Origin: an uncultured Geobacter sp.
GTDB taxonomy: Bacteria > Desulfobacterota > Desulfuromonadia > Geobacterales > CAIOGM01
Assembly: GCA_903857795.1 (NCBI GenBank)
Contig: CAIOGM010000126.1
Location: 1-38,027 of the forward strand
Length of the DNA: 38,027 bases
Direction: 5' to 3'
The position numbers and the translations under genes were made by a program. The notes beneath the pieces were generated by a model, which saw only the letters and a program-made list of their open reading frames with translations, had not been told where the DNA came from and ran no database searches. The first letter of the stretch is position 1. The number at the start of each line of letters is the position of its first letter. Positions 1 through 38,027 of the stretch are shown piece by piece.

Positions 1-1730
1 AGCTGACCTACATCCGGAAAGACGGGAGCCGCTTCCCGGCGGTGGTCTCCGTGACGGCCCTGCGCGACGCCACGGACGCCATCATCGGCTACCTCCTCAT
101 CGGCACCGACAACACCGCGCGCAAGCAGATCGAAGAGGAGCAAAAACAGTTGGCGCAACGGCTGCGTGATTATCAATTCTACACCCGCTCCCTGTTTGAA
201 TCCAACATCGACGCGCTGATGACCACCGATCCGTCAGGGATCATCACCGACGTGAACAAACAGATGGAGGCCCTCACCGGCTGTACGCGGGATGAACTGA
301 TCGGCGCTCCGTTCAAGGAGTACTTCACCGATCCGGAGCGGGCCGAGAGGAGCATCAAGCTGGTGTTGAGCGAAAAAAAGGTCACAAATTTCGAACTCAC
401 CGCCCGGGCCAGGGATGACAAGGAGACGGTGGTCTCTTTGAACGCCACCACGTTATACGATCGGAACCGGCGGCTGCAGGGGGTGTTTGCCGCGGCGCGG
501 GATGTCACGGAGCGTAAACGGCTGGACCTGGTGCTTCAGGAAAAGAACAGCGAGCTGGAGAGCGCCCGGTCCCTGGCGGAAAAAGCCAACCTGGCCAAAT
601 CTGAATTTCTCTCCAGCATGAGCCATGAGCTGCGCAGCCCGCTCAACGCCATCCTCGGCTTTGCCCAACTGCTGGAGTCCGACGCCCCGCCGCCGACCCC
701 TGGCCAGAACGAAAGCATCGCCCAGATTCTCCAGGCGGGGTGGCATCTGCTGAAACTGATCAACGAGATTCTCGACCTGGCGAAAATAGAGTCAGGGCAG
801 GTGCCGCTGTCGCCGGAGCCGGTCTCCCTGACGGAGGTGATCGTCGAATGCCGAGGGATGATCGAACCCCAGGCGCAACAGCACGGCATCAGGATGATCA
901 CTCCTCTCTGCGATACCCCCTATTTCGTTCATGCCGATCGGACCAGGGTGAAACAGGTCCTCATTAACCTTCTCTCCAATGCCATCAAATATAACAGCGC
1001 GTCAGGAACGGTAGAGGTTATTTGTGGCGAGGGGTCGGCGGGACGGAGTCGGGTGAGCATCAGGGATACCGGCATGGGGCTGGATTCGGAACAGGTGGCG
1101 CAGCTCTTCCAGGCGTTCAATCGTCTGGGACAGGAGGCGGGCGGTAAGGAAGGGACCGGCATCGGCCTCGTGGTGGCCAAGCGGCTCATCGAACTGATGG
1201 GAGGGGTCATCGGCGTGGAGAGTATCGTGGGGAAGGGGAGCGTCTTCTGGTTCGAGCTCGTTACGGTTGCTCAACCGCATCTGTTACCGGGAGAAGGGGA
1301 GACGGCTGCGGCCCCCTCACCCCAGGTGACCCAAGAAGAGCGGATAAGGACACTCCTCTACGTGGAAGACAACCCGGCGAACATGAAGCTGGTCGTGCAG
1401 ATCATCCAGCGCCACCCCGGGATTCGGCTCCTCACCGCCGAGGATGGGTACAAGGGGATCGAGATCGCGCGGGGAGCTCAGCCGGACGTGATTCTCATGG
1501 ACATCAATCTCCCGGGGATCAACGGTTTCGAGGCCCTGAAGATCCTCCGTGCGGACCCGGCCACGGCGCAGATCCCGGTCATGGCTCTCAGCGCCAACGC
1601 CATGCCGCGGGACATCGAAAATGGCCTGAAAGCGGGATTTTTCCGCTATATGACCAAGCCGATCATGGTCAATGAGTTCATGGAATCGCTGAAGATGGCG
1701 CTGGAACATGGGAAAAGGGGCGGGTCATGA
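1..1730 (+). CDS. Hybrid sensor histidine kinase (PAS-PAS-HisKA-HATPase-REC), 5' end outside window
   Basis: The frame is open from base 3 to the window edge, so the N-terminus is missing; the GTG at 42 lies inside a PAS domain and is not a real start. In order it shows the tail of one PAS domain, a second PAS (around bases 185-520, 'MTTDPSGIITDVN'), a coiled linker, a HisKA dimerisation domain with the phospho-acceptor His at 624-626 ('SSMSHELRSP'), an ATP-binding domain with N box ('QVLINLLSNAIKYN') and G boxes ('DTGMGLD', 'GTGIGLVVAKRL'), and a C-terminal receiver with phospho-acceptor Asp at 1500-1502 ('ILMDINLPGING') and the conserved Lys in 'MTKPI'. It autophosphorylates on His and passes phosphate to its own receiver. 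The ligand is unknown. The stop overlaps the next start as ATGA, so it is the first visible gene of a three-gene signalling operon. Confidence 0.93.
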   Translation, partial: LTYIRKDGSRFPAVVSVTALRDATDAIIGYLLIGTDNTARKQIEEEQKQLAQRLRDYQFYTRSLFESNIDALMTTDPSGIITDVNKQMEALTGCTRDELIGAPFKEYFTDPERAERSIKLVLSEKKVTNFELTARARDDKETVVSLNATTLYDRNRRLQGVFAAARDVTERKRLDLVLQEKNSELESARSLAEKANLAKSEFLSSMSHELRSPLNAILGFAQLLESDAPPPTPGQNESIAQILQAGWHLLKLINEILDLAKIESGQVPLSPEPVSLTEVIVECRGMIEPQAQQHGIRMITPLCDTPYFVHADRTRVKQVLINLLSNAIKYNSASGTVEVICGEGSAGRSRVSIRDTGMGLDSEQVAQLFQAFNRLGQEAGGKEGTGIGLVVAKRLIELMGGVIGVESIVGKGSVFWFELVTVAQPHLLPGEGETAAAPSPQVTQEERIRTLLYVEDNPANMKLVVQIIQRHPGIRLLTAEDGYKGIEIARGAQPDVILMDINLPGINGFEALKILRADPATAQIPVMALSANAMPRDIENGLKAGFFRYMTKPIMVNEFMESLKMALEHGKRGGS

Positions 1731-3022
1731 CGGACGCTTTGGAGGAGAACGTTCCGAATATCCTCATCGTGGACGATACGCCGGCCAATGCCCTGCTCCT
1801 GGCGCGGATGCTCACGCTGCGAGGGTATCATGCGAGGGCGGTTCACAGCGGCGCCCTGGCGCTGCAGGCAGCCCGGCTGGAACCGCCCGACCTGTTCCTG
1901 CTGGACATCAAGATGCCGGAGATGGATGGCTACGAACTCTGCGAGCTGCTCAAGGCCGACCCGCTGCTGGAGGAGATCCCGGTCATCTTCGTCAGTGTGC
2001 TGAATGAAACGGTGGACAAGGTGCAAGGGTTCCGTGTGGGGGGGGTGGACTTCGTGACGAAGCCGTTCCAGTTGGAGGAGGTGTATGCGCGGGTGGAGGC
2101 CCATCTGCGAATCCGTTCCCTGCAACGCCGGCTTCTGGAGCAGCAGATGAAGCTTCAGGAGTTCAATGGTCGGCTGGAGGAGCGGGTAGAGGAAGAGATC
2201 TGCAAGAGCAGAGATAAGGATCTGCTGGTCATGCGCCAGGAGAAGCTTGCCTCCCTGGGGCAGCTTGCCGCCGGCGTCGCCCACGAAATCAATAACCCCA
2301 TCGGTTACATCTCCAGCAACCTGAGCGTCCTGGCCGAGTATTTCGAGCAGATAGTCGAGTATGACCGGATCTGCCAGGAGAGCGGGTTCGGCGGGTTGGC
2401 GCCGTCGATCCGGGAGAGCATTACGAAAAGCAGGAACAGTCTGAGGGTAGAAGAGCTCCTGGAGGATGGCGTTGCCCTGATCAGGGAGTCTCTGGTGGGC
2501 GCGGGACGGGTCACGAAGATCGTCCGGGACCTGAAGAACTTCTCACGGGCGGATGCGGTGGAAAGCGAAGCGGTAGCGCTGACCTCCTGCATGGATATCG
2601 CTCTGACAATTGCTCACAACGAACTGAAATATATCACCACTATCCGCAAGGAGTACGAATCGGGAGAGGAGATCCTCTGTCATCCCGGCCAACTGAGCCA
2701 GCTCTTTCTGAATCTGTTGGTCAATGCGGGGCAGTCCCTGTCCGCACTAAAGATGGGAGAGATCGTGTTGAGGAGCTGGCACGACGACCGCTGCGTCTTT
2801 GCCTCGGTGAGCGACAATGGCTGCGGCATCTCCGAGGAGGTAAGGGAGCGGATATTTGACCCGTTCTTTACCACCAAGGATGTGGGGAAGGGGACCGGGC
2901 TGGGCTTAAGCATCGCCTATGATATTATCAGCCGGCATAAGGGGGAGATCATGGTGGAGAGTGTTGTCGACGGAGGATCAACGTTCACGGTCAAACTCCC
3001 TCGCATCCGGGAGGCGGTATGA
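1727..3022 (+). CDS. Response regulator-histidine kinase (REC-coiled coil-HisKA-HATPase)
   Basis: 431 residues, soluble, no membrane segment. An N-terminal receiver (about residues 10-125) carries the acidic pair 'VDD', Asp60 ('[14 protein letters not shown]') and Lys112 ('TKPFQLEEVY'). A coiled coil follows (about 128-170), then the H box with His186 in 'LAAGVAHEINNPIGY', the N box ('LFLNLLVNAG') and G boxes ('DNGCGISEEVRERIFDPFF', 'GKGTGLGLSI'). A receiver placed before a kinase core suggests the kinase is gated by phosphorylation from another kinase, probably the hybrid kinase encoded just upstream, whose stop it overlaps (ATGA at 1727). It overlaps the next start in the same way (3019). 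The kinase core closely resembles the one at 21781-23904. The start has a G-rich purine stretch 6-10 bases upstream. Confidence 0.93.
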   Translation: MTDALEENVPNILIVDDTPANALLLARMLTLRGYHARAVHSGALALQAARLEPPDLFLLDIKMPEMDGYELCELLKADPLLEEIPVIFVSVLNETVDKVQGFRVGGVDFVTKPFQLEEVYARVEAHLRIRSLQRRLLEQQMKLQEFNGRLEERVEEEICKSRDKDLLVMRQEKLASLGQLAAGVAHEINNPIGYISSNLSVLAEYFEQIVEYDRICQESGFGGLAPSIRESITKSRNSLRVEELLEDGVALIRESLVGAGRVTKIVRDLKNFSRADAVESEAVALTSCMDIALTIAHNELKYITTIRKEYESGEEILCHPGQLSQLFLNLLVNAGQSLSALKMGEIVLRSWHDDRCVFASVSDNGCGISEEVRERIFDPFFTTKDVGKGTGLGLSIAYDIISRHKGEIMVESVVDGGSTFTVKLPRIREAV

Positions 3023-4344
3023 CGGAGAACAGCCAGAGTCTTGTCCCGGCTACGGACGAACCGCTCTACATTCTCTGCGTCGATGACGAGGAGAATGTCC
3101 TTACCGCCCTGAAACGCCTCTTTAGGGCGGAACCGTTCCAGGTGTTGACGGCGACCTCGGGGGCGGAAGGGCTGAAAATTCTCCGGAGCACCGCCGGTAT
3201 TGGACTGATCCTCAGCGATCAGCGGATGCCGGAGATGACCGGCACGGCGTTTCTGGAAGCGGCCAGGGAGGTGGTGCCCGACGTTCCCCGGATGATCCTC
3301 ACCGCGTACGATGATGTCACCGCAGCCATAGACTCTATTAACCTGGGAGGAGCGCTCCGCTTCCTGCTCAAGCCATGGAACAAGCAGGAACTGCTGCTGG
3401 CCGTGCGCGACGGGTTGCAGCGGTTTCAGCTCATACAGGAGAACCGGCGGCTCAAGGATGAACTGGCCGAGTGGAACACGAATCTCAAGAAACGGGTCAT
3501 CCAGCAGACCGCCACCATCCGGGAGAAGCTCAAGGATCTGCATCAACAGGATGCCAAGAGCAGAAATCTCGGGGAGACCATCGTCCTCATGTTCAGCAGC
3601 CTGCAGGAGCAGCGCTATCCGCGGCTGGGCAAACATTCCCGTCGCGTGGCGGCGCTGGTGGAATCCATGGCCGCCACCCTGAAGCTCCCCCAGTCCCAGC
3701 GGGAAGAGTTCAGGATGGCGGGGCTTCTCCATGATATCGGGCTGCTGGGCATCTCCGACCGGTTGCTCTCCAAGGGGGAGGAGACCATGAGCGGCGATGA
3801 AGTGGCCGAGTACCGGGCCCATGCGGTCAAGGGGCAGTCGCTCATGGCCGCAAACGAAGAGCTGCAGGGGGTCGGGCTCATCATCCGTCACCATCACGAG
3901 GAGTTCGACGGCGGCGGTTTCCCCGACGGCTTGGCCGGTGAACAGATCCCCCTGGGGGCGAGGCTTATCTGTCTGGCCAACTTTATGGATCGAACCTACG
4001 CCCCGGAATCCTGGACCGACGCCAAGTATCAGCTCTCCAAGAGAGTGGCCGCGGCCATGGGGGGGAAGTTTGATCCGGCCCTCTCCGCTGCCGCCAATCT
4101 GGCGTTGAAGGAGGTGCTGGATGATCTTCCCCGGTTGCGGATCATCGTCGAACAGGAACTCCTCCTCAAGGAGTTGAAGATCGGTATGGTGCTGACGCGC
4201 AACCTCTACAGCAACTGCGGGGCCCTCCTGGCCGAGCAGGGAACCAGGCTCAACTCCAGCGACCTGGGAACCATCCAGCTCTATCAGCGGAGCAGTTCAC
4301 TCAATAGAGTTGTCTATGTGCAAAAACCGGAGAGCGGCGACTGA
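3019..4344 (+). CDS. Receiver-HD-GYP-type response regulator (RpfG-like, variant GFP motif)
   Basis: 441 residues. The receiver (about 15-130) has 'CVDDEENV', Asp67 ('LILSDQRMPEMTG') and the Lys of 'LKPWNKQEL'. A coiled coil (about 135-185) links to an HD-GYP-type phosphohydrolase domain: His-Asp at 238-239 ('LLHDIGLLGIS'), a downstream 'RHHHEEFDGGGFPDGL', and metal-binding surroundings typical of cyclic-di-GMP phosphodiesterases. The diagnostic tripeptide reads Gly-Phe-Pro (300-302) rather than Gly-Tyr-Pro. The family hydrolyses c-di-GMP; activity here is inferred. It is the last gene of an operon with two kinases (ATGA overlap at 3019), so phosphorylation by them is the likely input. A strong terminator begins 12 bases after the stop. 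Confidence 0.9.
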   Translation: MTENSQSLVPATDEPLYILCVDDEENVLTALKRLFRAEPFQVLTATSGAEGLKILRSTAGIGLILSDQRMPEMTGTAFLEAAREVVPDVPRMILTAYDDVTAAIDSINLGGALRFLLKPWNKQELLLAVRDGLQRFQLIQENRRLKDELAEWNTNLKKRVIQQTATIREKLKDLHQQDAKSRNLGETIVLMFSSLQEQRYPRLGKHSRRVAALVESMAATLKLPQSQREEFRMAGLLHDIGLLGISDRLLSKGEETMSGDEVAEYRAHAVKGQSLMAANEELQGVGLIIRHHHEEFDGGGFPDGLAGEQIPLGARLICLANFMDRTYAPESWTDAKYQLSKRVAAAMGGKFDPALSAAANLALKEVLDDLPRLRIIVEQELLLKELKIGMVLTRNLYSNCGALLAEQGTRLNSSDLGTIQLYQRSSSLNRVVYVQKPESGD

Positions 4345-4356
4345 TTCCACGGCAAT

Positions 4357-4398
4357 AACGAAAAAAGCCCGCTGGTTACGCAGCGGGCTTTTTTCGTT
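4357..4398. terminator. Bidirectional intrinsic terminator between convergent genes
   Basis: An 18-bp perfect stem (arms 4357-4374 and 4381-4398) encloses a 6-base loop. The GC core is 'AGCCCGCTG' and each arm is flanked by A6/T6, so a U-tract follows the hairpin on either strand. It ends the three-gene signalling operon on the plus strand and the mucR-like gene on the minus strand. Confidence 0.93.
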
Positions 4399-4412
4399 GG
4401 AGAGGGGAGCGA

Positions 4413-4871
4413 CTACTTCTTCTTTCCTTTCCCCTTCTGGATGATGATCTGCCGCGCCTCCCGCGCTTTGGCCAGGTTGGCCCCCAAATCCATCCCTGCA
4501 GCGATCTCTTTCCGCTTCAGGGCATAGCTCTTGGACATGAGTGACTGGGTCTTGGGAATGTTGAACTGTTTCCGGTACTGGGACGGTTTCAGTTGGTGTG
4601 CCTGATTGAGATGTCTCGTGAGGGTCTTCATCCCCCCTTTACCGCAGAGCATGCAGATGACTTCGTTGGTCTTGAATGCCTGCTTGAGGGTCAGGAGCGG
4701 TACAGAGCCTTCCCCCACCGCTGCCGGAGCATCTACCGCCGCACCTGATTCAATGGACCGAAGTGCTGCATAGACTTTCCTGAGTTCCAGAAGGATGTCG
4801 TCGGTGGTCATCGGTGCGGTTCGGGCGTGGGATGCTACGATGTCCGCGGTCATTTCCAGTACTGTCGCCAT
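4413..4871 (-). CDS. Ros/MucR-family zinc-finger transcriptional regulator
   Basis: 152 residues. The N-terminal half (residues 1-45, 'IVASHARTAPMTTDDILLEL') matches the oligomerisation region typical of MucR/Ros proteins. The C-terminal half holds a C2H2-type zinc finger with Cys73, Cys76, His87 and His92 (C-x2-C-x10-H-x4-H), followed by the family's basic tail and a Lys-rich end. The family binds AT-rich promoter DNA and usually represses exopolysaccharide, motility or cell-cycle genes in alphaproteobacteria; the targets here are unknown. It converges on the signalling operon and shares its terminator. A strong ribosome-binding site (AGAGGAGA) lies 7 bases before the ATG, and a good sigma70-type promoter lies upstream. 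Confidence 0.88.
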   Translation of the reverse strand: MATVLEMTADIVASHARTAPMTTDDILLELRKVYAALRSIESGAAVDAPAAVGEGSVPLLTLKQAFKTNEVICMLCGKGGMKTLTRHLNQAHQLKPSQYRKQFNIPKTQSLMSKSYALKRKEIAAGMDLGANLAKAREARQIIIQKGKGKKK

Positions 4872-4906
4872 GTGAGTTCTCCTCTTGATAGAATAAAATT
4901 TTCACT

Positions 4907-4934
4907 AAAATAACAAATCTACAGTGAATGTCAA
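4907..4934 (-). promoter_or_regulatory. Predicted sigma70 promoter of the mucR-like gene
   Basis: On the minus strand, TTGACA (4929-4934, a perfect -35) is followed after 16 bases by TATTTT (4907-4912, 4/6 to the -10 consensus). The ATG is 35 bases downstream of the -10. The surrounding DNA is the most AT-rich stretch in the first 7 kb, which would suit autoregulation by a MucR-type protein (inference). Confidence 0.6.
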
Positions 4935-5059
4935 CAGTTCTTACAGCTTTTCCGCCGTACTGCAGCTGATATAAGCTTAAGACCGTTTTTTGTGAGTATA
5001 CTGCTTGCTCGCTCTTTATCTTTGGTGTGGAGCAGAGAGGAAATCTCGTTGAGGGCAGA

Positions 5060-5254
5060 TCAGATCAGGAGCTGGTTCACTGCCGACCGGAGTGCTGCCG
5101 GCTCCTTGTCCACAGCGGTCTGCCGCTCTTCAAGAGTCATGACTGTTGCGCGCAGTTCCCTGGCCGGTCCCTGACTGCCGGCGCTGGTCTCCGCCATTCT
5201 GCGGAGGATTCTGTTTACTTTCTCCCGCAGATTCCGTATGATGCGCCCCGCCAT
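5060..5254 (-). CDS. Possible small helical protein, head-to-head with rimI
   Basis: A 64-residue frame on the minus strand begins 'MAGRIIRNLREKVNRILRRM' and continues with a charged, probably helical sequence. I recognise no family. Its ATG (5252-5254) is preceded by a very good ribosome-binding site, AAAGGGAGG, 9 bases away (complement of 5264-5272), and its codon choice resembles neighbouring genes. Against it, the start and ribosome-binding site lie over the first codons of rimI on the other strand, so each gene's promoter would have to sit inside the other. The rest of the 380-base gap (4872-5252) holds the mucR promoter and a lone TATACT at 4997-5002 without a clear -35. Confidence 0.35.
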   Translation of the reverse strand: MAGRIIRNLREKVNRILRRMAETSAGSQGPARELRATVMTLEERQTAVDKEPAALRSAVNQLLI

Positions 5255-5732
5255 GACGTCGAACCTCCCTTTAGTAACGCTGCGCCCCATGACCGACGCC
5301 GACCTGGACCAGGTCGTCGCCATGGAGGAGCACTCCTTTCCCCATCCCTGGACGGCTCAGCATTTCCTGGACGAGCTCCGATCTCCCCACGGGTTTCCCC
5401 TGGTGGCGGTCACGGACGGCGGGGCGCTTGCCGGCTACCTCTGCCCCTCCCTGCTCCTGGACGCAGGGGAGATCCTTGATGTGGCAGTGGGGAGGGAATT
5501 CCGGGGAGCCGGGATCGGCCGGCTCCTGGTGGAGTCGTCACTGAGGCTCTTCCGGGAGCAGGGGGCGAACCGGGTCTATCTGGAGGTCAGGGCCTCCAAT
5601 GAGGCGGCGATCTCTCTCTACCGGGCTCTGGGGTTCGGCGAGAGCGGACGCCGTAAACGGTATTACGAAAACGGGGAGGACGCCCTCCTCATGGACATCA
5701 ATCTCCCCAGTGAGGTGCAGCATGCAGTTTAA
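5253..5732 (+). CDS. rimI: Ribosomal-protein-alanine N-acetyltransferase RimI (GNAT)
   Basis: About 159 residues from the ATG at 5253 (an alternative ATG at 5238 adds five); neither start has a convincing ribosome-binding site, so the start is uncertain. The GNAT fold is clear: beta-1 'LVTLRPMTDADLDQV', the RimI-type 'EEHSFPHPWT', the acetyl-CoA loop 'GREFRGAGIGRLLVES', and the C-terminal 'ASNEAAISLYRALGFGESGRRKRYY' with its conserved Asn and Tyr. RimI acetylates the N-terminal Ala of ribosomal protein S18 using acetyl-CoA; related enzymes acetylate other N-termini. Its last 11 bases overlap pyrK, indicating co-transcription with pyrK-pyrD. Confidence 0.88.
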   Translation: MTSNLPLVTLRPMTDADLDQVVAMEEHSFPHPWTAQHFLDELRSPHGFPLVAVTDGGALAGYLCPSLLLDAGEILDVAVGREFRGAGIGRLLVESSLRLFREQGANRVYLEVRASNEAAISLYRALGFGESGRRKRYYENGEDALLMDINLPSEVQHAV

Positions 5733-6555
5733 CTCCCTCGTCATCTCCAACGTGGAGCTCTCTCCCGGCTACTGGCGGATGCGGATGACCGCTCCTCCCC
5801 CCATTACCGGTTCCAAGCCGGGGCAGTTTCTCATGATCAAGGTTAACGGCGGGAGCGACCCGCTCCTGCGCCGCCCCTTCGGCATCTTCGATACCGGCGC
5901 CATGGTCACCGAGTTTACCGACTGCGGCTCCCAGAGCTATCTGGAGATCCTCTACAAGGTGGTGGGGAAGGGGACCGCCATGCTGGCGGCCCTCCATAAC
6001 GGCGACCGGCTGGATATTCTGGGCCCCCTGGGGCGGGGATTTACCCCAGGCGACCCGGCAGGGGAGAAGATCCTCGTTGGTGGGGGGATCGGCCTTGCCC
6101 CCCTCTACTTCCTGGCCCGGGAGTTGGTGACCGGTTCACGGGTCCGGCTCTTTGCCGGAGGGCGGAGCCGGGAGGATATCCTCTGCATCACCGAGTTCGA
6201 GCGGCTGGGGGTGGAGAGCTACGTGGCCACCGATGACGGCACCCTGGGGGACCGGGGGTTTGTCACCCAGGTGCTGGAGCGGCATCTCGCCACTGCGCAC
6301 AACGCCACCCTCTTCGCCTGCGGTCCCATGCCGATGCTCAAGGCGACGGCGGAGGTCGCCCGGCGCCACAACGTCCCGTGCCAGGTGTCGCTGGAGGCGT
6401 ACATGGCCTGCGGCATGGGGGCCTGCCTGGGGTGTGTGGTGAAGGGGAAGGATCACGGTGACAACCATCCCGATTACCGCTGTGTCTGCAAGGATGGGCC
6501 GGTCTTCGATCACTGCGAGCTCCTCTGGGAGAAAGGGGAGGGGGGGCACTCATGA
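5722..6555 (+). CDS. pyrK: Dihydroorotate dehydrogenase electron-transfer subunit PyrK
   Basis: 277 residues from the ATG at 5722, chosen because GAGGTG lies 4-9 bases before it and the protein then has the family length; the frame is open further upstream. The FAD-binding barrel shows 'LRRPFGIFD' (about 49-57). The NAD-binding part has '[15 protein letters not shown]' (about 115-130) and 'FACGPMPML'. The [2Fe-2S] ligands are Cys230, Cys235, Cys238 and Cys254 (C-x4-C-x2-C-x15-C). PyrK passes electrons from dihydroorotate, via the FMN of PyrD, to NAD+ in the cytoplasmic PyrD2-PyrK2 complex of pyrimidine synthesis. It overlaps rimI by 11 bases and pyrD by four (ATGA). Confidence 0.95.
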
Positions 6556-7466
6556 AACCGAACTGTTCAGTTGATATCGGCGGCATCAGCTTGAAAAACC
6601 CGGTGATGACCGCCTCGGGTACCTTCGGTTACGGTCAGGAGTTCGCCGACTATCTCGACCTCAACAGCCTGGGGGGGATCATCACCAAGGGGCTCTCCCT
6701 CAAGCCCCGCGCCGGCAATCCGACCCCACGGATCGTGGAAACCTGCGGTGGGATGCTCAACGCCATCGGCCTCCAGAATGTGGGGGTCGACGAATTCATC
6801 GCCAGGAAGGTCCCCTTCTACCGGACCATCGATACCACTGTTATCGCCAACTTCTTCGGGACCACCATCGAGGAGTACGCCGAGCTGGCGCGGCGGCTGG
6901 ACGCCATCCCCGAGGTGGCGGGGCTGGAGGTGAACATCTCCTGCCCCAACGTGAAGCAGGGGGGGATCGTCTTCGGCACCGATCCGGCGGCGGCCTTCGC
7001 CGTGGTGGAGGCGGTGCGGGAGATGACCATCAAGCCGGTCATCGTCAAGCTCTCCCCCAACGTCACCGACATCGTGGCCATGGCCCGGGCCTGTGTGGAA
7101 GCCGGGGCCGACGCCCTTTCGGTGATCAACACCATTACCGGTATGGCCATCGACCTGAAGAGCCGGCGGCCGGTCCTGGCCAACATCACCGGCGGGCTCT
7201 CGGGGCCGGCCATCAAGCCGATTGCGCTCCGGATGGTCTGGCAGGTGGCCCAGGCAGTTGAGGTCCCGGTCATCGGCATCGGCGGGATCATGACCGCCAC
7301 CGACGCCCTGGAGTTTCTCCTGGCCGGCGCCACTGCTGTCCAGGTGGGGACCGCCAGTTTCCTGGACCCCGGCGCTGCCGGAAGGATCGTCCGGGAGATT
7401 GAGCAATATTTGGTGAGTGAAGGGATCGGCGATGTAACGGAGTTGATCGGGGCGCTGAAGGTCTGA
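6552..7466 (+). CDS. pyrD: Dihydroorotate dehydrogenase, class 1B catalytic subunit
   Basis: 304 residues, the usual length for class 1B. FMN and substrate motifs are present: '[11 protein letters not shown]', '[18 protein letters not shown]', 'NAIGLQN', the catalytic-loop Cys131 in '[12 protein letters not shown]' (class 1 enzymes use Cys where class 2 use Ser), 'VKLSPNV', 'NTITGMAID', '[16 protein letters not shown]' and the phosphate-binding 'IGIGGI' and '[11 protein letters not shown]'. It oxidises dihydroorotate to orotate in the cytoplasm, with PyrK as partner; the ATGA overlap with pyrK supports a complex. The two genes immediately downstream are unrelated and much less GC-rich. Confidence 0.96.
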
Positions 7467-7488
7467 TGCGGAACAATGAGGCTGAGCC

Positions 7489-8676
7489 ATGAAGATTGAG
7501 TCCATACGGCTGAAAAACTTTAAAACGTTCAAGGAAATGGAGATCGAAGAGTTGTCCAATTTCTGCGTTTTTGTCGGTGCCAACGGCAGTGGCAAAAGTA
7601 CGATCTTCAGCGTTTTCGGGTTTTTACGCGACGCCATGTCCAGCAACGTTACCGCGGCGTTAGCTAAACTGGGAGGCAGTCGTGGTTTTCGGGAAGTTCG
7701 CAGTCGTGGAACGGATGGCCCAATCGAAATTGAACTGAAGTTCAGGGACAAACCTGACACTCCGTTGACCACCTATTTTCTCCAGATTGATGAAGAAAAA
7801 GGAAAGCCATTCGTCGCTCGCGAGGTTCTTAAATACCGAAGAGGCAGTAGCGGTCAGCCCTGGCATTTTCTTGATTTTTCCAGAGGAAAAGGAACTGCGG
7901 TAACCAATGAACTTGAAAAGGTTAACGATGTCAGGGAACTGAACCGCGAAGAACAAATTCTGAAGGCGCCGGATATTCTGGCCATAAAGGGGCTTGCCCA
8001 GTTTGAACGATTCCCGGCGGTGGTTGCATTGGGAAACCTTATTGAAAACTGGCATGTGTCTGATTTTCATATCAGTAAGGCCCGGCCCGAGCAGGAGGCC
8101 GGATATGCCGAGCATCTCTCCCGGGAAGGAGAAAATCTGTCACTGGTCATTCAATACCTGCACGATCACCATAACGAAGTGTTTCATAATGTTTTGGATC
8201 TTATGAAGATGCGCGTTCCCGGCATGATCAGCGTTGATTCCAAAACAACGGAAGAGGGACGAGTATTGCTCAAGTTTCAGGATGGCTCCTTTGAAGATCC
8301 GTTTCTGGCGCGATATGTCTCGGACGGAACGATAAAGATGCTGGCATATCTGACGCTCTTGTATGATCCGGCGCCTCACCCGCTGCTCTGCGTTGAAGAA
8401 CCGGAAAACCAACTCTATCCCAAGCTGCTCTGGGAACTGGCTGAGGAGTTCCGTACTTATTCAAATCGTGGTGGGCAGGTTTTTGTTTCCACTCATTCAC
8501 CCGACCTACTCAACGCTACAAGGGTTGAAGAGGTGTTCTGGCTAGTTAAAAAAAATGGTTATACCGAGGTCCGTCGTGCCAGCGACGATCCGCAACTGGT
8601 GGCATACATGCAAGAGGGGGATCAGATGGGCTATCTCTGGGATCAAGGGTTCTTTGAAGGGGCCGATCCACGATGA
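7489..8676 (+). CDS. AAA_21/OLD-like ATPase, partner of the DUF4276 protein (candidate defence ATPase)
   Basis: 395 residues. The N-terminus 'KIESIRLKNFKTF' and Walker A 'GANGSGKST' (30-38) are typical of SMC/RecF-like AAA ATPases of the AAA_15/AAA_21 type. A helical insertion domain fills about 90-260, followed by 'YVSDGTIKMLAYL' (signature-like, about 276-288), Walker B 'LLCVEEPENQL' (about 298-308) and the switch-His motif 'VSTHSPDLL' (about 333-341). It is too short and differently organised for RecF, and has no fused TOPRIM as in OLD proteins; that part appears to be supplied by the next gene, whose ATG overlaps its stop (ATGA at 8673). Base composition is clearly more AT-rich than pyrD or kamA on either side, which suggests horizontal transfer. 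It starts 22 bases after pyrD with a weak ribosome-binding site, so it may be read from the pyr promoter. A defence role is inference. Confidence 0.85.
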   Translation: MKIESIRLKNFKTFKEMEIEELSNFCVFVGANGSGKSTIFSVFGFLRDAMSSNVTAALAKLGGSRGFREVRSRGTDGPIEIELKFRDKPDTPLTTYFLQIDEEKGKPFVAREVLKYRRGSSGQPWHFLDFSRGKGTAVTNELEKVNDVRELNREEQILKAPDILAIKGLAQFERFPAVVALGNLIENWHVSDFHISKARPEQEAGYAEHLSREGENLSLVIQYLHDHHNEVFHNVLDLMKMRVPGMISVDSKTTEEGRVLLKFQDGSFEDPFLARYVSDGTIKMLAYLTLLYDPAPHPLLCVEEPENQLYPKLLWELAEEFRTYSNRGGQVFVSTHSPDLLNATRVEEVFWLVKKNGYTEVRRASDDPQLVAYMQEGDQMGYLWDQGFFEGADPR

Positions 8677-9239
8677 AGACCATCGTTTTCTTTCTCGAAG
8701 AACCGTCCGCCAGAGAAATGCTGGTCGGCTTACTCCCTAAAATCCTTCCCGACGGGGTGCAGTCGCGTTTCCTGGTCTTTCAGGGGAAACAGGACCTGGA
8801 AAAAAACCTTGTCGCCAAAATGCGGGGATGGCAATTGCCTGAATCGGTTTTCGTCGTTATGCGTGATCAGGATGCCGGTGACTGTGGAATTATCAAACTT
8901 CGACTGTGTGAACTCTGCCGCAAAGCCGACAGGAGTAATGTTATTGTTCGGGTAGCATGTCGTGAGATGGAGAGCTTTTATCTCGGGGATCTGGATGCCG
9001 TCGAAAAAGGGCTTTCACTCACCGGACTGGCGAAACTGCAAAATAATAAAAAATTCCGAACCCCGGACAATCTCGGGACTCCATCGGCGGAACTGGAACG
9101 GATGACCAGGGGACTCTACCAGAAGGTTTCAGGTTCGCGCGCCATCGGTCGCCACCTTTCTCTGGAAAATAACCGCTCACATAGCTTCAAGGTGTTGGTT
9201 GATGGTATCCGCAGATTAGCGAATGTGGGAGGAATTTAA
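8673..9239 (+). CDS. DUF4276 family protein, TOPRIM-like (candidate effector)
   Basis: 188 residues. The sequence follows the DUF4276 pattern: N-terminal 'FFLEEPSAREML' (Glu9/Glu10), 'VVMRDQDAGDC' (Asp65, Asp67), 'RVACREMESFYLGD' (97-106) and a C-terminal 'NRSHSFKVLVDGI'. The early Glu and the D-x-D pair sit where TOPRIM nucleases and primases place their metal ligands; reading it as TOPRIM-like is my inference from these motifs. It is translationally coupled to the AAA ATPase upstream (ATGA), and such ATPase plus TOPRIM-like pairs recall OLD and PARIS defence systems, though the PARIS effector belongs to a different family (DUF4435). It shares the ATPase gene's AT-rich composition, including A-rich runs near its 3' end. 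Confidence 0.8.
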   Translation: MKTIVFFLEEPSAREMLVGLLPKILPDGVQSRFLVFQGKQDLEKNLVAKMRGWQLPESVFVVMRDQDAGDCGIIKLRLCELCRKADRSNVIVRVACREMESFYLGDLDAVEKGLSLTGLAKLQNNKKFRTPDNLGTPSAELERMTRGLYQKVSGSRAIGRHLSLENNRSHSFKVLVDGIRRLANVGGI

Positions 9240-9260
9240 AGTAGAGATATGCCGATTTTC

Positions 9261-9285
9261 GTAGGGGCGTATGGCATACGCCTGT
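9261..9285. repeat. REP-like palindrome, GTAGGGGCG type
   Basis: GTAGGGGCG (9261-9269) leads into a palindrome, GGCGTATG-G-CATACGCC (9266-9282). It lies just after the AAA/DUF4276 pair. The same GTAGGGGCG start recurs at 37803, where a different palindromic body follows. Confidence 0.6.
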
Positions 9286-9304
9286 GTTTGAATACGTGAA
9301 AGAG

Positions 9305-9355
9305 ATGACTATGAAGAAAACCAGCGTCACTAGTAATGTTTTAGAAGCAGTATGA
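9305..9355 (+). CDS. Possible leader peptide coupled to kamA
   Basis: A very short frame (ATG at 9305 or 9311; an in-frame GTG is at 9296) encodes 'MTMKKTSVTSNVLEAV'. Its TGA (9353-9355) overlaps the kamA ATG (9352-9354) as ATGA. GAAAGAG lies 6 bases before the 9311 start, whereas kamA itself has only a weak ribosome-binding site, so coupling would explain how kamA is translated. No function is known to me; it could also be chance. Confidence 0.35.
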   Translation: MTMKKTSVTSNVLEAV

Positions 9356-10353
9356 GGTCACCTATCGATCATCTTTCTTCCCGTTTTGCCATCGATCCCG
9401 CTCCCCTGGAAACGGTGGCGGCCCGCTATCCGGTCCGGATCTCTCCCCACTACCTCTCCCTCATTCAAGAGCCCGGCGACCCCATCTGGCTACAGTGCGT
9501 CCCCGACCCGCGAGAGCTGGATGACGACCAGCTCCCCGACCCCCTGGATGAGGAGCGGCTCTCCCCGGTTCCGGGCCTCATCCATCGCTACCCTGATCGA
9601 GTGGTCTGGCTGGTCTCCAACGACTGCGCCGTCTTCTGCCGCTTCTGCATGCGCAAGCGGCGTCTGGGGCAACCGCTCCCGGAGCCCCGGGAGTCCCGCG
9701 AGGCGGTACTGGGGTACATCGCCTCCCGACCGGAGATCCGCGATGTCATCCTCTCGGGAGGGGACCCGCTCATGCTCTCCGACGCCGAACTGGAAGCGAT
9801 CCTCTCCGCGCTCCGTGGCATCCCCCATGTGGAGCTCATCCGGATCGGGAGCCGGCTCCCGGTGACCTTGCCCCAGCGGATCACCCCGCACCTCTGCGCC
9901 ATCCTGAAGAAGTATCATCCCCTCTACCTCAACACCCACTTCAATCATCCCCTGGAGATCACCCCCCAGGCGGCACAGGCGTGTGCTCTGCTGGCCGATG
10001 CCGGTATCCCCCTGGGAAATCAGACCGTGCTCCTCAAGGGGGTGAACGACGACCCGGCCACCATGACCCTGCTCATGCAGCGGCTCCTGGCCATCCGGGT
10101 CCGCCCCTACTACCTCCATCAGATGGACCTGGTCCAGGGGACCGGTCACTTCCGGACCTCGGTCGCCTGCGGCGTCGGGATCATGGCGGCGCTCCGGGGA
10201 CACACCTCGGGGCTGGCGAATCCCTACTATGTCATCGATCTCCCCGGGGGGAAGGGAAAGGTGCCGCTGCTGCCGGAGACGGTGAGACGGGAGGGGGGGG
10301 GCCTGGTGATCACGACCTATACGGGGGAGGTGGTGGAGTTTGAAGATATTTGA
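9352..10353 (+). CDS. kamA: KamA-family radical SAM aminomutase (lysine 2,3-aminomutase/EpmB-like)
   Basis: 333 residues, close to the short EpmB-type enzymes and shorter than clostridial KamA (about 416). The [4Fe-4S]-SAM motif is C-x3-C-x2-C at Cys92, Cys96 and Cys99 ('CAVFCRFCMRKRR'). 'VILSGGDPLML', 'RIGSRLPVTLPQRIT', 'LNTHFNHPLEIT' and 'GNQTVLLKGVNDD' are family signatures. 'DLPGGKGKVPLLPE' near the C-terminus contains the lysine expected to hold PLP. The reaction is a radical 2,3-amino shift of lysine; the short form often acts in elongation factor P modification, but no efp or epmA is in this window. The start overlaps a tiny upstream frame, and the AAA/DUF4276 pair separates it from pyrD. 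Confidence 0.87.
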   Translation: MRSPIDHLSSRFAIDPAPLETVAARYPVRISPHYLSLIQEPGDPIWLQCVPDPRELDDDQLPDPLDEERLSPVPGLIHRYPDRVVWLVSNDCAVFCRFCMRKRRLGQPLPEPRESREAVLGYIASRPEIRDVILSGGDPLMLSDAELEAILSALRGIPHVELIRIGSRLPVTLPQRITPHLCAILKKYHPLYLNTHFNHPLEITPQAAQACALLADAGIPLGNQTVLLKGVNDDPATMTLLMQRLLAIRVRPYYLHQMDLVQGTGHFRTSVACGVGIMAALRGHTSGLANPYYVIDLPGGKGKVPLLPETVRREGGGLVITTYTGEVVEFEDI

Positions 10354-10364
10354 CCGGGGGTCAA
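10350..10364. repeat. Short palindrome over the kamA stop codon
   Basis: TTGACC-GGG-GGTCAA spans the TGA of kamA. There is no T-tract after it, so it is not a convincing intrinsic terminator. Confidence 0.4.
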
Positions 10365-10376
10365 TCAGGGTTCAAT

Positions 10377-10410
<34 letters not shown>

Positions 10411-10435
10411 TGTTTGGGGGTGAGGGGAATGGGGG

Positions 10436-10924
10436 TCAGGCGGCGGCGGATAACGCCTTTTGCCGGTGCCGGTCGGTTTTTTCGCTGGTTACCTGGCTGA
10501 CGTGAGCAGTCATTCGGCGGTTTTCCCTGATGAGCAGGTAGATGGTCACCGCATCCCGCAGGGTCTGAATCAGCTCGTCATCCTTCCACGGTTTGGCGAT
10601 AATCCGGTATGCCCCCCCCTTATGGAGCGCTTCATGCTCCACGTCGATGCCACGGTGGCCGGTAACCATGATCCGGAGGGAGTCGGGGGAGAGCTCCCAC
10701 GCCTTGCTGAGCAGCTCCCCGCCGTTCATGGCCGGCATGATCCGGTCGGAGATGATTACCCCTATCCCTTCGGTATTCCGCAGAATTTCCAGCCCTTCTT
10801 CACCTGACGCCGCAGTGAGCAGTTCAAACTGCTCACCCTGCAGCAACAGTGACAGTGACTGGAGTACTCCCAGGTCATCGTCGATAAAGAGAACCTTTAC
10901 CTGTGTCGGTTCCGCTGGCGTCAT
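10436..10924 (-). CDS. Stand-alone receiver-domain response regulator
   Basis: 162 residues from the ATG at 10924, chosen over an upstream in-frame ATG (10972) because AAGGAG lies 7 bases before it. A single receiver domain fills residues 8-125: acidic cluster 'FIDDDLGVL' (Asp15-17), phospho-acceptor Asp60 ('VIISDRIMPAMNG'), Thr in 'MVTGHRG' and Lys in 'IAKPWKDDEL'. The remaining 35 residues are a basic tail with no recognisable output domain. Its receiver resembles that of the HD-GYP protein at 3019, including the shared 'SD-x-x-MP' active site and an ending in 'ENRR'. It probably acts through protein contact or in a phosphorelay; partners are unknown. It lies 113 bases downstream of gltX. 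Confidence 0.88.
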   Translation of the reverse strand: MTPAEPTQVKVLFIDDDLGVLQSLSLLLQGEQFELLTAASGEEGLEILRNTEGIGVIISDRIMPAMNGGELLSKAWELSPDSLRIMVTGHRGIDVEHEALHKGGAYRIIAKPWKDDELIQTLRDAVTIYLLIRENRRMTAHVSQVTSEKTDRHRQKALSAAA

Positions 10925-11037
10925 CACGAAGCTCCTTGCCCCTGGCAGGGCCCTGATGATGAGCTGATGCAAGAACGCGGCCTTTTACCGGGGCAAAGAG
11001 CGGAGATGCGAGAAACAGGCGCCTGATTCAGTATACG

Positions 11038-12450
11038 TTATTCAGTTTTGCCCTTTATGAAGGTGACAGCACACTCCAGGCGCCGCAGCGTCTCATCCCG
11101 ACCGAGGACGGCGATGACGTCGTAGATGGCCGGTGAGGTGGTGACGCCGCAGAGGGCCACCCGGACCGAGGGGCCGATCCCCCCCATCTTGATCCCCTGG
11201 GCGGCGCAGAACGCCTTGAACAGGGTCTCGATCCCCCCAGGGGTCATCTCCTCCCAGGTGGCCAACTGCTCCCCAAAGGCGCGGAGAAGGGGGAACTGCA
11301 GCGGGGTCAGCTGCTTGGCCGCGGCCGCATCGTCGTACAGCACCTCGCTCCGGTAGTAGAAGAGGGCGCCGTCCGCCAGTTCCAGCATGGTCCTGGCCCG
11401 CTCCTGGAGGGTGGTGATGACCGGGGGGAGCTCCGGACCGCCGTCGGCGGGGTTCACCCCCCGCTCCAGGAGGAAGGGGAGGAGCAACTGCGCCAGCCGG
11501 GCCGGGTCGCCGCTCTTGATGTAGTGGGCGTTGAGCCAGAGGAGCTTGTCCGGATTGAAGACTCCTGCGGACTTGCCGATCCCCTCCACGGTGAACTTCT
11601 CAATGAGCTCTTCCCTGCTGAAGATCTCGTCGTCGCCGTGGCTCCACCCCAGGCGGACCAGATAGTTGATCATCGCCTCGGGGAGATACCCCATATCCCG
11701 ATAGGCCATGACGCTGGTGGCGCCGTGACGCTTGGAGAGCCGGCTCTTGTCGCTCCCCAGGATCATCGGGACATGGGCGAAGCGGGGGACCGGGAAGCCG
11801 AGGGCCTCGTAGAGGAGGATCTGGCGGGGGGTGTTGCTGATGTGGTCGTCACCGCGGATGACGGTGGAGATCCGCATGGTGGCGTCGTCGATGACCACGG
11901 TGAAGTTGTAGATGGGGGTCCCGTCGCTCCGCTGGATGATCAGGTCGTCCAGCTCCTCGTTGTTGAAGGAGATCGGCCCCTTGACCAGGTCGTCGAAGGC
12001 GGTGACCCCCTCCTGGGGAGCCCGGAAGCGGACCACGAACGGCTTGCCGGCGGGCTCTCCGCTGAGGCCGCGGCAGCTCCCGTCGTACTTGGGTTTGCGC
12101 CCTTCGGCCAGGGCCGCCTCCCGCTTTGCCTCAAGCTCCTCGGCGCTGCAGTAGCAGCGGTAGGCTTTCCCCTGCTCCAGCAGCGTCCGGACATACTCCC
12201 GGTAGACAGGGAAGAGGTCGGACTGAAAGAAGGGCCCCTCGTCCCAGTCGAGCCCCAGCCACTCCATCCCTTCCAGGATGGCGTTGACCGACTCCTCGGT
12301 GGAGCGGGCCACATCGGTGTCCTCGATCCGGAGGATGAAGGTTCCTCCCAGCTTGCGGGCCAGGAGCCAGTTGAAGAGGGCGGTGCGGGCGCCCCCCACA
12401 TGGAGATAGCCGGTAGGGCTGGGGGCGAAGCGGAGACGGATATCGGACAT
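11038..12450 (-). CDS. gltX: Glutamate--tRNA ligase
   Basis: 470 residues from the ATG at 12450; an upstream extension runs into a repeat element and is discarded because CGGAG lies 7 bases before this ATG and the protein then begins '[20 protein letters not shown]', the family N-terminus. The class I HIGH signature is within '[19 protein letters not shown]' and the KMSKS equivalent is '[13 protein letters not shown]'. Other blocks include '[10 protein letters not shown]', '[12 protein letters not shown]' and the C-terminal anticodon-binding helical domain. It charges tRNA-Glu, and in organisms lacking GlnRS also tRNA-Gln. Downstream of yacG on the same strand, but separated by a 210-base gap that holds a large inverted repeat. 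Confidence 0.96.
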
Positions 12451-12478
12451 TGGGTAACTCCGTAATACAGATGGTTGA

Positions 12479-12642
12479 ACCACGGAGACACGGAGACACG
12501 GAGGAAAACCATGTAACAGGGATGCACGGGATATACAGGATGAGTTCATACCTTTGAGTATCCAAAGGCCTTATCCTATTCATCCTGTCCATCCCTGTTA
12601 AGTTAAGCTCTGGTCTGCTCCGTGTCTCCGTGTCTCCGTGGT
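12479..12642. repeat. Long nested inverted repeat (CACGGAGA element)
   Basis: The outer arms (12479-12503 and 12618-12642) are 25-bp perfect inverted repeats built from the tandem unit CACGGAGA. Inside are two further paired blocks: AACAGGGATG (12515-12524) with its complement at 12590-12599, and ACAGGATGA (12535-12543) with 12580-12588. The whole could form a single hairpin or cruciform of about 164 bases. It fills most of the yacG-gltX gap (12451-12660); no promoter or gene is evident in the remainder. Confidence 0.92.
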
Positions 12643-12660
12643 GGATTGTTGTTCTCGGTG

Positions 12661-12840
12661 TTAAGGTTTTTCTTCGTCGGGGGTGGCCTCTTCCAGGCGG
12701 AACTCCTCCGCGGGAACGCGGTACTCCTCGAAGACCCAGGCCCCCAGATCGCGGGTCCGGCACCGTTGTGAACAGAAGGGGCGGGTGGCGTTCCCCTCCC
12801 ATTGAACACTCTTCTTGCAGATGGGGCAGCTGATCAGCAT
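12661..12840 (-). CDS. yacG: DNA gyrase inhibitor YacG (zinc-finger protein)
   Basis: A 59-residue frame beginning 'MLISCPICKKSVQWEGNATR'. The four zinc ligands are Cys5, Cys8, Cys23 and Cys27 (C-x2-C-x14-C-x3-C), the YacG pattern, followed by the family's 'CRTRDLGAWVFEEYRVP' and an acidic tail. YacG of E. coli binds GyrB and inhibits gyrase; that role is assumed by homology. It starts four bases after the metG stop, so it is co-transcribed with metG. The GGAAGAGAG purine stretch at the end of metG may serve as the ribosome-binding site. Confidence 0.9.
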   Translation of the reverse strand: MLISCPICKKSVQWEGNATRPFCSQRCRTRDLGAWVFEEYRVPAEEFRLEEATPDEEKP

Positions 12841-12844
12841 GGCG

Positions 12845-14377
12845 TCAGCTCTCTTCCTTGGTATCGATCCTCGGGAAGAGTGGTTCCGCCTTCTGCACGA
12901 TGGTCCCCGGGGCTAGTCCCCCCCAGGTGAAGAGCGCCTCCCCGGAGATCCCGGTCACGCCGAGGCAGGCGAGCGCCTTGGCGGAGGTGGTGGGCATGAA
13001 GGCGGCCAGGAGGGTGTGGACCATCCTCTGGGACTCCAGCAGATAGTACATGACGGTTCCCAGCCGCTCCCGCTGCGCCGGATTCTTGGCCAGGGTCCAG
13101 GGGGCGGTCTCGTCGATATACTTGTTCCCCGCGGAGATGACCTCCCAGACAGACTGAAGAGCCTTGCTGAAGGCCATATCGGAGAGATGACGATCCACCT
13201 GCAGGACCATCGCCTCCGTGGCGTTTCGGTAGGCGGAGTCCAGCTCCGTGGCCTCCCCCGGTTGGGGCGCCACGCCGCCGAAGTATTTGGCCAGCATGGC
13301 GGTGGAGCGGGAGAGGAGATTCCCCAGGTCGTTGGCCAGGTCCGAGTTGATCCGGTGAACCAGGGCCGTGTGGGAGAAGTCGCCGTCCAGGCCGAAGGGA
13401 ACCTCCCGGAGGAGGAAGTACCGGACCGCATCGACCCCGTACTTGTCGATGAGCATGTTGGGCTCCACCACGTTCTGGAGGCTCTTGCTCATCTTCTGCC
13501 CCTCAACGGTCCACCAGCCGTGGGCGAAGACCTTCCCCGGCAGCGGCATCCCGGCGGCCATGAGGAAGGTGGGCCAGTAGACGGCATGGAACCGGAGGAT
13601 GTCCTTGCCGATGAGGTGCACGTCCACCGGCCAGTAGCGGTCGAAGTTCCCCCCCTCGTCGGGGTAGCCGAGGCCGGTGATGTAGTTGGCCAAGGCGTCG
13701 AACCAGACGTAGATGATGTGCCGGGGGTTGCCGGGGACCGGGATTCCCCAGGTGAACGAGGTGCGGGAGACGGAGAGGTCGCGCAGCCCCTCCTTTACGA
13801 AAGAGACGATCTCGTTGCGCCGGGACTTGGGCTGGATGAAGTCGGGGTTGGCCTCGATGTGGGCCAGGAGCTGCTCCTGGTACTTGCTCATCCGGAAGAA
13901 ATACGACTCCTCCTTCAGCTTTTCCGTGGGGCGGTTGCAGTCGGGACACTTGTAGTCGATGAGCTGGGTCTCGGTCCAGAAGGTCTCGCAGGGGGTGCAG
14001 TACCAGTCCTCATACTCCCCCAGGTAGATGTCCCCCTGAGCCAGCACCTTGGCGAAGAGGTGGGAGACCCCCTGCTTATGCCGTTCCTGGGTGGTCCGGA
14101 TGAAGTCGGTGGTGGAGATCTCCAGCTTCTCCCAGAGCGCCTGGAAGCGGGTGACCACCCGGTCGGCCAGCTCCAGGGGGGTCTCGCCGGCGGCGGTGGC
14201 CACCTTTTCCACCTTCTGGCCGTGCTCGTCGGTGCCGGTGAGGAAGAAGACATCGTCCCCTTTCAGCCGCCGGTAGCGGGCCAGCACATCGGCGGCAACG
14301 GTGGTGTAGGCATGACCGATGTGGGGGACGTCATTGACATAGTAGATGGGGGTGGTGACGTAGAATGGTCTGCTCAT
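12845..14377 (-). CDS. metG: Methionine--tRNA ligase
   Basis: 510 residues. The class I HIGH motif is in 'TTPIYYVNDVPHIGHAYTT'. A zinc-binding insertion shows paired cysteines ('CTPCETFW' and 'YKCPDCNRP'). The KMSKS motif is 'EGQKMSKSLQNVVEP', and anticodon-domain residues follow ('LANDLGNLLSR'). There is no C-terminal tRNA-binding (EMAP-like) extension, so it is the short form. It charges tRNA-Met. The start overlaps the ricT stop (ATGA) and yacG follows four bases after its stop, so all three are in one operon. Confidence 0.96.
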   Translation of the reverse strand: MSRPFYVTTPIYYVNDVPHIGHAYTTVAADVLARYRRLKGDDVFFLTGTDEHGQKVEKVATAAGETPLELADRVVTRFQALWEKLEISTTDFIRTTQERHKQGVSHLFAKVLAQGDIYLGEYEDWYCTPCETFWTETQLIDYKCPDCNRPTEKLKEESYFFRMSKYQEQLLAHIEANPDFIQPKSRRNEIVSFVKEGLRDLSVSRTSFTWGIPVPGNPRHIIYVWFDALANYITGLGYPDEGGNFDRYWPVDVHLIGKDILRFHAVYWPTFLMAAGMPLPGKVFAHGWWTVEGQKMSKSLQNVVEPNMLIDKYGVDAVRYFLLREVPFGLDGDFSHTALVHRINSDLANDLGNLLSRSTAMLAKYFGGVAPQPGEATELDSAYRNATEAMVLQVDRHLSDMAFSKALQSVWEVISAGNKYIDETAPWTLAKNPAQRERLGTVMYYLLESQRMVHTLLAAFMPTTSAKALACLGVTGISGEALFTWGGLAPGTIVQKAEPLFPRIDTKEES

Positions 14378-15330
14378 GACTTCTCCTTGGGGCCGCGTCC
14401 ATCCCCTTTACGGTCGTTACGGCGCTGCTGCGTCTTCTGCGGAGGGCGCCGGTCACGCACCCCCGGCTTGCTCTGGGGCGGCGCCGCCTCTGCCTGTTCC
14501 TTGGGGGGGAGCTTCTTCGGTTTCTCCGTGATCTGCTCCGGCCGGATCTCGTCCCCCCGGATGATGACTTCGCGACGCTCCTCGGTCCTCACGGTGACGG
14601 TGCCGGTGAGGACGTTCTGCTTGACCACCTCGCCGCAGAGCTCGCCGCAGTTGATGTAGCGGCCGCATTTGGGAAGGGCCTTTTTCAGTGCGCTGTAGGT
14701 CTCGTACTCATAACCGAGGCAGCAGAGGAGACGGCCGCACTGGCCGGAGATCTTGGTGGGGTTGAGCGCCAGGTTCTGCTCCTTGGCCATCTTCACCGAC
14801 ACCGGCTCGAATTCCCGCAGGAACGAGGAGCAGCAGAGTTCCCGGCCGCAGATGCCGATCCCTCCCACCATCTTCGCCTCGTCACGGACCCCCACCTGGC
14901 GCATCTCGATACGGGTATGGAAGGCGTAGGCGAGATCCTTTACCAGGTCGCGAAAGTCGATCCGGCCGTCGGCGGTGAAATAAAAGACCGCCTTGCTGCC
15001 GTCGAAGAGGTATTCCACCCGGATGAGCTTCATCTCCAGCCCCCGTTCGGCGATCTTCTTCAGGCAGTAGCTCTTGGCGTCCTTTTCCCGGATCTTGTTG
15101 CGGGCGGCAGAGTCCAGATCTTCCGCGGTTGCCCCCCGAATGACCTGTTTCATCCCCTCGTGGAGCTCCTTCTCCGGGACCTCGCGCGGGTTGCGAATCA
15201 CGGCGCCGATGCCGCGCCCTTTTTCGGTTTCCACAATGACCTGGTCCCCAACGGTGAACTGAAATTCACCGCAGGTGAAGTCGTAGATTTTTCCCGCATA
15301 GCTGAACTGGATGCTTACCACACGTGCCAC
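14374..15330 (-). CDS. ricT: PSP1-domain protein RicT/YaaT
   Basis: 318 residues from a GTG at 15330, preferred over an upstream ATG (15402) because GGAGG lies 5 bases before it and the protein then begins at the conserved 'VARVVSIQFSYAGKIYDF'. The PSP1 domain contains 'GRGIGAVI' and the Cys-rich signatures 'GICGRELCCSSFL' and 'GQCGRLLCCLGYEYETY'. In Bacillus the RicA-RicF-RicT complex carries Fe-S clusters and acts with RNase Y in RNA processing; whether that holds here is unknown. The last 45 residues are a Lys/Arg/Gln-rich disordered tail suited to nucleic-acid binding. It lies between holB (34 bases upstream) and metG (ATGA overlap), the common bacterial context of this family. Confidence 0.9.
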   Translation of the reverse strand: MARVVSIQFSYAGKIYDFTCGEFQFTVGDQVIVETEKGRGIGAVIRNPREVPEKELHEGMKQVIRGATAEDLDSAARNKIREKDAKSYCLKKIAERGLEMKLIRVEYLFDGSKAVFYFTADGRIDFRDLVKDLAYAFHTRIEMRQVGVRDEAKMVGGIGICGRELCCSSFLREFEPVSVKMAKEQNLALNPTKISGQCGRLLCCLGYEYETYSALKKALPKCGRYINCGELCGEVVKQNVLTGTVTVRTEERREVIIRGDEIRPEQITEKPKKLPPKEQAEAAPPQSKPGVRDRRPPQKTQQRRNDRKGDGRGPKEKS

Positions 15331-15364
15331 GTATACCTCCGGACGTCGGTGGACGTCGAATTGA

Positions 15365-16330
15365 TTATCTTTCCATGCTGAGGGCCATGAAGAGCGCCTC
15401 AAGGGTCAGCCGCGGATTGACATTTCTCAGGAGCGACTGTCCGGCCTTCAGTACCGACTCCAGCCGCCCGAGAATCTCACCTGTTTGCAGCGTACGAGCG
15501 GTCCGTTCCACGATCCCCGCCAGGTCGCTGTTCCCCGGGGGAGGGGCGCCATGCCGGCAGAGCATGACATCCCGGAAGAAGAGGGTCAGGATCTCCACCA
15601 CCTCCTGAGCCTGTTCGCGCTCATGCCCCAACCGTTCGGCGGTGGCCGTCAGGAGTCCGAATTCGCGGGGAGAGAGCCCTATCACCTGTTCGACGATCTC
15701 TCTGCGGCGGAGAAGAAACCCCTCTTGGGCGATGGCGCCCCCCTTGGCCATGCTTCCCCCCGCCAGGGAGGCGGCGCTCTGGGCCTGCTCCGCCGGGACT
15801 CCCCGATTCATGAGGAGCTGCGCCACGATCTCCAGGGGGAGGGGATTGAACCGGAGCCGCTGACAGCGGGAGAGGATCGTCGGGAGGAGCGCCGTGGGGG
15901 TGTCGCTGAGCAGGATGAGCAGCGCGCTCCCCGGCGGCTCTTCCAGGGTCTTGAGGAAGGCGTTGGCCGCCGACTGGTTCATTTTGTGGGCCTGGCTGAC
16001 GATGCAGGCCTTTTTCGGGGCCTCCACCGGGCGCAGCGAGAGCTCTTTCTGGAGCTCCCGGATCTGGTCGATCTTGATGACCCCCTTCTCCGGTTCAAGG
16101 AGATGCAGGTCCGGGTGCTGCAGGCTGGCCAGCTTCCGGCAGGCGGGGCAGCCTCCGCACGGCTCCGCTGAGCCGCAGAAGAGGGCCTCCACCAGGGAGA
16201 GGGCCGTGAGCATCTTGCCGCAGCCGTCGATCCCTTCGAAGAGATAGGCGTGGGCAACTCTCTCCCCCGCCAGGGAGCGTCTCAGCACACCGACGGCGTG
16301 CTCCTGTCCGAGGATGGTGGCAAAGGGCAT
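15365..16330 (-). CDS. holB: DNA polymerase III subunit delta prime
   Basis: 321 residues. AAA+ clamp-loader fold: 'ILGQEHAVGVLRRSL', a P-loop-like 'GIDGCGKM', a zinc module with 'CGGCPACRKL', 'IKIDQIRELQKELSL', 'ACIVSQAHKMNQSAANAFLKTLEEPP' and sensor 1 'LLSDTPTALLPTILSRCQRL'. The P-loop carries Met where ATP-hydrolysing loaders have Ser/Thr, as expected for delta prime, which usually does not hydrolyse ATP. It acts in loading the sliding clamp at the replication fork. Starts 3 bases after tmk, the classic tmk-holB order. Confidence 0.94.
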   Translation of the reverse strand: MPFATILGQEHAVGVLRRSLAGERVAHAYLFEGIDGCGKMLTALSLVEALFCGSAEPCGGCPACRKLASLQHPDLHLLEPEKGVIKIDQIRELQKELSLRPVEAPKKACIVSQAHKMNQSAANAFLKTLEEPPGSALLILLSDTPTALLPTILSRCQRLRFNPLPLEIVAQLLMNRGVPAEQAQSAASLAGGSMAKGGAIAQEGFLLRRREIVEQVIGLSPREFGLLTATAERLGHEREQAQEVVEILTLFFRDVMLCRHGAPPPGNSDLAGIVERTARTLQTGEILGRLESVLKAGQSLLRNVNPRLTLEALFMALSMER

Positions 16331-16333
16331 GGG

Positions 16334-16969
16334 TCAGCGCCCCGTAAGCCAAGCCGTGACGATCCGGACGATGTGGGCGCTGATCTCGGCAACCGGCCGA
16401 TGGGCATCGACGATGATGAACCGCTCCGGCTCCTGGCGGGCCAGGGTGAGATAGCCGTCTCGAACCGCCTGGTGAAAGAGGAGGGACTCCCGCTCGAACC
16501 GCTCTTCCTTGGCGCCGATGGCGGCGTCGATCCGGGAGAGCGCCCGACCGAGTCCTATCTCCACCGGGCAGTCCATGAGAATGGTCAGGTCGGGGAAGAG
16601 GCCGCCGGTGGCGAGGCGGTTCAGCTCTCCGATGAGGAGCGGGTCGAGGCCGCGGCCGTACCCCTGGTAGGCCATGGTGGCGTCGGTGAAGCGGTCGCAG
16701 AGGACCACATCTCCCGCCGCCAGAGCGGGGTGTACCGTGTCGTTGAGATGCTGACTCCGGGCCGCGGCGTAGAGGAGGAGCTCCGTCAGCGGGGTCATGG
16801 CGCCATGGTCGGCGTCCAGGAGGATGGCGCGGATCCTGTCGCTGATGACGCAGCCGCCCGGTTCCCGGGTCAGGGTCACCCGGTGCCCCAGCCGGAGGAG
16901 TTCCGCGGCGAGGAGCTTCACCTGGGTGCTCTTGCCGCACCCCTCTATTCCTTCCATGGTGATGAACAT
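16334..16969 (-). CDS. tmk: Thymidylate kinase
   Basis: 211 residues from the ATG at 16969, giving 'MFITMEGIEGCGKSTQVKLL', the family N-terminus; the longer frame adds residues without homology. P-loop 'GIEGCGKST', the 'TREPGG' substrate loop, 'LLLYAAARSQHL', the 'LCDRFTDATMAYQGYGRG' DR-x motif (Phe where Tyr is usual) and 'LTILMDCPVEIGLGRA' identify it. It phosphorylates dTMP to dTDP using ATP. First gene of the tmk-holB-ricT-metG-yacG run; a predicted promoter lies about 65 bases upstream. Confidence 0.95.
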   Translation of the reverse strand: MFITMEGIEGCGKSTQVKLLAAELLRLGHRVTLTREPGGCVISDRIRAILLDADHGAMTPLTELLLYAAARSQHLNDTVHPALAAGDVVLCDRFTDATMAYQGYGRGLDPLLIGELNRLATGGLFPDLTILMDCPVEIGLGRALSRIDAAIGAKEERFERESLLFHQAVRDGYLTLARQEPERFIIVDAHRPVAEISAHIVRIVTAWLTGR

Positions 16970-17033
16970 GACGCCTGATCCTGGATACTGCATACCGGAA
17001 ATGTCCAGATTACCTATCGCGACAAAAAACGTA

Positions 17034-17062
17034 ACTATAAGAGAAAACGGCGGGAAACACAA
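17034..17062 (-). promoter_or_regulatory. Predicted sigma70 promoter of the tmk operon
   Basis: Minus strand: TTGTGT (17057-17062) then 17 bases then TATAGT (17034-17039, 5/6). It lies in the 113-base gap between the AsmA-like gene and tmk. No terminator hairpin for the upstream gene is visible in this gap, so read-through is also possible. Confidence 0.45.
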
Positions 17063-17082
17063 GGACAAGATGACCGGAAGAG

Positions 17083-20000
17083 CTACTTCCCCAGCATGAC
17101 CGCCCCCGTGTCGGTAAAGAGTTTTGCCGGGAGCTGGAAGAGCCTTTTGAAGATGTTGAGCACCCCGGTGGCCATGGATGAGACGGTTTTTACGGAGACC
17201 TGGGGATCGCCCAGGGCGCCGGTGATCTGGAAATAGGAGGTGATCCAGGAGTTGTCCTTGCCGGTAAGAATCCAGCCGACGATGGGGATCCGGTTGACGA
17301 CCTTGTCCACTGCCTGGAGCGGTTGGACCCCCACGATGATGTTGAGACTGTCCTTGGGGAGGTTCAGGCTCCCCACCGCCGAGATATTCATCGCCTCGCT
17401 CTTGACGTAGAGATCGGAGGTGGAGAAGAGACCGTCCTTGATCGCCACGCTGCCGGTGATGTCACTGAACGGCATCCCGCCGGAGGTCATCTCGGGGAGA
17501 TGCATCTTGAGCAGCTGTGAGACGTTGAGGATGGAGAAGATCTTGGCCAGAGAGGCGAAGCGTCTGATGGAGCCGCGCTCGATATGGAAGGAGAGCGAGC
17601 CGAGCAGGGAACTCTTGAGCTCTTCAGGGGTGCTGCCGCGGGCGCTCAGGTCCCCCTGGGCCGACATGGTCCCCCAAATCTCCTGCTTCTTCACCCCCAA
17701 AGACTTGAGGAGCCCCTGGGATGAGATCCGCCGCAGCTCATAATCCGCCTGATAGCGGGGTGTACCGCCCGTTGCCGTGTCGATCCGGACGTTGGCCGCG
17801 ATGCTCCCCCCCAGGGACTGAAATTCCAGGGGGTGAAGGTAGAGGATCCCCTCTTCGTAGCTGATGTCGCCGGTCAGCCGCTGGAAGGAGATCTCCTTGA
17901 ATGTCCCGGTATCGGCCTTCAGGGAGAGCTTGAGGGTCGGCTTTCCCACCTCGGCCGGCAACGGCCGTTCCGTTTCCAGTTGGGTCAGGGAGAGGAGCTC
18001 CTCCACCTCCAGGTGGGGAGAGGTTATCGTCAGATCGACGCGGGGACGGCGCGGGCCGGTAATGGTTCCGGTTGCGGCAATACGGCTGTTGTTGAGCTGG
18101 GCGGAAAAGGAGTTGATCCGCAGCGTCTCATCACTGACGGTAACGTTTCCCTGGACCCGGCTGGGACGAAACTCCCTGCCGCCCCCCTTGAGCCCCAGAT
18201 CGGCCGGATCCACCAGCGGCGACGAGAAGGCGATGCTCACCGTGGGATGACTGAACTCCCGGAGCGTCCCCTTGCAGTAGAGGGAGGTCGTCCCCAGTTT
18301 CGCCGAAACGAGGGAGGTCTCAAGGGACGATCCGCTGAAGGTCAGTGAGCCGTTGAGCTCCGTCAGCGGCTTCATCCCCTCCAGGGGGAGGAGCCCCCCT
18401 CCGGCAACGGTGACCGTTCCCGACAGCTCCGCTTTTTTGGCCGGATCCGCCGGCTGCGAGCCGTGGAGAGAGAGCTGGATGTTCCCCCGGGGTTTGTACC
18501 GGTCGATCCGGGGGGCCAGGGGAGGGAGGTCGGCCAGGGAAAACTGGTTGGTGGTGAGGCCGAAGCTGAACTTCTCGTCCCCCTCAAAGGGGATGAGCCC
18601 GGCTCCCTTGGCAATCAGGGGGGGGAGCCGGTACTGCAGCTCCTTGAGCTGGGCCCGGTCAGGGGTGAACTCCAGCCGAAAGGAGGCCGAGTTTGTCCGG
18701 CCGGCCGGTTTGGTCAGGATTTCGGGGAGGGTGTAGGCTGCAGGGGTCAGATCCCAGGCGCCGGAGAGGATGTAGTTCCTGGTTGGCCCCTCCCCGGAGA
18801 GATGCAGGGTGCTCGCGCCGCTCATCCTCACCGCTTTCCCGTTCCTGACCCTGGAGAGCCAGGCGACATCGGCGGGAGAGGGGGTCATGGTCATGGCGAA
18901 GGGGTAGAGGGTGGGGCTCTCCAGGGGGTAATCCTTGAGCGAGCCCTCCAGGGTGAAGGGGGATGCACCGAACCGTCCCGACATCTTCTTCAGGTTGAAA
19001 TCCTTGCCGGCAAGCTGCAGCTCTCCCTTGATCTCCGTGAAGAGCGGCACCCCCTCTCCCCAGTCGATGATCCCCTTTTCGATGGTTCCCCGGATCGCCA
19101 GGATGTTGTAGTTAGTCCCCTTCTCCATGGTGAGGATCTGGCTGATGGTGCCGTCCAGGGAGCCGTCGATGATCCGGATGAGCCCCCCCTTGATCTTCTG
19201 CTCGATGAATTCCGACGGTTCCCGGACGATGACCCCGTAGGGGATGTAGCGGGAAAACTCCTCCAGCCGAATGGGGGTCGAGGTGGCCTTGGCCACGATC
19301 CGGGGATCGCCGGTGGTGAGGCCGCGGATGGCGCAGCTCCCCTTGATCCTGACTCCGTCAACGAGGGCGTCGATGCTCTTGACGTTCACCTCGTTGGGGG
19401 TCAGCTCCAGGGTGTAGGTGGCGGAAAGCGCCTTTGGCCCCAGGATCGCGTGGAAGATCGGCTGGTAGTCGAACCGGCCGCCGCTGATCTGCAACGCTCC
19501 CCTGGCGGCGAACCGCCGGAGCTCCCCCTTCACGCTGCTGGTGGTGGTGACTCTCCCCTCGATCTTCTTGAACGGAACCTGATCGCGGTAGTAGGGCCAG
19601 AAGGGGGCGGCGTCGAGCCCGCGGGTGGCGATTTCCAGATCCAGTTCGGAATGGTCGAGGGTCGTCTTGGCCGGCGCCAGGCGGAGCTGTCCCGTGACGG
19701 CGAAGCTGCCGAAGGAGTGCTCACCATCCCCCACCCCCGCGGAGAAGGAGACGCTCCCCTTCTTCCCCCGGGCCATCCGGCCGAGGACGAGATCCATTCC
19801 GGAGAGCTGCAGCCGGACCCCTTCCGGCGCCGCCTTCAGGTCGTTGAGGGTGATGGTCCCGTTGTGAATCCGGATTCCCCGGATCTGGAGAGAGAGAGAC
19901 GCTGGTTGTTGCTCCAGCAGATCGGAGATGGAGAATGCGCCGTCCCGGTTCCGGGTGATGCCGGCGCGGGGAGCGTCCAAGTCGAGCTGCCGGATGATGA

Positions 20001-20307
20001 GCTGCTTTTCCAGGAGCGGCAGGAGGGCGATGCGCAGAGTCAGCCGGTCGGCGCGAAGGAACTCGCCGATGCCATCCCTTTCGGTGATGGTGATATCGGT
20101 GAAGGTGAAGGAGGGGCCGTAGCGGAGCGTAAAGGCGCCGGTCCGGTAGGAGACCTTCCGATGCAGGGCGGAGCTCACCTCGGCGAGGAGCCGGTCCCGG
20201 TGGCTCTCCAGCCGGAGATACTGTTCCACGTAGAGGGCCATCCCCCCCAGGAGGAGCAGGAACGCAAAGAAGAGCGCGAGAATCCGTCTGCCGGTGAAGA
20301 GTCTCAT
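17083..20307 (-). CDS. Large AsmA-family/DUF748-like inner-membrane-anchored protein
   Basis: 1074 residues from the ATG at 20307, where the protein begins 'MRLFTGRRILALFFAFLLLL' with one N-terminal membrane anchor (about residues 8-30). The rest is a long beta-rich periplasmic region. The N-terminal AsmA-type segment ('FTDITITERDGIGEFLRADRLTLRIALLPLL', quoted in part) is followed by repeated 'G-x-L/I' strands typical of AsmA/TamB/YhdP bridge proteins. The AsmA C-terminal region follows ('GSLNLPKDSLNIIVGVQPLQ' and a closing 'YFQITGALGDPQVSV'). Such proteins are thought to conduct phospholipids between inner and outer membrane; the role here is inferred from the family. Upstream of tmk on the same strand. 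The ribosome-binding site is weak. Confidence 0.82.
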   Translation of the reverse strand: MRLFTGRRILALFFAFLLLLGGMALYVEQYLRLESHRDRLLAEVSSALHRKVSYRTGAFTLRYGPSFTFTDITITERDGIGEFLRADRLTLRIALLPLLEKQLIIRQLDLDAPRAGITRNRDGAFSISDLLEQQPASLSLQIRGIRIHNGTITLNDLKAAPEGVRLQLSGMDLVLGRMARGKKGSVSFSAGVGDGEHSFGSFAVTGQLRLAPAKTTLDHSELDLEIATRGLDAAPFWPYYRDQVPFKKIEGRVTTTSSVKGELRRFAARGALQISGGRFDYQPIFHAILGPKALSATYTLELTPNEVNVKSIDALVDGVRIKGSCAIRGLTTGDPRIVAKATSTPIRLEEFSRYIPYGVIVREPSEFIEQKIKGGLIRIIDGSLDGTISQILTMEKGTNYNILAIRGTIEKGIIDWGEGVPLFTEIKGELQLAGKDFNLKKMSGRFGASPFTLEGSLKDYPLESPTLYPFAMTMTPSPADVAWLSRVRNGKAVRMSGASTLHLSGEGPTRNYILSGAWDLTPAAYTLPEILTKPAGRTNSASFRLEFTPDRAQLKELQYRLPPLIAKGAGLIPFEGDEKFSFGLTTNQFSLADLPPLAPRIDRYKPRGNIQLSLHGSQPADPAKKAELSGTVTVAGGGLLPLEGMKPLTELNGSLTFSGSSLETSLVSAKLGTTSLYCKGTLREFSHPTVSIAFSSPLVDPADLGLKGGGREFRPSRVQGNVTVSDETLRINSFSAQLNNSRIAATGTITGPRRPRVDLTITSPHLEVEELLSLTQLETERPLPAEVGKPTLKLSLKADTGTFKEISFQRLTGDISYEEGILYLHPLEFQSLGGSIAANVRIDTATGGTPRYQADYELRRISSQGLLKSLGVKKQEIWGTMSAQGDLSARGSTPEELKSSLLGSLSFHIERGSIRRFASLAKIFSILNVSQLLKMHLPEMTSGGMPFSDITGSVAIKDGLFSTSDLYVKSEAMNISAVGSLNLPKDSLNIIVGVQPLQAVDKVVNRIPIVGWILTGKDNSWITSYFQITGALGDPQVSVKTVSSMATGVLNIFKRLFQLPAKLFTDTGAVMLGK

Positions 20308-20412
20308 GGGTGAGCGGGATTTCCCTGGACAAAGGGGGTGATGGGGGTGAAAGATCCGACCGGGGAGAGGGGACGCAGTGGGGAGGAGAGAGGAGCGACG
20401 ATCATGGGGCGG

Positions 20413-20441
20413 AGTATACCGGTTACCGGCGAAAGGTGCAA
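20413..20441 (-). promoter_or_regulatory. Possible promoter of the AsmA-like gene
   Basis: Minus strand: TTGCAC (20436-20441), 17 bases, TATACT (20413-20418, 5/6). The spacer contains CCGG-TTA-CCGG. About 106 bases before the gene. The rest of 20308-20776 holds an inverted-repeat element and no gene I can support. Confidence 0.35.
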
Positions 20442-20601
20442 GCGAGACCTGCCGCCGGCCGGCCGCCGAGCTGTTATCGGTTGCAATGGGGCGAGGAATG
20501 GCATATTTTTCCGAGAACTCAATCCAGCCCCTATGACCCAAGGGATGGGTCTAACGAGAGCAGAGTGCTGATCGGATAAACCTGAAAACGGCAGTTCGAA
20601 T

Positions 20602-20737
20602 AACACGGAGCAACGGAGCGACTGAGAAATCAGGACCTTACTTTGAGAGAGTGATTCTTCAATAAGGTGAGCCATTGAGATTGTTTAATTGATGAAGTTG
20701 GGACGGATTTCACTCCGTTGCTCAGTTGCTCCGTGTT
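20602..20737. repeat. Inverted repeat with ACGGAGCAAC arms
   Basis: A 13-bp perfect inverted repeat, AACACGGAGCAAC (20602-20614) and its complement (20725-20737), extended by imperfect pairing of ACGGAG/CTCCGT units just inside. The central 110 bases show no gene. Its right arm lies about 40 bases before the amidotransferase start. The unit CACGGAG is shared with the element at 12479-12642, and the layout (short direct repeats at both ends in opposite orientation) is the same. Confidence 0.8.
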
Positions 20738-20776
20738 TAAATTCTTTTTTATAGATAACGAGAAGAGGAGGTCTTC

Positions 20777-21502
20777 ATGTCATCGTCAACCGCTGCCGCC
20801 CCGTTTTTAAAGAGTTCCGGGAGGCCCCTGTTCATCATACAAAACGATTCACGGGTCCCCGCCGGGCTCATCCCCGAGCAGCTTGCCCGGCATCGGCTCC
20901 CCTTCCGTCTGCTCCGCCCCGCAGACGGGGAGCCGCTGCCGGCGGTGGAGGAGGCCGCCGGGGTGATCGTCCTGGGGGGGGTGATGGGGGCCGCGGAGGA
21001 AGAGAGGTACCCCTATCTCCGGGAGGTCAAGAGGCTCATGGGGGAGTGCGTCGCCGGAGAGCTTCCGCTTTTTGGCATCTGTCTCGGGGGGCAGCTCCTC
21101 TCCCAGGTCCTGGGGTTGCCGGTCCTCTCCGGAACCCGCGGAGAGAAAGGGCTCTGCCGGGTCAGCCTGACCCCGGAAGGGGCGCGGGATCCGCTCTTCC
21201 GGGGGATTGCCCGGGAATTCAGCACCTTCCAGTGGCATGACGACAGCTTCGACCTCCCCGAGGGGTGTCGGCTCCTCGCCTCGTCGCCCCGCTGCCCCCA
21301 GCAGGCCATCCGTTTCGGCGCCGCGGCGTACGGGGTGCAGTTTCATCCGGAGGTGACGGGAGAGATCGTTGCCTCATGGAGTGGCGAGGGGGATGGAGAG
21401 CCCGGTTTTGCCGCCGACTTCCGGCGGGCCGAAGAGGAGTGCCGCGCCGGCGCCCGGATTCTCCTGGACAATTTCTTCCGGATCGCCGCGCTGATCCCGT
21501 AA
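20777..21502 (+). CDS. Class I glutamine amidotransferase (GMP synthase-like domain)
   Basis: 241 residues, with a strong GAGGAGG ribosome-binding site 7 bases before the ATG. The triad of class I amidotransferases is visible: nucleophile Cys102 in 'LFGICLGGQLLSQ', His190 and Glu192 in 'GVQFHPEVT'. Also 'VIVLGGVMGAAEEERYPYL', resembling stand-alone GuaA-like amidotransferases. It should release ammonia from glutamine or act as a related gamma-glutamyl hydrolase; the acceptor substrate is unknown and no synthetase partner is adjacent. Directly downstream is a truncated unrelated gene, so the natural neighbour may have been lost. Confidence 0.88.
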   Translation: MSSSTAAAPFLKSSGRPLFIIQNDSRVPAGLIPEQLARHRLPFRLLRPADGEPLPAVEEAAGVIVLGGVMGAAEEERYPYLREVKRLMGECVAGELPLFGICLGGQLLSQVLGLPVLSGTRGEKGLCRVSLTPEGARDPLFRGIAREFSTFQWHDDSFDLPEGCRLLASSPRCPQQAIRFGAAAYGVQFHPEVTGEIVASWSGEGDGEPGFAADFRRAEEECRAGARILLDNFFRIAALIP

Positions 21503-21745
21503 CGTATAAAGGACCTGGAGCTCTGGCTGGAGGGGTTGGCCCCGGAGAAGCCGCACTCCCGCTACAGGCATAACAGCTACGAGGACAATGCCGATGCCCA
21601 CCTGAAGCGGATCATCATGGGGCGGGAGGTGGTGGTGGCGGTAACCGCCGGGAAGCTCGATCTCGGGCCGTGGGAGCAGCTGTTTTACGGGGAGTTCGAC
21701 GGGAAGCGGAAGAAAAGGGTTTTGGTGAAGATCATCGGCGAGTGA
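21503..21745 (+). pseudogene. 5'-truncated YjbQ/UPF0047 family gene
   Basis: Immediately after the amidotransferase stop, a frame reads '[20 protein letters not shown]', then '[20 protein letters not shown]', and ends '[20 protein letters not shown]' plus 'RVLVKIIGE'. This is the C-terminal half of the YjbQ/UPF0047 family (thiamine-phosphate-synthase-like fold, usually about 135-140 residues), including the conserved 'NADAHLKR' and 'GPWEQ-x-F-x-GEFDG' motifs. The first 55 or so residues are absent, no ATG precedes the homology, and the first possible start is a TTG inside it (21536). I read it as the remnant left by a deletion that joined it to the amidotransferase gene. Confidence 0.82.
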
Positions 21746-21780
21746 CTTAGGGCATCGGAACCTGTGCTACAAGGAGAGTC

Positions 21781-23904
21781 ATGCTGGAGAATATGCAGAT
21801 AGGGGTGCGGTTGCGCCTGGGGGCCGGGGTTTTCCTGCTGCTGCTATTGGTCGTGGGGCTCTCTGCCTTGGTGGGGATACGGCTTATTCATGACGAGGTG
21901 GATACCCTGCTCCTGGACCGATGGCCCAAGAGCGTGCTCATCGGCGAGATCCGCAATCAGGTCAATGTGGAGAGCATCGCCCTGAGCACCCTGCTGCTTA
22001 CCGGCGATCCGACTGTCCGGAGGGTGGAGCTGGAACGGATCACCGAGACACGGGAGTACATCACCAAACTCCTGGAGATGCTGGAGAGCCGGGTGAAGAG
22101 CGACATCGGGCGTGCTCTCCTCAAAAATGTAGAGCTGCTGCGGGCCGGGTATCTGGAGCAGCAGCGGGTCAGCCTGGAGCTGCTCCGGGGCGGCGCCAGG
22201 GAGGAGGCCACGGCCCAGATGCTGGGGAAATTGCAGCAGGCAAAGCGGGAGTACACCGCCGCCATCACCGCCATGGTGCTATTTCAGAACGCCGAAGTGG
22301 AACAGCATGGTGTCCATGCCAGTGACATCGTTGAACTCTCCCTGCTGCTGATCCCGGCGCTGCTGGTCGCTGCGGCCATCCTCCTCATCTTCGTCACCAG
22401 GAGCATCAGTAGCAGCATCACCCGGCCGGTAAACGCCTGCGTGGCGGCCGCCGATCGGATCGCCGCCGGAGATTTCACGGTCATCCTGGACAGCACGGCG
22501 CGTGACGAGACCGGTCGGCTGCAACATGCCATGAGGCAGATGGTCGACTCCATCCAGGGGGTCGTCAACGACACCAGGCTGCTCACCCGGGCGGCGATTG
22601 CGGGAGAGTTGGCCACCCGGGCTGATCCTGCACGGCACCAGGGGGAATTCCGGCTGGTGGTGATCGGGATCAACGAAACTCTGGATGCGGTCATCGGCCC
22701 GCTGAACGTGGCCGCCGAGTATGTGGAGCGGATCGCCATAGGGAACATCCCCCCCAGGATCATCGACAGCTATCGCGGCGATTTTCTGGAGATCAAGAAC
22801 AACATCAACCGTTGTATCGACATCATGACCAACCTCCTCACCGAGACCCTCAGGGTGATCGAGGCGGCGGCCGCCGACAACTTGGATGAACGGGCCAATG
22901 CCGAACTCTTCAGCGGCGACTGGCGGAGACTGGTCGAAAAAGTCAACAAGATCATCACCACCATCGTCACGCCGTTGAAGCAGGCGACCAGCCAACTGAA
23001 GGTAGAGGTTGACGAGCGCCGCAAGGTCCAGGAGTTGCTCGAAGCGCTGAACCGCGAGCTTGAGACGAGGGTAGCCGTAGAGGTGGCCCGAAACCGGGAA
23101 AAAGAGCGGGCGCTCATGCAGAACGAAAAGATGGCCACCCTCGGACAGCTGGCAGCCGGCGTCGCCCATGAGATCAACAACCCCATGGGATACATCACCA
23201 GCAACCTGCAGATACTGCAGGACTACTTCGAGAAGGTCCGTCGGTTCGACACTCTCCGCCAGGAGCGGTGCTCAGCGGCGCCGACCTGCGCGATCAGGGA
23301 GGTCGTCAACGACAGCAGAGACGCGCTGGAGATAGAGTACATCATGCAGGACGTGGGCAACCTGATCAGCGAATCGCTGGACGGGGCGAACCGGGTAGCG
23401 AAGATCGTCTCTGATCTGAAGAGCTTTTCCCGGATGGACGCGGTGGAGCGGGAGCCGGTGGCGCTGCACCGCTGCTTGGAGCGCGCCCTGACCATCGTGT
23501 ACAATGAACTGAAGTATGTGGCCACCGTCCGGGACGACTGCACTCCGGTGCCGGAGATCCTCTGTCACAGCGGTCAACTGAACCAGGTATTCGTGAATCT
23601 GCTGGTCAATGCCGGCCAGGCCATCACGGCGCGGGGGGAGATCGTCGTTAGCAGCTGGTATGACGATCTGTTCGTCTATGCCTCGATCCGGGATACCGGT
23701 TCCGGCATGCCGGAGGAGGTGCGGGAGCGGATCTTCGACCCCTTCTTCACCACCAAGGCGGAGGACAAGGGAACCGGGCTGGGCTTAAGCATCTCCCAGG
23801 AGATCATCCGTAACCACGGTGGGGAGATCACGGTGGAGAGCGCCGTCGGCAGGGGAACCACGTTTACGGTCAGACTCCCGCTGACGGCGGAACTTCTCAT
23901 GTAA
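21781..23904 (+). CDS. Membrane sensor histidine kinase (4-helix sensor, HAMP, HisKA, HATPase)
   Basis: 707 residues. TM1 is about 11-33 ('GVFLLLLLVVGLSALVGI'). A helical periplasmic region of about 150 residues resembles the 4HB_MCP sensor of chemoreceptors, and TM2 is about 183-206 ('LSLLLIPALLVAAAILLIFV'). A HAMP domain ('RPVNACVAAADRIAAGDFTV') follows, then two further HAMP-like or poly-HAMP segments up to about 420 and a coiled coil. The H box has His463 ('GVAHEINNPMGY'), the N box is 'VFVNLLVNAGQAI', and the G boxes are 'DTGSGMPEEVRERIFDPFF' and 'GTGLGLSI'. It autophosphorylates in response to an unknown external signal. No receiver is fused; the hybrid kinase begins 141 bases downstream. 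The kinase core is close to that encoded at 1727-3022. Confidence 0.92.
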   Translation: MLENMQIGVRLRLGAGVFLLLLLVVGLSALVGIRLIHDEVDTLLLDRWPKSVLIGEIRNQVNVESIALSTLLLTGDPTVRRVELERITETREYITKLLEMLESRVKSDIGRALLKNVELLRAGYLEQQRVSLELLRGGAREEATAQMLGKLQQAKREYTAAITAMVLFQNAEVEQHGVHASDIVELSLLLIPALLVAAAILLIFVTRSISSSITRPVNACVAAADRIAAGDFTVILDSTARDETGRLQHAMRQMVDSIQGVVNDTRLLTRAAIAGELATRADPARHQGEFRLVVIGINETLDAVIGPLNVAAEYVERIAIGNIPPRIIDSYRGDFLEIKNNINRCIDIMTNLLTETLRVIEAAAADNLDERANAELFSGDWRRLVEKVNKIITTIVTPLKQATSQLKVEVDERRKVQELLEALNRELETRVAVEVARNREKERALMQNEKMATLGQLAAGVAHEINNPMGYITSNLQILQDYFEKVRRFDTLRQERCSAAPTCAIREVVNDSRDALEIEYIMQDVGNLISESLDGANRVAKIVSDLKSFSRMDAVEREPVALHRCLERALTIVYNELKYVATVRDDCTPVPEILCHSGQLNQVFVNLLVNAGQAITARGEIVVSSWYDDLFVYASIRDTGSGMPEEVRERIFDPFFTTKAEDKGTGLGLSISQEIIRNHGGEITVESAVGRGTTFTVRLPLTAELLM

Positions 23905-23909
23905 TCGCA

Positions 23910-23928
23910 TATAATTGGGCCAATTTAT
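23910..23928. promoter_or_regulatory. TATAAT overlapping a short palindrome
   Basis: In the 141-base gap between two kinase genes, TATAAT (23910-23915) overlaps the palindrome AATTGG-G-CCAATT (23913-23925), followed by TTATT. No good -35 is at the right distance, so it may be a weak terminator or an operator rather than a promoter. The remainder of the gap shows nothing. Confidence 0.3.
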
Positions 23929-24045
23929 TGCGGATTAAATTGAATGATGCTATCGTGGCCTCCGTTTACTCCCGTCTTCTCACGAAGAAGGGGAACTTTT
24001 CTGATTTTCCAATCACTCCATCGACAATCGCCCTGGTGAACGAGT

Positions 24046-27000
24046 ATGACGCAGCTTTTAAACGGTACTTCCGTGCCTGATTTTCGGCAGATCTTCGACC
24101 AGGGTCCGGGATGTCGGCTTCTGCTGGCGCCGGACACTCCGCGCTTCACCGTCCTTGCCGCGACCGACGCCTACCTGACCACGACCGGGAGCCGGCGTGA
24201 CGAGATCATGGGGCGCCCCTTGTTCGAGCTGTGTCCCCACAGCCTCGATGACCGTGCGACCGCGGCGGCGGCCAACACTCGGGCGTCGCTGGAGCGGGCG
24301 CTGGAGCTGCGCCTCCCGGACAGCCTGGCGCCGCAACGACACGACATCCGCCGTCCGGAGGTGGAGGGGGGCGGATTCGAATCCCGGTATTGGAGTCAGC
24401 TCAATACGCCGGTCCTTGGCGCAAGCGGTGAGATTGCTTGTCTCATCCATCAGGTTGAGGAGATCCCCGAGCGCACGCAGATCCAGGAGGCGTTGCGCCA
24501 GTCGGAAAAGTTGAACTGCGCGATCGTGGACTCCCTGGAGACGAACATCTGCGTCCTCGACGCCCATGGGACGATCCTATTGGTCAACCGGAAGTGGCGG
24601 GAGTTCGCCGCGGCCAACTCCATGGAGCTGGAAAACGCCGGCATCGGCGCCGATTATCTCGCGACCTGCGCCGGGGCGCGGGGAGACGAGGGGGAGAGCG
24701 CCCGCCTCTTCGCCCGAGGGGTCAGAGCCGTACTTGCCGGAGAGCGGAGCGTCTATCTTCAGGAGTATCACTGCGATTCCCCGACAGGGCGGCTCTGGTT
24801 CCATGGCCGGGTAACCCGTTTTGCCGGGAGCGATCCGGTCCGCGTGGTCGTGACCCATGAAGAGATCACCGAACTCAAGCAGACCGTCGAAGAGCTGACG
24901 GTAAACCGCACCCTCCTCGCGGCGATCATCGAAGGGAGCACGGACGCAGTCTATGTGAAAGATCTGGTGGGGCGGTATCTGCTGTTCAACGCCGCCGCGG
25001 CTAATTTTGTCGGGAAGAGGCGCGAAGAGGTCCTGGGATGCGACGACACGGTGCTCTTCCCTCCGGATGAGGCGCGGGCGCTGATGGCGCGAGACCGGGA
25101 GGTGATGTCGGGAGACGCTGTCACTACCTGCGAGGACTCTTTTACCACTGCGTCGGGGGAACAGAGTGCTTTTCTGACGACCAGAGGGCCGCTCTTCGAT
25201 GCCGAAGGGAATGTTACGGGTCTCTTCGGCCTTGCCCGTGACATCACGGAACAAAAACGGTTGGAAGAACGAGCGCGCGTCATATATCGGCGCCAACAGG
25301 CGCAACTCCGTCTGTACGCTATGGACGCTAAATCTTATCAAGAAGTGCTGGATTTCGGCCTGCTTGAAGTTTTGCAACTTACCGATAGCCCCATCGGATA
25401 CATCTTTCTCTACGATGAGGAGGCTCGCGTTTTTATTCTCCACTCCTGGTCTCCTGAGGTCTTGCCGGTCTGTTCAGTCATGGAGCAACAGACAGTATAC
25501 GAGCTGAACCGCACCGGATTATGGGGAGAGGTGGTCCGGCAGCGGTCACCGGTCGTGGTCAATGACTTTACCGAACCCAATTCCTCTCTGAAGGGGTATC
25601 CCGAGGGGCACGTTCCCCTGACGCGCTTCATGAGTGTTCCAGTGGTGCAGCATGGCCGGATCATGGCGGTAGTCGGTGTCGGCAACAAACATGAGCCTTA
25701 CACGGAAGACGACGTGATTCAACTCAAGCTCTTTATGGACGGACTCTGGAATGTCGTCGAAACGTGTCGTGCGAAAAAGAAGCTGCAGGCTGCCATAGTG
25801 TTTGCGGATAACGCCAACCAGGCCAAGAGCGAATTTCTGACCAACATGAGCCATGAGATCCGGACCCCCATGAACGCCATCATCGGCCTGGGGCACTTGG
25901 CGCTCCAGACCGATCTGACTGACAAGCAGCGGGATTATCTGGCAAAGATCACCACCTCCGCCGAAGGGCTGCTGCGGCTGTTGAACGACCTGCTGGATTT
26001 CTCCAAGATAGAGGCCGGAAAGCTGGAACTGGAAGCGGTCCCCTTTGACCTCCGGACCTGTCTGGATCGTCTGCTGGGGATGGTCGGGGTAGGGGCCTCC
26101 GCCAAGGGGTTGGGGCTGCGTCTCACTCTCGCTCCGGAAACCCCGGTGCACCTGGTGGGGGACTCCTTGCGTCTGGAGCAGATCCTCGCCAACCTGCTGG
26201 GGAACGCCGTCAAGTTCACTTCGACCGGGGAGGTGGTGCTGACCGTCCGCCCTCTGGCGGATGAGGCGGAGTGGACGGTGCTGGAGTTTACGGTACAAGA
26301 CAGCGGCATCGGGATGACTCCGGAGCAGAGTGAAGGGATCTTCGAACCGTTCACCCAGGCGGACGGCTCTATCACCCGCCGCTACGGCGGTACCGGCCTG
26401 GGACTTAACATCTGCCAGCGGCTGGTGGCGCTCAAGGGGGGAGAGCTCTGGGTGGAGAGCGACTACGGCAAGGGGAGCCGCTTCATCTTCAGCGTCCGTT
26501 TCCGTCGGGGGGTGGCTCCCCTCTCCGATGGAGCGGGGGGAGTGATGCTGACCAGCGGAGCAACGGTGCTGACCGGCTGCCGGTTTCTGGTGGTGGAAGA
26601 CCAACCGCTCAACCAGCAGGTGCTGCGGGAACTCCTGGAGCAGGTGGGGGGGAACGTCGCCATGGCCGCCAATGGCCGGGAGGCGCTGACCATCGTGGCT
26701 CACGAGGAGGGGCGGTTCGACGCCATTCTCATGGACCTGCAGATGCCGGAAATGGATGGCTACGAGGCAACCAGAGTGCTGAGAAAAGAGTGGTCGGCTG
26801 AAGCGCTCCCCATCATCGCCATGACGGCCCATGCCGGCCGGGAGGAGCGGGAGCGGTGTCTGCAGGCCGGCATGAACGAGCACCTGACCAAGCCGGTCAA
26901 ACCGGAGCAGCTCTATGCCTGTCTCCTGAAGTGGGTGGGAAACGGTCAACCGGACGAGACCGCGGCTCCGGCCTCCTCTCCTGAGGCTCCCGTACTGCTG

Positions 27001-27399
27001 CCGGAGAGCCTGCCGGGACTCGACCTCTACGCCGGGCTGACCCTGCTGGGGGGGAACACCGCCCTGTACCGGAAACTGATCATCGAATTCGGCCAGGGCC
27101 AAGAGGGCCGGATGGCCGAATTAAGGCGCGATCTCGAAGCCGGCGAACTGGTGCAGGCGGGGAGAAAAGCCCATGGACTCAAGGGGGTCGCGGGAAATAT
27201 CGGCGCCACCATCGTGCACGCCCTGGCCGGTGAACTGGAACGGGCCTTCGCTCGCAACTGCGCCACCGCCGCCGAGCTCCTCCTCCCCATGTTGGAGGAA
27301 CGGATGGCGGAGCTGGGCCATTCTGCCGCCATTCTTATGGGGGAAACCCCCTCCGGACAGGATATCGCCGCGTGCGGTCTCGCTTTACACACTCGATGA
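24046..27399 (+). CDS. Hybrid histidine kinase with PAS domains, GAF, REC and HPt (BarA-like layout)
   Basis: 1117 residues, no membrane segment. Two divergent PAS-like regions (about 1-150 and 150-285) precede a clear PAS (about 285-415, '[20 protein letters not shown]' onward). A GAF domain spans about 425-580 ('[18 protein letters not shown]'). The HisKA domain has His603 in '[14 protein letters not shown]', and the ATPase domain shows '[16 protein letters not shown]' and '[13 protein letters not shown]'. The receiver has Asp897 ('[15 protein letters not shown]') and Lys in '[10 protein letters not shown]'; the C-terminal HPt domain has His1043 ('[14 protein letters not shown]'). The full His-Asp-His relay lets it phosphorylate a separate receiver. 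No signal ligand can be named. The MFS transporter and sigma54 activator follow within 16 bases and one base of overlap, so the three are probably one operon. The start is weakly supported. Confidence 0.93.
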
Positions 27400-27415
27400 C
27401 GAAGAAGGAGCAGTG

Positions 27416-28690
27416 ATGGCTACCACCCCGAACCACCCGAAAACACGACTAAATTCCGACCAGAAGAGCGCGTTCGCCGCCTCCTGGCTGGGGTGGATGA
27501 TGGACGCCTTCGACTACTTCATCATAGTCTTGGTCTATGCGGACATCGGCGCCGACTTCCACGTCCCCCTGGAGCAGATGGCCTTCCTGACCACCATCAC
27601 CCTGGTCATGCGCCCTCTGGGTGCGTACCTGTTCGGACTCTGGGCGGATCGTGTGGGGCGGCGGATTCCCCTCATCGCCGATGTCTGCTTTTACTCCGTG
27701 GTCGGGTTCCTCTGTGCCTTCGCGCCCAATTTCACGGTCCTGTTCATCCTCCGCCTGCTCTACGGGATCGGCATGGGGGGGGAGTGGGGGCTCGGCGCGG
27801 CGCTCACCATGGAGAAGGTTCCCCGTGAGCGGCGAGGTTTCTTCTCGGGCATCCTTCAGGCGGGGTACTCCTTCGGCTACCTGCTGGCTTCGCTGGCGTA
27901 CCTGCTGGTCCACTCTGCGCTGGGGCTGAGTTGGCGCTGGATGTTCGCCCTCAGCATCCTCCCTGCGTTCATCAGCCTGATCATCAGGGTGAAGGTCAAG
28001 GAGTCGGAGGTCTGGGTTCGGACGCGGGACCGCCTCAATGAGTCCAACAGCTCCATCAGCGCCGTCTTCTTCAACGGCAAGGTGCTCCGCCGGTTCGTCT
28101 ACCTGGTCTTCCTCATGGCCGGATTCAACTGGATGAGTCACGGCACCCAGGACATCTACCCTACCTTCCTCAAGTCGATAGAGCATGGCGGCGCTGGACT
28201 GGACGCGGCGACCGCCGGGTGGATCGCCGTCATCTACAACATCGGCGCTATTGGCGGCTGCGTGCTCCTCGGGGCGCTCAGCGATAGGTGGGGCCGGAAG
28301 GGGACGATCATCCTCGGCGCCGCCATGACGCTGCCGATCATCCCGATCTTCGCCTTCTCCCATACGGCGGGGCTCCTCTGTCTCGGCGCCGCCCTCATCC
28401 AGTTCACCACTCAGGGGGCGTGGGGCGCGATCCCCGCTCACCTCAACGAGATGTCGCCCAATGCGATTCGCGGCTTCTATCCGGGGGTCACCTACCAGCT
28501 GGGGAATCTCATCGCCGCCTTCAACCTCCCGATCCAGCAGCTGCTGGCGACCCGCTACGGCTATCCCCTCGCCATGACCATCACCGTTTCCGGCGCGGCG
28601 CTGACGGTCATCCTCCTCACCCTCTTCGGTCGCCAGGCGAAGGGGATCGACTTCAACGAGGAGCTCTCGCCGGGAAGGGGGGGGGAGTAA
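27416..28690 (+). CDS. MFS transporter, organic-acid/H+ symporter type (SHS-like)
   Basis: 424 residues from the ATG at 27416, with AAGGAG 5 bases before it; the longer frame runs back through the hybrid kinase and is discarded. About 12 membrane segments are visible. Family motifs include 'SWLGWMMDAFDYFIIVLVYA' in the first helix, the loop 2-3 motif 'GLWADRVGRR', 'RLLYGIGMGGEWGLGAALTM' and 'GALSDRWGRKG' in the second half. These match sialate/lactate-type MFS symporters (SHS) and related carboxylate carriers; the substrate cannot be fixed. Downstream neighbour overlap (TAATG) with a sigma54 activator and an upstream hybrid kinase suggest a substrate-responsive uptake operon. Confidence 0.88.
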   Translation: MATTPNHPKTRLNSDQKSAFAASWLGWMMDAFDYFIIVLVYADIGADFHVPLEQMAFLTTITLVMRPLGAYLFGLWADRVGRRIPLIADVCFYSVVGFLCAFAPNFTVLFILRLLYGIGMGGEWGLGAALTMEKVPRERRGFFSGILQAGYSFGYLLASLAYLLVHSALGLSWRWMFALSILPAFISLIIRVKVKESEVWVRTRDRLNESNSSISAVFFNGKVLRRFVYLVFLMAGFNWMSHGTQDIYPTFLKSIEHGGAGLDAATAGWIAVIYNIGAIGGCVLLGALSDRWGRKGTIILGAAMTLPIIPIFAFSHTAGLLCLGAALIQFTTQGAWGAIPAHLNEMSPNAIRGFYPGVTYQLGNLIAAFNLPIQQLLATRYGYPLAMTITVSGAALTVILLTLFGRQAKGIDFNEELSPGRGGE

Positions 28691-30273
28691 TGGGAATAGA
28701 TAACGAGCAGGCTCTGCCGGCAACTTCCACCCGGCGTCGCCAGGCCGAAGAGCGGTTGCAGACGAAAAAATCGGCAGAGGATCTACCCCGGACCAGGGAA
28801 GATGGACAACGGCTCGCGCATGAACTTGAGGTCCACCAGATCGAGCTGGAGTTGCAGAACGCGGAGCTGCTGCAGGCCCGGGACGAGACGGCGCTGCTGT
28901 TGGAACAGTACACGGCTCTCTACGATTTTGCGCCGGTGGGCTACCTTACTCTCGACCGTCGCGGCGCCATCCGCAGCATCAACCTCACCGGCGCCGCTCT
29001 TCTGGGGGTGGTGCGCTCCCTGCTGAATGGCCGGCGCTTCGACCAGTTCATCTCCGCGGCGTCCCGTCCCGCCTTCTCTGCGCTGCTCCGGACGCTCTTC
29101 ACCGCCCCGGCCAAAGAGACGTGCGAGGCGGAGCTGCTCACCCCGGATGATTCCTCCCGCTGGGTGCAGATCGAGGCGGTGGCCGACCCCTCGGGGGAGC
29201 AGTGCCGCCTGGCGGTCATCGACATCACCCAGCGTAAACGGCTGGAACAGGAGCTGCAAAGAAATTTGAGCGAAATCAGCGCCCTCAAGCAGCAGGTGGA
29301 AGCCGAAAACAGCTCTCTGCGGGCGGAGATCAGGGGCCGCCAACCGGGAGAGCTGCTTGGCGGCAGCGCCGCCCTGAGGAAGGTCCAGGACCAGGCGGAT
29401 CGATTAGCCAAAACTGACATCACCGTTCTCCTCCAGGGGGAAACCGGCACCGGGAAGGAGTTGATCGCCCGTTATATCCATCGGCAGAGTGGCCGCTGCC
29501 GGCAGAACCTCTACCCGCTCAGTTGTGCCGCCATTCCGGCCACCCTCATGGAAAGTGAGCTGTTCGGCCATGAGAAGGGGGCCTTTACCGGGGCCCTGGA
29601 GCGGCGGATCGGTCATTTCGAACTGGCGGATCACGCCACCATTTTTCTGGATGAGATCGGAGAGCTGGCTCTTGAAGCCCAGGCAAAACTGCTGCGGGTC
29701 CTCCAGGAAGGGGAGTTCTGCCGGATCGGCGGCGCCAAGACCCTCAAAACCGATGTCCGCGTTATCGCCGCCACCAACCGGAATCTGGCCGAGGAGGTTC
29801 GTCAGGGTCGGTTTCGTGAAGACCTCTACTACCGGTTGAGCGTCTTCCCGTTGACCATCCCCCCTCTGCGTGAGCGCTCCGAAGATATCCCGCTGTTGGC
29901 CTGGGCCTTCGTGCATGATCTGGGTACCAGGATGGGCAAAAACATCACCAGCATCAGCGCCGCAGAGATGACCGCGCTCCAGCAGTATCCCTGGCCGGGT
30001 AATATCCGTGAATTGCGCAACGTGATCGAGCACGCCCTGATCTTCAGCAAGGGCGAGACCCTGATGATTCCCCTGCCGGCGTCTCCTCCACCGGGTAACT
30101 GTCACTCCCTGTCGCTGAATGCAATGGAATATCAACATATCACCCAGGTTCTTCGGAGCACCAACTGGCGCGTCTACGGTCAAAAGGGGGCGGCCCGGCT
30201 GCTCGGCCTCCATCCCAACACCCTCTACTCCCGCATGAAGAAGCTCGGCATCCCCCCGCTCTCGCAAACGTGA
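28690..30273 (+). CDS. PAS-containing sigma54-dependent transcriptional activator (NtrC family)
   Basis: 527 residues from the ATG at 28690, which shares one base with the MFS stop and has a G-rich ribosome-binding site. An N-terminal coiled helix ('HELEVHQIELELQNAELLQA') leads to a PAS domain (about 75-185). The AAA+ domain has Walker A 'GETGTGKE' (about 251-258), the sigma54-contact loop 'GAFTGA' (297-302), Walker B 'IFLDEIGEL' (318-326) and the arginine-finger region 'REDLYYRLSVFPLTIPPLRE'. The C-terminal Fis-type helix-turn-helix is 'GAARLLGLHPNTLYSRMKKL'. There is no receiver, so the PAS domain or its partners supply the signal. It probably controls the adjacent transporter or kinase genes from an upstream sigma54 promoter (inference). 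Confidence 0.93.
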   Translation: MGIDNEQALPATSTRRRQAEERLQTKKSAEDLPRTREDGQRLAHELEVHQIELELQNAELLQARDETALLLEQYTALYDFAPVGYLTLDRRGAIRSINLTGAALLGVVRSLLNGRRFDQFISAASRPAFSALLRTLFTAPAKETCEAELLTPDDSSRWVQIEAVADPSGEQCRLAVIDITQRKRLEQELQRNLSEISALKQQVEAENSSLRAEIRGRQPGELLGGSAALRKVQDQADRLAKTDITVLLQGETGTGKELIARYIHRQSGRCRQNLYPLSCAAIPATLMESELFGHEKGAFTGALERRIGHFELADHATIFLDEIGELALEAQAKLLRVLQEGEFCRIGGAKTLKTDVRVIAATNRNLAEEVRQGRFREDLYYRLSVFPLTIPPLRERSEDIPLLAWAFVHDLGTRMGKNITSISAAEMTALQQYPWPGNIRELRNVIEHALIFSKGETLMIPLPASPPPGNCHSLSLNAMEYQHITQVLRSTNWRVYGQKGAARLLGLHPNTLYSRMKKLGIPPLSQT

Positions 30274-30555
30274 CCGAATAGCAGGCAAACAACAAAATAT
30301 CGTTAAGCCCCGACCAATCTTTATCTCCCGACCTGCAAAAAAATCCAAAAAATAAATCAGTTATACCCTGTGTGCACTCCCCATGTAATTGGCATGAACC
30401 CAAGAACTGTTCAGCCTCCATATGCGGTATTCGCCGATTGATTGAGTCCTTCTGACGGGAAGTAAGATATAGACTTTCAGAAAAAGATTTTTGCTCTGCA
30501 ACTATCCAGCTCACGAAAATAGAACCTGTAAAGCCGATCATTCACAGTTACGTTC

Positions 30556-30644
30556 TTCCCTTTTCAAGGGGGAGGTCAGGAGGGGGATGGGGAACTCTTC
30601 GTACTAGACCCATCCCCACCCCAGCCCTCCCCTTGAAAGGGAGG
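30556..30644. repeat. Inverted repeat of the CTCCCCTTGAAAGGG type
   Basis: Two arms of about 35 bases (30556-30591 and 30609-30644), roughly 80% complementary, flank an 18-base loop. Arm ends are CCCTTTTCAAGGG and CCCTTGAAAGGG; the inner part is G/C-rich (GGGGGATGGGG against CCCATCCCCACCCC). It lies in the 463-base gap between convergent genes (30274-30736), where I see no gene or clear terminator. The sequence type is a common dispersed intergenic hairpin in many bacterial genomes. Confidence 0.8.
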
Positions 30645-30736
30645 GAGCTATAACCAACATTAAACAATTCTCCCAAAAACAATATCTGAAATACTATAGT
30701 ACCGGGAGAACATCTGAAAGGGAGGCTGAAGGTGGT

Positions 30737-31333
30737 CTACCGGTTGGACGAGGTGATTGAGACCGCGAAGTTCTGGCCGTCCCGGGTGAAGCGGACCTGC
30801 TCCTGCCGTATCTCCACCACCCGGGCTCCGCCGATCACTGTTCCCTCGCCGATCAGCGCGCCGTTGATCACGGCTCTCCGGGCCGAGCGCTCCTCAAGCC
30901 AGGCGATGCCGGTCACCTTGAGATCGGCTGGCGCCGCTGTCATCGGTTCCGCGGAGACGCTCTTGGGGCGAGCCGGCGCCGGCTCCTTCGTCTCTGTACG
31001 GAGTGGCGGGAGAGCCGGTGGTGGCGCGGCTGGGATGACTGGAAGATGACTGGCAGCGGGGAGGGGAGGCGCCGGTTGCTCTGCCGCTTCGTGCCGGAGT
31101 TGTTCCGCTGCAGGGGGGGCGGAATTCCTGGACCTGGAGAGTTGCTCCATGATGACCACGGTGACGGCTACGGCCAGGAGGATTGCGCCGGCGATGAGGA
31201 GCGGCAGCCGCCAGGAGGGGGGAGAGGCGGTAGCCTTCCTTCCGGTGACCGCCGGACGGAGATCCAGCTGCCGGCCGCGCCGGGTCGCCTTCTCCTGTTC
31301 GAGTTTTTTCAGGGCGTCGAGGATGAGACTCAT
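30737..31333 (-). CDS. gspB: GspB-like type II secretion assembly protein
   Basis: 198 residues. It begins 'MSLILDALKKLEQEKATRRG', the typical N-terminus of GspB/ExeB-type proteins, with one membrane helix at about 43-62 ('LPLLIAGAILLAVAVTVVIM'). A Pro/Ala-rich periplasmic linker (about 65-130) follows, then a C-terminal GspB domain ('VTGIAWLEERSARRAVINGA' then 'GEGTVIGGARVVEIRQEQV'). GspA-GspB complexes insert the outer-membrane secretin through peptidoglycan. Its start overlaps the stop of the ExeA-like gene (ATGA), as expected for the pair. No other secretion genes are in the window. Confidence 0.85.
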   Translation of the reverse strand: MSLILDALKKLEQEKATRRGRQLDLRPAVTGRKATASPPSWRLPLLIAGAILLAVAVTVVIMEQLSRSRNSAPPAAEQLRHEAAEQPAPPLPAASHLPVIPAAPPPALPPLRTETKEPAPARPKSVSAEPMTAAPADLKVTGIAWLEERSARRAVINGALIGEGTVIGGARVVEIRQEQVRFTRDGQNFAVSITSSNR

Positions 31334-32961
31334 GGCCCGCCTCCAACGTCATGGCTCAGCGTCGGGTTCGGGAACCGTCCTCCTGTCCGGTAGAGGAGGA
31401 GCAGGGTCTGACGCCCCACGGTCCCGTCCGGCTCGAACCCTCTGCTGCTCTGGAACGACCTGACCGCGTCCAGGGTGGGCTGGTCGTAGATTCCGGTTGA
31501 ACTCCCCCGGTAGAGACCGGCTCCCTTGAGCAGCTCCTGCAGCCGTTTGACACTCTCTCCCCGGGCGCCGGGCTTGACGCCGGGGGAGATCCCCAGGTGG
31601 TTCTTCCAGGGGAGAGACGCCCGGCCCGACCAGATTCGTTCCAGCTCCGCCCCGCTCAGCGTCGTCCGTCCGGCCAGAGGAGGGGCGACGGTGTAGCGGC
31701 CGTCATGGTCACCGGTCAGTACCAGGTAGCGCCGGCCGGTGACCCCCGGGAGGAGCAGCTCCAGGATGGCCGGGGCATCGAGGCGCAGGAGCGCCCCCAG
31801 GTTGCCGGTGAACCGGAGGGTGTCGAGCCCCCGTTCCCGGGCCAGCAGTTCCGGCAGCTCCGGTCGGGACGAGCCCCAGGCGGCCGGGGGGAGAGCCCAG
31901 AGGGGGGCAATGATGTTAAACGCCGCCAGGGCGCTCTCCTTCTCGGTGGTGGTCGCCAGCGCCCGGGCAATGGCCGTCACGGTGAGAGGGGGGAGAGCCG
32001 GGGCCGGCGGAGGGGACGATGCGGCAACCCGCAGCGGTTTCCCTGCCGCTCCGGGCGGCCGCTGATTGAAAAAATACCATCCGGCAGCGGCCAGGAGGAG
32101 CAGGAACACGACTCCGGCGGCTACCAGCGACCGGTTGGCGATCCTCGGCCCCGCGGTGAGCCGGAGGTCGGCTATGGCGGTTCTCGCCATGGCAGGAGTA
32201 ATGGGGATCCGGTCCCGGGTATAGGCCAGCAGGAGCGCCCGATCGCAGGCCAGGTTGATGAGCCGGGGGAGGCCGCCGGAGAAATGATAGATCTGCTGCA
32301 CGGCGCCGGGGGTGAAGAGGGGTGCATCGTTGCGCGCCGCCACATCCAGCCGGTGGGTGATGTACTCCCGGGTATCGGCCAGGTTCATGGGGCGGAGGTG
32401 GTAGCTGACCCCTATCCGTTGCCCCAACTGGCGGAGCTCCGGCCGGGAGAGGAGATCCCGCAACTCCGGCTGTCCCACCAGCACGATCTGGATCAGCTTG
32501 TCCTGCTCGGTCTCCAGGTTGGAGATGAGCCGGACCTGCTCCAGGACCGCCACTCCCAGGTTTTGCGCCTCGTCCACCACCAGCACCACGGTGCGGCCGG
32601 CGGCGTTCTCTTCCAGGAGAAACCGGTTGAGATCGTTCAGCAGGTCGGCCGTGTCGGTATGTTCAGTCGGGAGGCCGTACTCCCGGTTGATGGACTGCAT
32701 GAGTCCCAGGGAGGAGAGGCAGGGGTTGAAGATGAGGGCGCTCCGGTACTGCTCGGGAGGGAGCTGGCCCAGGAGGGTCCGGATCACGGTGGTCTTACCG
32801 GCGCCAACCTCGCCGGTCAAGGCGATGAACCCCACATGGTGATCGATACCGTAGAGGAGATGGGCGAAGGCCTCATTGTGGTGGGCGCTGAGGAAGATGA
32901 ACCCCGGATCAGGGGTGATGTTGAAGGGCTTCTCGCGAAAGCCGTAATAGTCGCAGTACAT
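31330..32961 (-). CDS. gspA: ExeA/GspA-like AAA ATPase with peptidoglycan-binding domain
   Basis: 543 residues. The N-terminal 'MYCDYYGFREKPFNITPDPG' is characteristic of ExeA. The cytoplasmic AAA domain has Walker A 'GEVGAGKTT' (50-58) and Walker B 'VVLVVDEAQNL'. A membrane helix is at about 281-300 ('LVAAGVVFLLLLAAAGWYFF'). The periplasmic part contains a region of unknown fold and a C-terminal peptidoglycan-binding module of about 60 residues ('GESVKRLQELLKGAGLYRG', 'DAVRSFQSSRGFEPDGTVG'). With GspB it helps the secretin pass the cell wall. The ATGA overlap with gspB shows co-transcription. Immediately upstream is a run of nine G (33041-33049); no clear ribosome-binding site is seen. Confidence 0.88.
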   Translation of the reverse strand: MYCDYYGFREKPFNITPDPGFIFLSAHHNEAFAHLLYGIDHHVGFIALTGEVGAGKTTVIRTLLGQLPPEQYRSALIFNPCLSSLGLMQSINREYGLPTEHTDTADLLNDLNRFLLEENAAGRTVVLVVDEAQNLGVAVLEQVRLISNLETEQDKLIQIVLVGQPELRDLLSRPELRQLGQRIGVSYHLRPMNLADTREYITHRLDVAARNDAPLFTPGAVQQIYHFSGGLPRLINLACDRALLLAYTRDRIPITPAMARTAIADLRLTAGPRIANRSLVAAGVVFLLLLAAAGWYFFNQRPPGAAGKPLRVAASSPPPAPALPPLTVTAIARALATTTEKESALAAFNIIAPLWALPPAAWGSSRPELPELLARERGLDTLRFTGNLGALLRLDAPAILELLLPGVTGRRYLVLTGDHDGRYTVAPPLAGRTTLSGAELERIWSGRASLPWKNHLGISPGVKPGARGESVKRLQELLKGAGLYRGSSTGIYDQPTLDAVRSFQSSRGFEPDGTVGRQTLLLLYRTGGRFPNPTLSHDVGGGP

Positions 32962-33061
32962 TGAGGGTCCGGGGCCGGTTGCAGAAGATGGAGTTCGTCA
33001 TGCTACCAGCAGTGGCCGGAAAAAGCCAGCGCCGAGAACCGGGGGGGGGCGATCAATACTC

Positions 33062-33090
33062 TTGACTTTAGTAAACAAATTGTTTACATA
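33062..33090 (+). promoter_or_regulatory. higBA promoter with embedded operator palindrome
   Basis: TTGACT (33062-33067), a 17-base spacer and TACATA (33085-33090) form a plausible sigma70 promoter. A perfect palindrome, GTAAACAA-A-TTGTTTAC (33071-33087), fills the spacer and enters the -10. This is the expected site of an autorepressing HigA antitoxin (inference). The higB ATG at 33097 lies where transcription would begin. Confidence 0.65.
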
Positions 33091-33096
33091 CGGTCT

Positions 33097-33378
33097 ATGA
33101 TTCTATCTTTTGCGAACAAAGAGACTGAAAAACTCTTTACGACCGGAAAGTCAAAAAAACTTCCGACAGAAATAATTAACCGTTCGATCATGAGGTTGAC
33201 TCAGTTGGATAATGTCCGCGAGGTTTCAGATTTGCTGATACCACCATCAAACCGCCTTGAAACCCTTTCCGGTGATAGAGCAGGCCAGTGGAGCATCAGG
33301 ATTAATGATCAGTGGCGGATATGTTTTGTGTTTGCCAACGGCGAAGCTACTGCCGTCGAAATTACCGACTACCATTAA
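33097..33378 (+). CDS. higB: HigB-type toxin (RelE superfamily mRNA interferase)
   Basis: 93 residues. 'MILSFANKETEKLFTTGKSK' followed by 'KLPTEIINRSIMRLTQLDNV', 'LETLSGDRAGQWSIRINDQW' and 'RICFVFANGEATAVEITDYH' is the HigB/plasmid-maintenance-killer pattern. The Arg/Trp-rich segment 'WSIRINDQWRICF' belongs to the catalytic strand. HigB cleaves mRNA on the ribosome and is neutralised by HigA. The toxin-first order is characteristic of hig modules. There is no ribosome-binding site and the ATG falls about 6 bases after the predicted -10, so the message may be leaderless. The sequence is more AT-rich than neighbouring housekeeping genes, consistent with mobility. Confidence 0.93.
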   Translation: MILSFANKETEKLFTTGKSKKLPTEIINRSIMRLTQLDNVREVSDLLIPPSNRLETLSGDRAGQWSIRINDQWRICFVFANGEATAVEITDYH

Positions 33379-33390
33379 GGAGAGAAGTTA

Positions 33391-33693
33391 ATGGCTATAG
33401 TAAACGGACTTCCGCCCATCCATCCCGGGGTATTTCTGAAGGAAATACTTGATGACCTCGGCATGTCGCAAAATACGTTTGCCCATGCAATCGGCGTTTC
33501 TCCTATGCGCATATCTCATGTAATCAATGGTTCCCGTCCTGTAACTGCTGAGTTAGCAGTACTTTTCGGAAAGGTATTTGGACAGACTCCTACATACTGG
33601 ATGAACCTGCAAACCAGCTATGACCTGAAAACCGCCGAAAAAAATCTTGTTCAAAGGTTGCAGCACGTACAACCACTTTCGCTGGCTGCGTAG
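33391..33693 (+). CDS. higA: HigA-type antitoxin (XRE helix-turn-helix)
   Basis: 100 residues. 'LPPIHPGVFLKEILDDLGMS' is the HigA signature, leading into an XRE helix-turn-helix ('SQNTFAHAIGVSPMRISHVI') and 'RPVTAELAVLFGKVFGQTPT' then 'YWMNLQTSYDLKTAE'. It binds HigB and is expected to repress the operon at the palindrome upstream of higB. A strong AAGGAG lies 8 bases before the ATG, in contrast to higB, so antitoxin should be made in excess of toxin. Confidence 0.94.
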   Translation: MAIVNGLPPIHPGVFLKEILDDLGMSQNTFAHAIGVSPMRISHVINGSRPVTAELAVLFGKVFGQTPTYWMNLQTSYDLKTAEKNLVQRLQHVQPLSLAA

Positions 33694-33709
33694 GTTTGAT
33701 CTGCAGTAG

Positions 33710-33734
33710 TTCGTGCTGAGCTTGTCGAAGCACG
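33710..33734. repeat. Dispersed palindrome TTCGTGCTGAGCTTGTCGAAGCACG
   Basis: Seventeen bases after higA, CGTGCT (33712-33717) and AGCACG (33729-33734) flank GAGCTTGTCGA. This is a familiar type of dispersed repeat in GC-rich bacterial genomes. It could end higBA transcripts, but no T-tract follows. Confidence 0.6.
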
Positions 33735-33792
33735 CAATAACCGTTGCAAATGGAGAAGTTGCAGGCGCATCCCGAACCCGCAAACCCCGCTC

Positions 33793-36150
33793 TTAAAACC
33801 CCGCATTATAGTAATACCGGTTCAGGTCGAAGAGCCCGCCGCGGATCGGCTCCTCTTCCATGAGACGCTTCTGGAACCAGTCCGCACTTTCCCAGAACCG
33901 GTCATCCCCTCGATTTATCCCGTACTTCGCCAGCCGCGCCAGATCCTTGGGACTCTGGGAGTAATGGGCGAGGAGATCGAAGAAGTCGGGGAGCTCCTCT
34001 TCCCGGATATCGAAGAAGTAGTTGGGATACGACCCTATCAATCCCCTGTGAAAGTCGGCGTTGTCTTTTGCCTGATCGAGCCGTCCGTCTTCACCCAGCA
34101 TGAAGGCCACGTTGTCGTGCCACCGGTTGACGACGATGCTCCCCGCCACATCTCCCCCGGCTTTCAGACGAATCCTCACGTAGGCCAGGTTGGCGTTGTG
34201 GTTGTTGACCAGCGCGATGAACGGAGTGCCGGGTTGGGAGAGAGAGCGAAATGCCCGGAGGTAATCCTCGGTGGTCTCGAAGCGCTGGGGCAGGGGAGGG
34301 TAGCTCTCTCCGGCCCGCAGGTAGTTGATGGGGTCAAAGGTGATCTTTACCGCTGGAGAGAGCTGCCGGTCCACCAGCTGCTCGACAAACTCCCGCTTGG
34401 GATCCGTGGTGGCGAAGGGGATTGCCGCGGGGAGTTCCGATGGGTAGTAGCCGATCTTCTCCGGATCGATCTTCAGGTACCAGGAGCGGATAAGCTCGTT
34501 CCGCTTCTCCGGCGGGAGGAAGTCGAGGAAATAGCTCTCCCCCTCCACTCGCAGCCCGTCCATGTAGAGCCGGATGGCCAGCTGGTGGCCGGCCGTGCCG
34601 TAGATGTCGAATCCGGCTACCAGGGCGTAGTAGATCCGCTCGAACAGGGGGTAGTCGATGACCCAGAGGCTCTTGGGCAGATTCCCCAGCGCCCCCCGGT
34701 GCACCGAGGCGCTGTCGAAATGACGATAGACCGTGAGCAGCGGCGCATCCCCCGGCCGCTCCCCCTTCCAGATGGCGTCATAGCCGAGACCGGCGTAGTT
34801 GAGTGTCGTGTAGAGATCCTGGCGAAGCCGGTAGAACTCCGAGGCCGCCTTCCGGTGGGGATCGGTGGCTGCCGAGAAGAGCCCCACGTCGCTCCCCTGT
34901 TCGATGGGCATCCGGAGCTTTTCGCGGTTCAGCTTCAGAAAGCCGGGAAACTTCACGCTCAGGTCGTGATCCGGATCCATGAACATCACCCAGAACTGGT
35001 CGTCGATGACGTTGAGGGCGATCTGACCCTTGCAGACCGGGCCGTGGATGAAGGTCATGATGATGTACTGGGCGTTATCCAGCAGGAACCGGTAGCGGGA
35101 GCTCGGAGGGATCTGTTCGAAGGCCTCGAAGGGGTTGGCACTCAGGAGCGGATCGTAGCCGACCAGGTGGGGGGGCTGCAGCCACTGGGGGGTGATGAAG
35201 AGCTCCTGAATTCGCCGGAGCTGGGCGTCATCCAGATCGAAGACCATGTGAGTCTTCTGGACGATGGTGGAGTGGATCTTCCGGAACCGGTAGTAGACCC
35301 GTGTGACGCCGGGATCGTCATAGGGGCGAACCGAGGCGATGAGCTCCAGGGGCCGGCCGGGGGGGGTGCGGGAACGGAGCAGTTCGTAATACTCATTGGT
35401 GGTTGTCCCGAACTTCAGATGGGCCAGGAAGAGGTGCTCATAGAGGTAGCGGGCCGTCATGGCGTGCTTGGCGTCGTCCTGGTTGAGGAACTCTTCCCAC
35501 TGCCGGAGCTGGAGGAGGTCGGCCGGTTTCGGGGCGATCAGCGCCTGCTGTTGGGCAGGGTCGGGTCCCTTGGCCCCCTGGACCAGCCAGCCGGCGATGA
35601 TCTCGAACTCTTCCTGTTTGAGCGGTGGGAAGCCGTAGGGCATCCCCCGGTTGGGATGCTTCTTCAGGTATTCGCCGATCTCGTCCCGGTTCCCGGCGCA
35701 GGTCAGCTCGTCGCCCTCAGGCCGATACTCCCCCTGGCTCTTGGGGTTGTTCATCTTGTGGGAGAGGAGCTGGATCATGATGGAGTCGTTCAGGCCGTTC
35801 CCCACGCTGCTCTCGGTGGCGGTGGTGAACCCTTTCTTGCGCCACTCCTCCGTGTTCCGGGCGTCCATGAAGAGGCGGGTGGGATCCATGGTCTGGAGTC
35901 GCGTGACGTCGTAGATCGCCTTCTTGGTGGCGCCGCGGTCCACCCCCTCGAAGGAGTCCAGCTTGAGCTGGCAGGGGGAGTTGTAGCAGGAGTGGCAGAC
36001 CGTGCAGCGTTTGTCCAGGAGCGGCTTGACCTCCTGCTGGTAGGCGATGGTCCGGGTGGGGATCTTGACGGTGACGGGGGGGAGCGCCTTTGCGGCGCAG
36101 CCGAAAAGGAGGTGAGCCGACAGCAGGGAGAGCGGGAGGATCAGTCTCAT
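33793..36150 (-). CDS. cti: Fatty acid cis/trans isomerase (haem-containing, periplasmic)
   Basis: 785 residues from the ATG at 36150; the longer frame starts upstream of the predicted promoter's -10 region. The N-terminus 'MRLILPLSLLSAHLLFGCAA' is a signal peptide with a lipobox-like 'LFGC' (Cys18). A c-type haem motif C-x2-C-H lies at 49-53 in 'KRCTVCHSCYNSPCQLKL', and the following sequence ('SFEGVDRGATKKAIYDVTRL', 'TRLFMDARNTEEWRKKGF') is diagnostic of Cti. The enzyme converts cis-unsaturated membrane fatty acids to trans without energy input, making membranes less fluid under solvent or heat stress. Downstream of ahcY on the same strand but behind its terminator and with its own predicted promoter. 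Confidence 0.93.
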   Translation of the reverse strand: MRLILPLSLLSAHLLFGCAAKALPPVTVKIPTRTIAYQQEVKPLLDKRCTVCHSCYNSPCQLKLDSFEGVDRGATKKAIYDVTRLQTMDPTRLFMDARNTEEWRKKGFTTATESSVGNGLNDSIMIQLLSHKMNNPKSQGEYRPEGDELTCAGNRDEIGEYLKKHPNRGMPYGFPPLKQEEFEIIAGWLVQGAKGPDPAQQQALIAPKPADLLQLRQWEEFLNQDDAKHAMTARYLYEHLFLAHLKFGTTTNEYYELLRSRTPPGRPLELIASVRPYDDPGVTRVYYRFRKIHSTIVQKTHMVFDLDDAQLRRIQELFITPQWLQPPHLVGYDPLLSANPFEAFEQIPPSSRYRFLLDNAQYIIMTFIHGPVCKGQIALNVIDDQFWVMFMDPDHDLSVKFPGFLKLNREKLRMPIEQGSDVGLFSAATDPHRKAASEFYRLRQDLYTTLNYAGLGYDAIWKGERPGDAPLLTVYRHFDSASVHRGALGNLPKSLWVIDYPLFERIYYALVAGFDIYGTAGHQLAIRLYMDGLRVEGESYFLDFLPPEKRNELIRSWYLKIDPEKIGYYPSELPAAIPFATTDPKREFVEQLVDRQLSPAVKITFDPINYLRAGESYPPLPQRFETTEDYLRAFRSLSQPGTPFIALVNNHNANLAYVRIRLKAGGDVAGSIVVNRWHDNVAFMLGEDGRLDQAKDNADFHRGLIGSYPNYFFDIREEELPDFFDLLAHYSQSPKDLARLAKYGINRGDDRFWESADWFQKRLMEEEPIRGGLFDLNRYYYNAGF

Positions 36151-36222
36151 GGAGTCTCTTTTCAGTGAGGGATCTTTTGGTTCGTGAGGCGTCATGGCGG
36201 TCGGCGCCACGCTCAATCGCCG

Positions 36223-36251
36223 AATCTACCCAAACGGCGCTCCAGGTTCAA
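36223..36251 (-). promoter_or_regulatory. Predicted sigma70 promoter of cti
   Basis: Minus strand: TTGAAC (36246-36251, 4/6), 17 bases, TAGATT (36223-36228, 4/6). It sits between the ahcY terminator and cti, leaving a leader of about 65-70 bases. Confidence 0.45.
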
Positions 36252-36271
36252 CAGGAATCTCAGTTTGTGGT

Positions 36272-36307
36272 AAAAAAAGAGACCGCCCGGGGAGGGCGGC
36301 CTCTTTT
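36272..36307 (-). terminator. Intrinsic terminator of ahcY
   Basis: On the minus strand, AAAAGAG-mismatch-CCGCCC pairs with GGGCGG-mismatch-CTCTTTT across a 5-base loop (36275-36307), followed by a run of seven T. It begins 8 bases after the ahcY stop and separates ahcY from cti. Confidence 0.9.
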
Positions 36308-36314
36308 ATAACGG

Positions 36315-37709
36315 TTAATAGCGGTACTGATCCGTCTTGTAGGGACCCGTCACCGGCACGCCGATGTAGGCGGCCTGCTCAGGGGTCAGCTGGGAGAGCT
36401 GGGCGTTCAGCTTCTTCAGCTGAAGCCGCGCCACCTTCTCGTCCAGATGCTTGGGGAGGGTGTAGACCCCCACGGCGTAGCGCCCCGGGTTGGCGAAGAT
36501 CTCGATCTGGGCGATGGTCTGGTTGGCGAAGGAGGAGGACATGACGTAGCTGGGGTGACCGGTGCCACACCCCAGGTTTACCAGCCGCCCCTTGGCCAGG
36601 AGGATGATCCGCTTGCCGTCGGGGAAGATGACATGATCCACCTGGGGTTTGATCTCCTCCCACTGGTACTGCTCCAGGGCAGCCACCTCGATCTCGTTGT
36701 CGAAGTGTCCGATGTTGCAGACAATGGCCTGATCCTTCATCCGCGCCATATGCTCGTGGGTGATGACGTGATAGTTACCGGTACAGGTGACGAAGATGTC
36801 GGCCTTGTCGGCGGCATACTCCATGGTCACCACCCGGTACCCCTCCATGGCGGCCTGGAGGGCGCAGATGGGGTCGACTTCCGTCACCCAGACTTGGGCC
36901 GAGAGGGCGCGCATGGCCTGGGCCGACCCTTTCCCTACGTCGCCGTAGCCGCAGATCAGGGCTACCTTGCCGGCGATCATGACATCGGTGGCCCGCTTGA
37001 TGCCGTCCACCAGCGACTCGCGACAGCCGTAGAGGTTGTCGAATTTGGATTTGGTCACCGAGTCGTTGACGTTGATGGCCGGGAAGCGGAGTTCGCCCCG
37101 CTCATGCATCTGGTAGAGGCGATGGACTCCGGTGGTGGTCTCCTCGGTTACCCCCTGGATATGGGCGATCCGGGTGGAGTACCAGGTGGGGTCGGTGGCC
37201 AGTTTGGCCTTGATGGCGGCGAAGAGGATGGTCTCCTCCTCGGAGCCGGGGTTGGTGAGGAGGGAGAGATCGGTTTCCGCCCTGGTTCCCAGGTGAAGGA
37301 GGAGGGTGGCGTCGCCGCCGTCATCCAGGATCATGTTAGAGAAACCGCCGTCGGGCCACTCGAAGATCCGGTGGGTGTAGTCCCAATACTCCTCCAGGCT
37401 CTCCCCCTTGACGGCGAAGACCGCCGTGCCGCCGGCGGCGATGGCAGCCGCGGCATGGTCCTGGGTGGAGAAGATGTTGCACGAGGCCCAGCGGACTTCG
37501 GCCCCCACGGCCTTGAGAGTCTCGATGAGCACCGCGGTCTGGATGGTCATATGGAGGGAGCCGGTGATCCTCGCCCCTTTGAGGGTCTGGTCTGCGGCGA
37601 ACTCCTCGCGGATGGCCATGAGTCCCGGCATCTCGGTCTCGGCGATCCTGATCTCTTTTTTTCCCCAGTCGGCCAGGGAAAGGTCGGCAATAATGTAATC
37701 CTGTGACAT
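36315..37709 (-). CDS. ahcY: Adenosylhomocysteinase
   Basis: 464 residues, with AAAGGAGA 7 bases before the ATG. Substrate-binding blocks: '[20 protein letters not shown]', '[16 protein letters not shown]', '[13 protein letters not shown]' and '[13 protein letters not shown]'. The NAD-binding Rossmann motif is '[20 protein letters not shown]' with '[20 protein letters not shown]'. The C-terminal '[16 protein letters not shown]' and final '[10 protein letters not shown]' complete it; the final Lys-Tyr reaches into the neighbouring subunit of the tetramer. It hydrolyses S-adenosylhomocysteine to adenosine and homocysteine. Ends in its own terminator. I see no riboswitch-like structure upstream. 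Confidence 0.97.
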
Positions 37710-37802
37710 CTGTTTTCTCCTTTGTTGGTGGTTAATGGTCGTGCGATTTACGGCATGTATGATGTATGTTTTTAACGCCCGTATAATGCCGCAGGTTCCC
37801 CG

Positions 37803-37873
37803 TAGGGGCGCCGCTTGCTGCGCCCGTTTTTTCGCAACCCGTTTTTCCCGTCATCGGGGCGCGGCAAGCGGCG
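37803..37873. repeat. REP-like element and inverted partner
   Basis: GTAGGGGCG (37803-37811 with shift) opens a hairpin, GGGCGC-CGCTTGCT-GCGCCC (37806-37825), followed by GTTTTTT. A second copy in inverse orientation lies at 37857-37873 and matches the complement of 37809-37825 at 16 of 17 positions. It resembles a pair of REP units head to head. On the plus strand the first hairpin plus T-run looks like a terminator, but no plus-strand gene precedes it. The rest of 37710-37890 shows no gene; a TATAAT at 37782-37787 has no -35. Confidence 0.7.
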
Positions 37874-37889
37874 TTGCAAATCAGGGCCC

Positions 37890-38027
37890 CCTGTGTCAGG
37901 ATAGATGTCGCCTCTCCTCTGAATATTTGTGTTAACCTGCGGGGCAAGAGAGAGAGGGAACATGACTACCAAATACTCCGAAGAATTCAAGTCGAGCATT
38001 ATTGCCAAGCTACTGCCACCGCATAAT
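37890..38027 (+). mobile_element. Left end of an insertion sequence, cut by window edge
   Basis: The transposase start at 37962 is preceded by about 70 bases that differ from the REP sequence to the left. The probable terminal repeat begins near TGTGTCAGGATAGATG (about 37890). The exact end cannot be fixed without the other terminus. Confidence 0.4.
37962..38027 (+). CDS. Transposase N-terminus (IS3-type orfA-like), partial
   Basis: The first 22 codons read 'MTTKYSEEFKSSIIAKLLPP' and then His-Asn, where the window ends. The 'YSEEFK-x-x-I/V-x-x-LLPP' pattern is typical of the N-terminus of IS3-family OrfA-like transposases, which continue into a helix-turn-helix. A GAGAGAGGGA purine stretch precedes the ATG. 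Only the start is visible, so family assignment rests on this short motif. Confidence 0.65.
   Translation, partial: MTTKYSEEFKSSIIAKLLPPHN

Follow-up and report, generated by a model that had tools for sequence, protein, structure and literature searches.

A palindromic repeat between yacG and gltX of an uncultured Geobacter sp. and its possible relation to genes of the GxxExxY nuclease family

The repeat found between yacG and gltX in the window (the whole stretch of 38,027 nucleotides analysed here, from contig CAIOGM010000126.1 of an uncultured Geobacter sp.) is a dispersed, gene-less, non-autonomous palindromic repeat with a second repeat family nested inside it. On balance, we favour reading it as the non-autonomous palindrome of a GxxExxY nuclease system, which would resemble RAYT/REPIN but with an unrelated enzyme. 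Its ends match those of a GxxExxY gene, a gene that in many phyla lies between repeats of this kind, which suggests an unrecognised gene-and-repeat mobile system. More tentatively, GxxExxY genes together with inverted arms of tandem heptads may constitute an unrecognised class of mobile or self-spreading prokaryotic elements, distributed over many phyla, in which the nuclease would be matched to its own arm and cutting followed by repair would spread or homogenise the gene-less palindromes.

The architecture of the palindrome (Table 1) agrees with the first-pass annotation of this DNA, which had described perfect inverted outer arms of 25 bp made of tandem arrays and further paired blocks inside. 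The outer arms are 25 nt long, 100% complementary and separated by 114 nt, with the three CACGGAG units of each arm repeated at a period of 8 nt, and the inner arms are 31 nt long. Exact matches to ACAGGGAT..CAGGAT also occur elsewhere, and the inner palindrome, nested within the CACGGAG element, is by its units of the ACAGGAT type, which other GxxExxY genes have as arms. The presence of two nested repeat families, and of a GxxExxY gene with the same arms, are points absent from that annotation. The palindrome occupies the whole gap from the stop codon of yacG to the ribosome-binding site of gltX, with the gltX start taken as 12450; the longer ORF start at 12549 is mechanical. The names of these flanking ORFs come from the annotation and from general knowledge.

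Table 1. The palindrome of the window and its neighbours (positions are those of the whole stretch).
Feature	Position	Strand	Basis or remark
Left outer arm, three tandem CACGGAG	12479..12503	+	complementarity; ~35 genome places; also around GxxExxY gene
Right outer arm, inverted copy of left outer arm	12618..12642	-	complementarity
Left inner arm, ACAGGGAT/ACAGGAT units, second nested palindrome family	12514..12544	+	81% complementarity
Right inner arm	12570..12600	-	complementarity
Intergenic gap holding the element, yacG stop to gltX start	12451..12660	.	~12 nt in G002
gltX (glutamyl-tRNA synthetase), neighbour	11038..12450	-	ORF reading
yacG (59 aa, zinc-binding), neighbour	12661..12840	-	ORF list
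metG, upstream of yacG-gltX	12845-14377	-	ORF reading

The fold of the plus strand at 12460-12660 reaches -106.4 kcal/mol, while 200 dinucleotide shuffles gave -57.1 (sd 4.4; z -11.3) and none of them (0/200) was as low. A hairpin of this strength could be that of a transcription terminator or of a chance palindrome, but the probability of either is close to nil, given that a T-run is absent, the arms are arrays of units and the element exists in dozens of copies. The earlier statement that the structure exceeds a terminator is sustained by the length and separation of the outer arms and by the lack of a T-run beside either of them, and the chance palindrome is ruled out by the shuffle fold test and the copy number. 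An Rfam search gave nothing near the gathering score.

The structure had also been proposed to be a non-autonomous palindromic mobile element, for which a genome-wide arm search and a look for empty sites were suggested, and both support the proposal. In the genome of the window (G000; 4.05 Mb in 179 contigs) the whole element used as BLAST query gave 73 matches and a single outer arm with at most one mismatch gave 69, and clustering and reading resulted in approximately 35 dispersed sites with CACGGAG arms instead of a single copy. In G002, which belongs to the same genus, the yacG-gltX gap measures about 12 nt and lacks the element; exact 5-bp duplications in 5 of 45 copies, described below, point in the same direction. 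The palindrome is present in this gap in the relatives G001 and G003, and in the latter the outer arms are degraded and the inner palindrome is kept. No target duplication was recognised at the window copy when compared with the empty site of G002. For two further copies no empty site was recovered, as the left- and right-flank matches of L048 fall on separate contigs and the flank matches of L049 are restricted to the right side.

CACGGAG arms also enclose a gene in this genome. At G000:C78:16831-17258, perfect CACGGAG arms of 30 nt lie 430 bp apart around an ORF of 136 aa, with the left arm encoding the start of the protein and the right arm placed after the stop codon. The ORF matches TIGR04256 'GxxExxY' (E 3e-43) and PDDEXK_3 (PF13366; E 4e-41), PF13366 being the sole profile family matched, and is therefore a member of the GxxExxY family (TIGR04256, PF13366), to which the repeats are the feature added here. 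The only match with PADLOC was a weak one to Cas4 (E 0.006), and searches of the protein against PDB sequences and PHROGs gave none. G000 contains exactly one PF13366 gene, and the other three genomes of the genus have 3-10 matches each. At L098 (1492-1902) the arm is translated as the protein N-terminus (MIEPRRHGGTEK), which indicates that such arms can yield similar short peptides in gene predictions.

PF13366 is present in 31 of the 38 genomes searched, G000 included. Inverted arms within 300 bp on either side were found at 55 of 68 PF13366 loci (68 of the 91 matches were used, with fragments and lower-scoring rows left out), compared with 5.6% of mismatched-genome pairs (n=2904) and 0/680 shuffles; at the other 13 of the 68 the arms were below threshold. 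The unit type varies by gene, and includes CACGGAG, CACGAAG, CGCAAAG, CACAGAG, ACGCGGAT, CACGAAT, CGCAACG and ACAGGGAT/ACAGGAT. In G011 (C3:169505-172251; L090, L116 and L118) three adjacent GxxExxY genes encode proteins that are 99-100% identical, each with CACGAAA-type arms, which is a recent amplification.

The association extends well beyond these relatives. When 84,980 species genomes were scanned with six GxxExxY proteins, 556 candidates were confirmed, 80 of which are listed. To judge by their record titles, these 80 loci span Cyanobacteria, Planctomycetes, Acidobacteria, Bacteroidetes, Verrucomicrobia, Chloroflexi, Nitrospirae, several proteobacterial classes and others. Inverted arms, mostly of tandem CRCNNAG units, were found at 64 of the 80 listed loci and were below threshold at 16, whereas random windows from the same loci gave 9/640 and mismatched pairs 223/2000. 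When only 200-bp flanks were considered, arms were found at 59 of 78 GxxExxY genes (78 of the 80 listed loci were used) versus 3 of 262 neighbouring ORFs of 90-350 aa, and the stricter test of inverted tandem CRCNNA units gave 37/78 versus 0/262. Near spacings between units within the arms are mainly of 8 nt (n=171) and 9 nt (n=90), followed by 10 nt (n=14). Flanks were compared for 76 loci plus the 80 listed ones, and for the 110 of these 156 that passed the arm threshold the similarity drops to background right outside the arms. Similarity of the arms also tracks identity of the proteins: a Mantel test that is free of arm orientation, on 57 of the 80 listed loci, gave a rho of 0.28 (0/999 permutations), compared with 0.07 (11/999) for the outer flanks as control and 0.11 (25/999) when arm orientation was not normalised. 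The association of GxxExxY genes with these arms across phyla is firm.

Arms of this kind have been described before with a different meaning. Excerpts of the work of Aklujkar and colleagues (2009, PMC2700814) present class 2 putative global regulator binding sites of G. metallireducens, absent from G. sulfurreducens, as three tandem TCTCCGTS[Y] repeats in inverted pairs that are perhaps bound by IHF/HU; compared by the legend text, these triplets in inverted pairs are the arm type of the window. The same excerpts read the sites as possible IHF/HU sites and, unlike the present description, link them to neither a nuclease gene nor other phyla. An excerpt of a 2010 paper (PMC2996986) reports palindromic multicopy families in G. 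bemidjiensis. That the palindromes serve to bind a global regulator or a nucleoid protein (IHF/HU), and spread incidentally, is very improbable, given that in many phyla nuclease genes lie between such arms, that the unit sequence varies between lineages and that the window copy is absent from one genome of the same genus. The literature searched, mainly open-access articles without bioRxiv, contained no paper linking GxxExxY/PF13366 to repeats.

The way in which the copies spread was evaluated with 45 arm-aligned copies of the CACGGAG family from four genomes. Many of them end in CCTA..TAGG approximately 18 nt beyond the arms. An exact duplication of 5 bp, at a single fixed offset directly outside these ends, is carried by 5 of the 45 (in permutations the mean was 0.41 and the maximum 3). 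A larger repeat of G002, which has CTAGTACCC[CT]GTCCGGCTT inverted ends, contains recent CGCAAAG copies (L243, L245-L248, L252 and L257-L262, several of them at contig ends). From their ends and duplications, the CCTA..TAGG copies and the G002 repeat look like DDE-type (MITE-like) events carrying palindromes. Like MITEs, the repeats of the window type are non-autonomous and dispersed, and have inverted ends and in some cases 5-bp duplications. They could then be ordinary MITEs, moved by a DDE transposase through their outer ends (CCTA..TAGG, or CTAGTACCC in G002), with the arms as inner sequence and GxxExxY as a passenger. We consider this unlikely, although the duplications and the unit in which the G002 copies sit are in its favour. 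GxxExxY loci of different phyla share only the arms, with background similarity just outside them in the 110 loci with arms that were compared, and the GxxExxY-bearing forms, unlike MITEs, have no ends outside the arms and no duplication at any single offset. In the sequences read here the partner encountered was a nuclease gene, and no autonomous DDE element with these ends came up. Furthermore, a passenger role leaves unexplained the difference in arm frequency between the listed GxxExxY genes and their neighbouring ORFs, and the tracking of arm and protein.

Other palindromes were observed next to or inside those of the CACGGAG family. One, with arms like GTCATCCTGA..GAAGGATCT, is found at L049 (37-312), L053 and L065, and is nested fully (L065) or partly (L053) within a CACGGAG element. 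At L062 (1400-1967) a CACACGGATGACACAGAT / TCCGTGTCATCCGTGTG palindrome adjoins the CACGGAG palindrome. At L066 (1513-1920) a CACGGAG palindrome encloses another one, which has CACTGAGCAACGGAGCAAC arms and resembles class 1 (GTTGCTYN) in the excerpts of PMC2700814.

The reading of the window repeat as part of a GxxExxY system was also evaluated through the number of palindromes in each genome. Exact matches to CCACGGAGACACGGAG, the CACGGAG arm, number 15, 19, 20, 12 and 8 in G000, G001, G002, G003 and G005, and at most 3 in each of the remaining 33 genomes, and a GxxExxY gene with CACGGAG arms is found in all five of the CACGGAG-rich genomes. In G004, which has no CACGGAG copies, a GxxExxY gene passes the 2-mismatch rule for CACGGAG arms, a rule that blurs similar unit types in the matching of genes to palindromes. 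Rank tests of cognate gene versus copy count gave p values of 2e-5 for CACGGAG, 7e-4 for CACGAAG, 0.02 for CGCAAAG and 0.02 for CGCAACG, with no association for ACAGGAT (0.34). Relatedness is not taken into account in these values, and a single genus supplies four of the five CACGGAG-rich genomes. When the genus of the window was left out, the values were 0.05, 0.03, 0.03, 0.03 and 0.17, respectively. Palindromes are also abundant where a matching gene was not detected, namely CGCAAAG in G023, G029 and G032 (51-64 exact matches each) and ACAGGAT in G003 (72 exact matches). Exact matches to the CGCAAAG arm number 17 in G021 and 21 in G036, the latter an assembly that is 78% complete, and neither genome has PF13366 matches. 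The total number of palindromes differs weakly between PF13366-free and PF13366-bearing genomes (median 4 versus 15, p 0.05).

Four genomes of the genus carry a GxxExxY gene at the same place, between ORFs that we take to encode methylmalonyl-CoA mutase and epimerase, with a dN/dS of 0.05-0.09; by this ratio the gene is under purifying selection. Among three species of the genus the right arm, which is noncoding, differs at 0-2 of 40 nt, although synonymous differences in the gene reach a pS of approximately 0.4. In G025 and G037, of another family, a GxxExxY gene occupies this place with CACAGAG-type arms and another spacing, so that both arms differ jointly between lineages. A further candidate for this site, L087, was dropped given that its upstream flank differs. 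Two shared sites hold a CACGGAG palindrome in G000 and a GxxExxY gene in G003, G001, G034 or G025, the one of G001 being broken. The arm units and inner sequence of the genes of these relatives are unlike those of the G000 palindromes, which indicates that the latter are not simple deletion derivatives; plain decay of the gene-bearing form is unsupported at these two sites. What the alignments of these sites indicate is that the place is reused, with arm and core replaced, rather than the gene being simply deleted.

The low dN/dS and the fixed site in four species point to a retained function, and it could be argued that GxxExxY is a DNA-binding or repair protein domesticated by the host, for which the palindromes are regulatory targets rather than a means of spreading. 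This is improbable, given that the palindromes multiply, that their presence varies among genomes of the same genus, and that the PD-(D/E)XK catalytic residues D, E and K are invariant in 39 of 39 aligned GxxExxY proteins (the alignment was reduced from 55 rows to 46 and then to 39; L172 and L226 held stops, and other rows were omitted by hand). An exception is L144, where M replaces the K of the motif. An AlphaFold2 model obtained from the 39 sequences has a pLDDT of 96. Foldseek gave no matches below 0.001 with this model, and its highest-ranking rows were SSO0001, a Cas4 protein, and a Holliday junction resolvase from archaea. VIA-align, for which a Z below 8 may reflect just a common arrangement, gave SSO0001 (Z 9.0, 88 residues, 2.2 A), AF1548 (Z 8.2, 84 residues, 2.4 A), EcoRV (Z 7.0, 100 residues, 3.3 A) and the Hjc resolvase (Z 6.7, 83 residues, 3.1 A). 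Given the invariant D, E and K and the Pfam assignment, together with these fold matches, the safe statement is that GxxExxY is a small predicted PD-(D/E)XK nuclease. Cutting of junctions would be an attractive activity for an enzyme residing in palindromes.

In the reading that we favour, the gene-bearing form of the system would be the GxxExxY gene between its inverted arms, and the palindrome of the window a gene-less, dispersed copy. Each arm consists of two to four tandem CRCNNAG heptads at distances of 8-10 nt, CACGGAG in the case of the window. GxxExxY would recognise its own arm type, either as tandem units or as the cruciform or hairpin formed by the inverted arms, and cut there, and repair would then spread or homogenise palindromes with such arms, whereas the nuclease gene itself would remain at fixed intergenic sites. 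We infer in this way that GxxExxY binds, cuts and drives the spread of the palindromes. If this is true, palindromes of the CACGGAG, CGCAAAG, CACGAAG and ACAGGAT types in these genomes are one kind of thing, and a widespread family recorded only by the name of its motif gains a functional hypothesis and a candidate substrate. It would also tie GxxExxY to interspersed and unexplained bacterial palindromes, as a nuclease-based counterpart to RAYT/REPIN that is directly testable.

By analogy, RAYT/REPIN is the nearest working model for the GxxExxY system. According to excerpts of PMC8049555, it pairs a single-copy, vertically inherited transposase with non-autonomous palindromes, and both systems have a retained gene for a DNA-cutting enzyme boxed by inverted repeats and many dispersed, intergenic, gene-less cognate palindromes. 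They differ in that the RAYT enzyme is a Y1/HUH transposase whereas a PD-(D/E)XK fold is predicted for GxxExxY, and in that the arms described here are tandem CRCNNAG heptads without GTAG at the ends, in larger elements that reach many phyla. Set against excerpts of PMC8266576, these differences in enzyme and repeat signature mean that the system described here is not a member of RAYT/REPIN. A Y1_Tnp/RAYT gene was also considered as the partner of the window palindrome and rejected, given that CRC units were found at the flanks of none of the five PF01797 loci of G000. At one Y1_Tnp locus (L039, G000:C148:14266-14589) the gene lies between a perfect inverted repeat of 28 nt (GGGGGACGTTCATGCAATTATGCGTTGC). 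At another (L043, G000:C90:61471-61722) the RAYT-like Y1_Tnp gene lies between long GTAG-tagged palindromes, so that G000 seems to contain a classical RAYT/REP set as well.
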